Shown: positions 1 to 64,000 of the stretch, in pieces | Layout of the letters: every line of letters begins with the position of its first letter | Position numbering within the stretch: the stretch's first letter is position 1 | DNA from: Haloarcula salina | Lineage (GTDB): Archaea > Halobacteriota > Halobacteria > Halobacteriales > Haloarculaceae | Direction: 5' to 3' | Assembly: GCF_010119195.1 (NCBI RefSeq) | Contig: NZ_WRXL01000002.1 | Location: 372,001-436,000, forward strand | DNA length: 64,000 nt | Program-made: the position numbers and the translations under genes | The notes under the pieces: generated by a model | Seen by the model: the letters and a program-made list of their open reading frames with translations, nothing else | Told to the model about the DNA's origin: nothing | Database searches by the model: none

Positions 1-28
1 CTCGCTGTTCGCTGTCGCTCTCGACCCC

Positions 29-52
29 ATGTTATTAGGTAACATATAAATC
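29..52 (+). promoter_or_regulatory. Operator-like inverted repeat and TATA box upstream of cdc48
   Basis: A perfect 6-base inverted repeat (ATGTTA, 5-base spacer, TAACAT; 29-45) overlaps the 5' edge of a TATA-like ACATATAAA (43-51). The cdc48 ATG is at 132, so transcripts started from this box would carry a leader of about 60 bases. A second TATA-like stretch (GTTATAAG) lies near 113. A repressor site over the TATA/BRE element is an inference from geometry alone. Confidence 0.4.
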
Positions 53-131
53 CGTCGCCGGGCGTCTTGCCCGCCGGTAGCATAAAGCATATCTCCGGGG
101 CTACCCCAGTTCGTTATAAGCTGACTCTACT

Positions 132-2357
132 ATGAACGAAGTCCAATTAGAAGTGGCGAAGGCGTACCCCAACGACTCGGGTCGCGGCATCGCCCGACTC
201 GACCCCGATACGCTGCTTCACCTCAAGCTCTCGCCCGGCGACATCATCGAGATCGAGGGCAGCGACACGACGGCGGCGAAGGTCTGGCGCGCCGACCGCC
301 AGGACTGGAACACGGACACCGTCCGCATCGACGGGTTCACGCGCCAGAACGCCGACGTGGGGATCGGCGAGCGCGTCACTATCCGCAAGGCCGAGGCCGA
401 GAAGGCGGACAAGCTCGTCCTCGCGCCCCCTGAGGAGGCGTCGGTCCAGTTCGGCTCCGACGCCGCCGGCATGGTCAAACGGCAGATCCTCAAGCGCCCC
501 GTCGTCGAGCGCGACATCGTCCCCGTGATGTCCTCGACGAACCACCCGTTCATGCGCTCGCCCGGCCAGGCCATCCCGCTCATCGCCGTCGAGACGGACC
601 CCGAGGGCGTCTGTCTCATCACCGAGGACACGGAGGTCGAACTCCGCGAGGAACCCATCTCCGGCTTCGAGAAGACCGGCGGTGGCATCACGTACGAGGA
701 CATCGGCGGCCTCCAGAACGAGATTCAGCGCGTCCGCGAGATGGTCGAACTGCCGATGAAACACCCCCAGATCTTCAAGAAGCTCGGCATCGAGCCGCCA
801 CAGGGGGTCCTGCTCCACGGTCCGCCGGGGACGGGGAAGACCCTGCTCGCGAAGGCCGTCGCCAACGAGACCTCCGCCAGTTTCTTCTCTATCGCCGGGC
901 CGGAGATCATCTCGAAGTACTACGGGGAGTCCGAACAGCAGTTACGCGAGATATTCGAGGACGCCAGCGAGGAGGCCCCGTCGATCATCTTCATCGACGA
1001 ACTGGACTCCATCGCGCCAAAGCGCGAGGACGTGACCGGCGAGGTCGAGCGCCGCGTCGTCGCCCAGCTGCTGACGATGATGGACGGCCTCGAATCGCGG
1101 GGCCAGGTCATCGTCATCGCCGCCACCAACCGCGTCGACAGCGTCGACCCGGCGCTGCGTCGCCCCGGCCGCTTCGACCGCGAGATCGAGATCGGCGTCC
1201 CGGACGAGGTGGGCCGTGAGGAGATCCTACAGATCCACACCCGCGGGATGCCCCTCTCGGACGACGTGAACCTCGCGAAGCTGGCGACCGACACCCACGG
1301 CTTCGTCGGCGCTGACATCGAGAGCCTCACGAAGGAGGCCGCGATGAAGGCGCTGCGCCGCTACCTCCCCGAGATCGATCTCGACGAGGAGGACATCCCG
1401 CCGAGCCTCATCGACCGGATGATAATCAAGCGCGACGACTTCAAGGGCGCGCTCAACGAGGTGAGTCCGTCGGCGATGCGGGAGGTGCTGGTCGAGCTCC
1501 CGAAGGTGTCCTGGGACAGCGTCGGCGGCCTGACCGAGGCCAAAGAGCAGGTCCAGGAGGCCGTCGAGTGGCCGATGAACAGCCCCGAGAAGTTCGAGCG
1601 AATGGGGGTGACGCCGCCCTCGGGCGTACTGCTGTACGGCCCGCCCGGCACGGGGAAGACGCTGATGGCGAAGGCCGTCGCCAACGAGACGGACGCGAAC
1701 TTCATCTCGGTGCGTGGCCCGCAGCTGCTCAGCAAGTGGGTCGGCGAGAGCGAGAAGGCCATCCGCCAGACCTTCCGGAAGGCCCGACAGGTCGCTCCGA
1801 CCGTCATCTTCTTCGACGAGCTCGACTCGCTCGCGCCGGGCCGCGGCGGCGAGATGGGGTCGAACGTCTCCGAGCGCGTCGTCAACCAACTGTTGACCGA
1901 ACTGGACGGGCTCGAAGAGATGGAGGACGTGATGGTCATCGGCGCGACGAACCGGCCGGACATGATCGACCCGGCGCTCATCCGCTCGGGGCGCTTCGAC
2001 CGCCTCGTCATGATCGGCGAGCCGGACGTTGACGGCCGCGAGCAGATCCTGAAGATCCACACCGACGACACGCCGCTGTCGCCCGACGTGAGCCTGCGCG
2101 AACTGGCCGAGGTCAGCGAGGGCTTCGTCGGCTCCGACCTGGAGTCCATCGCCCGCGAGGCCGCCATCGAGGCGCTCCGCGAGGCCGACGACGCCGAGGA
2201 GGTCGAGATGCGCCACTTCCGACAGGCCATCGACAGCGTCCGCCCGACCATCACCGACGACATCCGCGAGTACTACGAGCAGATGGAAGAGGAGTTCAAG
2301 GGCGGCTCCAGCCCGCAGCGCCAGGCCGGCACCGGCGGCCGCATCGGCTTCCAGTAA
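132..2357 (+). CDS. Cdc48/VCP-like AAA+ ATPase
   Basis: Hexameric protein-unfolding ATPase of the Cdc48/p97 family, expected to unfold substrates for the proteasome in the cytosol. Domain order is classical: a Cdc48 N double-psi barrel (about 1-90), a second N subdomain (about 100-170), then two AAA modules. D1 has Walker A GPPGTGKT at 230-237 and Walker B IIFIDE at 285-290; D2 has Walker A GPPGTGKT at about 503-510 and VIFFDE at 558-563. Both modules keep the downstream arginine-rich RRPGRFDRE / RSGRFDR segments. The length of 741 residues is normal for the family. The tail ends in GRIGFQ, not a clear HbYX proteasome-docking motif. The ATG at 132 is the first in the frame and begins the N domain. 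Haloarchaea carry several paralogues, so no specific symbol is given. Confidence 0.97.
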
Positions 2358-2393
2358 CGTCGCAGTCCCGTTTTCTGCGGTTCCGCTCGCCGC

Positions 2394-3752
2394 TCACTGC
2401 TCGCCGCGAGCGGCGTCGTTCTCCGCTTCGTCGGACGGCCGCGTCGTCGCGAGGACGAAGCCCACGCCGAACAGCGGCGCGCCCAGCGCGACGACGCCCG
2501 CGGCCATCCCCAGCACGAAGACGAAGACGAGCACGCCGAACCCGTAGAACGGCGAGTACAGCGTCGCCGTCGGCGCGAGGGCCAGCACGAACCCGAGGAC
2601 GGCGGTCGCGACGCCGAGTCGTCGTCGGCCCGCGCCGACCGCGTAGCCGGCGGGGAGCAGCGCGAACACCGGCACGAGGAACCTGGCGCTCGTCCACATC
2701 GCGAGCGTGAGCCCGCGGATTCCGACGGCGAGGGTCCCGACGGCGGTGGCGAGGACCGCGACAGCGAGTCCACCGACCGCGACGCCGACGAGCGCCGGGA
2801 ACGAGCGGACCCACTCGGGTCCGGTCCGCGACAGGCCGAGTCCGAGCGCGACGAAGGCGATTCCGACACCAAGTAGCGGGGCGACCGAACTGCTGAGGAC
2901 CGAGAGACCGCCGGCGACCAGCGGGGCGAGCGCCACGAGGAGCCCGATGCCCGCGAGTGCGCAGCCCGCTCCCCTCGCGCCGGTGGCCAGGCGGTGGCGT
3001 ATGGTTGACAGTCCGCCGCCGACCGCACCGACCAGTACGCCGAACGCGGCGGCCGGCACGGCCACGTTCGTCAAGAGATTCCCGAGAACGGCGGGGCCGC
3101 GCATCGTCACTACCGCGAGCAGGCTCAGGAGCGGGCCGACGGCGCTCTCTTGCGGGACGAACGTGACGATGCCGCCGCGGTCGAACGACGTGATGTGCAT
3201 CTGGCGACCGTCAGACGAGACGGTGCTGTCCGGCAGCGGCCGCCCGACGCGCGTGCCCGGCGGCGCGACGACGACGAGGCGGTCCGCGCCGAGACCGTCG
3301 ATGTTTCGATAGCCGTAGGTCTCGGTGAACGCCCCGGAGCGGAATGTCCCGCCGATCGCGGGCTCGGCGAAATCGGGCTCGCGATACCGGAGCGTGACGA
3401 CGCCGCTCCGGGAGACCGTGGCGTTCAGGAACTCGACGTCCCACATCGCGCGGTCGCCGATGGCGCGCCGGAGCGTCGCGTTCGACCGCAGTCTCGCGCC
3501 GTCGCCGGCGAGATGGTTCCGGACCACCCACGTGGCGGTGCCGTTCTCGTGGACGGCCACCGTCGCCGTGCTGCGCTCGACGGCGAGCGAGACGCCGTGG
3601 CGTTCCGCGGTCGTCGCGAACTGGTCGCCGCAGGCGTCACAGAGCGGTCGTGGCGGCGGCGCTGCGCCGACGGGCGCGGCGAGCGCGAGCAGTGAACCGA
3701 CGAGCAGGACGCTCAGGAGGAGGGGGAGCGAGCGGGAACCGTGGGAGGGCAT
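2394..3752 (-). CDS. Haloarchaeal membrane protein with signal peptide, function unknown
   Basis: About 452 residues, convergent with cdc48. The chosen start MPSHGSRS gives a typical signal peptide (basic residues, then a leucine/valine run, then an AAPVGAAPP cleavage region); an ATG nine codons upstream is possible. The N-terminal half is soluble and probably extracellular, beginning with a PLCDACGDQF cysteine pair and followed by a beta-rich segment. The C-terminal half has about seven hydrophobic segments between residues 200 and 440. The architecture (secreted sensor-like domain plus multi-TM block) resembles other haloarchaeal envelope proteins, but I do not recognise a family and assign no function. 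Confidence 0.8.
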   Translation of the reverse strand: MPSHGSRSLPLLLSVLLVGSLLALAAPVGAAPPPRPLCDACGDQFATTAERHGVSLAVERSTATVAVHENGTATWVVRNHLAGDGARLRSNATLRRAIGDRAMWDVEFLNATVSRSGVVTLRYREPDFAEPAIGGTFRSGAFTETYGYRNIDGLGADRLVVVAPPGTRVGRPLPDSTVSSDGRQMHITSFDRGGIVTFVPQESAVGPLLSLLAVVTMRGPAVLGNLLTNVAVPAAAFGVLVGAVGGGLSTIRHRLATGARGAGCALAGIGLLVALAPLVAGGLSVLSSSVAPLLGVGIAFVALGLGLSRTGPEWVRSFPALVGVAVGGLAVAVLATAVGTLAVGIRGLTLAMWTSARFLVPVFALLPAGYAVGAGRRRLGVATAVLGFVLALAPTATLYSPFYGFGVLVFVFVLGMAAGVVALGAPLFGVGFVLATTRPSDEAENDAARGEQ

Positions 3753-3958
3753 ACGTGACACCTTTCCGGGAGCTGTCAAATAGCTGGTGAAGGCTCAAAC
3801 CGGAACTGTACTCTCGACGCGGCGGGCACCCCTTGGCTCCTGCTCATATGCACCATTCGACAGATCGGGACCCCTGTCGAAAATGTAAAATAAACTTTGA
3901 ACCAGTGGTTCTTTCTCCTTTCGAAGCCCCCTTTCGGTAGACCGGGCTAACGAAACCG

Positions 3959-4972
3959 ATGTCGCAGACACATCGCGTGTACCGACTGGCGAAACGCCCT
4001 GAAGGAACCCCCGGCCGCGACACGTTCGACCTGTCGGAGGAACCGGTCCCAGAACCCGGGCCCGGCGAAGCACTCGTGCGGACGCTGTACCTCTCGGTCG
4101 ACCCGTACATGCGCGGCCGGATGAGCGCCGCCGAGTCGTACGCGGAACCGTGGGACGTCGGTGACCCCCTCCGCGGGGCCGTCGTCGGCGAGGTCGTTGA
4201 GTCGAACGGCGCCGGGTTCGAGGCCGGCGACGTCGTGACCGGCGACCTCCAGTGGGCGGAGTACGCCACAGCACCCGGCCCGGCGCTCACGCGCGTCGAT
4301 CCCGATCGCGCACCGATCTCGACCGCCCTCGGCGTGCTCGGCATGCCGGGTCTGACCGCGTACTTCGGGACGCGTGAGGTGGCCCGGCCGTCGGCCGGCG
4401 AGACGTTCGTCGTCACCGGTGCCGCGGGGGCCGTCGGCTCGGTCGCCGGCCAGATCGCGAAGCTCCGGGGCGCGCGCGTCGTCGGCTTCGCGGGCTCCGA
4501 CGAGAAGGTGGCCTTCCTCGAAGACGACCTGGGCTTCGACGCGGGCATCAACTACAAGGCGACCGACGACTACCGCGCGGCGCTCGACGAGGCCGCGCCG
4601 AACGGCGTCGACGCGTACTTCGACAACGTCGGCGGCGAGATCACCGACGCGGTGTTCACCCGGCTCAACACCGACGCGCGCGTTGCCGTCTGCGGACAGA
4701 TCTCACAGTACAACGCCGAGGAGATGCCCGTCGGACCGCGGAAGCTGTCGCAGGTGATCCAGACCCGGGCGACCGTCGAGGGGTTCCTGGTGTCCGACTT
4801 CGAACCCCGGTTCGAGCAGGCCGCGACTCGGCTCGGGCAGTGGGTCTCCGCGGGCGACATCGCGTATCGCGAGACCGTCACCGAGGGGCTCGAGAACGCG
4901 CCGGACGCGTTCCTCGGACTGTTCGAGGGCGACAACATCGGGAAACAGCTCGTCAAAGTGGCGGACCGGTAG
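3959..4972 (+). CDS. NADP-dependent oxidoreductase, zinc-free MDR family (PTGR/CurA-like)
   Basis: Medium-chain dehydrogenase/reductase of 337 residues. It carries the N-terminal signature of the leukotriene B4 dehydrogenase / CurA group (LSVDPYMRGRM near 46-56) and a Rossmann fold with GAAGAVGSVAGQIAK around 153-167. The structural and catalytic zinc cysteines of alcohol dehydrogenases are absent. Family members reduce alpha,beta-unsaturated ketones or quinone-like compounds with NADPH in the cytosol; the substrate here cannot be read from sequence. An AT-rich stretch near 3882-3895 is the likely promoter. It stands alone between genes on the opposite strand. Confidence 0.93.
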   Translation: MSQTHRVYRLAKRPEGTPGRDTFDLSEEPVPEPGPGEALVRTLYLSVDPYMRGRMSAAESYAEPWDVGDPLRGAVVGEVVESNGAGFEAGDVVTGDLQWAEYATAPGPALTRVDPDRAPISTALGVLGMPGLTAYFGTREVARPSAGETFVVTGAAGAVGSVAGQIAKLRGARVVGFAGSDEKVAFLEDDLGFDAGINYKATDDYRAALDEAAPNGVDAYFDNVGGEITDAVFTRLNTDARVAVCGQISQYNAEEMPVGPRKLSQVIQTRATVEGFLVSDFEPRFEQAATRLGQWVSAGDIAYRETVTEGLENAPDAFLGLFEGDNIGKQLVKVADR

Positions 4973-5040
4973 CCCGGCGAGCGGACCCTCCTGTCGGCCG
5001 GGAAAAGCGAGAGAGCGAGCGCGAAAACGGGGGTATCGCC

Positions 5041-6183
5041 TTACAGTTCGCCGAGCTTGCGGAGGAGCTGACCGCGGTACTCCTCGTCGGCCTGGACGCC
5101 CTTCAGTTCGAGGACGTTCCGTTCGAGCTTGTCGAGCGCGACGTTGAAGGCGGTCTCGGCCCCGTATCCCTCACCGGAGCCGGCGGCCTGCCCCTTGTTG
5201 GTTCGGAGGCGGATCTGACACTGGATGAGCGGCGTGCCGCGGAGTTTCTCCTTGTGCTCGTGGAACCGGACGTGGGCGTGCTGGACCTGCATCGCCTGGT
5301 ACTTGTCGGCCACCGTCTCGATGTCGGCTCGGATGTCCTCCCGGGAGATGGTGTCGAGGAGGGTGATGTTGGTGATCTGCACGTCCATGTGTTCCTCCTC
5401 CGTGTAGGTCAGCGCCCGGAGCACGTCGGTCTTCGTGAGGATGCCGACGACCGCGCTGTCGTCGTCTTCCGGCGTGACGACGAGGCCGGCGAAGTCGTTT
5501 TCGAGCATTCGAGCCACGGCGTCCTCGACGGAATCGCCCACTCGAACCGTCTCGACGGGGCTGTTCATCACGTCGTACACCGGGAGGTCGAGGACCCGCT
5601 CGATCTCGCCCGCGCGGTCGCCGCGGGTCGCCTTATTCATGTCGCGGACGACCACGTCGACGATGTCGTGGCGGGTAACCATGCCGGTCAGGCTGTCGGT
5701 CTCGTCGAGCACGGGGAGCCGGGAGATGCCGTGCTTCCGGAGGAGATTGACGACTTGCCCGACGTTGGTGTCCTCCGAGACCGTGATGACGTCCTGCGTG
5801 TAGATGTCCTCGACGGTGAGTGCGTCGAGGTTCTCGAGGACGGCGTCGAGGATATCGTCCTCGGTGACGATTCCCCAGAGCTCGCCGGCCTCGAAGACGG
5901 GGGCGAGTTTCACCCCGCCCTCGACGAGGACGCGCGCGACCTCGCGCACGTCGTCGGTGCGCCCGACCTTCGGGGCCGAGCGCGTCATCGCCCCCGCTTT
6001 CGCGTTGTCCTCGACGTGGGACTGGACCAACTGTTTCTGCGTGATAACGCCAGCGTACGCACCGTCGTCCGTGACGATGATGCCCTTGGGGTTCTCGCGC
6101 TCGAAGATAGATCGAACCTTCCCCAGGCGCTTGTTGGCGTCAACCTCGACAAACTCTCTGGTGGCGATATCAGCAATATCCAT
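5041..6183 (-). CDS. Four-CBS-domain protein with a ribosome hibernation factor (HPF/S30AE)-like C-terminal domain
   Basis: The 380-residue protein has four CBS modules in tandem (about 1-58, 62-120, 124-185 and 205-268), i.e. two Bateman modules that in other proteins bind adenine nucleotides. The last about 105 residues are not CBS: they read like the single-domain HPF/YfiA fold, starting MDVQITNITLLDTISREDI and ending with a helix ending ALDKLERNVLEL, the place where HPF proteins carry their conserved AIDLAVDKLERQL-type helix. An energy-sensing ribosome-binding factor is the inference; the CBS assignment is firm, the HPF-like one good but unaided by a profile search. An inverted repeat (CTTCAC at 6188, GTGAAG at 6209) lies between its TATA box and its start. 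Confidence 0.93.
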   Translation of the reverse strand: MDIADIATREFVEVDANKRLGKVRSIFERENPKGIIVTDDGAYAGVITQKQLVQSHVEDNAKAGAMTRSAPKVGRTDDVREVARVLVEGGVKLAPVFEAGELWGIVTEDDILDAVLENLDALTVEDIYTQDVITVSEDTNVGQVVNLLRKHGISRLPVLDETDSLTGMVTRHDIVDVVVRDMNKATRGDRAGEIERVLDLPVYDVMNSPVETVRVGDSVEDAVARMLENDFAGLVVTPEDDDSAVVGILTKTDVLRALTYTEEEHMDVQITNITLLDTISREDIRADIETVADKYQAMQVQHAHVRFHEHKEKLRGTPLIQCQIRLRTNKGQAAGSGEGYGAETAFNVALDKLERNVLELKGVQADEEYRGQLLRKLGEL

Positions 6184-6187
6184 CGTG

Positions 6188-6222
6188 CTTCACAGTTCGA
6201 GGTTCTACGTGAAGGGTTATCA
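6188..6222 (-). promoter_or_regulatory. Promoter of the CBS-HPF gene with inverted repeat
   Basis: On the minus strand a TATA-like TTGATAA (6216-6222) stands about 35 bases before the start codon. Arms CTTCAC (6188-6193) and GTGAAG (6209-6214) form a 6-base inverted repeat downstream of the TATA box across the expected transcription start, a position usual for archaeal repressors. No regulator is identified. Confidence 0.35.
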
Positions 6223-6290
6223 ACCTTGGTTTAGTTCCTGGGAATCGGGAGACGGGCCAAGCTTTAGGCCGCTGGAACCAACCTTTAGCT

Positions 6291-6623
6291 GTGCTCCCTG
6301 ACATCGGCGTCTTCGGTCCGTACACCTACCTCGTCACCGAGGTCGTCTGGGGGAGCGTCGCCCTCGCGCTGCTGTGGCGGGCGGGCGCGCTCCGCGAGGC
6401 GGCCCGGACCATCGCAGTTCTCTACCCGATCGCGTACGTCTGGGACTGGTACACTCTCACCGTCGGCGTCTTCTCGATCGACCTCCGGACCGGCGTCGAC
6501 CTGCTCGGCATCCCCGTCGAGGAACACATCTTCATCGTCGTCGTCCCCGCACTCGTCCTCGGTATCCACGAAACGCTCCGGGTCCGAACGAGTGACGATA
6601 GCACGGAACGGTCAGGACGCTAA
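6291..6623 (+). CDS. Single-repeat lycopene cyclase domain protein
   Basis: About 110 residues, three hydrophobic segments, with the motifs of the heterodimeric/CrtYcd-type lycopene cyclase repeat: YVWDWYTLTVGVFSI near 46-60 and GIPVEEHIFIVVVPAL near 73-88. Haloarchaeal CrtY proteins normally contain two such repeats in about 230 residues; this one has a single repeat, so it would need to dimerise or pair with another half. The start is GTG at 6291, supported by a TATA-like CTTTAGG at 6258-6267 about 27 bases upstream, which implies a leaderless transcript. No other carotenoid gene is visible in the window. Confidence 0.85.
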   Translation: MLPDIGVFGPYTYLVTEVVWGSVALALLWRAGALREAARTIAVLYPIAYVWDWYTLTVGVFSIDLRTGVDLLGIPVEEHIFIVVVPALVLGIHETLRVRTSDDSTERSGR

Positions 6624-6792
6624 CCCGTTTTACAGCCCTAACTCACGCGGCAATTCGTCCAGCAACTGGAAACGCTACCATTGAGTGAATGTCACGATTT
6701 CCCACAATAGGGCTACCGAGCGCCCAATCCGGCGTATGCCGTCACCTCCCACAGTAGCTATATGTGTCAGCCGAGAGTTGCATCGACCAGCC

Positions 6793-7284
6793 ATGACTGA
6801 CACTATCCCGACACCTCACATCGAGCTCTACGTCCGGTCGATGCTCCCCGACGGTGCCCACGAACGCCAGGAGGAGGTCATCGACCGCCTCGATACGCTC
6901 GAAGAGAACGACCAGATCGCGAGCTTCAACGTCATCGTCTGGGGCAAGCAGATCGCTCCGCAGTCGGCCGCCGCCGGAACGGCGGAAGGGCAGTTCATCT
7001 TGAACCGCGTCGCCGAGTTCAAGCAGTGGGCGCTCTCGAACAACGTCTCGTTCGAGTCGTTCTATCAGCGCACGCAGGTGGATTCCGAGGCCGCCGAGTC
7101 GGCCTACGACGCGATGACGCTCCCCGTCATGGGTCTCGCCGAGTACGACGGTGACGAGCTCGCCCACGTCGCGCCCTGCACCAAGGGCGACACGGTCCAC
7201 ACCATCGTCGACCGTCTCGAACGCCTCGAAGCGGGGCAGCCGCCCGCGCTCGAACAGGAGCGACGCGGCGTCAGCGTGGTCTAG
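6793..7284 (+). CDS. Conserved haloarchaeal protein, HTH-family type, function unknown
   Basis: 163 residues beginning MTDTIPTPHIELYVRS. The segment ERQEEVIDRLDTLEENDQIASFNVIVWGKQI resembles a family of short haloarchaeal proteins annotated as HTH-domain proteins, but I see no convincing helix-turn-helix and make no DNA-binding claim. The ATG at 6793 is chosen over an upstream in-frame ATG at 6685 because the extra 36 residues are basic and unlike haloarchaeal coding sequence, and a TATA-like AGCTATATG stands just upstream of 6793. Its TAG stop shares the tetranucleotide CTAG with the convergent gene downstream. Confidence 0.85.
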   Translation: MTDTIPTPHIELYVRSMLPDGAHERQEEVIDRLDTLEENDQIASFNVIVWGKQIAPQSAAAGTAEGQFILNRVAEFKQWALSNNVSFESFYQRTQVDSEAAESAYDAMTLPVMGLAEYDGDELAHVAPCTKGDTVHTIVDRLERLEAGQPPALEQERRGVSVV

Positions 7285-7640
7285 TCCGCGGTCTCCGCTC
7301 GAATCGTCTCGACGTAGGGACCGAACGACTCCGCCCCCTCGAGCATCGTCAGTACCTCCTCCGGTTCGACCGCCAGTTCGTAGGCCGGTCGCCCCTTCCC
7401 CGTCGCCGACTCCGTCCGCGCTTTCGTCAACAGGCCAGCGTCGGCGAGCGTCCGGAGCGCCGCGATGATTTCCTGCCGCTCGACGCCACCGAATGGCTCT
7501 CGCTCGAGGTCGTCGAGGTGTGCCTTCGCCGTCTGGGCCACGTCGTAGGAGTGTACCGGCGTCTCTCCCGCGACGGTCAGTTCGACGACCGAGAGCAGGA
7601 CGAACTGTTCGAACGAGTCGGCCGTGTCGAGGCTGTCCAT
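7281..7640 (-). CDS. Probable winged-helix transcription regulator
   Basis: 119 residues. The central region (LRTLADAGLLTKARTESATGK and GRPAYELAVEPEEVL) has the recognition-helix-plus-wing look of PadR/MarR-like or haloarchaeal wHTH regulators, with a GKGRPAY turn typical of a wing. The start ATG at 7640 follows from the conserved-looking beginning MDSLDTADSFEQFVLL; the reading frame stays open upstream without haloarchaeal protein character. It converges with the 6793-7284 gene and overlaps it by four bases. Target genes are unknown. Confidence 0.8.
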   Translation of the reverse strand: MDSLDTADSFEQFVLLSVVELTVAGETPVHSYDVAQTAKAHLDDLEREPFGGVERQEIIAALRTLADAGLLTKARTESATGKGRPAYELAVEPEEVLTMLEGAESFGPYVETIRAETAD

Positions 7641-7698
7641 ACCTGTCACTGTCAGGGTTTCATCAAGAAAGTTCTGGAAGGTGAAACGAGCCAGCGAC

Positions 7699-8442
7699 TC
7701 ACCCGTTCGGACGCCGCCTGCCGCGCTTCGGATGCTTCGAGACGTACACCGGCGTCGGAAACACCGCCTCGACGAGTCGCCGCCCGAGCCGCGAGGAAAA
7801 CGCCAGTTCGAGCGGCTCTGCGAACGTCTCCAGTAACCGCTGTTTCCCGTTCGACGCGTCGAGATCGAGGTCAAGCAGGTCTCCGGATCGGTACTCCACG
7901 GTCTCGAAGTACCTGCTCAGTTCCCTGCGGACGGTGATCGACCACACCGGGTGGTACGCCTCCCTGTACCAGCCCTCGCCGCGCTCGTACTTCTGGTCGT
8001 ACGGCCGGGCCACACGGCCGCCGATCGACTCCGGTAACCACGGCATCCCCAGCGGATACCCGTGCCCGTCGCCCGGCCAAGCGCGGTTCGGACAGATCGA
8101 GATGAACACGCCGTCGTCAGAGAGGACGCGCGCGGTGTCGGCGATGAGCGCCTCCTCGTCGGGGACGTGCTCGAACACCATGTTCGAGACGATGGCGTCG
8201 ACGCTGTCGTCCGGAAGCGGAATCTCCGTCCCGTCGCCTCTGATAAGATCGCAGTCGCGATCCGTCGCGTCCTCGTCGAAGTCGATGTCGAGTACGATCG
8301 CCCGACAGCCGATCGCGTCCGCCAGCGCCGACGCTATCTTGCCGTCTTTCGCGCCGATGTCGAGGAGCACTGAATCCTCGTCCAGTCGCTCCGAATCGGC
8401 GAGCGCCGACCGATACAGCTGTTTGAAGACTGTCGATGTCAT
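7699..8442 (-). CDS. Class I SAM-dependent methyltransferase
   Basis: 247 residues with the Rossmann-like methyltransferase core: motif I LLDIGAKDGKIASAL near 27-41, the acidic end of strand 2 (IVLDIDF), motif post-I GDGTEIPLPDDSVDAIVSNM near 69-88 and a following EHVPDEEALIADTARVLSDDG segment. This is the Methyltransf_11 type, usually acting on small molecules or lipids. The substrate is not inferable. It is separated by 58 bases from the regulator gene downstream on the same strand and may be co-transcribed with it. A perfect hairpin lies about 80 bases upstream of the start. Confidence 0.9.
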   Translation of the reverse strand: MTSTVFKQLYRSALADSERLDEDSVLLDIGAKDGKIASALADAIGCRAIVLDIDFDEDATDRDCDLIRGDGTEIPLPDDSVDAIVSNMVFEHVPDEEALIADTARVLSDDGVFISICPNRAWPGDGHGYPLGMPWLPESIGGRVARPYDQKYERGEGWYREAYHPVWSITVRRELSRYFETVEYRSGDLLDLDLDASNGKQRLLETFAEPLELAFSSRLGRRLVEAVFPTPVYVSKHPKRGRRRPNG

Positions 8443-8915
8443 GTCGTGGGGTAGCGAGAGCCGCCGACTGCGGTCTGCTTGATGCGCTACTCAATCGGGA
8501 GCCCCTATCACTATCCGTCACTTATCCACATAAGTGGGTAATAAGGTTCGTGGGACAGATGGGCGATATGGAGCCCGTAACCGCGAAACCACACATTAAG
8601 CCGACCAAACTTCGATATCTCTAGATGTGTCGCAGACACCTTCAAAAGCCCGTCCGTCCTGCGTATCTGTTCCATTACCGACTCGCGTCCACGCTGTCGT
8701 GACTCGAACGCACACCGTTCGCTCGCGAAGAGTCGATAGAACGAGTCCGAACAGATCGTGACACGAACCGAGACTCGCGACGTTCTCCGGTGACATCCAC
8801 AAAATGGGTCGGACGGATTGTGAACCGAATGAAGATCCGCGTCGCTCGCCTTACAGGGTTCAAATCGCCCTCACGCACGATTTCGTCGCTCGCGGGATGC
8901 TCGCGACAGAATGAG
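8443..8915. other. Intergenic region without a convincing gene
   Basis: About 470 bases between the methyltransferase and tRNA-Val. It holds a perfect hairpin (CACTTAT, CCAC, ATAAGTG; 8519-8536), a fragment resembling the 3' end of a tRNA (8805-8827) and a T-arm-like string near 8857-8873 in the opposite orientation. Short open frames here lack haloarchaeal codon character. I see no gene. Confidence 0.6.
8519..8536. promoter_or_regulatory. Perfect 7-base inverted repeat upstream of the methyltransferase gene
   Basis: CACTTAT and ATAAGTG flank a CCAC spacer, 77-94 bases upstream of the methyltransferase start at 8442. It may be an operator or a structured 5' element; sequence does not decide. 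Confidence 0.35.
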
Positions 8916-8990
8916 TGGGTTCGGGCGGATTTGAACCGCCGGCCTCCTCCATGTCAAGGAGGTGTCATAACCGACCTAGACCACGAACCC
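8916..8990 (-). tRNA. tRNA-Val (anticodon GAC)
   Basis: Read on the minus strand, the acceptor arms GGGTTCG and CGAACCC pair perfectly, the D arm begins GTCTAGGTCGG, the anticodon stem CCTCC/GGAGG encloses the loop TTGACAT with anticodon GAC, and the T arm is GGCGG TTCAAAT CCGCC. Discriminator base A at 8916. CCA is not encoded. No intron. Confidence 0.95.
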
Positions 8991-9108
8991 TCACTGCGAG
9001 GTACACCTCATTGTATCCCGGGGGTATAATTGAAGGTTTCGAATTCGGTATCGCCACGGCGTCTGTTGATTGGCCCCACACCCGCCTCGGAGACGTACCG
9101 GCCCGATA

Positions 9109-9138
9109 GGCTTAAGTCGATGTACGGATTTGTACATC
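9109..9138 (+). promoter_or_regulatory. trp operon promoter with TGTAC/GTACA inverted repeat (TRP-box-like)
   Basis: A TATA-like GCTTAAG (about 9110-9116) is followed directly by a perfect 7-base inverted repeat, GATGTAC (9119-9125), spacer GGATTT, GTACATC (9132-9138), which covers the expected transcription start about 30 bases before the trpD ATG. The half-sites match TGTAC of the TGTACA TRP box bound by the archaeal repressor TrpY in Methanothermobacter. Repression of trpDFEG through this site is an inference. Confidence 0.6.
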
Positions 9139-9168
9139 ACAACACGAAAAAGTCCATTGGTGAATACA

Positions 9169-10164
9169 ATGAAGGAGTATATCGAACGCGTCACCGACGG
9201 AGAGGACCTGACACAGGAAGAAGCGCGCCGCGTCGCGACGACCGTCTTCGACGACGCGACCGACGCTCAGATCGGTGCGTTGCTGACGGCGCTGCGGGCG
9301 AAAGGAGAGACCGAAGCCGAGATCGCCGGCTTCGCGGAGGGGATGCGCGACGCTGCGCGGACCATCCGACCCGACCGCGAGGGGATGGTCGACACCTGCG
9401 GGACGGGCGGCGATGACTACAACACGATCAACGTCTCGACGACGAGCGCGATCGTCGCGGCGGGGGCGGGCGTTCCGATCGCCAAGCACGGCAACTACTC
9501 CGTGTCGTCGGCCTCGGGGAGCGCCGACGTGCTCGAAGAGGTCGGCGTCGACATCGAGGCCGAACCCGAAGACGTCGAGGAGACCATCGAGCGCGAGGGC
9601 ATCGGCTTCATGCTCGCGCCCGTGTTCCACCCGGCGATGAAGGCCGTCATCGGTCCGCGCAAGGAACTCGGAATCCGGACCGTCTTCAACATCCTCGGGC
9701 CGCTGACCAACCCCGCCGACGCGGACGCGCAGGTCCTCGGCGTCTACGACCCCGACCTCGTCCCGGTCATGGCCGAGGCGCTGGCCCGTCTGGAGGTGGA
9801 ACGCGCGCTCGTCGTCCACGGCAGCGGCCTCGACGAGATCGCCATCCACGGCGAGACGGCCATCGCCGAGGTCACCGGCGACCGGATCGCGGAGTACACC
9901 ATCACGCCCGAGGACATCGGCCTGGAGACCCACGACATCGAGGACATCGCGGGCGGCGAGCCCGCGGAGAACGCGGCCGACCTCCGCGGTATCGTCTCCG
10001 GCGAGCTCACCGGGGCGAAGCGGGACATCATCCTCGCCAACGCCGGCGCGGCCATCTACGTCGCCGGCGTCGCCGACACCCACGAGGAGGGCGTCGAGCT
10101 GGCGCGAGACGCGATCGAGTCCGGCGACGCCGCGGCGAAGCTCGACGACCTGGTCGGGGCATGA
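9169..10164 (+). CDS. trpD: Anthranilate phosphoribosyltransferase
   Basis: Transfers phosphoribosyl from PRPP to anthranilate, the second step of tryptophan synthesis. 331 residues with the family signature DTCGTGGDDYNTINVSTTSA near 74-93 (PRPP/Mg binding) and KHGNYSVSSASGSADVLEEVG. The ATG at 9169 starts the canonical helix MKEYIERVTDGEDLTQEEA; the upstream extension of the frame runs through the promoter and is rejected. First gene of trpDFEG; its TGA overlaps the trpF ATG by four bases, indicating translational coupling. Confidence 0.97.
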   Translation: MKEYIERVTDGEDLTQEEARRVATTVFDDATDAQIGALLTALRAKGETEAEIAGFAEGMRDAARTIRPDREGMVDTCGTGGDDYNTINVSTTSAIVAAGAGVPIAKHGNYSVSSASGSADVLEEVGVDIEAEPEDVEETIEREGIGFMLAPVFHPAMKAVIGPRKELGIRTVFNILGPLTNPADADAQVLGVYDPDLVPVMAEALARLEVERALVVHGSGLDEIAIHGETAIAEVTGDRIAEYTITPEDIGLETHDIEDIAGGEPAENAADLRGIVSGELTGAKRDIILANAGAAIYVAGVADTHEEGVELARDAIESGDAAAKLDDLVGA

Positions 10165-10805
10165 CGCGCGTGAAGATCTGTGGCGTCACCGACGACGAGG
10201 ACCGCGACGCCGTCGTCGCGGCCGGAGCCGACGCCGTCGGCGTCATCCACGGCGTCCCAGTAGACACGCCCCGCGAAGTCGACGAAGCGACGGCGGCAGA
10301 CCTGGTCGACGGCGTCCCGCCGCTCGTGACCAGCGTCCTCGTGACGATGCCGACGACGGTCCAGGAGGCCGTCACGCGCGTCGACGCGGTCGAACCGGAC
10401 GCGGTGCAGGTCCACGACGGGCTCTCGCCGGCGGAACTGGGCGCGCTCGACAGCCGGATCACCCAGTCCATCGTCGCCGTCGTCTCGGCGGACGCGCCCG
10501 ACATCGCGGACTACGCGGCCCACGCCGACGCTCTGCTGGTCGACTCCGTCGACGCCGACGGCGGCGGCGGCACGGGCGAGACTCACGACTGGGAGCGCAC
10601 GCGCGACCTCGTCGACTCGCTCGACGTTCCGGTCGTCCTCGCCGGCGGACTGACGCCCGAGAACGTCGCGGCCGCCGTCGAAACGGTCGACCCGTTCGCC
10701 GTCGACGTGGCCAGCGGCGTCGAGTCCGAGGGCGGCCGGAAGGATCACGACGCCGTCGAGCGGTTCGTCCGCAACGCGACCCGGGCGACGGAGGGGTCGG
10801 CATGA
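10161..10805 (+). CDS. trpF: Phosphoribosylanthranilate isomerase
   Basis: Amadori rearrangement of N-(5'-phosphoribosyl)anthranilate to CdRP, third step of tryptophan synthesis. A 214-residue TIM barrel beginning MTRVKICGVTDDEDRDAV, the family's N-terminal motif with the catalytic cysteine (C7). Near the C-terminus VVLAGGLTPENVAAAVETVDPFAVDVASGVES holds the phosphate-binding loops and the catalytic aspartate. ATGA overlaps at both ends (trpD upstream, trpE downstream) place it firmly in the operon. Confidence 0.97.
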   Translation: MTRVKICGVTDDEDRDAVVAAGADAVGVIHGVPVDTPREVDEATAADLVDGVPPLVTSVLVTMPTTVQEAVTRVDAVEPDAVQVHDGLSPAELGALDSRITQSIVAVVSADAPDIADYAAHADALLVDSVDADGGGGTGETHDWERTRDLVDSLDVPVVLAGGLTPENVAAAVETVDPFAVDVASGVESEGGRKDHDAVERFVRNATRATEGSA

Positions 10806-12448
10806 GTCTCGACCTCTCCCGCGAGGCGTTCGTCGAGCAGGCCGAAGCGGACCGGCCAGTCGTCGTTCGGACAGCCGCCGAACTCGACGCGGACGTGGAG
10901 CCGCTCGCCGCCTACGCGGCGCTGAGCGGGCGCACCGGCGACGCGGCCGAGAGCGACTACACGTTCCTACTGGAGAGCGCCGAGAAGGTCGCCTCCAGCG
11001 ACCCGGACGGCGCGTTCGCCCCGGAGACCGACGACCGCCACGCCCGCTTCTCGTTCGTCGGCTACGACCCGCGGGCGGTCGTCACCGTCACCGGCGACGA
11101 CAGCGAGGTACAGGTCCTCGACGAGCGCTACGCCGACCTCGTGACGACGGACGGCGGCGACGTGGTCGACGACCTCCGCGCCGCGATGCCGGACGTGACC
11201 CTCCGGAACTTCCCGGAGATGGACCGCCAGCACCTCGAAGGCGGCCTCGTCGGCTTCCTCTCGTACGACGCCGTCTACGACCTCTGGCTCGACGAGGTTG
11301 GCCTCGACCGCCCGGACTCGCGGTTCCCGGACGCCCAGTTCGTCCTGACCACGTCGACGGTCCGGTTCGACCACGTCGAGGAGACCGTCTCGCTGGTGTT
11401 CACGCCCGTCGTCAGACAGGACGAAGACGCCGGCGAACGCTACGACGAACTGGTCGCCGAGGCCGAACGCGTCGACGCCGTGCTCTCGGACCTCGGCCCG
11501 CTCTCGACCGGCGGCTTCCGCCGCGAACGCGAAGTAGCCGGCCCGCAGGACGAGTACGAGGCCGCCGTCGAGCGCGCCAAGGAGTACGTCCTCTCGGGCG
11601 ACATCTACCAGGGCGTCATCTCGCGGACCCGCGAGCTGTACGGCGAGGTCGATCCGCTCGGCTTCTACGAGGCGCTCAGGGCGGTGAACCCATCGCCGTA
11701 CATGTACCTGCTCGGTTACGACGACCTGACCATCGTCGGCGCGAGCCCGGAGACGCTGGTCTCCGTGGCCGGTGACCACGTCGTCTCGAACCCCATCGCG
11801 GGCACGTGCCCGCGAGGGAACTCCCCGGTCGAGGACCGCCGCCTCGCCGGCGAGATGCTCGCGGACGGCAAGGAGCGCGCCGAGCACACGATGCTCGTTG
11901 ACCTGGCACGCAACGACGTTCGCAGGGTCGCCGAGGCCGGCAGCGTCCGCGTCCAGGAGTTCATGAACGTCCTGAAGTACAGCCACGTCCAGCACATCGA
12001 ATCGACGGTTACGGGCCGGCTCTCGCCCGAGAAGGACGCTTTCGACGCCGCCCGCGCGACGTTCCCCGCCGGAACGCTCTCGGGCGCACCGAAGATTCGA
12101 GCCATGGAGATCATCGACGAGCTCGAACGCTCGCCGCGCGGGCCATACGGCGGCGGCGTCGGCTACTTCGACTGGGGCGGCGACGCAGACTTCGCCATCG
12201 TCATCCGCTCGGCCACCATCGAGGACACCGACGAGTCCGACCGCATCACGGTCCAGGCCGGCGCGGGCATCGTCGCCGACTCGGACCCCGAGAGCGAGTA
12301 CGTCGAGACCGAACAGAAGATGGACGGCGTGCTGACGGCGCTGGAGCGCATCGAGGATGACCGGTCGACCGACGGATTCGATAGAACCGACGGCGACGAG
12401 GCCGACACGACCGACGGCGACGAGCACGCCGGGGAGGTGCCCCGATGA
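10802..12448 (+). CDS. trpE: Anthranilate synthase component I
   Basis: Converts chorismate and ammonia to anthranilate; works with TrpG (glutaminase). 548 residues with the chorismate-binding domain in the C-terminal half: PIAGTCPRGNSPVEDRRLAGEM, MLVDLARNDVRRVAEAGSVRV and FPAGTLSGAPKIRAMEIIDE. The N-terminal part has the TrpE-type regulatory region (feedback by tryptophan is the rule in the family). An acidic, Asp/Thr-rich tail of about 25 residues follows the catalytic domain. Overlaps trpF and trpG by four bases each. Confidence 0.97.
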   Translation: MSLDLSREAFVEQAEADRPVVVRTAAELDADVEPLAAYAALSGRTGDAAESDYTFLLESAEKVASSDPDGAFAPETDDRHARFSFVGYDPRAVVTVTGDDSEVQVLDERYADLVTTDGGDVVDDLRAAMPDVTLRNFPEMDRQHLEGGLVGFLSYDAVYDLWLDEVGLDRPDSRFPDAQFVLTTSTVRFDHVEETVSLVFTPVVRQDEDAGERYDELVAEAERVDAVLSDLGPLSTGGFRREREVAGPQDEYEAAVERAKEYVLSGDIYQGVISRTRELYGEVDPLGFYEALRAVNPSPYMYLLGYDDLTIVGASPETLVSVAGDHVVSNPIAGTCPRGNSPVEDRRLAGEMLADGKERAEHTMLVDLARNDVRRVAEAGSVRVQEFMNVLKYSHVQHIESTVTGRLSPEKDAFDAARATFPAGTLSGAPKIRAMEIIDELERSPRGPYGGGVGYFDWGGDADFAIVIRSATIEDTDESDRITVQAGAGIVADSDPESEYVETEQKMDGVLTALERIEDDRSTDGFDRTDGDEADTTDGDEHAGEVPR

Positions 12449-13068
12449 GCGCGTCGCGACCGGCCGGCGAGGACGCGGTCAGGGACGACCTGCGGGTCCT
12501 GTTCGTCGACAACTTCGACTCCTTTACGTACAACCTCGTGGAGTACGTCTCCGAACACGCCGAGACCGAAGTCGTCCGGAACACGGCGTCGCTCGACGAC
12601 GTGAGAGCGTTCGACCCCGACGCCATCGTGCTCTCGCCCGGCCCGGGTCACCCGAAGAACGAGCGCGACGTGGGCGTCACGCTCGACGTGCTCCGCGAGA
12701 TCAGTCCCGACGTGCCGACCCTCGGAGTCTGCCTCGGTCTCGAATCGGCGGTGTACGCCTACGGCGGCACCATCGGTCGCGCGCCGGAGCCTATCCACGG
12801 CAAGGCCTTCCCCATCGATCACGACGGCGAAGGCGTCTTCCGCGGCCTCGAACAGGGCTTTCAGGGCGGGCGCTATCACTCGCTGGTCGCAGAGGGCGTC
12901 CCTGACGAGTTCGTCGTCAGCGCGACGACTGAGACGGCGGACGGCACGGAACTGGTGATGGGCGTCCGTCACCGCGAGCATCCCATCGAGGCCGTCCAGT
13001 TCCACCCGGAGTCCGTCCTGACTTCGGTCGGTCACGACGTGATCCGGAACTTCCTCGCTGGACTCTAG
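12445..13068 (+). CDS. trpG: Anthranilate synthase component II (glutamine amidotransferase)
   Basis: Class I glutamine amidotransferase supplying ammonia to TrpE. 207 residues; VDNFDSFTYNLVEYV at the N-terminus, catalytic cysteine in LGVCLGLE (C96) and the His-Glu pair in QFHPES near 187-191. The oxyanion-strand motif LSPGPGHPKNERD is present. Last gene of trpDFEG. Its TAG stop shares the tetranucleotide CTAG with the convergent small membrane gene. In haloarchaea trpCBA is a separate operon, and it is not in this window. Confidence 0.97.
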   Translation: MSASRPAGEDAVRDDLRVLFVDNFDSFTYNLVEYVSEHAETEVVRNTASLDDVRAFDPDAIVLSPGPGHPKNERDVGVTLDVLREISPDVPTLGVCLGLESAVYAYGGTIGRAPEPIHGKAFPIDHDGEGVFRGLEQGFQGGRYHSLVAEGVPDEFVVSATTETADGTELVMGVRHREHPIEAVQFHPESVLTSVGHDVIRNFLAGL

Positions 13069-13253
13069 ATAATCTGGAAGCCCAGCATCCCGAGCAGCCA
13101 GAGGACGGCGACGGCGACGATGGCGAGAACCACGATTCGCCACGCCATTTTCATGACGAACCGACCGACCAGCAGGACGAGCGCGATCACGAGGAGGCCG
13201 CCCAGCAGCGCGGGCAGCGAGGGGACCCCGCCGAGTTGCAGGAGCCAGAGCAT
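13065..13253 (-). CDS. Small haloarchaeal membrane protein
   Basis: 62 residues with two hydrophobic helices (about 15-32 and 38-56) separated by a short basic turn RFVMKMAWR. No known domain recognised. It converges with trpG and the two genes share a CTAG that provides TAG stops on both strands. Small size, clean start and haloarchaeal codon use support it as real. Confidence 0.7.
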   Translation of the reverse strand: MLWLLQLGGVPSLPALLGGLLVIALVLLVGRFVMKMAWRIVVLAIVAVAVLWLLGMLGFQII

Positions 13254-13778
13254 ACGGTGGACAACGACGGCCGGCGGGAAATACTTCGTGGCTGGATCGG
13301 ACGTGGCGGGCGGTCGGTCGACGCGGCGAATTGCGGCGGTGCGCGGGCCGCCGCTCTATTTGGGAAATCGCATGACTGCAGTCCGTCTGACGCACTTGTA
13401 TTCGGCTCCTACTCGCCGTTAGTCGGCGGCTATCTCGGTCCGAAACCCCCTGCTGTTTCGACTGGATATGTCGCTCCCGTCCGGGGGTTCCGTGGGAGCC
13501 GATTTCACTTTCACTGCGGTCTACACACTATTAAGAAGAGTCCGGCGCATCTATTCCGATGTACGCGACTATCGTCTCCGCGTCGCTCGCACAGACCGAC
13601 GAACACCGTAGTTGCGACGCTGTCTCGCGAGTGCGGTCGCGCCGAACTCGCAGCCAAGAAGGAAGGATTAAACGCCATCGATGAATACGTATCTGCCGCC
13701 AGAAATGACCGGAACACGGGTAGCCACTGAACGGGGTATCGACCGGCAGCGGGCCGCTGCCGGGCGGAGGAACGGGCG
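13254..13778. other. Upstream region of the ribonucleotide reductase gene
   Basis: About 525 bases with no gene I can support. TATA-like stretches are seen near 13529 (CTATTAAGAAG) and 13655 (GGATTAAAC). Just before the nrd start a GGAGG (13766-13770) stands eight bases from the ATG, a good Shine-Dalgarno site, so a leadered transcript is likely. Short frames (about 40 codons from 13560 and 34 from 13681) lack haloarchaeal coding character. Confidence 0.55.
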
Positions 13779-16700
13779 ATGAGTAACAGCGACCTCTCCG
13801 CCGACGAGATCACGCTTCCGATCAAACGGACCGACGGGGACACCCTCGAAGAACGGCTCACAGGCAACGCCTACCACAACATCCTCCCGGCGCGCTATCT
13901 CCGGAAGGACGCCAACGGCGACCTCGTCGAGGAGCCCGAAGACCTCTTCCAGCGGGTCGCGAAGAACATCGCGCTCGCCGAGGCCGTCTTCGAAGCGAAC
14001 AAGCGGGGCGCCGACGTGACCGTCACGCCCGAGCAGCTGAAGCCCGACCACCCGCGCCGCGACGAACTCGCGGCCGAGGTGTTCGGGAAAGGGACTGCCG
14101 TCGACGACGACGCCGAGACCGAGCTCTCCGTCTACAACGTCAACAAGTTCGCCTACGACACCGTCGTTCCGGAGCTCCCCGAGGAGGTCCGCGACCACGT
14201 CGAGTCCGTCGCCGACGCGTTCCAGGACCAGATGGAACAGCTCTCGTTCATGCCGAACTCGCCGACGCTGATGAACGCCGGCGACGAGCTCCAGCAGCTC
14301 TCCGCCTGCTTCGTCGACTCGCCCGGCGACGACATCGACGACATCCACCAGACCGCCAAGGAGGCCGCGCAGGTCTTCCAGTCCGGCGGTGGCATGGGCT
14401 ACGCGTTCTGGAAGCTCCGCCCGTACGGCGACCCCGTCGGCTCCACCGGCGGCATCGCCTCCGGGCCGATCACGTTCATGCGGACCTACGACCAGATGTG
14501 CGAGACCATCGCGCAGGGCGGGGCCCGCCGCGGTGCACAGATGGGCGTCATGCGCGTCTCTCACCCCGACGTCATCCAGTTCATCCACGCCAAGAACAAG
14601 GACGTCTCGCTGGCCGAGACGCTGCGCCTGAACGACCCCGACGACTTCACGCACAACTCCTTCGCCGAGGCCTTAGAGGAGTCCCGCGAGCTCATCGACG
14701 AGGACGGCAAGGTGCCCAAGCACCTCCGCAACGCCGTCGAGGGCCACCTCTCGAACTTCAACATCTCCGTCGGCATCACCGACGACTTCATGGACGCGCT
14801 CCAGAACGGCGAGGAGTTCACGTTCACGAACCCCCGCACCGAGGAGCCCCACGTCGCGACCGAACAGACCGAGGAGCTCTACGAGATGTTCGACCTCGGC
14901 GAGTACGTCGAGGCCGGCGAGGTCCTCTCCATCCCCGCCGAGAAGCTCTGGGAGCGCATCGTGCAGGGCGCCCACGAGAACGGCGAGCCGGGCGTCATCT
15001 ACCTCGAACGCGTCAACAAGCAGCACTCCTTCGACGTGGAGGAACACCCCGAGCACCAGATCCTCGCGACCAACCCCTGCGGCGAGCAGCCCCTGGAAGA
15101 GTACGAGGCCTGTAACCTCGGCCACATCAATCTCTCGACGCTGGCCGCCCAGGACGCGCCGGACTGGCGCGTCTGGTCCGCCGAGCACGGCGACGAGTAC
15201 GACTCGACCGAGGCGGCCATCGAGGCGTTCCTCGAGGACGCAATCGACTGGGCGGAGTTCGACCGCCGCATCGAACTCGGCACGCGCTTCCTCGAGAACG
15301 TCGTCACGATGTCGGACTTCCCGGTCGAGAAGATCGAGCAGAAGGTCCGCGAGATGCGCAAGATCGGCCTCGGCATCATGGGGCTGGCCCAGCTGTACAT
15401 CCAGCTCGGCGTCGCCTACGGCACCGACGAGGCCAACGAGATCGCCCGGCAGACGATGCGCCACATCAACCACGGCTCGAAGGCCACCAGCCACGAACTC
15501 GCCGAGGACCGCGGCGTCTTCGAGGAGTGGGACAACTCCAAGTACGCGACCCCGACCGAGTACCGCGAGTGGTTCGAGAAGCAGACCGGCGAGGACGCCG
15601 ACGACTGGGAAGACGGCTACCCCATCCGCAACCACAACACGACGACCATCGCGCCGACGGGCACGACCTCGATGATCGGCAACACCACCGGCGGCTGTGA
15701 GCCGATCTACAACGTCGCCTACTACAAGAACGTCTCCGACGACGTGCAGGGCGACGAGATGCTCGTCGAGTTCGACGACTACTTCCTGCGCGCCCTGGAG
15801 GACAACGACATCGACGTCGACGCCGTCAAGGAGGAGGCCCAGGAACAGATGGCGAACAACGAGTTCGACGGCGTCGACGGGCTCACGACGGTCCCGGACG
15901 CCATCGGCGAACTGTTCGTCACGACGGGCGACCTCTCGGCGCGACAGCACGCCGGCATTCAGGTGGCCTGCCAGGAGGGCGTCGACTCCGCCATCTCGAA
16001 GACGGTCAACGCCCCCAACGACTCCACCATCGAGGACGCCGCCGCGGTGTTCGAGTACATCTACGACCACGGCGGCAAGGGCGTCACCTACTACCGCGAC
16101 GGCACCCGCTCGAAGCAGGTGCTGACGACGCGCGCCCAGAACACGGAGTTCGCCGACATGGACGCCGAGGAGGTCGTCGCCCAGATCGAGGAGGTCTTCG
16201 GCGGCATCGAGGGCTTCCTCGAAGACGAGGCCGTCCGGGCCGCTATCGACGACTCCGTCGCGGAGATTCTGAGCGTCGCAGACGGCGACGCGGATGCCGA
16301 GTTCGCCAAGAAGCAGTCCCGGCCGGACGTGCTCCACGGCGTCACCCAGCGCATCGACACCGGCTACGGGAAGCTGTACGTCAACATCAACGAGGACCCC
16401 GAGGCCGACCGGCCGTTCGAGCTGTTCGCCAACATCGGCAACTCCGGCGGTTTCACGGCCTCGTTCACCGAGGCCCTGGCCAAGACCATCTCGACCGCGC
16501 TCCGCTCGGGCGTCGACCCCGAGGAGATCGCCGACGAGCTCCAGGGCATCCGGTCGCCGAAGGTCGCCTGGGACAAGGGCGAGCAGATCCAGTCCATCCC
16601 GGACGCCATCGGGACGGCCCTGCGTCGCTACCTCGACGGCGAGGTCGACAAGGCCTACCCGCAGCAGGTCACGCTCGAGGAGACCGCCGAAGACGAGGAC

Positions 16701-16943
16701 GGCGAGGCCGACGCCGCGACCCAGACCGACGGCGGTCCGGAATCGCTCGATTCCGGAGCACAGCAGACGCAGTCTGCTGGCGGTCCGGCGGCCACCGCCG
16801 CGCAGGCCGACGCCGCCTCGGGCGACCAGCAGGACATCATCGACGCCGGCGAGAGCCCCGAGTGCCCCGAATGTAGCTCGCTCTCGCTGTACTACTCGGA
16901 GGGCTGCAAGACCTGCGAGTCCTGCGGCTGGTCCGAGTGCTGA
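13779..16943 (+). CDS. Adenosylcobalamin-dependent (class II) ribonucleoside-diphosphate reductase
   Basis: Reduces ribonucleotides to deoxyribonucleotides by a thiyl radical generated from coenzyme B12. 1054 residues; cysteine in LSACFVDSPGDD (about 183), active-site NPCGEQPLEEYEACNLGHINL near 432-452, and GIAPTGTTSMIGNTTGG-type nucleotide loop (TTTIAPTGTTSMIGNT, about 623-638). A low-complexity Asp/Ala/Gln linker near 970-1025 leads to a C-terminal zinc-ribbon-like end (CPECSS, CKTCESCGWSEC) with the cysteine pairs used to re-reduce the active site. No intein interrupts it, although this family is a frequent intein host. ATG with an upstream GGAGG. Confidence 0.96.
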   Translation: MSNSDLSADEITLPIKRTDGDTLEERLTGNAYHNILPARYLRKDANGDLVEEPEDLFQRVAKNIALAEAVFEANKRGADVTVTPEQLKPDHPRRDELAAEVFGKGTAVDDDAETELSVYNVNKFAYDTVVPELPEEVRDHVESVADAFQDQMEQLSFMPNSPTLMNAGDELQQLSACFVDSPGDDIDDIHQTAKEAAQVFQSGGGMGYAFWKLRPYGDPVGSTGGIASGPITFMRTYDQMCETIAQGGARRGAQMGVMRVSHPDVIQFIHAKNKDVSLAETLRLNDPDDFTHNSFAEALEESRELIDEDGKVPKHLRNAVEGHLSNFNISVGITDDFMDALQNGEEFTFTNPRTEEPHVATEQTEELYEMFDLGEYVEAGEVLSIPAEKLWERIVQGAHENGEPGVIYLERVNKQHSFDVEEHPEHQILATNPCGEQPLEEYEACNLGHINLSTLAAQDAPDWRVWSAEHGDEYDSTEAAIEAFLEDAIDWAEFDRRIELGTRFLENVVTMSDFPVEKIEQKVREMRKIGLGIMGLAQLYIQLGVAYGTDEANEIARQTMRHINHGSKATSHELAEDRGVFEEWDNSKYATPTEYREWFEKQTGEDADDWEDGYPIRNHNTTTIAPTGTTSMIGNTTGGCEPIYNVAYYKNVSDDVQGDEMLVEFDDYFLRALEDNDIDVDAVKEEAQEQMANNEFDGVDGLTTVPDAIGELFVTTGDLSARQHAGIQVACQEGVDSAISKTVNAPNDSTIEDAAAVFEYIYDHGGKGVTYYRDGTRSKQVLTTRAQNTEFADMDAEEVVAQIEEVFGGIEGFLEDEAVRAAIDDSVAEILSVADGDADAEFAKKQSRPDVLHGVTQRIDTGYGKLYVNINEDPEADRPFELFANIGNSGGFTASFTEALAKTISTALRSGVDPEEIADELQGIRSPKVAWDKGEQIQSIPDAIGTALRRYLDGEVDKAYPQQVTLEETAEDEDGEADAATQTDGGPESLDSGAQQTQSAGGPAATAAQADAASGDQQDIIDAGESPECPECSSLSLYYSEGCKTCESCGWSEC

Positions 16944-17037
16944 GACCGGCCCGTCGCCGACGACTGTGACACACGGAGCCTGATTTCGCCGCATCCGCCC
17001 GCGGCCCGCTTTTCCCGTCGCTCGCGCCCAGCGCCGG

Positions 17038-17328
17038 CTACCTGAGTTCGGTCACGTCGTAGACGCCGGCGACGGCGGTCTCCTCGGCGGTCGCCGTGAT
17101 CTCCTGGCCCTCCTCGACCGCCGTGTCCGTGACGAGCGTGACCGGTTCGATGGGCCGTCGACGGAGGAAGGCCCACACGCGCTCGACCCACGACGGCCGC
17201 CCGCCCTTCCGGCAGACGACGACGTAGCGCGACGCCGCGAGCGACGCGAGGTCCGATTCGAGGTCGTAGTCGTCGAGTTCGTCCGGGCCGACGACGTGGA
17301 TGACTTCGCCGGTGATCGTCTCGTCCAT
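17038..17328 (-). CDS. Conserved haloarchaeal protein of unknown function
   Basis: 96 residues starting MDETITGEVIHVVGPDELDDYDL. Short beta-rich, acidic protein with a basic central patch (KGGRPSWVERVWAFLRRRP). I believe it belongs to a DUF family known only in haloarchaea (possibly DUF7526, from memory) but no function is known. Its start is 42 bases from the stop of the molybdoenzyme gene upstream on the same strand, so the two may be co-transcribed. Confidence 0.75.
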   Translation of the reverse strand: MDETITGEVIHVVGPDELDDYDLESDLASLAASRYVVVCRKGGRPSWVERVWAFLRRRPIEPVTLVTDTAVEEGQEITATAEETAVAGVYDVTELR

Positions 17329-17370
17329 ACCCGTCGCTTGCGGCCGAACCGGTATGTGTCGCCCGCTTCG

Positions 17371-18891
17371 TTATGCGTACCGCTTCGACACCCATCCCGA
17401 GGGACCGTTGGGGTAGGGATCGGCCTCCGCTTCGGGCTGGACTCCGTCGTCGCGGTCGACCATTCGGACGACGAGGGTGTGGCCGCCCGCGGGCGGGTCG
17501 TAGGTGTACTCCCACTGCCGCCAGGCGTCCCCTGCGCGGCCTTCGCCGTCGGCCGCGGGCAGCGGGTCCGAGAGTGTCGCGTCGGCCCACGTCTCGCCGC
17601 CGTCGGTCGAGACCTCGACGCGCTCGACGCCGCGCAGGCCGGCGTAGGCGTGACCGCCGACGCGGCGACGGCCGTCGTCCAGCAGCGATTCGTAGTGGAG
17701 TTTCGCAACGGGGATCACCGGGCCGGTCCCGTGCCAGCCCCGCCGCTCCCAGTAGCCGTCGGCCTCCCGTTCGAGCACCTCGATCTCGGTGAGCCACTTG
17801 ACGTTGATCTCGCCCCAGTGGCCCGGGACGAGCGCCCGGACGGGGTAGCCGTGGCCGCGGGGGAGGACCTTGCCGTTCATGCCGTAGGCCAGCATCCCGC
17901 GCCGGAGCGCCTCGATGGGGAACTCCTCGAAGTAGTCGTCGTCGGCACGGAGCATGACGCAGTCACAGCCGCTCTGGACGCCGGCCTCGTCGAGGAGCGG
18001 TTCGATGGGGACCCCGGTCCACAGCGCCGTGTCCATCTTGTACCCGTTGAGCTGTTCCCCGACGCAGCGCAGCGTCTCGAATCGGTTCTCGGCCGCCATC
18101 GACTGGATCTCCTCGTAGTCGACGGTGATCTCCTCCTCGACGGCCCCGGTGATCGACAGCGACCAGGTCCCGGCGTCGAGGTCGGGGTCGATGGAGTTGA
18201 TGTCGACCTCGTAGAAGCGCTCGCTGACCAGCGGGTCGATGTCGCCGAGGTCCAGCGACGCGTCCTCCGCGATGGCGAGCTTTCGCTGGATGTCGGCCAC
18301 GTCCGCGCTTGCAGTCGGGAGCGACGGCGCGTCGTCGTCGGCCGTCCGCGGCGACCGGCGCTCGCCGGCCGCGTAGCCGAGCAGGGCCGCGCCGAGCGCG
18401 ACGCCGGTCGTCGAGAGCGCCCGCCGTCGCTTCGAGGAGATCGGGGCGACCGGTCCGCCGAAACTGTCGAGGGTCTGTGCGAGGGCGACGACGGCGGCCG
18501 CGGCGACGGCCGGCCCGGCGGCGAGGACGCTCTCGCCCGTGAGGACGACCGCGACGCCCCACGTCAGGGCGGCGGTCCCGACCGCAGGTACGAGACGGTT
18601 GTTCGCCGCCTGGCCGGTGAGGATTGCGGCCCGCGCGGCCAGGGCGACGAGCAGGCCGGTGAGACAGACCGCGAGCAGGAGATTGAGCTGCTGTCCGAGG
18701 CTCCCCAGCGTCGAGATGGCGGTCGAGACGACGATGCCCGGCATCGCCCGCGTGAGCGCGCGCTCGACCGGCGACACGACGAACGTCGGGGTGTAGCCGC
18801 TCAGGGCGTACGACCCGGCCAGTCCGGCGACCGCCGCGGCGACGCTCACCAGTAGTCGGCCGCCGCGCGTGTCCAAGAGGTCGTCCGTCAT
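17371..18891 (-). CDS. Membrane-anchored molybdopterin-dependent oxidoreductase, sulfite oxidase family
   Basis: 506 residues. The N-terminal about 180 residues form five hydrophobic segments. The rest is a sulfite-oxidase-type molybdopterin domain (about 215-400) with the molybdenum-ligand cysteine in TLRCVGEQLNG (C276) and the GHGYPVRALVPGHWG loop, followed by the Mo-co dimerisation domain with ERVEVSTDGGETWADATL and WEYTYDPPAGGHTLVVR. No haem-binding domain is seen, so electrons probably leave through a membrane partner. The electron donor substrate is unknown. The orientation of the catalytic domain relative to the membrane cannot be fixed by eye. Confidence 0.92.
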   Translation of the reverse strand: MTDDLLDTRGGRLLVSVAAAVAGLAGSYALSGYTPTFVVSPVERALTRAMPGIVVSTAISTLGSLGQQLNLLLAVCLTGLLVALAARAAILTGQAANNRLVPAVGTAALTWGVAVVLTGESVLAAGPAVAAAAVVALAQTLDSFGGPVAPISSKRRRALSTTGVALGAALLGYAAGERRSPRTADDDAPSLPTASADVADIQRKLAIAEDASLDLGDIDPLVSERFYEVDINSIDPDLDAGTWSLSITGAVEEEITVDYEEIQSMAAENRFETLRCVGEQLNGYKMDTALWTGVPIEPLLDEAGVQSGCDCVMLRADDDYFEEFPIEALRRGMLAYGMNGKVLPRGHGYPVRALVPGHWGEINVKWLTEIEVLEREADGYWERRGWHGTGPVIPVAKLHYESLLDDGRRRVGGHAYAGLRGVERVEVSTDGGETWADATLSDPLPAADGEGRAGDAWRQWEYTYDPPAGGHTLVVRMVDRDDGVQPEAEADPYPNGPSGWVSKRYA

Positions 18892-18996
18892 GGCCGTATC
18901 GAGGCGCTACCAGCCAAAAGGCGTTGTTCCAAATTCGGCCCGACTCCGTTCCGAGACACCGGAAGAGCGAAGCCCCGCGACGCCGTCGCGTCTCCC

Positions 18997-19119
18997 ATGA
19001 CCGAGGACGCCGGCGGTCGCCCGTGCCCGCTGTGCGAGCGGGCGATGTACCACCGCCACTGCAAGTACGTCTGCCCGGAGCACGGCGTCGTCTACGACTG
19101 CGCCGACACGTTCTACTGA
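18997..19119 (+). CDS. Very small zinc-finger protein (HVO_2523 type)
   Basis: 40 residues, MTEDAGGRPCPLCERAMY onward, with CPLC, HCKYVC, CPEHG and YDC zinc-ligand motifs ending in CADTFY. This matches the pattern of the small haloarchaeal zinc-finger family named after HVO_2523. Four cysteines plus histidines can bind one zinc. It lies in the divergent space between the molybdoenzyme and the kinase. Such micro-proteins are often implicated in regulation, but this one has no assigned role here. Confidence 0.8.
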   Translation: MTEDAGGRPCPLCERAMYHRHCKYVCPEHGVVYDCADTFY

Positions 19120-19202
19120 TTGCCGCCGCCGGCCTGGTGAGTCGTGGGACAGCAGTGCGCCGCTGGCGGGTTTATTACGCTGGAACAACGACGTGAGTGG
19201 TA

Positions 19203-21842
19203 ATGAGCAGCCACGGTGGGGAGATTCGCGTCCTGCACGTCGACGACGACCCCGACCTCGGCGATCTCGTCGCGCTCCACCTCGAGCGAGTCCACGAGGA
19301 CCTCACCGTCTGTACCGAGCGGCGGGCGGCCGACGGGCTCGAACGGCTGTCGACCGAGTCGTTCGACTGCGTCGTCAGCGACCACGACATGCCGGGGATG
19401 GGCGGGCTGGAGTTCCTTCGGGCCGTCCGAGAGGACCACGGCGACCTCCCGTTCATCCTCTTCACCGGGAAGGGCAACGAGGAGATCGCGAGCGACGCCA
19501 TCTCCGCCGGCGTCACCGAGTACCTCCAGAAGGGGGTCGGGACGGACCAGTACGCGGTGCTGGCGAACCGCATCGAGCGCGCCGTCGGCGAGCGGCGAGC
19601 GAAGTCGGCGCTCGAAGAGTCAGAGCGGATGCTGTCGACGCTCATCTCGAACCTCCCGGGGATGGTGTACCGGGCGCGCAACGAGGCCGCCTGGCCGATG
19701 GCGTTCGTCAGCGACGGTGCGGCGGAGCTGGTCGGGTACCGCTCCGAGGCCATCGAGCGCGGCGAGGTCTCCTGGGGCGATTTCATCGACGAGTCCGACG
19801 CCGAGCGGCTCTGGCAGACCGTCCAGACGTGCATCGAGGCCGGCGAACCGTTCGAGGTCACCTATCGGGTCGAGACGGCCGACGGCGAGACGCGCTGGAT
19901 GTGGGAGCGCGGGCGGGTCGTCGACGAGACCGACGACGGCGTCGAGATCCTCGAGGGGTTCATCACCGACGTGACCGCCCGGAAGGAACGCGAACGGGAG
20001 CTGGCGGCCGAGCGGGAGTTCTCCGAGAACCTCATCAACGCGATCGACGACGCGTTCTACCTCATCGGGACCGACGGCTCGCTGATCCGATGGAACGGCG
20101 TCGTCAACGAGGTGACCGGCTACACCGACGAGGAGCTGGCCTCGCTCGACGTGTGGGACCTCATCGCCGAGTCGCACCACGACGAGATCGGTCGCGCGAT
20201 CGAGCGGACGATGGCGGTGAGTCACGGGAGCGCGGAAGCGCCGCTGGTGACGGCCGACGGCGAGGAGTTGCTGTACGAGTTCCGGGGCTCGGCGATCGAC
20301 GACCGGAACGGCGAGACGCTCGGGGTGGCCGGAATCGGCCGCGACATCACGGAACGGAAACGCCGCGAACAGAAGCGAAAGCAGTACGAGACGCTGGTCG
20401 AGAACGTCGGCGACCCGATGTACGTCCTCAACCCCGACGGCACGATCCGCATGGCCAACGAGGCGATGGCCGACCACCTCGGCTACGACCGCGACGAAAT
20501 CGTCGGCTCGGCCCCCAACCGATTCATGCCAGACGAAGACGTACAGCGGGGGACCGACCTCATTCGCGACCTCGTCCGCGACGACGAGCGCACCTGGGGC
20601 TCGTTCGAGATGCGGACCGTCGACGCCGACGGGACGATCAGGATCAACGAGGACAAGGTCGCCCCGCTGTTCGGCGACGACGGAGCGTTCGTCGGGTCGG
20701 TCGGCGTGTTACGCGAGACGACCGAGCGCAGGGAGCGCGAGCGCGAACTCGAACGCTACGAGACGATCATCGAGGCCGTCGGCGATCCGGTGTACACGCT
20801 CGACGACGAGGGCGTGTTCACCTACGTCAACGAGGCCGTCGAGGACATGACGGGCCACGAGCCCGACGCCCTCGTCGGCGCGCACATCTCGACCGTGATG
20901 AGCGACGAGGACATCGACCGCGGCAACGAGCTCATCCGTGAGATGCTGTCCGACGCTGACCGGCAGAACGTGACCTTCGAGACGGAACTCGTCGACGACG
21001 ACGGCGACCCCACACCGGTCGAGATTCACATGGCGCTCCTGCCCGCACCCGCGGGAGAGTTCGCCGGCACGGCCGGCGTCATCCGGGACATCAGCGAACG
21101 GAAGGCCCGGGAGCGACAACTCGCCGAGTTCGCGTCCGTGGTCAGCCACGACCTCCGGAACCCGCTCAACGTCGTCGACGGCCGGATCTCGCTGGCTCGC
21201 GAGACCGGTGACCTTTCGCATCTCGACGCGGCGGCCTCCGCGACCGACCGGATGGGCGAACTCATCGACGACCTGCTGTCGCTCGCCAGACAGGGCGCGA
21301 CGGTCGGCGAGACGAGCGCCGTCGACGTCGCCGCTTCCGCCGCCCAGGCATGGGCCGACGTTGACACGGGCGAAGCGACGCTAAGCCAGTCGGGATCGGT
21401 CACCGTCGAGGCTGACCCGGCCCGTCTCCGGGAACTGTTCGAGAACCTCTTTCGAAATGCCGTCGAACACGGTTCGACGAACCCTCGTTCGCAGACTCCC
21501 GAGGACGCTGTGGAGCACGGCTCCACGTGCAGTCAGGACGCAACGCGTTCTGACGACGCCGTCGACCACGATTCGACGCCCGTCGACGCCCCCGCCCCGC
21601 TCACCGTCACCGTCGGCCGGACGGACGACGGCTTCTACGTGGCCGACGACGGCGTCGGTATTCCGCCGTCGGAGCGCGACCGGGTGTTCGAACGCGGCTA
21701 CACGACCAGCGAGCTTGGGACCGGATTCGGTCTCGCTATCGTCCGGGACATCGCCGAGGCCCACGGCTGGTCGGTCGACTTGACCGAGAGCGAGGTCGGC
21801 GGCGCGCGCTTCGAGTTCACGACGGCCCGGGGCGATCGGTGA
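19203..21842 (+). CDS. Receiver/PAS histidine kinase with repeated insert in the ATPase domain
   Basis: 879 residues, cytosolic. Domains in order: receiver (about 1-120; phosphoacceptor aspartate in SDHDMPGMGG near 61, FTGKGNEEIASDAISAG), PAS (about 135-255), PAS (275-385), PAS (395-505), PAS (520-630), HisKA with FASVVSHDLRNPLN (histidine near 650), and HATPase with NAVEHG and DDGVGIP and GTGFGLAIVRD. Within the N box the NAVEHGST unit is tandemly repeated three times (about 753-796). No transmembrane segment. The ATG at 19203 is preferred to GTG 19197 because TTTATTAC (19171-19178) places a leaderless start there. It overlaps the convergent membrane gene by 26 bases. Confidence 0.93.
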   Translation: MSSHGGEIRVLHVDDDPDLGDLVALHLERVHEDLTVCTERRAADGLERLSTESFDCVVSDHDMPGMGGLEFLRAVREDHGDLPFILFTGKGNEEIASDAISAGVTEYLQKGVGTDQYAVLANRIERAVGERRAKSALEESERMLSTLISNLPGMVYRARNEAAWPMAFVSDGAAELVGYRSEAIERGEVSWGDFIDESDAERLWQTVQTCIEAGEPFEVTYRVETADGETRWMWERGRVVDETDDGVEILEGFITDVTARKERERELAAEREFSENLINAIDDAFYLIGTDGSLIRWNGVVNEVTGYTDEELASLDVWDLIAESHHDEIGRAIERTMAVSHGSAEAPLVTADGEELLYEFRGSAIDDRNGETLGVAGIGRDITERKRREQKRKQYETLVENVGDPMYVLNPDGTIRMANEAMADHLGYDRDEIVGSAPNRFMPDEDVQRGTDLIRDLVRDDERTWGSFEMRTVDADGTIRINEDKVAPLFGDDGAFVGSVGVLRETTERRERERELERYETIIEAVGDPVYTLDDEGVFTYVNEAVEDMTGHEPDALVGAHISTVMSDEDIDRGNELIREMLSDADRQNVTFETELVDDDGDPTPVEIHMALLPAPAGEFAGTAGVIRDISERKARERQLAEFASVVSHDLRNPLNVVDGRISLARETGDLSHLDAAASATDRMGELIDDLLSLARQGATVGETSAVDVAASAAQAWADVDTGEATLSQSGSVTVEADPARLRELFENLFRNAVEHGSTNPRSQTPEDAVEHGSTCSQDATRSDDAVDHDSTPVDAPAPLTVTVGRTDDGFYVADDGVGIPPSERDRVFERGYTTSELGTGFGLAIVRDIAEAHGWSVDLTESEVGGARFEFTTARGDR

Positions 21843-22479
21843 CGTGTCGGTAGGCCGGGCCGGCGAGCACCAGGACGGCCAGCGCCGCCGACAGCAACAG
21901 GACGTGCGGAAGCGCCTCGAGGCTGAGACCCGTGAGCGTCAGCGACCGTAGCGACGCGCCGGCGGCCACCTCGACGGCGACCCACGGAATCTCGCCGAGG
22001 AAGGTCCCGACGGCGAACGACCGCGGCGAGACGCGTGCGAACCCGGCCCCGTAGGAGACCGGATCGGCGGGGACTGGCGAGAGCCGCGCCGCGAGGACGC
22101 CCCGCGTCTCGCCGGTCACCTCGATGATCCGTCGGCCGGAGTCGCCCAGCCAGCCGAACATCCCGCCCTGCTCGCCGGCCCGCAGCGCGAACCGATAGGG
22201 GATGAGACAGGTGACGAGCGCGCCCATCAGCGCCACCGGGAAACCGTAGCCGACGCCGAGCACGAAGCCGACGAACGCCGACAGCGGCATCGTCGGCCAC
22301 GCGAAGAAGGGACGGATCAGGTACAGCCCCACGATGACGCCGGCGAGGTAGACGGGGTGGTCCGCCAGGTGCGTGGTCTCCGCCACGACTCGCTCGGGGG
22401 TCAGCAGCGTCGTCGCGGCGGCGACGACGACCACCAGCGCGGTCGTACTCACCAGCTGTCGCTTCGCGAGGCGGTCCAT
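21817..22479 (-). CDS. TVP38/TMEM64 (VTT/DedA-like) membrane protein
   Basis: 220 residues with five to six hydrophobic segments. The region FFAWPTMPLSAFVGFVLG, GALVTCLIPYRFALRAGE and the later RLSPVPADPVSYGAGFARVS carries the VTT-domain pattern (proline-containing re-entrant loop, then an RhSPxP..xxxYxxG-type motif). Family members are thought to be lipid scramblases or transporters in the cytoplasmic membrane. The 3' end overlaps the kinase gene on the other strand. Confidence 0.88.
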   Translation of the reverse strand: MDRLAKRQLVSTTALVVVVAAATTLLTPERVVAETTHLADHPVYLAGVIVGLYLIRPFFAWPTMPLSAFVGFVLGVGYGFPVALMGALVTCLIPYRFALRAGEQGGMFGWLGDSGRRIIEVTGETRGVLAARLSPVPADPVSYGAGFARVSPRSFAVGTFLGEIPWVAVEVAAGASLRSLTLTGLSLEALPHVLLLSAALAVLVLAGPAYRHVTDRPGPS

Positions 22480-22553
22480 CTATGCTACGGAGCGGTAGCG
22501 AGCGACAAACGCTTTGTGGTATCTTTTATGTTCGCGAGGCCGAACCGGCGTTC

Positions 22554-22925
22554 GTGTCCGGGAGCGAACGCGACCCGGTCGAACTCGGCGTCGAACTGCT
22601 CGCCCACCTCGAACACGGGGAGCTATCCGTCGCCGACGCCCTCGACCGCATCGAGACGGTGACCACGAACCCCCAGGTCCAGCGCGAGATCCTTGACACC
22701 GCGGTGATGCGCGGCATCGTCGAGCGCGAGGACGGCATGGTCCGCCCGCGCTCGCAGGGGACCTACGTGGAGTTCGAGAGCGACGTGGTGGTCCGCGAGG
22801 GCGATTTCACTTGCCAGCGTTGCGGGTCCGCCATCGGGACCGGCCACTTCGTCCAGTTCGAGGGCGGCGAGCTCGGACCGTTCGGGTCGACGTGTATTCG
22901 GAAGGTGTTGGGGAGAGAGTCGTAG
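22554..22925 (+). CDS. Conserved haloarchaeal protein (DUF5830-like) with zinc-binding tail
   Basis: About 123 residues from the GTG at 22554 (MSGSERDPVELGVELLAHLE). The first part is helical (GELSVADALDRIETVTTNPQ), the second has CQRCGSAIGTGHFVQF, a two-cysteine knuckle with a possible second pair (C in STCIRK). GTG at 22554 is preferred to ATG 22482 because CTTTTATG near 22522-22530 is a TATA box about 27 bases upstream and the added 24 residues look unlike the rest. I recall the family as DUF5830; function unknown. Confidence 0.75.
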   Translation: MSGSERDPVELGVELLAHLEHGELSVADALDRIETVTTNPQVQREILDTAVMRGIVEREDGMVRPRSQGTYVEFESDVVVREGDFTCQRCGSAIGTGHFVQFEGGELGPFGSTCIRKVLGRES

Positions 22926-23067
22926 CGAGAGCCCGAACGGAGTGGGGGCTCTCGGTGTAGCGAGCGGGGAGGAACGACCCGCGAGCGCAGGCGGGCCGCG
23001 GAACGCGTAGCCACTCTCGATTGTCGAGCGACTATCGACACAGCGAGAACAATCCACTCTCTGTCCG

Positions 23068-24075
23068 TCAGCGGCCCTGTCGAAGCTCTTTGATGAGCTG
23101 TTTGATGGTCTGCTCCTGTTTCTGGAGCTGTTCGTTCTGTCGCTCGACGGCGGCGGTCAGCTCCGCGACCTGGGATTCGAGGGCGGCGACGTCGCCGTTC
23201 GACGACGATTCGACCGTCTCGGGTTCTGCGTCGGTCGCGACACCGAGCGAGTCGGACCCCTGGCCGCCGGTCTCTGCGGTCGCGCCGGCGCTCCCGTCCT
23301 GGTCCGCCTGTGCCGTCGCGGCCTGCCGGTCGGTACCGTCGCCGGATTCGCCGGGGTCGTCGCTCACGAGCGGGTCGATGCCGGTGTTGAGGCTCAGCCC
23401 ATCGCCGGCCCCGTTCCCGCTCTCGCCGTCGGCTTCGTCCGCGGCGACTTCGGCGTTGAGTTCGGTGAGCGAGTCGACCTCGTAGTAGGAAAACAGGGCC
23501 CCTTCGAGGGTCTTGCGGAGGACCGGTGCCTCTTCGGAGGGGGCCTTGATCCGCTCGGGGCGGTCGTTGAACGAGAGGACGATCGCGGTGGCGACGCTCC
23601 CCTCCTCGAACGTCAGCCCGGTCACGTCGTCGAAGGAGAACGCCTCGTAGTCGGCGTCCCAGGTGACGTTCCCGATGTGCTTGAGCAACTGGCGGTCGGT
23701 GACGACCAGCGTCAGCTCGCTGAACCGGAAGACGCCGGCCAGCGTCTCGTCGGCGTCGATGCCGCCCGAGGCGGTGAGCTTCCCTTCGAGCAGGCGCTTG
23801 AGGACGGCGTCGCCGCGGCTGCCGGGGACCGATAGCTCGCGCTTCTCGCTGGTGTAGACGAGCGTGAACTTCGTCTTTCGTCGGCCCTCGGAGACCGTGA
23901 GCCGTTCGAAGTCGTGGGGGTAGCTCTCGACCTTCTCGTCGCTGAGCAACCCCTCGCCGCGGTAGACGAGCGTCCGCGTCGGCGTGAAACAGGCCGCGTC
24001 CTCGTCGCCGAGGTTGACGCCGGATCGGACCTCCTCGTCCCCGAGTTCCCGCCGGACGAGGTCTGGTATCTCCAT
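23068..24075 (-). CDS. Conserved haloarchaeal protein with PH-like domains and coiled-coil tail
   Basis: 335 residues. The first about 200 look like two successive beta-rich PH-like units (TRTLVYRGEGLLSDEKVESYPHDFERLTV and SELTLVVTDRQLLKHIG...YEAFSFDDVTGL). A disordered Gly/Ser/Asp/Thr segment (about 210-285) follows, then a C-terminal coiled coil (ALESQVAELTAAVERQNEQLQKQEQTIK) of about 45 residues. No signal peptide or membrane segment. Probably DUF7115 type (from memory). It may oligomerise through the coiled coil; function unknown. Confidence 0.82.
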   Translation of the reverse strand: MEIPDLVRRELGDEEVRSGVNLGDEDAACFTPTRTLVYRGEGLLSDEKVESYPHDFERLTVSEGRRKTKFTLVYTSEKRELSVPGSRGDAVLKRLLEGKLTASGGIDADETLAGVFRFSELTLVVTDRQLLKHIGNVTWDADYEAFSFDDVTGLTFEEGSVATAIVLSFNDRPERIKAPSEEAPVLRKTLEGALFSYYEVDSLTELNAEVAADEADGESGNGAGDGLSLNTGIDPLVSDDPGESGDGTDRQAATAQADQDGSAGATAETGGQGSDSLGVATDAEPETVESSSNGDVAALESQVAELTAAVERQNEQLQKQEQTIKQLIKELRQGR

Positions 24076-24229
24076 ACTGCCTGCATACCTGCGTGGTGGC
24101 TTAAATCCGCGGGTCGATTATCAGCGGCTATCACGGCCGAACGGGCCACACACCGTGAGACGGCGACCCAGTCCCGGCGGAGATGAGAACCTTCAAGACG
24201 GCTAGCGGCCAACGCCTGAATGCACCCGC

Positions 24230-24374
24230 GCCCGGGTGGCTTAGCTGGACATAGCGCCGCACTCATAGGGTCTCTCGACTCATGCGGCACTTCCACCGTC
24301 ATGACCCAGGGGCGCTCGTCACGCCCCGGACCTGGGCCATGCGGAGATCGAGGGTTCGGAGCCCTCCCCGGGCA
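24230..24374 (+). tRNA. Elongator tRNA-Met (anticodon CAT) with intron
   Basis: Exon 1 is 24230-24267: acceptor GCCCGGG, TG, D arm GCTTAGCTGGACATAGC, anticodon stem CCGCA, loop CTCATA with anticodon CAT at 24264-24266. Exon 2 is 24339-24374: A, TGCGG (pairs with CCGCA), variable loop, T arm GAGGG TTCGGAG CCCTC, CCCGGGC and discriminator A. The 71-base intron sits at the canonical 37/38 position. Elongator tRNA-Met is intron-containing in Haloferax volcanii, which supports the identity over initiator tRNA. Confidence 0.95.
24268..24338 (+). other. tRNA-Met intron (71 bases)
   Basis: Lies after base 37 of the tRNA. Its 3' half folds into a strong hairpin: CCCAGG (24305-24310) with CCTGGG (24331-24336), and inner GGCG with CGCC. 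The 5' half contains CTCATGCGG (24279 onward), a near copy of the anticodon-loop plus 3' stem sequence. Removal by the archaeal splicing endonuclease at a bulge-helix-bulge is expected. Confidence 0.85.
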
Positions 24375-24437
24375 TACCTATACCAACGATATTTTCGGGT
24401 AGCGACGCTGAAAGCATAGTCTTTGCCGGCGTACGGT

Positions 24438-26510
24438 TTAGCCGGTCAACGTTCGATAGCCAGTGACTCGTGACGGTCTTGCAGTACGTTGTTGCTTCGA
24501 CGGTGTGTCGAGTCGGACTAGTCGCATCTCGGTCCCAGCGTGGAGGATCGTGTATTCTCGTCCGGACCGCTCGAGGGTTTCGTTCGCCACCAGAGCGTAA
24601 GTACCGCCGGGTTCAGTCGCTAATTCAGCTGGCGTTACGCCCTCGTAATTTCGGTCTGCAAAGAATGTGAACGTCCAGATCTTCCCGAATCTAGGGACGA
24701 TGGCTATCGTCGCGCCGGGAGGGGTCACCTCGTTCGCCGTCCGGCCGAGCTCCTCCGTATCGGTGAACTGTGGTTGGCTATTTCCGGCCGGCGGAGTGCC
24801 GACCACGGTGGCAATCAGAAGCACAGAGACCAACAAGGCGACCGTGACGCGCTCGACTTGCCAGTCGCCAGTGGTTCGCTCAGGTTCCGCCAGATCGACG
24901 TAGTATGGAAAACAGACGACCGTGGCGAGGCCGATACTGAGGATGAGTCCCGCCACCGACACACCGGTCATTGCGAGAAGAGTTATCAGCCCGATGCCGA
25001 GACCGGCCCCCGCGAGGACCGAACCGCTGGCCGCGTCGCTAACGGCCAGTCCGATGAGGAGCGCGCAGGGGACGAACATCGACATGATATACCAGCTATG
25101 GTTTCCGGTGACTGCAAAGAACCCGAGCGTTGTCGTCGCCCACCAGATGAGTAAGAGCGGCCCGGCAGTTCTGCCGGACCGCTTGCCGGAGAGAACTGTC
25201 CCAGCGGCCGCAGGTAACAGCAGGTACGTCCACGGGCCAAAGAACTCCGGAAACTCCGCGAAATACGGATATCGCATGAACTCGAACAACGTCCCCGACG
25301 AGGTGGCGAACGACTCTCCAGTGGCCCGCTGGAGGACCTGTTGCAAAAAAATCTGGTAGAGGAACTCATCTCCGTACTGGGACCACGCGTACACCGGCCA
25401 CGGCAGTACGACCGCAACGGTTAATCCGACCATCTTTGCGCTGTCTCGAGAGAGAAACATCTTGACACGAGACAGGGCGAGCGGCGCACTGGCGATTACA
25501 AAGATTCCCGCGTTGAAACTTTTGGTCAACAGGGCGAGACCAGCAACCACTCCAACGAATGGGAGTAGTGAGGGACGATCCTCGGTGAGTGCTCGCCATG
25601 TGAGGTATAGAAACAGCGTTCCGAAAAACAGCAGCGGAACGTCCGTACTCGCAGTCCGTCCACCGTGATCTCTCAGGACGATAATCGGCGTCGTGAGCAG
25701 AACTGACGTGGCGACGACCCCCGCCAACCGATCTCTCAGCACGGCACCGAACCGATACACCACCACACCCGAGAGGACTCCGAAGAGACCGACCGGCAAC
25801 CGAGCTGCGAACCTCGTGACACCGAACACCGACATCGAAATGCCTTGAAGCCAGAACACTAACGGTGGCTTTTCGAGAAATGGTTGATACCGGACACCTG
25901 GTTTCTGTGGATGGATGTACAGGTGTGGAACGAGCCAATCACCGTTCACGACCATGTTCCGGGCAACGTTCGCGTAAATACTCTCGTCCCATCGCGTGAG
26001 TGGTTCCACTCCAATATTGTAAACAAACACGTACAGGCCGAGAGCGACGAGTGCGGCAATGATCCCGTAATCGACAGTTTCTATACGCTCTTGCTCACGG
26101 AATATGGTGGTATCTGGCCACGGGAGACGTTCCTTGTTGAACCACTGGGTTCGATTACCTCCCTCGGTGATCGAAGCAGACCTTTGTGCGAGGAAGTCAT
26201 CGGTTGCGGTCTTTCCTGTCTTTGCTCTCTTCGTCGGACTTTGGGTCTCACGTGACTTCGAGTTGGGAGTATCTGCCGCTCGCTCCGTTTCGATAGCGTC
26301 GATAAACTGTGTCACGGCCTCCTCGTCGGCCGAAGTCCACTCGGCCTGGGGATCGAATTCTTTCGCCACTCGCGATATCGCTTCCTCGACACGTTCGTCT
26401 TCGATGTCGTGTTCGTCTCCAATACGACGGAGGTATTGCCGTCCCGTCTCACCCGACTCACGTGTTAGACCAGTTCGTTGTACGATTTGCTCTATTTTGG
26501 GATTAGACAT
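24438..26510 (-). CDS. GT39/ArnT-type membrane glycosyltransferase
   Basis: 690 residues. The first about 140 residues are soluble, charged and helical (MSNPKIEQIVQRTGLTRESG onward). A multi-pass membrane region follows with the family's catalytic-loop features: TRWDESIYANVARNM near 170 (Asp-Glu pair) and FLEKPPLVFWLQG near 208, as in ArnT and protein mannosyltransferases. About ten to twelve hydrophobic segments, then a small extracellular-type C-terminal domain. Such enzymes use a polyprenyl-phosphate sugar to glycosylate lipid or protein on the outer membrane face. Last gene of a three-gene operon with a GT2 and a GtrA gene; overlaps GtrA by eight bases. Base composition is visibly lower in G+C than the neighbours. 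Confidence 0.92.
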   Translation of the reverse strand: MSNPKIEQIVQRTGLTRESGETGRQYLRRIGDEHDIEDERVEEAISRVAKEFDPQAEWTSADEEAVTQFIDAIETERAADTPNSKSRETQSPTKRAKTGKTATDDFLAQRSASITEGGNRTQWFNKERLPWPDTTIFREQERIETVDYGIIAALVALGLYVFVYNIGVEPLTRWDESIYANVARNMVVNGDWLVPHLYIHPQKPGVRYQPFLEKPPLVFWLQGISMSVFGVTRFAARLPVGLFGVLSGVVVYRFGAVLRDRLAGVVATSVLLTTPIIVLRDHGGRTASTDVPLLFFGTLFLYLTWRALTEDRPSLLPFVGVVAGLALLTKSFNAGIFVIASAPLALSRVKMFLSRDSAKMVGLTVAVVLPWPVYAWSQYGDEFLYQIFLQQVLQRATGESFATSSGTLFEFMRYPYFAEFPEFFGPWTYLLLPAAAGTVLSGKRSGRTAGPLLLIWWATTTLGFFAVTGNHSWYIMSMFVPCALLIGLAVSDAASGSVLAGAGLGIGLITLLAMTGVSVAGLILSIGLATVVCFPYYVDLAEPERTTGDWQVERVTVALLVSVLLIATVVGTPPAGNSQPQFTDTEELGRTANEVTPPGATIAIVPRFGKIWTFTFFADRNYEGVTPAELATEPGGTYALVANETLERSGREYTILHAGTEMRLVRLDTPSKQQRTARPSRVTGYRTLTG

Positions 26511-26970
26511 CGCTGGCTCCTTCGAGTACGTTCCACGTGAACAGGCACTCCGCGACGTAATTTATCGTCATCCCGACACCGATCCCAATCGTGTTTGCGA
26601 CGACCGGCCAGACATCGAACCCCTTGAATACGAGTGTGATAGCTACGACGCTTGTCAAGACGTACAACGTCGCGAAAGCCACGGTGAGCCCGACGATCCG
26701 GACACAGTGAGATTTCTGCCACCGTCTGATGCTTGACCCCGCATCGGAACGACCCTCATTGGCAAACGTCCAGCGGTCGTTGATCACGAACATCGTCGAG
26801 ATAGACAGTTCCGCGCCGGCCGCCTTCGCCAGAAGGGGACTGATTCCAAATGCACCGGCGAGTACTGCCACGACAGCGGTCTCCAGCGTTGCCCCGATAA
26901 CGCCGACGGAAGCGAACCGACCAATCCGTGCCCGATGGAGGAGGGAATCGAGCCGGAAGCTAATCGCCAT
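26503..26970 (-). CDS. GtrA-family membrane protein
   Basis: 155 residues, four hydrophobic segments, with the GtrA pattern FASVGVIGATLETAVVAVLAG near 20-40 and FVINDRWTFANEG near 77-89. GtrA proteins are thought to move or chaperone polyprenyl-phosphate-linked sugars across the membrane. Gene overlaps at both ends (GT2 upstream by 11 bases, GT39-type downstream by 8) tie it to the same route. Confidence 0.92.
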   Translation of the reverse strand: MAISFRLDSLLHRARIGRFASVGVIGATLETAVVAVLAGAFGISPLLAKAAGAELSISTMFVINDRWTFANEGRSDAGSSIRRWQKSHCVRIVGLTVAFATLYVLTSVVAITLVFKGFDVWPVVANTIGIGVGMTINYVAECLFTWNVLEGASDV

Positions 26971-27736
26971 CGTTCCCGATCTTCATGAGTTTCGAGTGAT
27001 CGGTAGGCGTCGCGTTCCGGTGTCTCGGACTCGTTGCAATTGCGTCGGTACGGCGTTTTACATCCACGAGTGCGGTCGCCAATTCAAGCGATGTCGCAAT
27101 CGGATCAACTGTCGAATCGGGGTGGTCTTCCCAGTCGACTGGGACTTCGGCGATCTCGTATCCGAGCGAGCCCGCGACACTAACGAACTCGAGATCCCAC
27201 GCGAAGCCGGGTTCGTAGCAGTGGTGTCCGATTGAACTCCACGCGTCTGCCAGGACGGCCTTCGCACCGCATTGATAATCACGACAGTTTGTCGGGAGCA
27301 CTGTTCGTGCTGCGAACGCGAAGGCGTCTCCGAGTAACTTCCTGATGACTGTCTGATGGGCGACGATGTGAGACGACGGATGCCGCCGAGAAGCGATACT
27401 GACGTCGGCTGTCCCTGCTTGACACTGGCGGATCACGTCGCGAAGTGAGTCAGGCGGCACAGATCCATCCGCGTCCGCGAAGGCAAGAATGTCGGTATCG
27501 ACGGCATCAAAGCCGGCCATTATTGCCCCGCCTTTTCCGCGGCGGGTGGTAGCGACGTTGACCACGTCGGCAGTCTGTTTGAGTTGGTTGATATGCGTCT
27601 GGCGAGGCGTATCTAGTTCGACACGGATCGTTTGCGGCACAAGTTCGTCACGGATCGACTGGATGTACCGCTCTAACGTGAGGATGTCCGGGTCGTACGC
27701 GGGGATGACGATCCCCACTGAGTCATTGGTGTCCAT
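26960..27736 (-). CDS. Family 2 glycosyltransferase (polyprenyl-phosphate sugar synthase-like)
   Basis: 258 residues. GT-A fold with VGIVIPAYDPDILTLERYI near 8-26, RRGKGGAIMAGFDAVDTDILAFADADGSVPPDSL near 65-98 (the DAD metal/nucleotide site) and CRDYQCGAKAVLADAW near 151-166, matching the DPM1/GtrB/ArnC group without C-terminal membrane helices. It probably charges dolichyl phosphate with a sugar from a nucleotide sugar at the inner face. First gene of the GT2-GtrA-GT39 cluster. A TATA-like GTTTATCT (about 27779-27786, minus strand) is the likely promoter. Confidence 0.92.
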   Translation of the reverse strand: MDTNDSVGIVIPAYDPDILTLERYIQSIRDELVPQTIRVELDTPRQTHINQLKQTADVVNVATTRRGKGGAIMAGFDAVDTDILAFADADGSVPPDSLRDVIRQCQAGTADVSIASRRHPSSHIVAHQTVIRKLLGDAFAFAARTVLPTNCRDYQCGAKAVLADAWSSIGHHCYEPGFAWDLEFVSVAGSLGYEIAEVPVDWEDHPDSTVDPIATSLELATALVDVKRRTDAIATSPRHRNATPTDHSKLMKIGNDGD

Positions 27737-28065
27737 CGCGCCCCCCCAGTGATAGAGATCTCATCGTTCGAATTGTTAGATAAACAGACTCTTTCAAAAA
27801 CGTACTCCTATTGGTATTTTAATAATATTAGGTGTCGGTCATGTCTATCACTTCTGTGGCGATAATGGGAAAGAGCGGCACTAGAATAGTTGGTCTCCAA
27901 TATGTTGTAAATTGGATTGTACCGGGACATCTGCCATGTAAATTGGCTCAATACCTGACTCCGAAACCAGTAAGTGACAAATGGCTATCGATCTGTGGAT
28001 GCTCAACAACCGATCTAGAAGACAGTTAGATCTCTCGTGGCGATATCTCTTCGGTGACCGAAGGT
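27737..28065. other. AT-rich non-coding stretch
   Basis: About 330 bases, clearly richer in A+T than anything else in the window (for example GGTATTTTAATAATATT near 27814). The first 60 bases hold the minus-strand promoter of the GT2 gene. A 65-codon frame (27832-28029, plus) has no haloarchaeal character and is not called. Together with the neighbouring gene remnant it looks like degraded or acquired DNA. Confidence 0.5.
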
Positions 28066-28320
28066 GACGTTGTCCATCGTCCCCGGGGAGCCGCCGTTGA
28101 CCGCGGTGGGTGACTCGGGATTGACGATGGGTCTTTTCGGGTACTCGACGCTTACCGGTCGGTACCGGCCGTGGCTCGGCGGGATGTCGGGGTCCGTGAC
28201 GCAGCGGACGACGTAGTAGGTGGCTGGCGCCGTGACCGCGAAGACGGCGCTGATCGCACCGGACGTCTGCGGGGCGGTCCCGGCGAAGCCGACGCCGAGT
28301 CGCGTCTCTGTCCCGTCCAT
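28066..28320 (-). pseudogene. Remnant of a hydantoinase B / oxoprolinase (HyuB) gene
   Basis: About 85 residues on the minus strand align by eye with the internal part of HyuB: GFAGTAPQTSGAISAVFAVT (cf. the family's D-x-T/S-G-T-x-P-Q...G-x-x-N-A motif), RCVTDPDIPPSHGRYRPVSV (cf. DPDIPxNxGCxRPIxV) and VNPESPTAVNGGSPGTMDNV (cf. NPRPPAAVxGGNVETSQRI). Full HyuB proteins are over 500 residues; the flanking sequence on both sides shows no HyuB similarity, so only a fragment survives. No hyuA partner is in the window. Confidence 0.75.
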
Positions 28321-28404
28321 CGCCTGACTGTCGACGCCACTAGACCCGGCGGCGGGTGGCGTATCACCCCGCTGTCGCCCGCAAATCGGTCGCTGTTCGG
28401 CTCG

Positions 28405-28422
28405 ACACACACACACACACAC
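28405..28422. repeat. (AC)9 dinucleotide run
   Basis: Nine uninterrupted AC units between the hydantoinase remnant and the response regulator. Simple dinucleotide runs of this length are unusual in a GC-rich haloarchaeal genome and fit non-coding drift. Confidence 0.8.
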
Positions 28423-28570
28423 GCAGTCGCGATCGGCTTTGGAGGGCCCGGTCGGCCGCCGACGTGCGTTCGGCGTCTGCGAGGCACGTTCTCGTCACTC
28501 GGTCGGTTACCATGTCCGTCCCCTCTCCGGGGGAGTCCGTATACCAACGGTCGGTCACAAAGTTGTCCGC

Positions 28571-29155
28571 TCAAGGGATGCCGCTGCCAGGGAACTCCTG
28601 AAACACCGACTCGAAGTCGTTGATCTCCTCGACCACGGCGTCGGTCTCCTCGCGGAGTTCGTCGACACGTCTGCTCACGGTACGGTACTCGTCGCTCGCC
28701 TCGAGTTCGACGGTGCTCTTCTCCGTTTCCAGCGTCGCCTTCTTCGAGGCCATCGCGAAGTACTGCTGAATCCGTTCGTCGTAGGTCGTCCGCGCGAGCA
28801 TCTCCGTGACGGTCTCGAGCAGTTCGCTCCGCGAGACGGGCTTCGTCAGGTACTCGTCGAACGGCATCTCGACGATGTCGAAGTCCGGATCGACCGCCGT
28901 CACCATGACGACCGAGCACTCGACGGCGCGGCGCTCGATGGTGTCGAGGACCTCGTCGCCGGTCATACCCGGCATCTGGCGGTCGAGGAAGACGACGTCG
29001 ACTTCGTCGTCGAGCCGATCGAGCGCGTCCGCTCCGCTGGTGGCCGTCCGGACCTCGTGGTCCGACACCAGCCACGCCGAGTACAACTCCGCGATGTCGT
29101 GCTCGTCGTCGACGACGAGGACCGTTGCGCCCTTCGTACCGTCACTCTCGTGCAC
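28571..29155 (-). CDS. HalX-domain response regulator
   Basis: 194 residues. Receiver domain at about 10-122 with VLVVDDEHDIAELY, phosphoacceptor aspartate in VVFLDRQMPGMTGDEVL, and the conserved KPVSRSELLETV lysine. The C-terminal about 70 residues (TYDERIQQYFAMASKKATLETEKSTVELEAS) are the helical HalX domain restricted to haloarchaea. No DNA-binding domain is seen; HalX is thought to mediate protein contacts. No kinase gene is adjacent. A TATA-like TATAAAT near 29214-29220 (read on the minus strand as ATTTATA) is the likely promoter. Confidence 0.92.
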   Translation of the reverse strand: MHESDGTKGATVLVVDDEHDIAELYSAWLVSDHEVRTATSGADALDRLDDEVDVVFLDRQMPGMTGDEVLDTIERRAVECSVVMVTAVDPDFDIVEMPFDEYLTKPVSRSELLETVTEMLARTTYDERIQQYFAMASKKATLETEKSTVELEASDEYRTVSRRVDELREETDAVVEEINDFESVFQEFPGSGIP

Positions 29156-29330
29156 TGTTGTCCCTCCCTCTCAATCGCCGTGATGGCTCTCTTGACTTCT
29201 GGGTAACACGTCGATATAAATCCATGCGGTAAATTATCAGATGTGATTTTCTACGGCGCCACGACTGGCGCTCTGGGCTGCCGCGTCGCCGGCCGAGAGG
29301 TTAACATCGGGGCGACCCAAGAGACTCGCA

Positions 29331-29768
29331 ATGGTGACACCCTCCGGGCCGTGGTCGTTGGCGGAGACGGAGCGGTTTCTCGACGAGGCGACCGTCCCCA
29401 TCCGCCTCGGCTGTCGAACGCCGGCGGACCGACCGTGGATGCTCTCGCTGTGGTATCGGTTCGCCGACGGCGTCTTCGAGTGTGCCACTGGCGCGGACGC
29501 GGCGGTCGTCGACTACCTCGAGTACGACCCCACGGTGTCGTTCGAGGTGTCCACCAACGAACCGCCCTACCGCGGCGTCCGGGGGAACGGAACGGTTTCC
29601 ATAACTGCCGACGAGGACAAAGAACTCCTTAGGGACCTCCTACAGCGGTACCTTGGCGGGACCGACGCGCCAATCGCTGACCGCCTCCTCTCGCCCGACC
29701 GGCAGGAGGTGCGACTCGCGATCGCCCCCGACCGCCTCCACACCTGGGACTACAGCGACCGGATGTGA
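29331..29768 (+). CDS. Pyridoxamine 5'-phosphate oxidase-like flavin split-barrel protein
   Basis: 145 residues with the FMN-binding split-barrel pattern: FLDEATVPIRLGCRTPADRPWMLSLWYRFADGVFECATG near 16-54 and VSFEVSTNEPPYRGVRGNGTVSI near 69-91. Family members bind FMN, haem or F420 and range from oxidases to flavin reductases; key residues of true pyridoxamine phosphate oxidase are not evident, so only the fold is called. Start ATG at 29331. The next gene follows after 40 bases on the same strand. Confidence 0.88.
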   Translation: MVTPSGPWSLAETERFLDEATVPIRLGCRTPADRPWMLSLWYRFADGVFECATGADAAVVDYLEYDPTVSFEVSTNEPPYRGVRGNGTVSITADEDKELLRDLLQRYLGGTDAPIADRLLSPDRQEVRLAIAPDRLHTWDYSDRM

Positions 29769-29808
29769 CCAGTGGGCGTCCGAGCGACGTGAGACGGACA
29801 ACTCAACC

Positions 29809-30222
29809 ATGGACTCAGACCCAACGAAGCTCAGATCGCTCGCCATCAGCGCACAGGACCTCGTCGCGGCTGCCGAAGCGACTGCCGACGGCTCCGACGC
29901 GGTGTTGCGCGTGACGCCGCCGTTCAGCGGACGCATGCGTGCCCGGTTGCACCTCGTCCAGTCGGGCGACGCGGACGACGACACGATTCACCTCGCACCG
30001 TCGACGCTGCTGGTCGACGACGCGCCCGCCTATCCCACGCCCGACGACACCGCCGACGAACTCCGCGACGACGACGCCGAGACCTACTCGGTCGAGCGGC
30101 ACCGCGCGTACCACGAGCAGCGCGTCGAGGCGTGGCGCGAGTCGCTCCCGTCCCACGTCGTCGACAGCGTCACGCCGCCGGCAGTCGGCCACGAGGTGAC
30201 GGTCTCGCTCCTCGGTCCCTGA
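29809..30222 (+). CDS. Conserved haloarchaeal protein of unknown function
   Basis: 137 residues starting MDSDPTKLRSLAISAQDLVAAAE. A helical N-terminus is followed by a beta-rich stretch (VLRVTPPFSGRMRARLHLV, TIHLAPSTLLVDDAPAYPTPDDTADELRDD) and a C-terminal VGHEVTVSLLGP. I do not recognise a characterised family. The upstream in-frame start at 29653 lies within the neighbouring gene and is rejected. Confidence 0.8.
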   Translation: MDSDPTKLRSLAISAQDLVAAAEATADGSDAVLRVTPPFSGRMRARLHLVQSGDADDDTIHLAPSTLLVDDAPAYPTPDDTADELRDDDAETYSVERHRAYHEQRVEAWRESLPSHVVDSVTPPAVGHEVTVSLLGP

Positions 30223-30448
30223 CCGCGATTCCGTGTCGGCGATCCCGACCGAGATGAGAACGCTGTGCGTTCGACGGCCGTTGCCCCGCGAGACCGGCCA
30301 GGAGCCGTCGATAAAACGTCTCCTCACTTCTCTGCTCGTCGTGAAATGTGCAGTTAGTCAGTAATTGCCCGTGAAACGTCTCGAAACGGCTGGAAGGCTC
30401 TGGTACTTATAAGATATCTCCAGTAGAAACGTCGGACACAGCCCTCGC

Positions 30449-30691
30449 ATGTCAAGTTCGTCAGCCCACGAATTGCTCGCCCTGCTCGACGCGGCCCTGC
30501 CGCGTCTCGACGCGTCAGTCGTCTCCGCCGTCCGCGGTGTCGCCTTCTGGACGGCGATCGCCCTCCCCTTCCTCTACGTCCCGCTCCTCGTCTCCGGCCT
30601 GAACACCGGATCGACCCGAGCGGCCTTCGTCGCGCTCGTCGCCTGTAACGCGGTGGCGCTCTACGTCGGTCACACCCACCGGGGAGAGTGA
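30449..30691 (+). CDS. Small haloarchaeal membrane protein
   Basis: 80 residues with two hydrophobic helices (about 30-47 and 57-73), starting MSSSSAHELLALLDAAL. Preceded by a TATA-like CTTATAAG (30406-30413), 36 bases from the ATG. No domain recognised. One copy of the palindromic repeat follows about 50 bases after its stop. Confidence 0.75.
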   Translation: MSSSSAHELLALLDAALPRLDASVVSAVRGVAFWTAIALPFLYVPLLVSGLNTGSTRAAFVALVACNAVALYVGHTHRGE

Positions 30692-30738
30692 GACGCCGAC
30701 GCGGTCCGTTCCCGATTCGACCGACAGCGTCCGTCGTC

Positions 30739-30824
30739 GATAGTCTCAATTGAAACGATTGACACACCGATCGGACTGCAATCGTGCGATCGGGCGTACA
30801 CTGACTTCCAACGGCTACGATAGC
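30739..30824. repeat. Palindromic repeat element, copy 1
   Basis: About 86 bases, imperfectly self-complementary end to end (CGATAGTCTCAATTG at the left, CGGCTACGATAG at the right, central CCGATCGGACTGC / CGTGCGATCGGG). By eye about 84 percent identical, without gaps, to the element at 34387-34472. It lies between a small membrane protein gene and the DUF6663-like gene. No transposase or target duplication is obvious. Confidence 0.85.
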
Positions 30825-30860
30825 CCAACGAGTCTTGACCGTCGAGCCCATCGGTCGGAT

Positions 30861-31511
30861 ATGGACGAGCGCACGGGTCGGTTCCGGGTCTACCGCGTCG
30901 TCGAGGCGGTTCCGCACATCAATCTGTTCGACACCGAGGCGACGCGGCTCTACACGGTGTACCAGTCTGGCTACGGCGAGCGCCAGTCGACCGTCGACGC
31001 CCTCCGGACCGGCGACTTGGTCGAGGCGACGCTGGGCGGTGACCCCGCAGACGCCGAGGAGGCGTGGTCACTGCTGGCCGTCGAGCGCGTCGACCGCGTC
31101 GCCATGGACTTCGCAGTCGACGCCGAGCCGCCGCCAGAGGCGACCGAATGCTGGGAACAGGGTCTCGACCGCCCCGCGAGCGTCGTGCTCACTGAAGGCG
31201 GCGAACCGGTCGGCGAGTGCTTCGTCCAGCCGCGCGGGCCGCTCCCCGGCGGCGCCTTCGTCCCGAGCGTGCTCACCGGACTCGTCCCGATGGAGGACCT
31301 CCTGACCGAACTGCCCAGTGCGGGCGCGCCGCCGACCGACGCCGTCTTCGTCGACCCCGATCCGCCGGACGCCGACGCGTACTCGCTTCCCTACGGCGTC
31401 GCCGCGCTGTTCACGGCCGACGCCGACGAGCGACTCGCGGATTTCAAGGACCGCTACGACCTGCCCGACGCGGGGGACACGCGGCCCGCGTACGACCCGT
31501 ACGGTATCTGA
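30861..31511 (+). CDS. Conserved haloarchaeal protein (DUF6663-like)
   Basis: 216 residues starting MDERTGRFRVYRVVEAVPHINLF. Mixed alpha/beta, acidic, no membrane segment or recognisable catalytic motif. I recall the family as DUF6663; function unknown. The ATG at 30861 is chosen because the longer frame from 30750 would translate the palindromic repeat. Convergent with the site-2 protease gene. Confidence 0.82.
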   Translation: MDERTGRFRVYRVVEAVPHINLFDTEATRLYTVYQSGYGERQSTVDALRTGDLVEATLGGDPADAEEAWSLLAVERVDRVAMDFAVDAEPPPEATECWEQGLDRPASVVLTEGGEPVGECFVQPRGPLPGGAFVPSVLTGLVPMEDLLTELPSAGAPPTDAVFVDPDPPDADAYSLPYGVAALFTADADERLADFKDRYDLPDAGDTRPAYDPYGI

Positions 31512-31544
31512 GCGCCGTCAGTTTCGCGACGGACCGGTCCGGCG

Positions 31545-32648
31545 CTACAGCGTGATGACGACCGGAACGGGAACGAAACACAGCATCCCGAGGACGAACG
31601 TCAGCAGCCCGACCGCCCAGCGGCCGGGTCCGAGTCCGGTCTCGTCGACCGGTCGCGCCGATCCCAGCCGGCCGAAGACGAGCGCCAGCAGCCCCCAGAA
31701 CGCCCACACGCCGGCCGCGCGACCGCCCTCGAAGGCGACGAGGTAGCCAGCGAGGCCGAACATGGCGAGCGGGACGGCGATCTGGACCGCGGAGAGGCGG
31801 TCGCCGAACAGCGACCGGGCGACGTGCGCCCCGTCCAGTTGCCCGACGGGCAGGAGGTTCAGAAACGTCACGAACGCCCCGACCCAGCCGCCGATGACGA
31901 CCGGGTTCGGCGACAGGAGCGGGTTCGCGTACGTCAGCGGCTCGCCCATCGCCGCAGCGACGCCCTGCAACAGGAGTGGGTAGCCGAGTTCGACGTGCGT
32001 GACGAGGCCGCCCGACAGCTCGACCGGCGGGAGCGTCACGCCGACGGCCGTCACGACGACCGTCGCGGCGAGGCCGGCCAGCGGCCCGGCGACGCCGATG
32101 TCGAACAGCGCCTTCCGGTCCGGGATGGTGTCGTTCATGCGGATGACCGCGCCGAGCGTCCCGAGCAGGTTCGGGAACGGCAGGAAGTACGGCAGGCTCG
32201 CCTCCACCTGGTGGTGGCGGCTCATGACGTAGTGGCCGAACTCGTGGACCGCGAGGATGCCGAGCGCCGCCGCGGCGAACGGCCACGCCGCGAGCAGCGC
32301 CGTCGGATCCTCTGTCACGGACAGCCCGTACCAGCGGGTCCCGGCGTACAGCGTCGAGAGCAGCGTGAGGACGGCGAACGCGACGTTCGTCCAGGGAACG
32401 CCGTCGACGCCGAGCGAGCGCTCCCGCGCGACGAGAACGTGCTCGCCCGTCTCCTCTTTGAGCGCGACGCGGTAGCCCCGTCGCCGGAACGTCGGTGCGA
32501 CGCTGTGGAGGACCTGTTCGGACTCGGCCACCGGTTCACCGTAGTACCGCACGCCGTCGTCGGCCGACATGTCGACCTCGTACACGCGGAAGGTGTCGGC
32601 GAGCGTCTCCGGATCGGGGAGCTCCGGCGGCGCGGACTCGGTCGCCAT
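31545..32648 (-). CDS. Site-2 protease family (M50) membrane metalloprotease
   Basis: About 367 residues. A soluble N-terminal part of about 95 residues precedes six or more membrane segments. The zinc motif is VHEFGHYV (H135, E136, H139 counted from this start) and the second metal-ligand motif is LLPVGQLDGAHVA near 268-280, as in S2P/M50 proteases that cut within the membrane. Such enzymes release membrane-tethered regulators or process proteins; the substrate is unknown. An in-frame GTG at 32690 would add 14 residues and is a real alternative, because GGAGGT stands too close to the ATG to be its Shine-Dalgarno site. Confidence 0.9.
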   Translation of the reverse strand: MATESAPPELPDPETLADTFRVYEVDMSADDGVRYYGEPVAESEQVLHSVAPTFRRRGYRVALKEETGEHVLVARERSLGVDGVPWTNVAFAVLTLLSTLYAGTRWYGLSVTEDPTALLAAWPFAAAALGILAVHEFGHYVMSRHHQVEASLPYFLPFPNLLGTLGAVIRMNDTIPDRKALFDIGVAGPLAGLAATVVVTAVGVTLPPVELSGGLVTHVELGYPLLLQGVAAAMGEPLTYANPLLSPNPVVIGGWVGAFVTFLNLLPVGQLDGAHVARSLFGDRLSAVQIAVPLAMFGLAGYLVAFEGGRAAGVWAFWGLLALVFGRLGSARPVDETGLGPGRWAVGLLTFVLGMLCFVPVPVVITL

Positions 32649-32747
32649 TACCTCCTGTTGGTGTTCTATCGGTTTGAACCTGTTTGCCACGCGCTGCCCG
32701 CGTTCGCAAGCCGAAGACTCAAGCCGGAACCCGTGCTATCTATTAGC

Positions 32748-32948
32748 ATGAGCGTAGCGGGACTGTGCGAGCTCTGCGGACGCCCCGACGTGGATCACGG
32801 CTGTGATCGGTGCGGACAGCTCGTGTGCGACGACCACTGGAACGAAGACACCGGCCTGTGCGTCGAGTGCGCGGCCGAAGCCGGTCGACCGGACGACCGA
32901 CGAGTACCGGAGGACGCGCCGGACGGCGTCGACACGTACCGCTTCTGA
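32748..32948 (+). CDS. Small zinc-binding protein (HIT/B-box-like cysteine pattern)
   Basis: 66 residues, MSVAGLCELCGRPDVDHGCDRCG onward. Cysteines and histidines are arranged CELC, CDRC, VCDDHW, CVEC, a treble-clef or zf-HIT/B-box-like spacing able to bind two zinc ions. A TATA-like CTATCTATTAG just upstream supports this start. It converges with pyrF, one base apart. Function unknown. Confidence 0.8.
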   Translation: MSVAGLCELCGRPDVDHGCDRCGQLVCDDHWNEDTGLCVECAAEAGRPDDRRVPEDAPDGVDTYRF

Positions 32949-32949
32949 G

Positions 32950-33789
32950 CTACCGGAACTGGTTCAGCCGCTGTTTCAACTGTTTGGCCGACTGGCCTGC
33001 GGCGTCGAAGAACGCGTCGCCGGCGTCGCCGCGACCGCCTCGGGTAGCCGCGTCCTCGCCGGCGAAGATGATGCCCCGCGAGGAGTTGACGAGGCCGACG
33101 CCGTCGGCGAGTCCGTGTTCGACCGCCGCCTCCGCGTCGCCGCCCTGCGCGCCGACGCCGGGGACGAGGAACGGGATGTCGGGGACCAGTTCGCGGATTG
33201 ATTCGAGTTCGTCGGGGTTGGTCGCGCCGACGACGAGGCCGACGTTGCCGTTGCGGTTCCAGAGGTCAGCGAGGTGGACGACGCGCTCGTACAGCGTCTC
33301 CCCGGAGGCCAGTTCGAGGTCCTGTAAGTCCTCGCCGCCGGGGTTCGAGGTGCGCCCGAGGACGAACACGCCCTTCTCGGCGCGCTGGAGGAACGGTTCG
33401 AGCGAATCGCGCCCGAGGAAGGGATTGACGGTGATGGCGTCGGCGGCCGGCCCGTGGTTGTCGTCCAGTGCACGAGCGTACTGGCGCGCGGTGTTCCCGA
33501 TGTCGCCGCGCTTGGCGTCGAGCAGCACCGGCACGTCCTTCCCGTGGGCGTAGGCGATGGTCTCTCGGAGCGCCCGCCAGCCGTCCGGGTCCTCGTAGAA
33601 CGCGGCGTTCGGCTTGTAGCAGGCGGCGTGCTCGTGGGTCGCGTCGATGATCCGGCGGTTGAACTGCCAGCGCGGGAGGTCGGCGTCGCGGACGGCGTCG
33701 GGTAGTCGGTCGGGGTCGGGGTCCAGCCCGACGGAGACCACGCTATCGGCGGTCTCGATGCGGTCCGCGAGGCGGTCGAAGAAGCGCAT
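32950..33789 (-). CDS. pyrF: Orotidine 5'-phosphate decarboxylase (subfamily 2)
   Basis: Last step of UMP synthesis, decarboxylating OMP. 279 residues; a TIM barrel with VVSVGLDPDPDRLP at the N-terminus, the catalytic DAKRGDIGNTARQYA loop near 90-105 and the phosphate site GVGAQGGDAEAAVEHG plus NSSRGIIFAG near 220-255. This layout is the longer bacterial-type subfamily 2, common in haloarchaea. The ATG at 33789 gives the canonical MRFFDRLADRI start; the frame continues upstream but through the promoter. A TATA-containing inverted repeat lies 64-84 bases upstream. Confidence 0.96.
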   Translation of the reverse strand: MRFFDRLADRIETADSVVSVGLDPDPDRLPDAVRDADLPRWQFNRRIIDATHEHAACYKPNAAFYEDPDGWRALRETIAYAHGKDVPVLLDAKRGDIGNTARQYARALDDNHGPAADAITVNPFLGRDSLEPFLQRAEKGVFVLGRTSNPGGEDLQDLELASGETLYERVVHLADLWNRNGNVGLVVGATNPDELESIRELVPDIPFLVPGVGAQGGDAEAAVEHGLADGVGLVNSSRGIIFAGEDAATRGGRGDAGDAFFDAAGQSAKQLKQRLNQFR

Positions 33790-33852
33790 AGGTACCGCGC
33801 GGACCGGCAGCGACACAAGCGTTTCCTTCTCGACGTCCCACGTGGGCGGAAA

Positions 33853-33872
33853 AATCAGATATGATACTGATT
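33853..33872. promoter_or_regulatory. Inverted repeat around a TATA-like core between pyrF and a divergent gene
   Basis: AATCAG (33853-33858) and CTGATT (33867-33872) flank ATATGATA. It lies between pyrF (minus, start 33789) and the membrane gene at 33911 (plus), so a regulator bound here could act on both. Inference from symmetry only. Confidence 0.35.
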
Positions 33873-33910
33873 CCCCCTGTCTATTTGCGGGGTCGTCTCC
33901 AAAGCCGCTC

Positions 33911-34402
33911 ATGGACCGTTTCGTGGATGTCGGTCACGTGGCTGAGACCCTGCCCGATCTGACCGCGGCGCTCGCGGATCCGCGGCTGCGGCGATTCGGG
34001 CTCACGGGCGGCGTCTCGCTGGTCGGCGTGGGTGCGCTGCTGTCGCTCGCGCCGACGACCGGAGCGTGGGCGTTCTGGTCGAACGCCGTCGCCGCGACGC
34101 TCGTGTTCATCGGCGTCCCGCTGCTCTGTCTCGGCCTGGCCGCCCCGGACCCCGACCCCGGGTCACTGTTTCACCTCGGTATCGACCTGACGGAGACCCA
34201 GCGCCGCGCCGTCGCGGCCGGTTCGCTCTGTGTCACGCTCACGCCCATCGTCCTCGCGATCGGGACCCCGCTCGGTCTCCCGGCGCTGGTCCTGGTCGTC
34301 GCGGCCACGTCGGCGGTGTTCGGGACCGTCCTCATCCTCACCGGATTCGTCGCGTGGACGGCCGCGACGCTCGCCGAGCCGACCAGCCATAGTAACAATT
34401 GA
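33911..34402 (+). CDS. Haloarchaeal membrane protein of unknown function
   Basis: 163 residues with four hydrophobic helices (two around 38-82, two around 104-152) and a short amphipathic N-terminus MDRFVDVGHVAETLPDLTAAL. No domain recognised. The last codons and TGA stop lie inside palindromic repeat copy 2, so the C-terminal SHSNN is repeat-derived. Starting ATG is divergent from pyrF. Confidence 0.82.
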   Translation: MDRFVDVGHVAETLPDLTAALADPRLRRFGLTGGVSLVGVGALLSLAPTTGAWAFWSNAVAATLVFIGVPLLCLGLAAPDPDPGSLFHLGIDLTETQRRAVAAGSLCVTLTPIVLAIGTPLGLPALVLVVAATSAVFGTVLILTGFVAWTAATLAEPTSHSNN

Positions 34403-34472
34403 AACGATTGACATACCGATCGCACTGCCGTCGTGCGATCGGGTGTGCATTGACTTTCAATGGCCACTATAG
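34387..34472. repeat. Palindromic repeat element, copy 2
   Basis: About 86 bases forming a long imperfect hairpin: left CATAGTAACAATTGAAACG pairs with the complement of right ACTTTCAATGGCCACTATAG, and the centre is CGATCGCAC, TGCCGTC, GTGCGATCG (34418-34442). It sits between two convergent genes and supplies the TGA stop of each (34400-34402 plus; 34457-34459 minus). It could end transcription from both sides. Confidence 0.88.
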
Positions 34473-34813
34473 GCGTCGAGCGTCTCGACCAGTGCGTCCA
34501 CCAGCCCTTTTACCGCCGCGCCGCTGTGTGCCACGAGCGTGTCCCCCTCGACGGTCACGTCGTCGCGGTCCGGGACGCCGCGGATGTCGGCCCGCACCGT
34601 CAGTCGGGCCGTCGCCGGCGTCACGCGGACGACGGCCACCTCCGATTCGCCGTGCGTCACGCGGTAAGCGACCGCACCCTCGGGCGTGGGTTCGACGTCG
34701 GTGTCCGCGTCGACGATGGCCACGTCGGCGAGCGCCCCGCGTTCGAGGCCGGTGAGTTCCGAGGCCAGCAACTGCGCGATTCGCCGCCCGTCTGTGATGC
34801 GGTCCTCGACCAT
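34457..34813 (-). CDS. Conserved haloarchaeal protein of unknown function
   Basis: 118 residues starting MVEDRITDGRRIAQLLASELTGLERG; alpha/beta, acidic. The beta-strand pairs around VAYRVTHGESEVAVVRVTP and ARLTVRADIRGVPDRDDV suggest a small globular domain. The end DAYSGH and stop fall inside the palindromic repeat. It overlaps the DUF2240 gene upstream (TGATG), so the two form an operon. Confidence 0.8.
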   Translation of the reverse strand: MVEDRITDGRRIAQLLASELTGLERGALADVAIVDADTDVEPTPEGAVAYRVTHGESEVAVVRVTPATARLTVRADIRGVPDRDDVTVEGDTLVAHSGAAVKGLVDALVETLDAYSGH

Positions 34814-35253
34814 CAGAGGTCCTCCCGCGCCTCGGCGGCGATGTCGGCCACTTCGACTCCCTCACTGCGGGCGTAGACGACGGCGGCGGCTTCGAGCGTC
34901 ACGCCGACCTCCGACTGGAGGGCGTTGATGCCCGCGACGGCGGTCTGCTTCTCGATGCCGGCCTCGACGACGGCGTCGAGCACCCGCTCGAACGTCGAGC
35001 GGGACTGCAGGATCTCCTCGCCGGGGGCGAACCCGTCGGGAATCTCCGTCCCGCTGGCGTCGAACCCGACGACGAGGTCGTCGCCCTCGCGGTCGACGAG
35101 ACCCTCGCTGGCCGCCACGTCGACCAGCGTCTTGGCCTGGTCCGGCGAGAACCAGTTCCGGTCGAGCGACAGCGCGACGACGAACTCGCTCTCGGCCATC
35201 CGGTCGGTCCCACGCTGGCGAAACGGGGCGGCGACGGCCGTCTTCAGACTCAT
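34813..35253 (-). CDS. DUF2240 family protein
   Basis: 146 residues. The pattern VVALSLDRNWFSPDQAKTLVDVAASEGLVDREGDDLVVGFD near 24-64 and FERVLDAVVEAGIEKQTAVAGINALQSEVGVTLEAAAVVYA is that of DUF2240, an archaeal family with winged-helix-like segments and no known function. Start MSLKTAVAAPFRQRG at 35253; an internal ATG (residue 19) is a possible alternative. First gene of a two-gene unit. Confidence 0.85.
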   Translation of the reverse strand: MSLKTAVAAPFRQRGTDRMAESEFVVALSLDRNWFSPDQAKTLVDVAASEGLVDREGDDLVVGFDASGTEIPDGFAPGEEILQSRSTFERVLDAVVEAGIEKQTAVAGINALQSEVGVTLEAAAVVYARSEGVEVADIAAEAREDL

Positions 35254-35349
35254 CGTCAGGGTGACCGGGCGGCGCGAGGGTAACGATTACGATGCCGCCC
35301 GCGAGTCCGCATCGAACGGTTCAAGTAGCTACTGGGTCTTCCCTCCCGT

Positions 35350-35721
35350 ATGAAAGACCAGGGACGCTCCCCTCGCAAGCGTACAGGCGGTCGCCGACGA
35401 CCGAACCACAAGAAGAAGAAGCACGAACTCGGCAACGAGACCACCGAGACGCAGGTCGGCGAGCAGCGCCTGAAAGTCGTCGACGCCCGCGGCAACACGC
35501 AGAAAATTCGCGCCGTCTCCACCGACGTGGCGAGCGTCGCTGACGGGGCCGACACGACCGAGGCGACCATCGAGAACGTCGTCGAGAACCCCTCGAACCC
35601 CAACTACGCCCGCCGGAACATCATCACGAAGGGCGCCATCGTCGACACCTCGGAAGGGCAGGCACGCGTGACCTCCCGACCCGGGCAGGACGGTCAGGTC
35701 AACGCCGTCCTCGTCGAGTAA
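35350..35721 (+). CDS. rps8e: 30S ribosomal protein S8e
   Basis: 123 residues, highly basic at the N-terminus (MKDQGRSPRKRTGGRRRPNH), with the S8e core KVVDARGNTQKIRAVS and NPSNPNYARRNIITKGAIVDT. Archaeal/eukaryotic-type small-subunit protein. Stands alone between divergent neighbours. Confidence 0.97.
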   Translation: MKDQGRSPRKRTGGRRRPNHKKKKHELGNETTETQVGEQRLKVVDARGNTQKIRAVSTDVASVADGADTTEATIENVVENPSNPNYARRNIITKGAIVDTSEGQARVTSRPGQDGQVNAVLVE

Positions 35722-35805
35722 TCCGAACCGCTGACTTCTGCCGCTTCGCACCGTGAACAGCGACGGCTACGCCTCGTCAGGACTACAGCGGTCGCTGTCG
35801 CCCAC

Positions 35806-36804
35806 TCACGGCCGCGGCGCGGCCTTTTGCAGGGCGCTCTCTGCGATGTTGCCGCCGTAGTCGGCGGTCCGCGACAGCGAGTCGACGACGCGACCCAGCA
35901 GCTGTGCGCTCTGGGGGTCCTGCTCCCTGACTCGACTGTCGACCTCGCGGGCGGTCTCGTCGACGGCGGGGATCCGGGCGCGGGCGTCGTTGGCGAGTTC
36001 GACCGCCTCGTCCGAATCGTCGGTCAACAGCGCGTCCATCGCCTGCTCCGAGACCGACGTGGCCTCGTCCGCGAGTTCGTCGAGCAGGTCGGCGGTCTCG
36101 CCGGTGATCTCGCCGGTCTCCTGTGCGAGGCCGGCGATCTTGGTGGCGTGGTCGGCGATGCGTTCGAGCTGGCGGGCGCTCGACTGGTAGTCGAAGACGG
36201 TCTCGCGGGGGAAGCCGATTTCGTTGGCGGCGGTTGGATTCCGGAGGACGGTGCGGAAGACGCGCGAGACCATGTACCAGAGGCGGTCGACGTCGTCGTC
36301 GCGCTGCATCACGTCTTGGGCGAGGTCGTCGTCGTCCTCGATGAGGGCCTCGACGGCGTCGGAAAGCATGGTCAGCGAGACCAGACGCATTCGCGTGATG
36401 GCGTTGAGAACGGAGAGTTCCGAGGAGTCGAGCAGGTCCTGCAGGACGACCCGATCCGAGGTCTCCTCGATCATTTCGAGGCCGACGAGGCCCTGAGTGG
36501 CGTCGCGGATGACGCGGCGCTGTTCGGCCGTGATGCGAGCGGCCTCCAGACGGATGATGTCGAAGCCGCTGACGTACATCGTCATCACCGCGCGCGTGAG
36601 TTCGTGACGGTTCTCGATGCCGGTGATGTCGAGCGACCCCTCGACGTGGTCGTTCTCGCGCTGTGGCGAGGCCAGCAGCAGGTCGTCCTCGGCGTAGAAC
36701 TCCACGACACTGCCGGCGCTTACGTCGTTCTCGGTCGCCCACTCCTTGGGGAGCGAGACGGTGTACGTGGACCCGCCCGTCAGTTGGACCTTCCGTGTCT
36801 CCAT
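35806..36804 (-). CDS. phoU: AbrB-PhoU phosphate uptake regulator
   Basis: 332 residues. The N-terminus METRKVQLTGGSTYTVSLPKEWATEN is an AbrB/SpoVT-type swapped-hairpin DNA-binding domain (about 1-45). Two PhoU helical repeats follow (about 90-190 and 215-310), each with the acidic metal-binding pattern (DDDVDRLWYMVSR, QLERIADHATKIA). The combination is a typical haloarchaeal phosphate-dependent regulator, divergent from pstSCAB. The ATG at 36804 starts the AbrB fold; the frame continues upstream over the promoter and is not used. A TATA-like CTTTTATG (about 36830-36837 on the minus strand) precedes it. Confidence 0.94.
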   Translation of the reverse strand: METRKVQLTGGSTYTVSLPKEWATENDVSAGSVVEFYAEDDLLLASPQRENDHVEGSLDITGIENRHELTRAVMTMYVSGFDIIRLEAARITAEQRRVIRDATQGLVGLEMIEETSDRVVLQDLLDSSELSVLNAITRMRLVSLTMLSDAVEALIEDDDDLAQDVMQRDDDVDRLWYMVSRVFRTVLRNPTAANEIGFPRETVFDYQSSARQLERIADHATKIAGLAQETGEITGETADLLDELADEATSVSEQAMDALLTDDSDEAVELANDARARIPAVDETAREVDSRVREQDPQSAQLLGRVVDSLSRTADYGGNIAESALQKAAPRP

Positions 36805-37045
36805 ATTGCTACTGATATTCACTCTGGGTGCATAAAAGGGTCTGTAACTATATACCGGAACTGTCGTCCAGATTCGAGCGGCCTCGAACGGAGTGCTCGA
36901 CCGCTCCCCGTTTACCATGGTGGTCTGTTTCATGGTCACTACTCACATTTGCTTAAGAGTGAGATATATAGTAGTATATAGTCCTTGTACCCGGATATAG
37001 CGCTAATAGTAGGGTACTTACCCATCCTTCATCTCCGTACGGGTG
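36805..37045. promoter_or_regulatory. Divergent phoU/pstS control region
   Basis: 241 AT-rich bases. Two inverted repeats are visible: ACCATG (36914-36919) with CATGGT (36931-36936), and CTCAC (36942-36946) with GTGAG (36959-36963). TATATAG-like stretches at about 36964-36980 probably serve the pst side. Phosphate-responsive regulation is likely from the gene content; the binding factor is not identified. Confidence 0.6.
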
Positions 37046-38080
37046 ATGACAGACTCACCGAGCGGTGGACTCTCGCGTCGTCGCTTTCTGACAAGCTCCG
37101 GTGCGCTGGGAGCGCTGGCGTTGGCCGGCTGTACGGAGCAGTCCTCGGGGTCGGGATCGGGTTCCGGCTCTGGAACCGGCACCAGTGCGGGCGGCAGCAC
37201 CGACAGCGCGGGGGGGCAGCTCTCGGGCGAGATCACGCTTACCGGGAGTAGCACCGTCTACCCGCTCGCGACGGCTATCGGAAACGAGTTCCAGAAGGAA
37301 CACGACCAGGTCGACATCAGCCTCTCGCCGACCGGCTCCGGCGGTGGGTTCAGCAATCACTTCTGCGTCGGCAACTCCGATTTCAACAACGCCTCGCGGC
37401 CGATCACGCAGTCCGAACAGGATCTCTGTTCGGAGAACGGCGTCGAGTACCACGAGATCAACGTGGCGACGGACGCGCTGACCGTCATCGTCAACACCGA
37501 GAACGACTGGGTGGACTGCATGACGCCGGACCAGCTCCGCCAGATCTGGCGGGCCGACGGGGCCTCGACGTGGGCGGACGTGAACGCAGACTGGCCCGAC
37601 GAGCCGATCAAGCGCTTCGGCGCGGCGGACACCTCGGGGACCTTCGACTACTTCAACGAGGCCATCCTCGGTGAGGAGGCGAACCACACCGGTAACTACG
37701 AGGCCACCGAGAAGGACAACCTCATCCTCCAGGGCGTCCAGCAGGACCAGTACGGCATCGGTTACTTCGGCTTCGCGTACTACCAGGGCAACCAGAGCGC
37801 GGTGAAGGCGCTCGGCATCGACAACGGCAACGGCTGCGTGAAGCCGTCCATCGAATCGGCCAAGGCCGGCGAGTACAAGCCCCTCTCGCGCCCGCTCTTT
37901 ACCTACCCGCGAAAGGAGGCGCTCGCGGAGGAGCACATCGCCGAGTTCGCTCGCTTCTACGTCGAGCAGAGCGCCAACGCCGACCTGGTCTCCGAACAGA
38001 TCGGGTTCGTGCCGAAGACCGAGGAGACGATGCAGTCCGAACTCGAAGCGCTGAACCAGGTCATCTCCGAGGTCCAGTAA
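37046..38080 (+). CDS. pstS: Phosphate-binding lipoprotein PstS
   Basis: Periplasmic-type phosphate receptor anchored outside the cell. About 344 residues. The N-terminus GLSRRRFLTSSGALGALALAGC is a twin-arginine signal followed by a lipobox with LAGC, then a Gly/Ser-rich linker. The mature protein contains the phosphate-binding segments TGSSTVYPLATAIG and SPTGSGGGFSNHFCVG. ATG 37046 is preferred over the adjoining GTG 37043. First gene of pstSCAB. Confidence 0.96.
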   Translation: MTDSPSGGLSRRRFLTSSGALGALALAGCTEQSSGSGSGSGSGTGTSAGGSTDSAGGQLSGEITLTGSSTVYPLATAIGNEFQKEHDQVDISLSPTGSGGGFSNHFCVGNSDFNNASRPITQSEQDLCSENGVEYHEINVATDALTVIVNTENDWVDCMTPDQLRQIWRADGASTWADVNADWPDEPIKRFGAADTSGTFDYFNEAILGEEANHTGNYEATEKDNLILQGVQQDQYGIGYFGFAYYQGNQSAVKALGIDNGNGCVKPSIESAKAGEYKPLSRPLFTYPRKEALAEEHIAEFARFYVEQSANADLVSEQIGFVPKTEETMQSELEALNQVISEVQ

Positions 38081-38165
38081 CGAGACCGCTATATAGACGA
38101 TAGAGAGATACGGATACATTCCGAGTGCTTTTTCCCGAGATACGCAGAAATGAGCCTACAACACG

Positions 38166-39176
38166 ATGAGTAGCGAGGGACAGACTCCGGACCTGTCGGG
38201 GGACCGGGGATTCAGGTCGGTCCGTGAGTCGGCATACAAGTACGCGCTGGCGGGCTGTGCCGTTCTGTCTGTCCTGACGACGGTCAGTATCATCGCGGTG
38301 CTGGTGCTCGACGCTTCGCAGTTCTTCGCCGAGTACCCGATCCTCGAGTTCCTGACCGGTACGGAGTTCAGTCCCAATCTCGAACCCGTTTCCTTCGGCG
38401 TGCTGCCCCTTATTCTCGGGACGCTCCTCATCACGTTCGGCGCGGCCCTCATCGCGCTCCCGATCGGCGTGCTGACGGCAATCTACCTCAGCGAGTACGC
38501 GAGCAAGCGGACGCGGTCGGTCCTCAAACCGATGCTCGAAGTCCTCGCCGGCGTGCCGACCGTCGTCTATGGCTACTTCGCGATCGTCTACATCACTCCG
38601 GCGCTGAACGCTGCTATCGGCGTTCTCAACGGCGCACTCGGAACCGAAATCTCGCGGCTCGGACTGTTCAACGGCCTCTCGGCGTCGGTCGTCGTCGGCA
38701 TCATGATCATCCCGATGGTCTCCTCTATCAGCGAGGACGCGATGAACTCGGTCCCCGACTCGCTTCGTCAGGCGGGCTACGGGCTCGGCGCGACGAAGTT
38801 CAACGTCTCCGTGACCATCGTCGTTCCGGCGGCCGTCTCCGGCATCGCCTCGTCGTTCATTCTGGCCATCTCGCGGGCCATCGGCGAGACGATGGCCGTC
38901 GTGCTGGCCGCCGGGTCCCAGCCGCCGGACATCCCGCCGGTCCAGCAGGCCTTCGGCGTCCCCTACGTCGCACCCACGGACATCCTCTCGCTGTTCACCG
39001 AGAGCTCCGCGACGATGACCGTGGCGATGATCGATATCGCCAGCGGCGACATCTCGGGCGGGTCGACCGCCTACAAGTCGCTGTTCGCCATCGGACTGAC
39101 GCTGTTCGTCATCACGCTCGCGATGAACGTCGTCAGCGACCTCGTGGCGAGGCGCTACCGGGAGGAATACGAGTAA
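38166..39176 (+). CDS. pstC: Phosphate ABC transporter permease PstC
   Basis: 336 residues, six membrane segments. The EAA loop [26 protein letters not shown] near 197-222 contacts PstB, and [16 protein letters not shown] follows. Joins pstA without a gap (stop TAA directly followed by ATG). A gap of 85 bases to pstS. Confidence 0.95.
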
Positions 39177-40823
39177 ATGGCCACGAAAGCACCCACACAG
39201 ACGGAGTTCGGCGAGGTCAGCAGGATCAAGGGAATCGTCTTCAAGTACGTCTCGTTCGTCGCGTCGATCGTCGGCATCCTCGCGCTGGGCGTGTTGCTGG
39301 CGTACGTGTTCTGGGACGCGCTCGGCTTAGAGAGCGCCGGAACCGGCTGGTATCTGGCTTACACGGGGACGCTCCTGGTCCCGCTGTTGGCGTTCTTCGC
39401 GTACGCGCGGACGAGACCAGAAGTGGTCGCCGGGGCGTTCGAACTGTTCAGCCTGACGCTCGCCGGCGTCATGCTGACCGTCGCATCGGTGATCATCCTC
39501 TCCATCATCGCGAGCCCCGCGGTGTGGTTCGCGTACTTCCTGACCGTCGTCGGACCGCTGCTGGCGCTGTTCGTCTACGGCCAGTACGAACGCGAGGCGA
39601 CCTGGGTCGGGCTGGCGATGCTCCTCACGCTCGTCGCCGGCCCCGTCGTCGGCACGCTCGGACTGGGCATTCTGACGACACTCGGTTCCCTGCTCGGGTC
39701 GCCCGGGGTGTACTTCCTCTCGCTCGTGATCCCTGGTGCGGCGCTGGCGGCGTTCCTGGCCGCCGAACGATTCGACGCGTCGCGCCGTCTGAGCCTCGGT
39801 ATCGGCGTCGCCCTCCCGGCCCTGGCGGTCGTCGCCGTCCCGCTCGTCGACACCGTCCCCGCGATCTCTCGGTCCGTGTGGCTCATCGCGCTCGTCATGC
39901 TCGGCCTCCCGGTCGGCTACGCGGTCGCCAACACGGCCCGCACGCGCGAACGTCGGTCGGCGTTCGCGTTGCCGGTCATCGCGGTCGCCGGTTTCCTGGC
40001 CGGGGGCGCTATCGTCGACGCCATCGGTGCGACGAAGCCCTCGCCGTGGCTCGACTGGCAGTACCTCACCAGCAGTCCGTCGATCTCGAACGCAGCGGAA
40101 GCGGGGCTGTACCCCGCGATCATCGGGTCGATATTCCTCATCGTCCTGGTGAGCGTCTTCACCTTCGTGTTCGGCGTCGGCGCGGCCATCTACCTCGAGG
40201 AGTACGCGCCGGACAACGGCGTCCTCGGCACGGCCACCCGGATCATCAACGTCAACATCTCGAACCTCGCCGGCGTCCCCTCGGTCGTCTACGGGCTGCT
40301 TGGCCTCGGCATCTTCGTGAACATCGAGGCGCAACTGGGCCCGCTCACCTACGGCGGATTCGGCGTCGGGACGGTGTTCACCGCAGCGCTGACGCTCTCC
40401 TTGCTCATCCTTCCGATCGTCATCATCTCCGCGCAGGAGGCGATCCGATCCGTGCCCAGTTCCCTGCGCCAGGCGTCCTACGGGATGGGTGCGACCCGTT
40501 GGCAGACGATTCGGAACGTCGTCCTGCCGCGGTCGCTGCCGGGCATCCTCACCGGGACGATCCTGGCGCTCGGTCGGGCCATCGGCGAGACGGCCCCGCT
40601 CATCATGATCGGAGCGGCGACGACGAAGTTCTCGCCGCCAGCGGGCCTGTTCAGCAAGCTCACGGCGATGCCGATGCAGATCTACGCGTGGGCGTTCCTG
40701 CCCGGCGAGGACTTCCGGTACGGCGTCGTCGCGGCCGGCGTGGTGACGCTACTCATCGTCATGCTGACGATGAACTCCGTCGCGATACTCGTACGCAACA
40801 AATATCAACAGGAGGCGAACTAA
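39177..40823 (+). CDS. pstA: Phosphate ABC transporter permease PstA, with an enlarged membrane region
   Basis: 548 residues against about 280-300 usual. The canonical permease core is in the C-terminal half, with the EAA loop [20 protein letters not shown] near 431-450 and [17 protein letters not shown]. Between the first helix and this core about 250 residues form roughly eight extra hydrophobic segments (for example [39 protein letters not shown]). No repeat or second EAA loop is seen in the extra part. Stop overlaps the pstB start by one base (TAATG). Confidence 0.94.
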
Positions 40824-41701
40824 TGACTTCACAGGACATGGCCAGTGAGACCGAGGCTGAGACCGACGACGACTCTCTCGTGACGACCGACCCCGGGAAA
40901 GGCGGGCTCGACGAGAACGACGACCGGGGCTCGGTGGCCCAGACGGGCGCCGGGACCGTCATCGAGTCGCGGGACCTCGACGTGTTCTACGGCGAGACCC
41001 AGGCGCTCCAGAACATCGACCTGGCCATCCCGGAGAACCAGGTGACGGCCATGATCGGCCCGTCGGGCTGTGGCAAGTCGACGTTCCTCCGGTGTATCAA
41101 CCGCATGAACGACCTCATCGACATCGCCCGCGTCGAGGGGTCGCTCACCTTCAAGGGGAAGAACGTCTACGACACCGACGTGGACCCGGTGGCGCTCCGC
41201 CGCCGGATCGGGATGGTGTTCCAGCACCCCAACCCCTTCCCAAAGAGCATCTACGACAACGTCGCCTACGGCCTGCGCATCCAGGACAAGACGGAGAACA
41301 TGGACGAGGTCGTCGAGCGCTCGCTGAAGAAGGCCGCGCTGTGGGACGAGGTGAGCGACCGCCTCGACGACTCCGCGCTGGACCTCTCGGGCGGCCAGCA
41401 ACAGCGCCTCTGCATCGCGCGCGCCATCGCCGTCGACCCCGAAGTCATCCTGATGGACGAGCCGGCCTCGGCGCTCGACCCCATCGCCACCTCGCAAATC
41501 GAGGACCTCATCGAGGAACTGGCCACGGAGTACACGGTCGTCATCGTCACGCACAACATGCAGCAGGCGGCCCGCATCTCCGATAAGACGGCCGTCTTCC
41601 TCACCGGCGGCGAACTCGTGGAGTTCGACGACACCGACAAGATCTTCGAGAACCCCGAGAGCCAGCGCGTCGAGGACTACATCACCGGCAAATTCGGATA
41701 G
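40823..41701 (+). CDS. pstB: Phosphate ABC transporter ATPase PstB
   Basis: 292 residues. A Thr/Asp/Glu-rich 45-residue leader precedes the ATPase. Walker [10 protein letters not shown] near 84-92, family marker [12 protein letters not shown], signature [16 protein letters not shown], Walker [14 protein letters not shown] and switch [10 protein letters not shown] are all intact. GGAGG (40811-40815) stands seven bases before the ATG. Last gene of the pst operon. Confidence 0.97.
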
Positions 41702-41743
41702 CCGGTTTTCGCGGCCCTGTATCCGTCTACGCCTCCGTGCCGC

Positions 41744-42589
41744 TCACCGCTCCAGCGTCGCCTCGGTGTCGATGCCGTACACCGATTTGGGCGTCTCGAC
41801 GTGGGCCGTCCGCACCGCGTCGTCGTGGCCGTTCTCCAGCAGCCAGCGGACGCGCCGTGGCACGGTCTTCGGGCCGAGCACCGCGCCGGGCCGGTCCGGG
41901 TCGTCGATGTAGTCCGTCTCCATCAGGAACGGCTCGTCCTCGGCGACCGCGATCTCCACTTCGTCCTTGTCGGCCAGCACCGACTTGACCGGGCCGGTGA
42001 GCCGACCGCCCGAGTAGTGCTTGACGACCTGCGTGCGGTCGAGGCCGCGTTCTTCGGCCCACTGCGCGACCTCCTCGAAGTCCTCACCGCCTTCGGTGTG
42101 GAGCTGTATCGCACAGCCCGCCTCGGCGGCCCGCTCGAAGCCGTGACGCATAACCTCGTTCGAGGCCGCCCAGACCGCGTCGTCCACCTCGTAGTGGGGC
42201 CGCCCGGACTTCATCGCGAGCGCACGTCCCTCGGCGACGTACTCCGCCGCCACGTCGAGGCCGGCCTGCATGACGTCGCGGGCCTCCTCGGGCGTGTGGC
42301 CGTCGCCGACCAGTTTCGAGACGAGCGCCGGGTGGACGCCCAGTACCGGCCACGCCCGCCCGTCGAGTACGTCCGACGCGTCGGCGGCCGCCTCGACGGT
42401 CAGGTCGAACACCTCCCGGAACGTCGCTTCATCGGTGGCCTTCTCGACGAGGTGCCAGGAGGGCTTGTTGAGAACCAGCAGGTGCGTCCCGCCGTGGTCG
42501 GCGAACTCCGCGGCCGCCTCGACGTTCCGGCCGTTGACCGGGTCGAGGTGGAGGTGATTGTCCAGCACCGGCGTGTCGTCGATGTCCAT
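41744..42589 (-). CDS. TatD-related metal-dependent hydrolase
   Basis: 281 residues, TIM-barrel amidohydrolase. Metal-binding residues appear in LDNHLHLDP near 9-17 (HxH), ALAMKSGRPHYE, IQLHTEGGEDFEEV (His near 162) and VVKHYSGG, with a late acidic FLMETDYIDDPDRPG. This is the archaeal TatD-like branch, presumably a nuclease or phosphoesterase; substrate unknown. ATG 42589 begins the barrel; the upstream frame extension contains no conserved residues. Confidence 0.9.
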   Translation of the reverse strand: MDIDDTPVLDNHLHLDPVNGRNVEAAAEFADHGGTHLLVLNKPSWHLVEKATDEATFREVFDLTVEAAADASDVLDGRAWPVLGVHPALVSKLVGDGHTPEEARDVMQAGLDVAAEYVAEGRALAMKSGRPHYEVDDAVWAASNEVMRHGFERAAEAGCAIQLHTEGGEDFEEVAQWAEERGLDRTQVVKHYSGGRLTGPVKSVLADKDEVEIAVAEDEPFLMETDYIDDPDRPGAVLGPKTVPRRVRWLLENGHDDAVRTAHVETPKSVYGIDTEATLER

Positions 42590-42660
42590 ACGCGGCACAC
42601 GGACGCGCCCGGAGAAAACACTTGCCGACTCGGCCGTCCGCAACGACGACCGACCGCCGC

Positions 42661-43113
42661 TCACTCGCCGAGCGTCACCGCCTCGTCGGCGGCGTTCCCG
42701 AGCGCGTCCGACCGACCGTACTCGCCCGGCGCGACGGCGACGGTCCGGACGCCCTCTCTGCCGGCCACCTCCAGCGCGGGCTTGAAGTCCGTATCCCGCG
42801 AGGCGACGACCAGCACGTCGATCTGTCCGTCGACGACGGCTTCCGTCGCGTCGACGGCGAGGCGCACGTCCACGTCGCCGCTGGTGATGACGACCTCGAA
42901 CCCCCGCGCTTCGGCGGCCTGGATGAGCCCCGGCGACGCGTTCTGGTCGACGTAGAGGCGAGTCAGCGCCAGCGGGCCGTACGTCTCGGCCAGTTCGCGA
43001 ACCTCGTCCAGGTCCACGTCGAACTCCCCCCGAAGCACGTTCGGTCCGTCCACGAATAGCCCCACCCGCGTCCGCGACTCGTCCGCGCCGGAAATCCGTC
43101 GAAGCAGCTTCAT
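42661..43113 (-). CDS. NYN-domain (PIN-like) putative endoribonuclease
   Basis: 150 residues. The NYN/LabA-like fold is marked by VGLFVDGPNVLRGEF near 17-31, DVDVRLAVDATEAV near 80-93 and VVASRDTDFKPAL near 102-114, giving the acidic active site of PIN-type RNases. Archaeal TIGR00288-like group. 71 bases from the TatD-type gene start on the same strand, so possibly co-transcribed. RNA target unknown. Confidence 0.9.
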   Translation of the reverse strand: MKLLRRISGADESRTRVGLFVDGPNVLRGEFDVDLDEVRELAETYGPLALTRLYVDQNASPGLIQAAEARGFEVVITSGDVDVRLAVDATEAVVDGQIDVLVVASRDTDFKPALEVAGREGVRTVAVAPGEYGRSDALGNAADEAVTLGE

Positions 43114-43191
43114 AGACGCTGTTTCCCGCTGAGGTGTTTATGCGTGCCGTTTCGGAGAATAAACTGATAACAGCTATATCAAAGCGCTCGG

Positions 43192-43947
43192 ATGTCGGCG
43201 CGCGACCGGCCCAGGAGAGTGCGTCGGAGAGCTATTCCACGCCCCACAACCAATTTGGAACCACTGGACGCAGACCAATTTGTGTCCCCTGAATTCAGTT
43301 CCCGCGCGCGAGCGCTCGCACTGCCCTACTACGAGGACGCCCTTCCCGCCCACGACGAGTTCCACGCGAACCGGGTCCGCGACCTGGCGCTCCGACTGGC
43401 CGCCGACGTGGATAGCCCGATCGACGAGGAGCTCCTCGCCGCCGCGGCGTGGCTCCACGACATCGGCCGGCCGCTCGAACGGACCGGCGAGATCGACGAC
43501 CACGGTCGGTGGGCGGCCCGGGAGGTCGGGGAACTGCTCGGAACGGAAAACGTCACGACGGAGCGACTCACCGCAGTCCAGCACTGCCTCCGAACGCACA
43601 GCATTCGGTCGAGTTCGCCCGACCCCGAACGCATCGAGGCGAAACTGCTCTTCGACGCCGACAAACTGGACGCCATCGGAGCGGTCGGTATCGTCCGTCT
43701 CGCCGCCATCGTCGGTGAACGGTCAGAGCGATCGGGCGGGAGATACGCCGTCATCGACGACGCGACGGCTGTCCGGAAGGCGACCGCAGACCAGCGGGAC
43801 GCGTCGCTCCTCCGGGAGTGGGCGAGCGAGCGGCTGACCGCGCTCCACACCGAGCCCGCGCAGCGGCTCGGCGCGTCGCGCTGGGAGTACGTGGTGGACT
43901 TCTTCGAGCGGTTCCGCGGCGAAATCGGGCCGGACGCGACCCGATAA
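43192..43947 (+). CDS. HD-domain phosphohydrolase
   Basis: 251 residues. HD-domain metal ligands are in HDEFHANRVRDLALRL near 53-68 (His), AAWLHDIGRPLERTG near 84-98 (HD) and LLFDADKLDAIGAVGIVRLA near 150-169 (Asp), the pattern of the YpgQ/YedJ-type phosphohydrolases. The first 30 residues are Arg-rich and unusual; the ATG 43192 is kept because the TATA-like GCTATATC (43161-43168) predicts a leaderless start there, but GTG 43282 is an alternative. Substrate unknown. Confidence 0.87.
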   Translation: MSARDRPRRVRRRAIPRPTTNLEPLDADQFVSPEFSSRARALALPYYEDALPAHDEFHANRVRDLALRLAADVDSPIDEELLAAAAWLHDIGRPLERTGEIDDHGRWAAREVGELLGTENVTTERLTAVQHCLRTHSIRSSSPDPERIEAKLLFDADKLDAIGAVGIVRLAAIVGERSERSGGRYAVIDDATAVRKATADQRDASLLREWASERLTALHTEPAQRLGASRWEYVVDFFERFRGEIGPDATR

Positions 43948-44002
43948 GCCGTCTCTGGCGCTTCTGGGCGGCGTTGATCGAAACGGGCCACTCTCTGCGC
44001 AG

Positions 44003-44041
44003 GGCGATTTGCTATCGCCGCATATGGTTTATGGATTCCAT
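44003..44041 (+). promoter_or_regulatory. gcvT promoter with two inverted repeats
   Basis: GGCGAT (44003-44008), spacer, ATCGCC (44014-44019) lies directly upstream of a TATA-like GTTTATGG (44027-44034); ATGGA-T-TCCAT (44031-44041) overlaps it. This is the only clear promoter before gcvT and may respond to glycine; the regulator is unknown. Confidence 0.45.
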
Positions 44042-44082
44042 CGAGGCCAAACGGTAAGACCGCTCGGCGTGTGCTATTCGGT

Positions 44083-45174
44083 ATGACACTGCGGTCTTCG
44101 CCGCTCTCGGGGTCGCACGCGCGAACGGACGCCTCGCTCACCGATTTCGGTGGGTGGGAGATGCCCGTCGAGTTCGACTCGATCAGGGCCGAACACGAGG
44201 CCGTCCGCGAGGCGGTCGGGAAGTTCGACGTCTCGCACATGGGCCAGGTCACGGTCTCCGGCCCGGATGCCGCGGCGCTGACACAGCGGCTGACGACGAA
44301 CGATGTGTCCGCGCTCGACCCCGGCGAGGCGCAGTACGCGGCGATCACCGACGCGGACGGGGTCATGCTCGACGACACCGTCGTCTACCGGCTCCCCGAC
44401 GGCGTTGACGACGACTACCTGTTCGTCCCCAACGCGGGCCACGACGGGGAGATGACGGAGCGGTGGCTCACCGAGCGCGACGACCGCGGCCTCGACGCCG
44501 CGGTGACGAACCGGACCGAGGAGTACGCCATGATCGCCGTACAGGGTCCCGAGGCTCCCGATCTGCTGGCGGCCGAGACGGACGTGGCCCTCGGCGACCT
44601 CACCCGGTTCGAGGTGGTTTCGGGGACGGTCGCCGGCATCGAGTCGCTCGTCGCGCGGACCGGATACACCGGAGAGCGCGGCTTCGAGGTGCTCTGTCCG
44701 TGGTCCTCGGCCGAGACGGTCTGGGGCGCGCTCGAGTGCCAGTCCTGCGGCCTCGGCGCGCGCGACACCCTCCGCTTGGAGATGGGCTTCCTGCTCTCCG
44801 GGCAGGACTTCCACCCGACCGAGGACCCCCGGACGCCCTACGAGGCAGGCATCGGCTGGACCGTCAAGCTCGACACGGAGTTCGTCGGCCGCGACGCGCT
44901 GGAGGCCGTCGAAGCGGAGGGGCCGGACGAGAAGCTCGTCGGCATCGAACTGATCGACCGGGGCGTCCCGCGACACGGCTACGAGGTGACGACGCCGGAC
45001 GGCGAGCCGATCGGTCGCGTCACCAGCGGGACGATGAGCCCGACGCTGGGGGAGCCGATCGCGCTCGGCTACGTCTCGGTGGCCCACGCCGAACCGGACA
45101 CGGCCGTCCGCGTCGTGGTTCGCGGGGAACCGAAGAAAGCACGTACCAGGAGCACGCCATTCCTCGACAGATGA
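44083..45174 (+). CDS. gcvT: Aminomethyltransferase (glycine cleavage T protein)
   Basis: Transfers the aminomethyl group from the H protein to tetrahydrofolate, releasing ammonia. 363 residues, with [24 protein letters not shown] near the start, [14 protein letters not shown], and folate/aminomethyl-binding [17 protein letters not shown] and [17 protein letters not shown] 44083 gives the usual MTLRSSPLS start. ATGA overlap of four bases with gcvH. Confidence 0.96.
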
Positions 45175-45554
45175 GCTTCGACGTTCCCGACGACCTGCGA
45201 TACCTGGACACCCACGAGTGGGTCCGCGCGACGGACGCGACCGCCGAAATCGGCATCTCGGACTTCGCGCAGGACGAACTCGGCGACGTGGTGTTCGTCG
45301 AACTGCCCGACGAGGGGGCCGAGCTGACCGCCGGCGAGGACTTCGGCGTCGTCGAATCGATCAAGGCCGTCTCGGACGTGTACGCCCCCGTCTCCGGGAC
45401 GGTCACGGCGGTCAACGACCGGCTCCGGGACGAACCGGAACTGCTGAACGAGGACCCCTACGGCGACGGCTGGATGCTCGAAATCGACCTCACGGACGAG
45501 AGCGAACTCGACGACCTGCTCTCGCCGGCTGACTACCGCGACCAGATCGAGTGA
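45171..45554 (+). CDS. gcvH: Glycine cleavage H protein
   Basis: 127 residues; lipoyl carrier that shuttles the aminomethyl group. The lipoylated lysine is in [17 protein letters not shown] near 60-76 (K65), and the flanking [16 protein letters not shown] and [13 protein letters not shown] are family marks. A lipoylation enzyme is not in the window. About 98 bases separate it from gcvPA. Confidence 0.97.
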
Positions 45555-45652
45555 GGTCGCCTCGTGTTGCATAGGAGGAAGGAGTAGCCTAATGTAGGCA
45601 CGGCCGCTACGAGCGGGTAGCATGTCTTTTGGCCCTGGTGAGTGGACTTCCC

Positions 45653-46993
45653 ATGAGCGAGCGTGAGACAGAGCGCGGCAGTCCGTACGCGCCGCAGACG
45701 GCCGCGGAGACGACGGCGATGCTCGACGCGGTGGGCGCTGCCGACCTCGAATCGCTGTTCGACGTGCCCGAGAGCGTCGCCTTCGACGGCGAGTTCGGCA
45801 TCGACGCCCGGAGCGAGCGAGAGACGAAGCGCGAGGTGGCGCGCCTGCTCCGACGGAACGCGGACCTCACCGAGTTCCTCGGTCGAGGCCACTACGACCA
45901 CTACGTTCCGAGCGTGGTCGACGACCTCGCCGGCCGCTCGGAGTTCCTGACCTCGTACACGCAGTACCAGCCGGAGGTCGCACAGGGCTTCCTGCAGGCG
46001 CTGTTCGAGTACCAGTCGATGCTGGTCGAACTCACGGGACTCGGCGTCGCCAACTGCTCGATGTACGACGACGCGACGGCGCTCGGCGAGGCCGCGACGC
46101 TCTCTCAGCGCGTGCGTTCGGTCTCAGGCGACCGGATTCTGGTGCCCGGCCACCTCCGCGAGGGGAAGCGCGCCGTGCTCGCGAACTACGCTGACGGTCC
46201 GGGACTGTCGGTCGAGTCCTATCCGATGGACGACGGGGCCGTCGACGTCGACGCACTCGCGGACGCCATCGACAGCGAGACGGCGATGGTCTACGCCGAG
46301 ACGCCGACGGTCCGGGGCGTCGTCGAGGAGAACCTCGGGGCGATCGGCGACCTCGCCGACGACCACGACGCGCTGTTCTGTCTCGGCTCCGACCCGGTGG
46401 CGCTGTCCCTGCTGGAGCGACCGGTCGACGTGGGCGCGGACGTGGTCGTCGGCGACGCCGGCTCGCTCGGCACCGGCACGGCCTACGGGTTCGGTCTCGG
46501 GATGTTCGTCACGCGCGAGGAGTACCTACGCCAGGTCCCCGGCCGGCTCGTCGGAGCCAGCGAGGACGCCGCAGACCGCCGCGCGTACACGCTGACGCTC
46601 CAGACCCGCGAACAGCACATCCGCAAGGAACGGGCCACCTCGAACATCTGCACGAACCAGGCGTGGGTCGCGCTCCGGACCGCGATGCACGCCGCGTGGC
46701 TCGGCCCCGACGGGCTGGTCGACCTCGCGAACGAGTGCGTGACGCGGCCCCGCGACCTCGCCGCCCGCCTCGACGAGGTCGTCGGCCTGCAGGCCCCGGT
46801 CCACGACCGCCACCACTTCCGGGAGTTCGTCGCCCGCACCGACCAGCCGGCGAGCGCCGTCGCGGGCGACCTCCTCGACGAGGGGTACGCCGTCAGCGAG
46901 GTCGGCGAGCACCTGATCCAGGTCTGCGCCACGGAGACTACCGCCGAGGCCGAGGACGGCCTCGTCGCGGCGCTGTCGGAGGTGGCGAAGTGA
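45653..46993 (+). CDS. gcvPA: Glycine dehydrogenase (decarboxylating) subunit 1
   Basis: 446 residues, the N-terminal half-equivalent of the two-subunit glycine decarboxylase, which forms a heterodimer with GcvPB. Family pieces: [61 protein letters not shown] and [19 protein letters not shown]-type end ([19 protein letters not shown]). ATG at 45653 is chosen over 45629 as it directly starts [17 protein letters not shown]. Separated by about 80 bases from gcvPB. Confidence 0.96.
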
Positions 46994-47062
46994 CGCCCGC
47001 CTCACTGCGTTCGGCGAACCACCGTGGGACAAACCGCGTCCCACGAGCTTCACGCTCGACAC

Positions 47063-47068
47063 GGAGGT
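47063..47068 (+). promoter_or_regulatory. Shine-Dalgarno site that fixes the gcvPB start
   Basis: GGAGGT, seven bases before GTG 47076. It rules out the in-frame GTG at 47067, which overlaps it. Confidence 0.7.
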
Positions 47069-47075
47069 GTCTCGC

Positions 47076-48497
47076 GTGAAATACGACCAGGCCCGCTGGA
47101 CCGACGACGGCGACGACCGCTATGAGCCGCTGCTCTCGGAGAAGGCGAACGAGACGGTCGAGATCGAGGACGCGGCGTTACCCGACGACTTGACGCGGGA
47201 TTCGCTCACGCTCCCGGACCCGGCCGAGCCGGAACTGGCGCGTCACTACACGCGCCTCTCGCAGATGAACTACGGCGTCGAGAGCGGGCCGTTCCCGCTC
47301 GGCTCCTGTACGATGAAGTACAACCCCTCGTTCACGGAGGACGTGGCCGCTCGACCCGACGCCGCGATCCACCCGGACCGCCCAGACGCGACGGTCCAGG
47401 GGACGCTAGCGCTGTGTCACCGCCTGCAGGACTACCTCGGTCGCATCGGCGGAATGGACGCCGTCACCCTCCAGCCGCCGGCGGGCGCGGCCGGCGAGTT
47501 CACCGGCATCGAAATCGCGAAGGCCTACCACGAGGCCAACGACGAGGAGCGCCGGGAGGTCGTCATTCCGGACTCCGCCCACGGGACGAACTTCGCGACG
47601 GCGGCGATGGCCGGCTACGAGGTGGTCGAGCTGCCGAGCGACGACGACGGCCGCGTCGACACCGAGGCGCTCGCCGCCGCGGTCGGCGACGACACCGCCG
47701 CGCTGATGCTCACGAACCCCAACACGCTCGGGCTGTTCGAACGCGACATCGAGGAGATCGCGGACCTCGTCCACGACGCGGGCGGACTGCTGTACTACGA
47801 CGGCGCGAACCTCAACGCGCTGCTGGGGCGCGCTCGTCCCGGCGACATGGGCTTCGACGTGATGCACTACAACGTCCACAAGACGTTCGCCACGCCCCAC
47901 GGCGGGGGTGGGCCAGGAGCCGGGCCGGTCGGCGTCCGCGAGGGGCTGGCGCGGTTCCTGCCGAATCCCCACGTCAGGGAGCGCGATGGGAACTACGAGT
48001 ACTACGAGCCAGAGGCGTCGATCGGCAAGGTCCACGGCTTCTACGGCAACTGGCCGGTGCTGGTCAAGGCGTTCGCCTACATCGCCCGACTCGGCGACGC
48101 CGGCCTGCGAGACGCCAGCGCCAAGGCCGTGCTGAACGCGAACTACCTCGCCGAGCAGATCGACTACGACGTGCCCTTCGGCCCGTTCCACCACGAGTTC
48201 GTCGCGAGCGCGGGCGAGCAGGACGCGGCCGACGCAGCGAAGCGGATGCTCGACTACGGCGTCCACCCGCCGACGACGAAGTGGCCCGAAATCGTCGACG
48301 AGGCGCTGATGACCGAGCCGACCGAGGGCGAGACGAAGCGGTCGCTCGACCAGCTCGCGGCCGCGTTCGACGCCGTGGCCGCCGAGGACGACGAGACGCT
48401 CGCCGCGGCGCCGTCTCGGCCCGCGGCCAGGCGCATCGACCAGGTCAGCGCCGCCAGGAACCCTCGGCTCTCCTGGCAGGCCCTCGACGACGCGTAG
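47076..48497 (+). CDS. gcvPB: Glycine dehydrogenase (decarboxylating) subunit 2
   Basis: 473 residues; PLP-dependent half of glycine decarboxylase. The pyridoxal lysine is K269 in MHYNVHKTFATPHGGGGPGAG, and GSCTMKYNP and PPAGAAGEFTG precede it. The GTG at 47076 is supported by GGAGGT (47063-47068) seven bases upstream; the GTG at 47067 lies within that site. End of the gcvT-gcvH-gcvPA-gcvPB cluster. Confidence 0.95.
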   Translation: MKYDQARWTDDGDDRYEPLLSEKANETVEIEDAALPDDLTRDSLTLPDPAEPELARHYTRLSQMNYGVESGPFPLGSCTMKYNPSFTEDVAARPDAAIHPDRPDATVQGTLALCHRLQDYLGRIGGMDAVTLQPPAGAAGEFTGIEIAKAYHEANDEERREVVIPDSAHGTNFATAAMAGYEVVELPSDDDGRVDTEALAAAVGDDTAALMLTNPNTLGLFERDIEEIADLVHDAGGLLYYDGANLNALLGRARPGDMGFDVMHYNVHKTFATPHGGGGPGAGPVGVREGLARFLPNPHVRERDGNYEYYEPEASIGKVHGFYGNWPVLVKAFAYIARLGDAGLRDASAKAVLNANYLAEQIDYDVPFGPFHHEFVASAGEQDAADAAKRMLDYGVHPPTTKWPEIVDEALMTEPTEGETKRSLDQLAAAFDAVAAEDDETLAAAPSRPAARRIDQVSAARNPRLSWQALDDA

Positions 48498-48575
48498 TCG
48501 GCCGATTTCGACATCTGATACTCTCGCCCGAGTGTATATATCAGGCCACCGAGTAGGGAGAGGTATCCGGATTTC

Positions 48576-51500
48576 ATGACCGATACGCTTCGGCTGCTGT
48601 ACGTGGGTCCCGACCCCGGTGATGCGGGTCGCGGGCCCGAGCACGATTCGGCCTCGGTTACGTCGGTCACCACGGCCGCGGACGCGCTGTCGGAGCTGAC
48701 CTCGGAGACTTACGACGGCGTCGTGTGTGAGCACAGACCGGGGACCGAGACGGGGATCGATGCGCTGGCGTCGATACGCGAGCGGCGACCGGACCTTCCG
48801 GTCGTGCTCTGTACGGCGGAGCCGGACGGCGTCGTCGCCGCCCGGGCCACCCGACACGACGTGACCGAGTACGTCCCCCGGAGCGAGGCCGACCCGTTCG
48901 ACCGGCTCGTGGAGGTCGTCGGGGGAATCGCCGCCGACCGAACCGCTCGGGAGCGGACGCTTCGAGCCAACAACGAGGTCCTCCAGGACCTGACACTGCT
49001 GGCGACCGAGGCGGGCGTCAGCGAGCGTGAGACCGTCGAACGGGCCCTCGAAATCGGCCTCCGTCGGTTCGACCTCTCGTTCGGCTACCTGAGCCGAATC
49101 GAGGACGGGACACACGAGATCGTGACGGCGGTCGGTGATCGGCCGGGCCTGAAACAGGGCCTTGAAACGCCGCTCGAAGCGACCTACTGCCGGGCGGTGA
49201 TGGAGACCGGCGACAGCTACGCCATCGTCGACGCCGTCGCGGAGGGGTGGGAAGACACGTATCGCCAGAGCGGCATCGCCTGTTACCTCGGCGGCCGTAT
49301 CACGGTCGACGGGGAGCCGTACGGGACGCTCTGTTTCGCCGAGGAGACTCCGAACCAGGAACCGTTTTCCGACACCGAAGAGGCGTTTCTCGAACTGCTC
49401 GTCGAGTGGGTGAGCCGCGAGCTAGAGCGGCGACAGCGCGAGCGCGAACTCGAACGCTACGAGGACATCATCGAGGCGGTCGACGACGGCGTCTACGCGC
49501 TCGACTCCGAGGGGTACTTCGAGTTCGTCAATCAGGCCATGACCGACCTCACGGGCTACGCCGAAGCGGAACTGCTCGGCTCGCACACGAGCTTCATCAA
49601 GAACGACGCGGTCGTCGAGCGGGCGGAGCGAATCGTCCGCGAGATGATTTTCGAGGATCGCGACGACGAGGCGACATTCGAACTCGAAGTGCAGGCGGCC
49701 TCCGGCGAGTCGCTCCCCGCCGAGGACCACATGACGCTCCTGTACGGCGACGAGGAGCGGTTCGCCGGGACGGCGGGAGTCATCCGCGACATCACGGCCC
49801 GGAAGGAACGCGACGAGGCGCTGTCGGCCCTGCTCGATACGACGCGTTCGCTGATGCAGGCCCGAACGCCCGAGGCGGTCGCGGAGACGGTCAGGGAGGC
49901 GGCCCAGTCGGACCTCGGGTTCGACCTCTGTCTGGTCAGGCTCTACGACGAGGGCACCGACACGCTCCGGCCGGTCGCCGGGTCCGACGGGCTGCCGACG
50001 CGGCCGGTGTACGGCGCCGACGAGGGCTTTCCCGGCGAGACGTTCCAGCGCGGCGAGTCGACCATCGTCGACGACTTCGACCGGGTGGAGACGTTCGACG
50101 ATGACGACATCTCGGCGGCCATGTACGTCCCGCTCGGTGACCACGGCGTTCTGAGCGTGGGGTCGACCGACGGGACGTTCGACGACGCCGACGTGTCCGT
50201 CGCGGAGATCTTGGCGTCGAACGCCGCGGCCGCGTTCGACCGTGTCGAGCGCGAGACGCGTCTGCTCCGGTACGAGTCCGTCGTCGAGAACGTCCGCGAC
50301 ATGGTGTACGTCCTCGACGCCGACGGCCGCTTCCAGCTGGTCACCGAACCCCTCGCGGAGTACCTGGGCTTCGAGCGAGCGTCGCTCGTCGGCGCCCATC
50401 CGCGTGAGGTCCTGGACGAGTCGGCCGTCGACGCGTTCGAGCGCCAGATCCGGGAGCTCCGCGGCAGCGACGACCCGGGCCTCATCGAACTCGAGACGAC
50501 GCTGGAGACGGCCGACGGATCCGAGCGGCCCGCGGAGATCGAAGTGTCACTGCTCGACGACGGGCAGTTCCAGGGGACCGTCGGCGTCGTTCGAGATCTG
50601 ACGGACCTCAAGCGGGCCCGCGCGGAACTGGCGGACGAGCGCGACCGGTTCTCGTACCTGTTCGACACGCTCCCCGACGCGGTCGTCGAGACCGAGACCG
50701 TCGGCGACGCGCAGTTCGTCAGGTCGGTCAATCCGGCGTTCGCGGACGTGTTCGGCCACGATCCCGACGCGGCCGTCGACCGGCGGCTCTCGGATCTCCT
50801 CCGGCCGCCAGACACCGGTTCGCGCGACGATCTCCCGCGGTTCGACGAGTGCTCGACCGACGGAGACCCGCTCCAGGCCGAGGTGCGGCTCATGACCGAG
50901 ACGGGCTTCCGGGACTTCCTCTTCAGGGGGGTCCCCTACAGCCGGGACGACGACCGAGTCCGCGGGTTCGGTATCTACACCGACATCACGGAGCAACGCG
51001 AGCGCGAGCGCCGGCTGAAGGTCCTCAACCGCGTGCTCCGGCACAATCTTCGCAACGACCTCACGGTCGTCCTCGGCATGGCAGACGCGCTTGACGAGCG
51101 CATCGATGACGACGAGCTGCTGGCGATTCTCGACCGCTTGCAGGGGAAAGCCGAAGAGGTGGCGGCGCTGAGCCAGCGCGCCCGCGAGATCGAGCGGTCG
51201 GTCCGCCGCGACCGGTTCGGGGCGGACCCGGTGGACGTGCCGACGACCGCGCGGCGGGTCGTCGACGCCTGCCGCGAGGAGTTCGGCGCGCGCATCGAGA
51301 CGGCGCTCCCGTCGACGTCGGTCCCGGCGGCGGACGGGAGACTGCACCGTGTGCTTTCCGAACTCGTCGAAAACAGCATCGAACACGGCGGGACCGATCC
51401 GACCGTTCGCGTCGGCGTCGAGGCGTCCGACCGGACCGTTCGCATCACCGTCGCCGACGACGGGCCGGGGATTCCGCGACAGGAGCTCGACGTAGTGACG

Positions 51501-51656
51501 GGCGACGAACCGATCACGCAACTCCGTCACGGCAGCGGGCTTGGGCTGTGGCTCGTCATCTGGGTAACGGAGACGTACGGCGGCACCGTGTCGTTCGACG
51601 GCGGCGACGACGACGGCACGGTCGTCACGCTCGAAGTGCCACGGACGGACGTCTAG
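48576..51656 (+). CDS. Large PAS/GAF histidine kinase with degenerate receiver domain
   Basis: 1026 residues, no membrane segment. Order: receiver-like domain (about 1-125) whose phosphoacceptor position reads GVVCEHRPGTETG and lacks the usual aspartate; GAF (about 145-285); PAS (298-410); GAF (415-560); PAS (570-680); PAS (690-810); HisKA-like with RVLRHNLRNDLTVV (histidine near 824); HATPase with ELVENSIEHG, DDGPGIP and GSGLGLWLV. This is the haloarchaeal Bat-like multi-sensor type. Stop TAG shares a CTAG with the facing response regulator gene. Confidence 0.94.
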   Translation: MTDTLRLLYVGPDPGDAGRGPEHDSASVTSVTTAADALSELTSETYDGVVCEHRPGTETGIDALASIRERRPDLPVVLCTAEPDGVVAARATRHDVTEYVPRSEADPFDRLVEVVGGIAADRTARERTLRANNEVLQDLTLLATEAGVSERETVERALEIGLRRFDLSFGYLSRIEDGTHEIVTAVGDRPGLKQGLETPLEATYCRAVMETGDSYAIVDAVAEGWEDTYRQSGIACYLGGRITVDGEPYGTLCFAEETPNQEPFSDTEEAFLELLVEWVSRELERRQRERELERYEDIIEAVDDGVYALDSEGYFEFVNQAMTDLTGYAEAELLGSHTSFIKNDAVVERAERIVREMIFEDRDDEATFELEVQAASGESLPAEDHMTLLYGDEERFAGTAGVIRDITARKERDEALSALLDTTRSLMQARTPEAVAETVREAAQSDLGFDLCLVRLYDEGTDTLRPVAGSDGLPTRPVYGADEGFPGETFQRGESTIVDDFDRVETFDDDDISAAMYVPLGDHGVLSVGSTDGTFDDADVSVAEILASNAAAAFDRVERETRLLRYESVVENVRDMVYVLDADGRFQLVTEPLAEYLGFERASLVGAHPREVLDESAVDAFERQIRELRGSDDPGLIELETTLETADGSERPAEIEVSLLDDGQFQGTVGVVRDLTDLKRARAELADERDRFSYLFDTLPDAVVETETVGDAQFVRSVNPAFADVFGHDPDAAVDRRLSDLLRPPDTGSRDDLPRFDECSTDGDPLQAEVRLMTETGFRDFLFRGVPYSRDDDRVRGFGIYTDITEQRERERRLKVLNRVLRHNLRNDLTVVLGMADALDERIDDDELLAILDRLQGKAEEVAALSQRAREIERSVRRDRFGADPVDVPTTARRVVDACREEFGARIETALPSTSVPAADGRLHRVLSELVENSIEHGGTDPTVRVGVEASDRTVRITVADDGPGIPRQELDVVTGDEPITQLRHGSGLGLWLVIWVTETYGGTVSFDGGDDDGTVVTLEVPRTDV

Positions 51657-52021
51657 ACTTCGTCGCGGATGCGGTCGGCGAGGACGCTGTACTGCTCCGT
51701 GCCGGTCCCCTTCTGGACGACGGCCGTGACACCGTTCTCGGCGGCCACGTCCGCCACGTCCTCGCGCTCGCGAGCGGTAAACAGCAGAAACGGGATCGAC
51801 TGTCCGCGCTCTCGAATGGCGCTACAGAGCTCGACACCGTCCAGGCGCGGCATCTTGTAGTCGCTCACGACGGCGTCGAACTCCTCCTCGAAGACCCGTT
51901 CGAGCGCCGCCTCCGGGTCCGTCTCGCTCGTGACCTCGAACCCGTCTTCCTGCCCGAGAAATGTGCCGACGATCTCCAGCACGTCCGCGTCTTCGTCCAC
52001 CAGTAACACCTCGATGCTCAT
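51653..52021 (-). CDS. Single-domain response regulator
   Basis: 122 residues, only a receiver domain: VLLVDEDADVLEIVG near 5-19, phosphoacceptor aspartate in AVVSDYKMPRLDGVEL near 51-66, FTARE and K in VVQKGTGTEQY. No output domain, so it may pass phosphate to another protein or act as a sink for the facing kinase. Start ATG 52021; the frame upstream overlaps a neighbouring gene and is not used. Confidence 0.93.
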   Translation of the reverse strand: MSIEVLLVDEDADVLEIVGTFLGQEDGFEVTSETDPEAALERVFEEEFDAVVSDYKMPRLDGVELCSAIRERGQSIPFLLFTAREREDVADVAAENGVTAVVQKGTGTEQYSVLADRIRDEV

Positions 52022-52059
52022 TACAACTAGGTGCGAGACACCGCGGTAAAAACTCTCGG

Positions 52060-52269
52060 TCAGCGCATCGAGGACAGGTCGACGACGACCGACCGGTCGA
52101 CGGTGATCCACGTCGAGAGCCGGGCGAGCCCCGACAGCCCCTCCGGCGAGACGGTACACCGGTCTGGTTCGCCGGAATACTCGACGACGGTCATCGACAG
52201 CGTCGGGGGCGTTTCCGGGTGGTCGGGTGCCGAATCTGTCGCGTCGGCCGCGTCCGGATCGAGGCTCAT
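52060..52269 (-). CDS. Small haloarchaeal protein (DUF7511-like)
   Basis: 69 residues starting MSLDPDAADATDSAPDHPE. The second half, MTVVEYSGEPDRCTVSPEGL and STWITVDRSVVVDLSSMR, resembles a short haloarchaeal family I recall as DUF7511 (ending in a VVDLxxMR string). Unknown function. The upstream in-frame ATG (52368) is rejected because of the non-haloarchaeal extension. Confidence 0.78.
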   Translation of the reverse strand: MSLDPDAADATDSAPDHPETPPTLSMTVVEYSGEPDRCTVSPEGLSGLARLSTWITVDRSVVVDLSSMR

Positions 52270-52339
52270 CGATGTGTCCGGAGCCACACCGGGCGCATGT
52301 AAAACAGCTGCTAAGAGCTCTCTATATCGGTACGGAGAG

Positions 52340-52510
52340 CTACGCCGTCTGTCCGGTGTCGACCTCACCGTCGATGCGGACGAACCCGTAGTCGCACTCC
52401 GGGCAGTGCCACTTGACCTTCGTGCCCAAGTGCATCGTCGTGCTGGCGACCTTCCAGAAGTCGCGGTACTCTTCGCATTCGGGGCAGTAGTGTTCGAGTT
52501 CCAGGCTCAT
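52340..52510 (-). CDS. Small zinc beta-ribbon protein
   Basis: 56 residues: MSLELEHYCPECEEYRDF then a middle strand region and KVKWHCPECDYGFVRI. Two CPEC knuckles about 28 residues apart form a zinc ribbon (the DUF7838-type putative zinc beta-ribbon family, from memory). Too short to be a large enzyme; function unknown, possibly nucleic-acid or protein binding. Upstream of the DUF7511-like gene on the same strand, 70 bases apart. Confidence 0.8.
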   Translation of the reverse strand: MSLELEHYCPECEEYRDFWKVASTTMHLGTKVKWHCPECDYGFVRIDGEVDTGQTA

Positions 52511-52599
52511 GCCCTGACGTTTCGCTCGGGGGCAATTGAATTTCCCGGTTCCGCTCGCGCCGCCGAAGCAGGCAAACGGCTCCGGCCCGAAGCCGGGCT

Positions 52600-53268
52600 A
52601 TGACCGCGCCAGCGTACGAACCCGGCAATCCGACGGCCTTCGCCCTGGACGCCGACGCCCCGCCGCCCGAGCGCACCGAGACGGCGACGTTCGGGATGGG
52701 CTGTTTCTGGGGGCCGGACGCCCGATTCGGGGCGATGGACGGCGTCGTCCGGACGCGCGTCGGCTACGCCGGCGGGACCGACGCCGATCCCAGTTACTAC
52801 TCGCTGGGCGACCATACCGAGGTCGTCCAGATCGAGTACGACCCCGACAGACTCTCGTATTCGGACCTGCTGGACGTGTTCTGGGCGAACCACGCCCCCT
52901 TTTCTGCCCCGCACAAACGCCAGTACCGCGGCGTCGTCCTGACCCACGACGAGCCCCAGCGCGAGGTCGCCGAAGACTCGCGTGAGGCCCTCGAATCGAG
53001 GACGGGGAAAGCGGTCGAGACGGCCGTCGAGTCGCTGGACCGCTTCTACCTGGCCGAGGACTACCACCAGAAGTACGAGCTCCGGTCGACGCCGGTCGTC
53101 GCAGACGAGCTCGAAGGCGTCTACGGCGACGCGTTCGTGGATTCGACGGTCGCCGCGCGGCTCAACGGCTTCCTCGCGGGCCACGGAGATTCCGACCAGC
53201 GCGACGCGGTCTTCGCCGCGCTGGACCTCACGCCGGCCGCCCTGTCCGAAGTTCGGCGGCGGCTCTGA
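52600..53268 (+). CDS. msrA: Peptide methionine sulfoxide reductase A
   Basis: Reduces S-epimers of methionine sulfoxide. 222 residues with the active site GMGCFWGPDARFG (C35), GYAGGT, VEVVQIEYDP-type strand (TEVVQIEYDP) and YHQKYELRSTP. No other cysteine is present in the protein, so no resolving cysteine: a one-Cys MsrA that must be recycled by an external thiol. The C-terminal about 45 residues extend past the catalytic domain. Start ATG is the first in frame. Confidence 0.95.
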   Translation: MTAPAYEPGNPTAFALDADAPPPERTETATFGMGCFWGPDARFGAMDGVVRTRVGYAGGTDADPSYYSLGDHTEVVQIEYDPDRLSYSDLLDVFWANHAPFSAPHKRQYRGVVLTHDEPQREVAEDSREALESRTGKAVETAVESLDRFYLAEDYHQKYELRSTPVVADELEGVYGDAFVDSTVAARLNGFLAGHGDSDQRDAVFAALDLTPAALSEVRRRL

Positions 53269-53307
53269 GTGGCGACGGGCGGTGAACCGACCGGCGAGTG
53301 GTGGACC

Positions 53308-54357
53308 TCAGCCGCGTCGGGCGACCGCCCGCAGCGCCGCTCGCGGGGTCGTGCCGAACGCGGCGACGATACCGCCACAGCAGAGCACGACGAGCCAGTA
53401 GGTACAGAGCCGATAGAGGAGCGTGACGCCCGCCGCGAGCGTCGGATCGAGGCCGCTCACGGCGATCACCAGTCCCGTCATGACGAGTTCGACGCCACCG
53501 AGTCCGCCCGGGACAGGTGCGAGCGACGCGAAGCCGGCCATCGGAACGACGAAGAGCGCGACGGCGACGGGGACGGTCGTCCCGAGCGCCGCCGCGCTCG
53601 TCACCAGAGGAACGCTGAACGCGACCCAGCCGACGAGCGCCCACGCGAACCCGAGCAGGACCCGCTGGCGGTCGCCAGCCACCGCACCGACCGTCGCGTA
53701 GAACTTCTCGACCTCGGCGGCGAGCGCCTCGGGTCGGGCCGCCCGGTACACCGTCGGGGACACCCGCCCAACGGTCGCCTGGACGAGCGCGGCGACCGCC
53801 AGCAGCGTCCGCCCGACGACACGTCGGCGGTACCAGAGGGTGACGGCCAGTAGCAGCGTCCCGCCGCCGACGACGGCGAGGACGGACCCGAGCGACCGGA
53901 GCCCCGGCGTCCAGGGAAGGGTGACGACGACGTAGCCGAACCCGACTCCGGCCAGACAGAGCGAGGCGAGCAGCGACTGCAGTTCGGTGACCGTCACCGG
54001 CGCGAGGTTCTCGACGTAGGGGCGGTCCAGTTCCGTCCCCACGCCGTAGGCGACGACGGCGGTCCCGAGGGCGTGTCCCATCGGCAGGATCTGCTTCGTG
54101 AGCAGCCCCAGGGAGAACACGACGAAGTTCCGCCACGGCGACAGGGTCGCGCCGGACGCCGCGAGGAGGTGCCGCTGGGACTCGCTCCACGCCACCGCTC
54201 CGAACGCCGTCACGACGACGCCGAGGGCGAACACCGAGAGGTCGGTTCCGCGGAGAGCCGCCCCGAGCCGAGGCAGGTCGACCAGCCAGAGAAACCCCGC
54301 CAGGAGCGCGCACGCCAGCAGGGCCGAAGCCACCAGTCGCCACCGTCGGAGGGCCAT
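53308..54357 (-). CDS. Flippase-like membrane protein (UPF0104/LPG synthase TM type)
   Basis: 349 residues, about eight hydrophobic segments. The pattern VVVTAFGAVAWSESQRHLLAASG, LLTKQILPMGHALG near 96-109 and ASLAPVPGGLGGVELVMTGL near 289-308 is that of the lysylphosphatidylglycerol synthase membrane domain (UPF0104), a family of presumed lipid flippases. It lacks the soluble synthase domain. The ATG at 54357 starts the first helix; the frame extends upstream over the intergenic region but that part is Arg-rich and not used. Confidence 0.9.
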   Translation of the reverse strand: MALRRWRLVASALLACALLAGFLWLVDLPRLGAALRGTDLSVFALGVVVTAFGAVAWSESQRHLLAASGATLSPWRNFVVFSLGLLTKQILPMGHALGTAVVAYGVGTELDRPYVENLAPVTVTELQSLLASLCLAGVGFGYVVVTLPWTPGLRSLGSVLAVVGGGTLLLAVTLWYRRRVVGRTLLAVAALVQATVGRVSPTVYRAARPEALAAEVEKFYATVGAVAGDRQRVLLGFAWALVGWVAFSVPLVTSAAALGTTVPVAVALFVVPMAGFASLAPVPGGLGGVELVMTGLVIAVSGLDPTLAAGVTLLYRLCTYWLVVLCCGGIVAAFGTTPRAALRAVARRG

Positions 54358-54536
54358 TCCCTTCGACAGCCGTCCGGGAGCGAGATAAGTCTGGTTCACG
54401 CCGCGGGACGGACCGGCGAGACTGCGGCCGGTTGCCCGCGCGGCCCGGCCCTGTCTCGGGAGCGCTGGCCGCTGCATCACGCGCCCCCCAATCATTCGCC
54501 CACGCCTATAAGACGCTGGCAGTGCCACTTCCGTCT

Positions 54537-55073
54537 ATGACAATCTACACCGGTCGCGGCGACCAGGGCCAGACCGACCTCCGGACCATGGAGCGGGTGT
54601 CGAAAGACAGCCGCCGCATCGAAGCCTACGGGACCGTCGACGAGGTGAACGCGCTGGTGGGCGTCGTCAGACCGACCGGGTACGACGACATCGACGAGAA
54701 ACTGCGCGAGATACAGAACCACCTCCACATCGTCCAGGCCGACTTCGCCAACCCGAGCCCGGAGGAGGACGACCCGCAGATCGACGAGTCCCACGTCGAT
54801 TCGCTGGAGGCGTTCATCGACGACGCCGACGCCGAACTGGACCCCCTGGAGTCGTTCATCCTCCCGTCGGGCTCCGAGCCCGGGGCGAAGCTCCACCACG
54901 CGCGGGCCGTCTGTCGCCGCGCAGAGCGCCGCTGCGTCTCCTTCGCGGCCGAGGAGGCCGGCGTCAACGAGGCGGCCATCGTCTACCTCAATCGGCTCTC
55001 GGACGCGCTGTTCACACTGGCCCGCCTCGTCAACAAGCGCGAGGGCGTCCGCGAGGAGAACCCCGAGTACTGA
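54537..55073 (+). CDS. ATP:cob(I)alamin adenosyltransferase (PduO type)
   Basis: 178 residues. Makes adenosylcobalamin from cob(I)alamin and ATP. Family motifs TGRGDQGQTDLRTMERVSKDS at the N-terminus, EAYGTVDEVNALVG near 29-42, LPSGSEPGAKLHHARAVCRRAER near 108-130 and LNRLSDALFTLAR near 153-165 are intact. A TATA-like CCTATAAG (54507-54514) about 26 bases upstream indicates a leaderless start. It supplies the cofactor of the class II ribonucleotide reductase. Confidence 0.95.
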   Translation: MTIYTGRGDQGQTDLRTMERVSKDSRRIEAYGTVDEVNALVGVVRPTGYDDIDEKLREIQNHLHIVQADFANPSPEEDDPQIDESHVDSLEAFIDDADAELDPLESFILPSGSEPGAKLHHARAVCRRAERRCVSFAAEEAGVNEAAIVYLNRLSDALFTLARLVNKREGVREENPEY

Positions 55074-55110
55074 GCGAGCCGCCGCCACGCAGTCCAGCCC
55101 GGCCAGCGGG

Positions 55111-55767
55111 CTACTCTTCTCGCTCCCAGTACGCGTCCTTGAAACCGGGCGTCCCGAGTTCGTGGAGGTCGCGCGACACCTCGCCGACCTCGGTCTGGAG
55201 CGCCTCGTGGTACGAGACCAGCCGGTCGCGCAGTTCGTCGTGCTGGCGGGCGAGGATCTGGGCGGCCGAGAGCGCGGCGTTGAACGACTTGCCTGCGTCG
55301 ACGGCGGTGATGGGCGCGCCCTGTGGCATCCCGATGACCGAGTCCACGGACTTCTCCTGGACGGGGACGCCGATGACCGGCAGCGGATAGGCGATGCTCG
55401 CGGTCATGTTCGGCAGGTCGGCTGACTTCCCACCCGCGCCGGCGATGATCACGTCGACGCCCCGGTCGGCGGCGGTCTCGGCGTAGGCGTACATCAGTTC
55501 GGGCGTCCGGTGGGCCGAGCAGACGAACGTTTCGAAGGTGAACCGGGCGTCCGGCGCGTCGGCGTAGTCGGTCTGTTCCTCGAAGCCGAGTTCGTCGGCG
55601 AGCGCGGCGTAGGCCCCCGGCCGCTTGCCCTTCCCGCCGGCCATCGTCGCCAGGTCCGAGTCCGACCCCATGACGATGCCCACGTCCGGCGTCAGGTCGT
55701 TCGGGCGATCCATCTCGGCTTCCTCGCGCAACTGGTCGATGAGCGACTGGACGCTGTCGGGCGTCAT
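55111..55767 (-). CDS. purE: N5-carboxyaminoimidazole ribonucleotide mutase
   Basis: Rearranges N5-CAIR to CAIR in purine synthesis. 218 residues; VGIVMGSDSDLATM near 25-38 and FVCSAHRTPELM (catalytic histidine) near 86-97, ending with ALSAAQILARQHDEL. A haloarchaeal insert (KGKRPGAYAALADELG) lies between the first motif and the histidine. Start ATG 55767; an internal ATG at residue 19 is an alternative. purK is not in the window. Confidence 0.95.
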   Translation of the reverse strand: MTPDSVQSLIDQLREEAEMDRPNDLTPDVGIVMGSDSDLATMAGGKGKRPGAYAALADELGFEEQTDYADAPDARFTFETFVCSAHRTPELMYAYAETAADRGVDVIIAGAGGKSADLPNMTASIAYPLPVIGVPVQEKSVDSVIGMPQGAPITAVDAGKSFNAALSAAQILARQHDELRDRLVSYHEALQTEVGEVSRDLHELGTPGFKDAYWEREE

Positions 55768-55816
55768 ACGAGGGCGTCAGACCGGCGGGGGCGTAAGTGT
55801 AGGCGATTTCCGCTCG

Positions 55817-56209
55817 TCAGTCCTCGGCCAGGACCGATTCGAGCGCGTCGTAACACGCCTCCGGATCGGCGGGAAACAGCCTGAGCGGGCGCGTCTCGCC
55901 CGAGACGCTGATTCTGAGGGACCCGCGCTTGCGGTAGGTGAGGGCCGTGCTGACGAGGCCGGCGACCACGAACAGTCCTGCCAGGAGGAGATTTCGCCCG
56001 ACAGAGGCGAGGCCGAACCCGACGAGACCGAGGCTCATCACCGCGAGGAACCAGTCGACGTCCTGTAGCGTCACGTCGACGACGCCCGTCAGGGGGACGG
56101 TGACGGATTCCGCCGCGGGCCTGTCGACCAGTACGCGGTCGGTCGTGACGGTGATGCGGCCGCCGCGCCGGAGGGAACCGACGTACACCGCCTCGCTCTC
56201 CTCGGGCAT
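55817..56209 (-). CDS. Small membrane protein with PH-like fold, function unknown
   Basis: 130 residues. A beta-rich N-terminus (VYVGSLRRGGRITVTTDRVLVDRP) resembles the bacterial PH-like domain of membrane proteins; two hydrophobic helices lie near 53-85, followed by a strand region. No enzyme motif. It precedes the NCS2 permease on the same strand by six bases, so the two are likely co-transcribed. Confidence 0.8.
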   Translation of the reverse strand: MPEESEAVYVGSLRRGGRITVTTDRVLVDRPAAESVTVPLTGVVDVTLQDVDWFLAVMSLGLVGFGLASVGRNLLLAGLFVVAGLVSTALTYRKRGSLRISVSGETRPLRLFPADPEACYDALESVLAED

Positions 56210-56215
56210 CTCGTC

Positions 56216-57862
56216 TCAGTCGTCACCCGGGACGCGGGGGCGGTCGCCGCCGCGGCCGCGCAGTCGGTCGACCGCCGACACGAACGCTTCGTCGTCCTCG
56301 GTGAGTTCCGCCCACGCGCTGAGGCCGCGCTCCTCGCGGGTGCCGGGAATGGTGTTGTCGAGGACGAACGCGACGACGCCGCCGACGACCATGCCGGTGC
56401 CGCCGACGACGAACAGCGTCGTCGCGACAACGTCGGTCCCGAGCACCGCGCCGAGGACCGGCACGCCGGCGAGGCCCTGCTGGAGCGCCGTCGCGCCCGA
56501 CGCGTCGAGGCCCTGTCCGACCTGGCTCATGTACTCGGGGACGGCGAGGCCGGCGAAGAGGGCGAACCCGACGATGAAGACGTTGCGGTTCGCGTCGAGG
56601 TCGACGTACTTCAACTGCGAGAGCCCGACCGCGGCGATCTGTCCGAACATCACCATGTAGAGACCGCCGATGATGGGGGCGGGGATCGTCGCGAACAGTT
56701 CGCCCATCGGGCCGAAGTAGCCGACGAGAATCATCACCGCCGCGCCGATCTGGACGACGTAGCGGGAGGCGACGCCGGTGATGGCGATGGCCCCGACGTT
56801 CTCGGTGTAAGACGTGCACCCGTTCCCGGTGCCCATGACGCCGGCGAAGACGTTGCCGACGCCCTCCATCCCGATGCCGTGGTCGATGCGCTTCGCGCTC
56901 GGTGCGCCCTTGCCGGCGATGCGAGCGACGGAGTGGTAGTCGCCGAAGCTCTCGACGACGGAGGCCAGCATCCCCGCCATCATGCCGACGACGAAGCCCG
57001 GGGTGAACTGCGGCAGGCCCCACTGGAAGGGGTAGACGGGCTGGAGCAGGGGTGCGCTGGTGACGCTCCCGAGCGCGACGTAGCTCACCGATCCCTCGGC
57101 GAACACGCCGGTCACCGAGAGGACGGCGGCGACGCCCCACGCGACGGCGATGCCGAGGAGCACGGGGAACAGTTTGAACGCCCGGTGGCGCCTGTCGAGG
57201 TACTGCGAGAAGACGACGATGGCGAGCATCGTGAGACCGAGGAGCCACCAGTTCTGGCCGGTCCCGGGCGCGCCGAAGTTCGGGTTCGCTATCTGCGGGA
57301 CGTTGAACAGCGCGAGGCCGATGAGCGCGATGACGGGCGCGATGACGACCGGCCCCATGTAGCGCTTCAGTTTCCCCATCAGGCCGGAGTAGCCGATGAG
57401 CATCTCGACGACGCCGGCGACGATGACCGCGCCCTGCAGTTCGACGAGCATGGTCTGCCAGTCCGCGCCCTGCTGGGCCAGCACGCCGATGATAGCCAGT
57501 CCCGGTGCGAGCATCGAGAACGTCCCGCCCTGGACGATGGGATAGCGGTTCCCGATGGTCGTCTGGGCAAGCGTCGCGATGCCCGAGACGACGAAGAACG
57601 TGCCGATGAGACGACCGACCTGGCCCGGTGCGGCCTCGAACATCCCCATCGCGCCCGCGAGACCGAGGGGAATCGCGACCGACGCGCCGATCATCGTCAG
57701 GTAGTGCTGGACGCCGAGCAGTATCGACTCGCCCCTCGGCGGTCTGTCCTCGATGCCGTACTCCACGAACCCGGCGGCCGACGCCTCGCCCGCGGCGTCC
57801 GGCCCCTCCGGCGTGAAGCCCTTCTCAACCTCCTCGAAATCGTCCGCGCTGTCGGAACCCAT
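56216..57862 (-). CDS. NCS2 family nucleobase permease (uracil/xanthine type)
   Basis: 548 residues with about 12-14 membrane segments. Features: GVQHYLTMIGASVAIPLG near 51-68, VVESFGDYHSVARIAG near 292-307 and GNVFAGVMGTGNGCTSYTENVGAI near 323-346, the NCS2 substrate region. Imports uracil, xanthine or a related base by ion symport; specificity is not decided. Start ATG 57862; in-frame codons upstream are not used because they lack family similarity. Upstream partner of the PH-like gene. Confidence 0.94.
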   Translation of the reverse strand: MGSDSADDFEEVEKGFTPEGPDAAGEASAAGFVEYGIEDRPPRGESILLGVQHYLTMIGASVAIPLGLAGAMGMFEAAPGQVGRLIGTFFVVSGIATLAQTTIGNRYPIVQGGTFSMLAPGLAIIGVLAQQGADWQTMLVELQGAVIVAGVVEMLIGYSGLMGKLKRYMGPVVIAPVIALIGLALFNVPQIANPNFGAPGTGQNWWLLGLTMLAIVVFSQYLDRRHRAFKLFPVLLGIAVAWGVAAVLSVTGVFAEGSVSYVALGSVTSAPLLQPVYPFQWGLPQFTPGFVVGMMAGMLASVVESFGDYHSVARIAGKGAPSAKRIDHGIGMEGVGNVFAGVMGTGNGCTSYTENVGAIAITGVASRYVVQIGAAVMILVGYFGPMGELFATIPAPIIGGLYMVMFGQIAAVGLSQLKYVDLDANRNVFIVGFALFAGLAVPEYMSQVGQGLDASGATALQQGLAGVPVLGAVLGTDVVATTLFVVGGTGMVVGGVVAFVLDNTIPGTREERGLSAWAELTEDDEAFVSAVDRLRGRGGDRPRVPGDD

Positions 57863-57991
57863 ATGCCAACTACAGGGACCGTGGCAGTGCCCCCTGAAAT
57901 CTCTTGCCAGTTGGATCGGCCGCCCCTCACGCGTTCGGACCGTCATACGGAAAGGAAAACGCTCTTAGCCCGGACCGACACATCTGCGTAC

Positions 57992-59263
57992 ATGAGCAAC
58001 GGGGACGACGAGACCGACGAGGACGCCCCTGCCGAGGACGCCGGCGAGGACGTCAGTAGCGAGGCACTCGAATCGCGGCTCGACGAGGCCAGCGAGGCCC
58101 TGGACGCCGCCGAGACGGAAGCGGACCTCGACGAGGTCGAAGCGACGCTCGACGAGGTCGAGAGCGACCTCGAGGCCGCCGACCTGCCCGAACCCGACGA
58201 GGACGACGAGGACGCCGAGGACCCCCGCGAGGAACTGGAGTCGCGGCTCTCGGATCTCCGCGACGACCTCGAATCCCAGCGCGGCCCCTACGCCGAGGAC
58301 GTCGTCGACATCGTCACCGAGGCCCAGACCACCGTCACCGAAAGCGAGTGGACCGAGGACGGCGAGCAGGAAGCCCAGGACGCCGTCGAGGACTTCCTCG
58401 ACGCGTCCGCGGAGTACGTCGACCACGACGCCGACACGGGCGGTGACTTCGTCGCCGCCGCCGACGCGCTCGGAACGGTCGCCGACGCCGTCGAGGCCGC
58501 GGACCTCGACCCCGACGAGGACACGGAGACCATCGAAGGCCTGCTGGAGGCCGCCGAGGCGCTGGAGACGGGCCTCGAGGAGGCCGAGGTCTGGGACGAC
58601 CTCACCGTCCAGGAGAAACTGGACTCCCGGGGATTCTACGACGTGCTGAACAACGAGAACCGCAAGGACTTCCCGCCGGAGTGGAACGCCGCGAAGCTCC
58701 ACGCCGAGGAGGGCGACCTCGAAGAGGTCCTCTACGCCTACGAGAACATGGGCTCGGAGTTCTTCGAGGAGTACATGGTCGACCTGCTGTACCACCTCGG
58801 GAGCGACGCGGAGGCGGCCTTCGACGCCATGCACCAGCGCGCCCAGAAACGGGAGAAGGGGCCTATTTCGGTGCTCGGCAAGATCGGCGACGAGCGCGCG
58901 GCCGAGACGCTCCACGACTACATCGACGGCGACGGCGACCCGGCGCTCCAGAAGGTCACCCTGCGCGCGCTCGGGGCCATCGGGAGCGAGGAGTCCGTCC
59001 AGCCGGTCGCGAATCGCCTCGACGCCGACGAGGCCGAGATCCGGTCCTCTGCGGCTCGCTCGCTCGGTCTGCTCGGCGACACCCGCGCCGTCGAGCCGCT
59101 CGCGGACGTGCTCGAAGCCGACGACAGCGACTCCGTCCGGGCCTCCGCGGCGTGGGCGCTCCGCCAGATCGGCACCGAGGACGCCCTCGACGAGGCCGCC
59201 AGGTACGCCGACGACCGCGCCTACCTCGTCCAGGCCGAGGCCGAGAAGGCCTCCGGCGTCTGA
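57992..59263 (+). CDS. Acidic coiled-coil protein with HEAT repeats
   Basis: 423 residues. The first about 180 residues are very acidic and helical (Asp/Glu/Ala-rich coiled coil, for example DEVEATLDEVESDLEAADLPE). The C-terminal half holds HEAT/PBS-lyase repeats: GPISVLGKIGDERAAETLHDYID, LRALGAIGSEESVQPVANRL, SSAARSLGLLGDTRAVEPLAD and SAAWALRQIGTEDALDEAARY, at about 31-residue spacing. A protein-interaction scaffold is likely. Start ATG 57992 is the first in the coding frame after the promoter. Confidence 0.88.
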   Translation: MSNGDDETDEDAPAEDAGEDVSSEALESRLDEASEALDAAETEADLDEVEATLDEVESDLEAADLPEPDEDDEDAEDPREELESRLSDLRDDLESQRGPYAEDVVDIVTEAQTTVTESEWTEDGEQEAQDAVEDFLDASAEYVDHDADTGGDFVAAADALGTVADAVEAADLDPDEDTETIEGLLEAAEALETGLEEAEVWDDLTVQEKLDSRGFYDVLNNENRKDFPPEWNAAKLHAEEGDLEEVLYAYENMGSEFFEEYMVDLLYHLGSDAEAAFDAMHQRAQKREKGPISVLGKIGDERAAETLHDYIDGDGDPALQKVTLRALGAIGSEESVQPVANRLDADEAEIRSSAARSLGLLGDTRAVEPLADVLEADDSDSVRASAAWALRQIGTEDALDEAARYADDRAYLVQAEAEKASGV

Positions 59264-59305
59264 TCGCGCGAACCTTTTTGTACCGGCGGGCGGCCAGACG
59301 CCCCG

Positions 59306-60946
59306 ATGCGACCGCCCGCCCCGCTCGTCTGCTGTCTGCTCGCACTCGTCGCGTGCTCCCCGGTCGCCGCGACTGCGTCGACGCCGCTCCCGGCGGCTGA
59401 CGCTCCGGCCGCGACTGCCGTACCCGAAGCGCCCGCGATAGCCGCAGTGTATCCCGATCCGGTCGCCGGCGGCGACCGCGGCGAGTTCGTCGTCCTCTCG
59501 ATCCCGTCCGACACGGCGCTTGACGAATATCGGCTCTCCGACGGCGACGGAACGGTGTCGCTCCCGAACGCGACCGCCACCGGCCGCGTCGTCGTCTCGA
59601 CCGCGCCGAACCACACGCGACGGCTCACGGACAGCCGGGTCGTCGGCGTGGACGGGCACCTCGCGCTGGCAAACGGCGGCGAGCGGATTCGACTGCTGCG
59701 CGGTGAGCGAACCGTCGACGCCGTTCGGTACTCGGACGCCAGCGAGGGCGAACTCGGCGTCGTGAACGGCTCGGCCGTCCGCTGGCGGCCGCTCGGCGCG
59801 ACGGACCGGCCCGTCGTGAGCGCGCCCGGTGGCGAGGTCCGAACCTTCGTGCTTCCCGATGCAACAGGCGCGCCGCTCGAGCCGATACGGAACGCCGACG
59901 AGCGCGTCCTGCTGGCTGGCTACACGCTCTCCTCCGCGCGCGTGGCGGACGCGCTGATCGACGCGAAGCAGCGCGGAGCGACCGTCCGCGTCCTGCTCGA
60001 AGGCGAACCCGTCGGCACGCGAACCGCCGCGGAGGCCCGGGCGCTCGACCGACTGACCGACGCGGGCGTCCCGGTCCGTCTCGTTTCGGGACCGCGGGCC
60101 CGGTACAGCTACCACCACGCGAAGTACGCCGTCGCGGACGGCCGGGCGGTGGTCCTGACCGAGAACTGGAAGCCCGCGGGGACCGGCGGCAACAGCAGTC
60201 GCGGCTGGGGCGTCGTCACCGAACAGCCGCGAATCGTCGAGGGCCTCGCGGCGACCTTCCGCGCGGACGCGGAGTGGCGCGATAGCGTGGCGTGGGAGCG
60301 CTATCGGCGGGGTCGGCGGTTCGAACGCGGCGAGCAGGCCACCGGTTCGTATCCGACCGAATTCAGCGCTGAGTCGGTGTCCGTCCGCCGGACGGACCTG
60401 CTGGTCACGCCGGACAACGCGCAGGGCGAACTCGTCGCGACCCTGGACCGGGCGAACGACTCCGTCGACGTGATCCAGCCCACCGTCGGCGACTGGGACA
60501 GTCCCCTGCTCCGCGCGCTCCGGCGGGCGGCCTCGCGCGGCGTGGAGGTCCGCCTGCTCCTGAGCGACGCGTGGTACGTCCGCGAGGAAAACCGCCGCAC
60601 CGTCGAGCGGTTTCGGGACTGGGCGGACCGTCGGGACGCGCCGCTCTCTGCCAAACTGGCCGACCCGGAGGGACGGTACGAGAAGGTCCACGCGAAGGGG
60701 GCCGTCGTCGACGGCGAGCGCGTCGTCGTCGGGAGCCTCAACTGGAACGAGCAAGCGGCGACGACGAACCGCGAGGTCCTCCTCGTCCTCCACGGCCCGG
60801 ATGCGGCCGCGTACTTCGACGAGGTGTTCGACGCCGACTGGGCCGGCGGGGGCGGCGTCGGCTTCCCGATCGGTCTCGCCGCCGCCGTCGCCGGCGTGCT
60901 CGTCGTCGCCGGGCTCGCCGCTCGGCGGGTGCGGTTCGAACCATGA
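59306..60946 (+). CDS. Secreted, membrane-anchored phospholipase D-like protein with lamin-tail-like domain
   Basis: 546 residues. An N-terminal signal peptide (LVCCLLALVACSPVAATA) is followed by a lamin-tail-like beta domain (about 42-150). Two PLD half-sites follow: HHAKYAVADGRAVVLTENW near 271-289 and VHAKGAVVDGERVVVGSLNWN near 460-480, both with HxK(x4)D, so both catalytic halves are intact. A C-terminal membrane helix (GLAAAVAGVLVVAGLAARR) anchors it. Likely an outside-facing nuclease or phosphodiesterase; substrate unknown. Confidence 0.92.
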   Translation: MRPPAPLVCCLLALVACSPVAATASTPLPAADAPAATAVPEAPAIAAVYPDPVAGGDRGEFVVLSIPSDTALDEYRLSDGDGTVSLPNATATGRVVVSTAPNHTRRLTDSRVVGVDGHLALANGGERIRLLRGERTVDAVRYSDASEGELGVVNGSAVRWRPLGATDRPVVSAPGGEVRTFVLPDATGAPLEPIRNADERVLLAGYTLSSARVADALIDAKQRGATVRVLLEGEPVGTRTAAEARALDRLTDAGVPVRLVSGPRARYSYHHAKYAVADGRAVVLTENWKPAGTGGNSSRGWGVVTEQPRIVEGLAATFRADAEWRDSVAWERYRRGRRFERGEQATGSYPTEFSAESVSVRRTDLLVTPDNAQGELVATLDRANDSVDVIQPTVGDWDSPLLRALRRAASRGVEVRLLLSDAWYVREENRRTVERFRDWADRRDAPLSAKLADPEGRYEKVHAKGAVVDGERVVVGSLNWNEQAATTNREVLLVLHGPDAAAYFDEVFDADWAGGGGVGFPIGLAAAVAGVLVVAGLAARRVRFEP

Positions 60947-60964
60947 GAACGGACGGCTGCAGGC

Positions 60965-62878
60965 CTACACTTCCTCGGGGAGCGCCGTCGAACTGCCGAG
61001 CTCCTCGTCGATTTCGGCCTCCGCCATCTTCTCGACGAGCGCGTCGATGACCGTCTCGCGCATGCCCTTCACGAACTTGATGGAGCCGACGACGAGGTGA
61101 CCGCCGCCGGAGACGCCGCCGCCGTCGACCTCCTCGGTGAGTTCGGTGACCATCCGCGGGATGTCGAGCCGGACGCCGTCCGAGCGCAGGACGGCGAAGT
61201 CGGGGCCGTAGCCGATGGTGATGACGGGGTCGCCCGTCTCGGCGACCTTCCGGTCGTGGATCTCACCGGTGGTCTTGCCGGGCGCGGGGTAGGTAAAGCG
61301 GTGGGCGTGATTCTCCACGTCGATGGTGTAGAGGTGCGCGCCGTTGTCGAGTCGCTCGTGGTCCACGTGGCTCATCGCGGCGTCGAGCTGGTCGCCCACG
61401 TCGCGCTCGGCGCGCTCGGCGAGGAAGTCGACGACTTCCTCGTGGCGCTCCCGGTCGTCGCAGTCGACGTTCAGCACGTCGGTGATGAGCTGTTCGCCGG
61501 AGCTGTAGCGCAGCCAGTGGGTGGCGTAGTCGAGCGCCTCGCCGATGTCGCGCAGGTCGCTCTCGTCGTAGCCCTGCTCGCTCGCCAGGTCGACGTAGTC
61601 CCGCATCGCCTCGGCCTCGGAGCGGTCCGAGAGGCCGGCGACGGCGGGGACGTGCGTGAGGTCGTCCGTGAGGTCGGGGTCGATCATCCGGGCGAGTTCG
61701 ACACAGAGCATGCCCGTGGTGATGCGGTAGTCCTCGTCGTGGAGGTAGGGGTTGACGTGCTGCTCGATGAGCGGCTCGACGGCCTCGGGGTCCGGGTGGT
61801 GGTGGTCGACGACGACGACCGGGATGTCGTAGTGCCGGAGGTTCCGGTAGGCGGGCGTGTCCTCCTCGGTCGAGCCGTTGTCGAGCATCAGCAGCATGGG
61901 GAGCTTCTGGCCGTGGCGAGTGCGGTCCTCCAGCGCGAAGTTGAGGTCCCGCGTCACGTCCTCCATCTCGTAGTAGGGGGCCTTGCTCGGGAGGCGCTTG
62001 AGGAGGTGCTGGGGCGCGCTGTCGTCCTCGTACTGCGAGGCAATGAACGACTCCAGGGCGACCTGCAGCGGGACGCTCGCACAGAGACCGTCGCCGTCGG
62101 CGTGGTGACGCATCCGGATCGGGCGGCCCGAGAGCACCGTCTTGCGGAGTTCGGTCGCGACCTCTCGGAGGTCGTCCCACAGCTTCTCGAAGGCGGGCCA
62201 CTCGACGAGCGGTTCCACGTCGGCCGGCTCGGCGGCCGCTTCGAGCGCCGCGTCGAGGTCGGCCGCCACGTCGGCGGCCGCGTCGCCGGAGAGGACGGAA
62301 AGCGAGTCGGCCTCGATCTGGAGGCCGTCGTCGCGCTCCTCGGCCCGGCCCGAGACGCGGACGATGTCGTCGATCTCTACGTCTGGGTACGCGCGGACGC
62401 CCGCCTCCTCGAAGGCGGCACAGGGGACGATGCCGGTCTCGTCGCGGACCTGGAACACCGTCGGGCCGCCGGTCTGTTTGATCTGGACGACCTGGCCTTC
62501 GAGGACGACGGTCGAACCGGTCGCGCCGTCGAGGTCGTCGACGGTCGTCGCGTCGCCGTGGACGACGTGCTGTTCCTCGTAGCCGTCGACGCGGACCTCT
62601 TCGAAGCTGAGATCGCCGTCGGGGCGGATCTCGCCCAGTTCGACGATGAGCTCGTCGCCCACGTCGTAGGGGCCGATCAGGTTCGAGTCGTGGACGAGCC
62701 CGGAGACGGCGTCCGAGAGGTCGACGAACACGCCGTACTCGACGACGCCGTTGACGGTTGCGTGGTACAGTGCGCCCTCTTCGAGATCATCTACCGTACA
62801 TTCATCCGCGAGATCGTAGACGACGGTCCCGCCGTCGGGGACCGCGGCACCGTCGTCGGTGCCAGTTGGCGAAGACAT
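60965..62878 (-). CDS. DHH-family phosphoesterase/nuclease with S1 and OB domains (RecJ-like)
   Basis: 637 residues. Order: S1-type RNA-binding domain (about 30-90, TVNGVVEYGVFVDLSDAVSGLVHDSN), OB fold (about 115-195, VVLEGQVVQIKQTGGPTVFQVRD), DHH domain with HHADGDGLC near 257-265, DNGSTEEDT and VVDHHHPDP near 353, and a DHHA1 domain with GGGVSGGGHLVVGSIKF near 583-600. This is the archaeal RecJ-like/GAN-related group with an RNA-binding front. An exonuclease on RNA or DNA is expected. Start ATG 62878; the longer frame upstream reads through another gene. Confidence 0.94.
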   Translation of the reverse strand: MSSPTGTDDGAAVPDGGTVVYDLADECTVDDLEEGALYHATVNGVVEYGVFVDLSDAVSGLVHDSNLIGPYDVGDELIVELGEIRPDGDLSFEEVRVDGYEEQHVVHGDATTVDDLDGATGSTVVLEGQVVQIKQTGGPTVFQVRDETGIVPCAAFEEAGVRAYPDVEIDDIVRVSGRAEERDDGLQIEADSLSVLSGDAAADVAADLDAALEAAAEPADVEPLVEWPAFEKLWDDLREVATELRKTVLSGRPIRMRHHADGDGLCASVPLQVALESFIASQYEDDSAPQHLLKRLPSKAPYYEMEDVTRDLNFALEDRTRHGQKLPMLLMLDNGSTEEDTPAYRNLRHYDIPVVVVDHHHPDPEAVEPLIEQHVNPYLHDEDYRITTGMLCVELARMIDPDLTDDLTHVPAVAGLSDRSEAEAMRDYVDLASEQGYDESDLRDIGEALDYATHWLRYSSGEQLITDVLNVDCDDRERHEEVVDFLAERAERDVGDQLDAAMSHVDHERLDNGAHLYTIDVENHAHRFTYPAPGKTTGEIHDRKVAETGDPVITIGYGPDFAVLRSDGVRLDIPRMVTELTEEVDGGGVSGGGHLVVGSIKFVKGMRETVIDALVEKMAEAEIDEELGSSTALPEEV

Positions 62879-62971
62879 TTGCCGTTTCTTCGGTGCTCCC
62901 CGGTTTGTACTCTTCGGAATCGAGGGAGGTCCGAACACAACGCGTAAAAAGCGGCCGACCCGACTGTGAGT

Positions 62972-63469
62972 ATGGGGTTGTTCCGAACGGGCGGGATTCT
63001 CGGGATCGCGGAGTCGGCCCTCGAGTTCGCGCTCGCGGCCTCCGAGGAGTCCCATCCCAACGAGTACATGGGGCTCCTCCGGGGCGATGACGCCAGCAAG
63101 CTCGGGCTCGACGAGGACGGGACGGTCCTGACCGACGTGCTCGTCATCCCGGGGACGCAGTCGAACCCGGTGAGCGCGACCGTCAAGACGAGCATGGTGC
63201 CGAACGACATGCGAGCCGCGGGGTCGATCCACTCGCACCCGAACGGCGTCCTCAAGCCGAGCGACGCCGACCTCGCAACGTTCGGGCGCGGCGACGTGCA
63301 CATCATCGTGGGCTATCCGTACGGCCGCGACGACTGGCAGGCCTTCGACAACGACGGCAACGAGGTCGAACTGCCGGTACTCGACGTGGACCCGCCCGAG
63401 GAGGCGTTCTTCGACTTCGACCAGTCCGACATCGACGCCGAACTCCGCGAGGAGGAGTTCGACCGGTGA
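62972..63469 (+). CDS. JAMM/MPN+ metalloprotease (SAMP deconjugase-like)
   Basis: 165 residues. The JAMM zinc site is complete: E31 in HPNEYMGLL, then H87 and H89 in [16 protein letters not shown] with D100 at the HxHx10D spacing, and S97. This group includes haloarchaeal HvJAMM1, which cleaves small ubiquitin-like modifiers (SAMPs) from protein targets. ATG 62972 is preferred over GTG 62966. Overlaps ribL by four bases, so the two are co-translated. Confidence 0.93.
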
Positions 63470-63894
63470 CCCGCGTCGTCGCGCAGGGCACGTTCGACAT
63501 TCTCCACCCGGGCCACGTCCACTACCTGCGTGACGCCGCCGACATGGGCGACGAACTCCACGTCATCGTCGCCCGCTCGGTCAACGTCACGCACAAGGCT
63601 CAGCCAGTGGTCCCCGACGAGCAGCGCCGCGAGATGGTCGCCGCGCTCAAGCCCGTCGACGAGGCGCACCTGGGCCATCCGGAGGACATCTTCGTGCCCA
63701 TCGAACGCATTCAACCGGACGTCATCGCGCTCGGCTACGACCAGCACCACGACGACGAGCAACTGAAAGCGGCGCTCGCCGCCCGCGGCCTCGACTGCGA
63801 GATTCGTCGCGCGAGCCCGCTCGAAGCCGAGGCGGCAGAGCGGCTGCTGTCGACCGGACGGATCATCGACAAGGTGCTCGACGAGCGAGACTGA
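63466..63894 (+). CDS. ribL: FAD synthase (archaeal RibL-type nucleotidyltransferase)
   Basis: 142 residues from GTG 63466. The cytidylyltransferase-like active site [13 protein letters not shown] near 9-21 and a late ALGYDQHH and [15 protein letters not shown] are the RibL pattern, which makes FAD from FMN and ATP. Short length fits RibL, not bifunctional bacterial RibF. Overlaps the JAMM gene by GTGA. Confidence 0.93.
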
Positions 63895-63906
63895 GGGGTC
63901 GACTCC

Positions 63907-64000
63907 TCAGCCCGACGGGTCCGTCGTCGGCGTTCCCGCGCTCTCGACGGTGATGATCGCCTCCGAGACGACCCGCTCGTCTGTGGTTTCGGAGCCCGCT
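63907..64000 (-). CDS. Partial CDS running off the right edge
   Basis: The last 30 codons of a minus-strand frame ending in TGA at 63907-63909. The readable tail is GSETTDERVVSEAIITVESA followed by GTPTTDPSG. Codon use is haloarchaeal (GC-rich third positions). Function cannot be told from this piece. Confidence 0.5.
   Translation of the reverse strand, partial: AGSETTDERVVSEAIITVESAGTPTTDPSG

Follow-up and report, generated by a model that had tools for sequence, protein, structure and literature searches.

What controls the trpDFEG operon of Haloarcula salina, and is the inverted repeat at its promoter the site through which that control is exerted? The window, by which we mean the whole 64,000-nucleotide stretch of DNA that was analysed, carries trpD, trpF, trpE and trpG in that order and with overlapping ends. 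Ahead of them lies an inverted repeat, GATGTACGGATTTGTACATC, whose 7+7 arms match perfectly and are separated by 6 bases; it fills positions 9119-9138 exactly, beginning 8 bp past the start of a TATA-like CTTAAG and ending 30 bp ahead of the trpD ATG. Its half-sites are ATGTAC (9120-9125) and GTACAT (9132-9137), with the GTAC cores phased by 10 bp. From its position we take CTTAAG to be the TATA box of trpDFEG, and BRE-like bases are found immediately 5′ of it. The palindrome is only part of the operator, which comprises a series of GTAC half-sites with ∼10-bp phasing that includes a third conserved half-site, the core of which in the source genome, GTCCAT (9152-9157), lies 20 bp beyond the second. 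The features of the locus are as follows.

9111..9116, plus strand: TATA-box-like CTTAAG of the trpDFEG promoter, conserved as GACAGGCTTAAG across the 50 distinct trpD promoters of haloarchaea that were aligned
9119..9138, no strand assigned: putative palindromic operator GATGTAC-N6-GTACATC, based on conservation at trpD loci and a match to a trpC-trained profile
9138..9151, plus strand: conserved spacer CACAACACGAAAAA from the second to the third half-site, with column conservation of 0.9-1.0 at several positions; possibly initiator or leader sequence
9152..9162, plus strand: third half-site GTCCATTGGTG (consensus GTACATTGGTG), conserved in trpD promoters and in the presumed 5′ leader
9169..10164, plus strand: trpD, which opens the operon and encodes an anthranilate phosphoribosyltransferase of 331 aa, with up to 92% identity to Haloarcula TrpD
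10161..10805, plus strand: trpF, assigned by its family as phosphoribosylanthranilate isomerase; overlaps trpD, neighbor kept in 58/59 loci
10802..12448, plus strand: trpE (anthranilate synthase component I), kept in 58/59 loci
12445..13068, plus strand: trpG (anthranilate synthase glutamine amidotransferase), kept in 58/59 loci

A tRNA-Val(GAC) gene (8915-8990, minus strand) is divergent from trpDFEG, so its promoter falls within the common intergenic region, 9000-9110. Further upstream, a minus-strand gene at 5041-6183 encodes a CBS-domain protein with a C-terminal part resembling a ribosome-hibernation domain, homologs of which lie close to trpD in 31 of the 59 haloarchaeal loci. Two other proteins are also encoded near trpD, an HTH_63 protein (6685-7284, plus strand) and a PadR/Cdc6-like winged-helix protein (7281-7874, minus strand). 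Both are kept mainly within Haloarcula and therefore do not qualify as an order-wide trp regulator. Leader-peptide attenuation finds no place here: the distance from TATA to ATG is ∼30 bp at trpC and ∼55 bp at trpD, too short to hold both a classical leader peptide and a terminator.

In a genome of 3.79 Mb with the G+C content of the source, chance would yield ∼0.003 perfect 7+7 repeats of this type. The inner TGTAC-N6-GTACA is not rare, with ∼0.9 expected versus 2 observed, and hence the repeat by itself is only suggestive and the proof has to be comparative. The second TGTAC-N6-GTACA, at 47307 of the window, is part of a glycine dehydrogenase coding sequence and was set aside as coincidence, and the other one-mismatch palindrome sites of the source genome, when checked, gave no convincing promoters. 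We fetched 59 haloarchaeal trpD loci, with Haloarcula as the closest genus, and counted the operator as kept when each of its three half-sites had at most two mismatches. ATGTAC-N6-GTACAT plus the third half-site was present at the same place in 58 of them, a conservation that rules out a chance palindrome. Only locus L067 departs from this; there, Halomicroarcula rubra has a second copy of trpD, with 73% identity to the query and a badly degraded operator upstream of 6001. The consensus of 50 distinct haloarchaeal trpD promoters is GACAGGCTTAAGTnGATGTACGGATTTGTACATTACAACACGAAnACGTACATTGGTG, in which the key operator columns are conserved at 90-100%, compared to ∼40% just upstream.

The second trp operon carries the same kind of site. 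Specifically, trpCBA of the source genome (contig 7, 95 kb) is preceded by CCTTATGTACACTTCTGTACGTTAGTGTTCAGTAATG, with GTAC half-sites at 0, +10 and +20 between the TATA box and the ATG, and the trpC promoter consensus from ∼70 genomes of the order is AGnCTTATGTACAnATnAGTnCRTTAATGTACARTAATG. When a sequence-only profile, R1, built from trpC promoters alone with the TATA and ATG columns included, was searched against 142 genomes of the order, 136 had the trpC site, among them all 118 of good quality. When R1 was run over the source genome at E≤10, the only matches beyond trpC were in the trpD promoter, where it hit the palindrome and, weakly, the third half-site (9145-9164). Because a profile trained on trpC matches the trpD promoter and nothing else, the two operators are the same element; they have 10-bp phased GTAC boxes in common, at different distances from the TATA box. 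By this measure, the haloarchaeal regulon consists of the two trp operons. The initial annotation had described a perfect repeat just past a TATA box and had proposed a search for the same motif before trpCBA and before the trp genes of relatives; its coordinates were exact, and the motif is indeed present at trpCBA in the source genome and at both trpC and trpD across the order.

We then asked how far the element reaches with a position matrix made from haloarchaeal trpC alone, this time without the TATA and ATG columns, applied to 16-kb trp loci of 20 non-haloarchaeal genomes of the phylum, probably mostly methanogens. In 15 of these 20 loci the top match fell directly before trpC, trpD, trpE or a trpB2-type gene, with scores of 10-25; the peak score in 46 unrelated control loci of 3.3-3.7 kb was 5.6. 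The matrix gave no operator-like match at the 16-kb trp loci of two families, f21 (four loci), which is probably Archaeoglobi, and f30 (one locus). Thus, sequence comparison confirms a predicted TRP-box-type operator that is order-wide in haloarchaea and recurs in variant form in much of the phylum.

Our search for the protein that binds it centered on G018, a reduced and ∼70% complete genome from the same order, which has kept the operator and which was read almost whole. It encodes a 167-aa protein that scores 220 bits against the NCBIfam model TrpY_fam (NF053754; cut-off 180). The protein was reached with a TrpY consensus that served as a query only; its identity was then taken from NCBIfam. 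The gene adjoins hisB and polC and has no GTAC array 5′ of it, and no TrpY-like ORF was found in the 59 haloarchaeal trpD loci (∼6 kb around trpD) or in the 16-kb trp loci, so autoregulation is not apparent. For the source genome, TrpY gave no match in the window, in ∼400 kb read from contig 9 or in a handful of small loci, and was not placed on the viral contigs or plasmids tried. No regulator gene is conserved beside the trp operons in the loci compared. G018 also retains regulators of the Lrp, COG1709, COG1395, DUF7839, CBS-HTH, MBF1 and DtxR types, all of which fit less well than TrpY, and searches of the DUF7839, HTH_3, COG1709-type and DUF4443/PH0730 families gave no good candidate. The TrpY homologs of haloarchaea and of other methanogens are described as unstudied, with functions that cannot be estimated, and in Thermococcus kodakarensis trp is not under the control of TrpY (PMC6737238), so that belonging to the family is in itself no proof of role. 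On balance, we consider it quite probable that a tryptophan-responsive repressor has its operator at the trpD promoter site, the likeliest such repressor being the haloarchaeal TrpY-family protein.

We infer the following course of events. The TrpY-family protein would combine an N-terminal DNA-binding part with an ACT-like amino-acid-binding part. When tryptophan is plentiful, dimers would settle on the GTAC half-sites, which follow the TATA box closely and lie ∼10 bp apart on a single DNA face, and more of the protein would join at the third half-site; the 10-bp phasing, which places the boxes on one face, suits such stepwise assembly. Occupancy would block RNA polymerase recruitment or the start at trpDFEG. 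Since the half-sites lie between the TATA box and the translation start, a bound protein would be expected to interfere with RNA polymerase or with initiation, and not with TBP itself. The corresponding array at trpCBA would switch off the second operon in parallel, and a drop in tryptophan would cause the protein to depart, allowing both operons to be transcribed. Expression data from Halobacterium salinarum are consistent with such a scheme. When aromatic amino acids were left out, the full set of seven trp genes, arranged as trpCBA-OE1472F and trpDFEG, was induced in early exponential phase, in an experiment that did not separate tryptophan from phenylalanine and tyrosine (PMC4162585). Joint induction of the two operons would be expected if one Trp repressor served both. 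The proposal that a halobacterial trp operon is under TrpY-like control, made initially from the repeat, gains support from the motif at both operons, its occurrence before trp operons, trpB2-type genes and TrpP in other lineages of the phylum, the TrpY-family protein in the order and the induction in Halobacterium.

The only archaeal Trp repressor that we found characterized in the literature is the TrpY of one methanogen, Methanothermobacter. Xie and Reeve are said to have given, in 2005, TGTACA as the TRP box consensus, Karr et al. reportedly found in 2008 that Methanothermobacter TrpY also represses trpB2, and papers from the Reeve laboratory are said to describe cooperative assembly of TrpY. 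The trpE promoter has TRP boxes to which the protein binds (PMC6737238). Similar to the Methanothermobacter thermautotrophicus system (trpEGCFBAD, trpB2), the haloarchaeal sites have TGTACA-type half-sites that overlap a trp promoter, their targets are trp operons, joined by trpB2-type genes in relatives, and a TrpY-family protein is encoded in one genome of the order (G018). Unlike that system, haloarchaeal trp is split into two operons, trpCBA and trpDFEG, the half-sites form a 10-bp phased array 3′ of the TATA box, and the sites of other phylum lineages also precede TrpP and an aroA′-type aldolase. Moreover, trpY is adjacent, divergent and autoregulated in M. thermautotrophicus, whereas no trpY lies beside the operon in the haloarchaeal loci compared and autoregulation was not seen for the G018 gene; a trpY beside the trp operon is the Methanothermobacter arrangement and not a defining trait of the family. 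The trp operator thus appears to be a widely conserved variant of the TrpY/TRP-box system, in which TrpY would bind and respond to tryptophan. Tar (TK0271) of T. kodakarensis likewise has a palindromic site, at operons for aromatic amino acids that include trp. However, Tar is an activator and its site, TGGACA-N8-TGTCCA, lies upstream of BRE/TATA (PMC6737238), whereas ATGTAC-N6-GTACAT at the trpD promoter differs in sequence and lies downstream of TATA, as expected for repression.

The main rival is that another regulator, such as an Lrp/AsnC-family protein (LrpA2 or Lrp) acting as a sensor of aromatic amino acids, binds the same operator and that TrpY is otherwise employed in haloarchaea. The haloarchaeal LrpA1, LrpA2 and Lrp proteins are indeed linked to amino acid regulation, and LrpA2, which responds to a lack of aromatic amino acids, rose 14.9-fold without them in Halobacterium and was proposed as the regulator on expression grounds (PMC4162585). 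A haloarchaeal Lrp (NF041396) is also retained in the reduced genome, and TrpY homologs may have other roles (PMC6737238). Yet the operator sequence and its targets, trp operons and trpB2-type genes, fit the TRP boxes of TrpY, and an open-access paper on the Halobacterium proteins LrpA1 and Lrp mentions neither trp genes as targets nor a GTAC-type site (PMC2894021). We therefore regard binding by such a regulator as unlikely. Much less credible still is a near-universal archaeal regulator, that is, an HTH protein of the COG1709, COG1395 or DUF7839 type. A COG1709-type protein does occur in every operator-bearing genome tested, but it has a near-identical recognition helix in an operator-free family, DUF7839 is absent from two operator-bearing genomes, G151 and the only 78% complete G172, and the COG1709 and DUF7839 genes are without the operator. 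In addition, a published list places COG1709 as well as COG1395 among the proteins specific to all archaea (PMC1852104). Finally, the conserved block lies between TATA and start, and the profile has TATA and ATG columns, as would suit a basal promoter or initiator plus the leaderless-start signature of strong haloarchaeal promoters without any regulator site, but this is very improbable given that no other promoter of the source genome matches at E≤10, that the matrix without TATA and ATG still picks trp promoters in distant lineages, and that the phased GTAC boxes common to trpC and trpD lie at unequal distances from TATA.

Assignment of the operator to TrpY would extend the TRP-box type of control over most sampled lineages of the phylum. 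It would also give the haloarchaeal TrpY homologs a concrete target in genetically tractable organisms, and the trpC and trpD promoters are predicted to be a natural tryptophan-repressible pair.

To look beyond the trp loci, a merged profile, R2, was run over 14 whole non-haloarchaeal genomes. R2 is weak, with many E-values of 0.1-1, so individual sites are only suggestive and the weight rests on their agreement on tryptophan genes. Its sites precede trpC-trpB, trpB, trpB2-type genes, TrpP (PF17099), an aroA′-type DeoC/LacD aldolase and one lactate-permease-like gene. In L361 (G195:C1:1328447) an operator-like site stands before a gene for a TrpP-type tryptophan transporter (PF17099), followed by an ABC ATPase; L372 (G162:C1:1295721) has the same arrangement with a TrpP-resembling ORF that lacks a Pfam match. 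Tryptophan uptake is thus probably part of the regulon in these lineages. The site in L353 (G214:C1:1417535) precedes the gene for a DeoC/LacD aldolase similar to OE1472F/aroA′, which catalyzes the entry into aromatic synthesis in archaea. Taken together, we lean toward a phylum-wide Trp regulon that predates Halobacteria, in which a TrpY-family repressor would act on phased GTAC arrays at trp operons, trpB2, the aroA′-type entry step and TrpP uptake, with trpY uncoupled from the operon and from autoregulation.

Two further observations come from these lineages. Within the trp operon of the operator-free family f21, a stand-alone ACT-like protein is encoded (L157, 4529-4903, minus strand), which may reflect a different kind of Trp control. 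In L359 (G153:C1:1254440), three phased GTAC boxes (ATGTACATAAAAGTACAATCATGTACA) at ∼1501 lie ∼40 bp before the lactate-permease-like gene (PF02652), which is possibly a further regulon member or a chance match.
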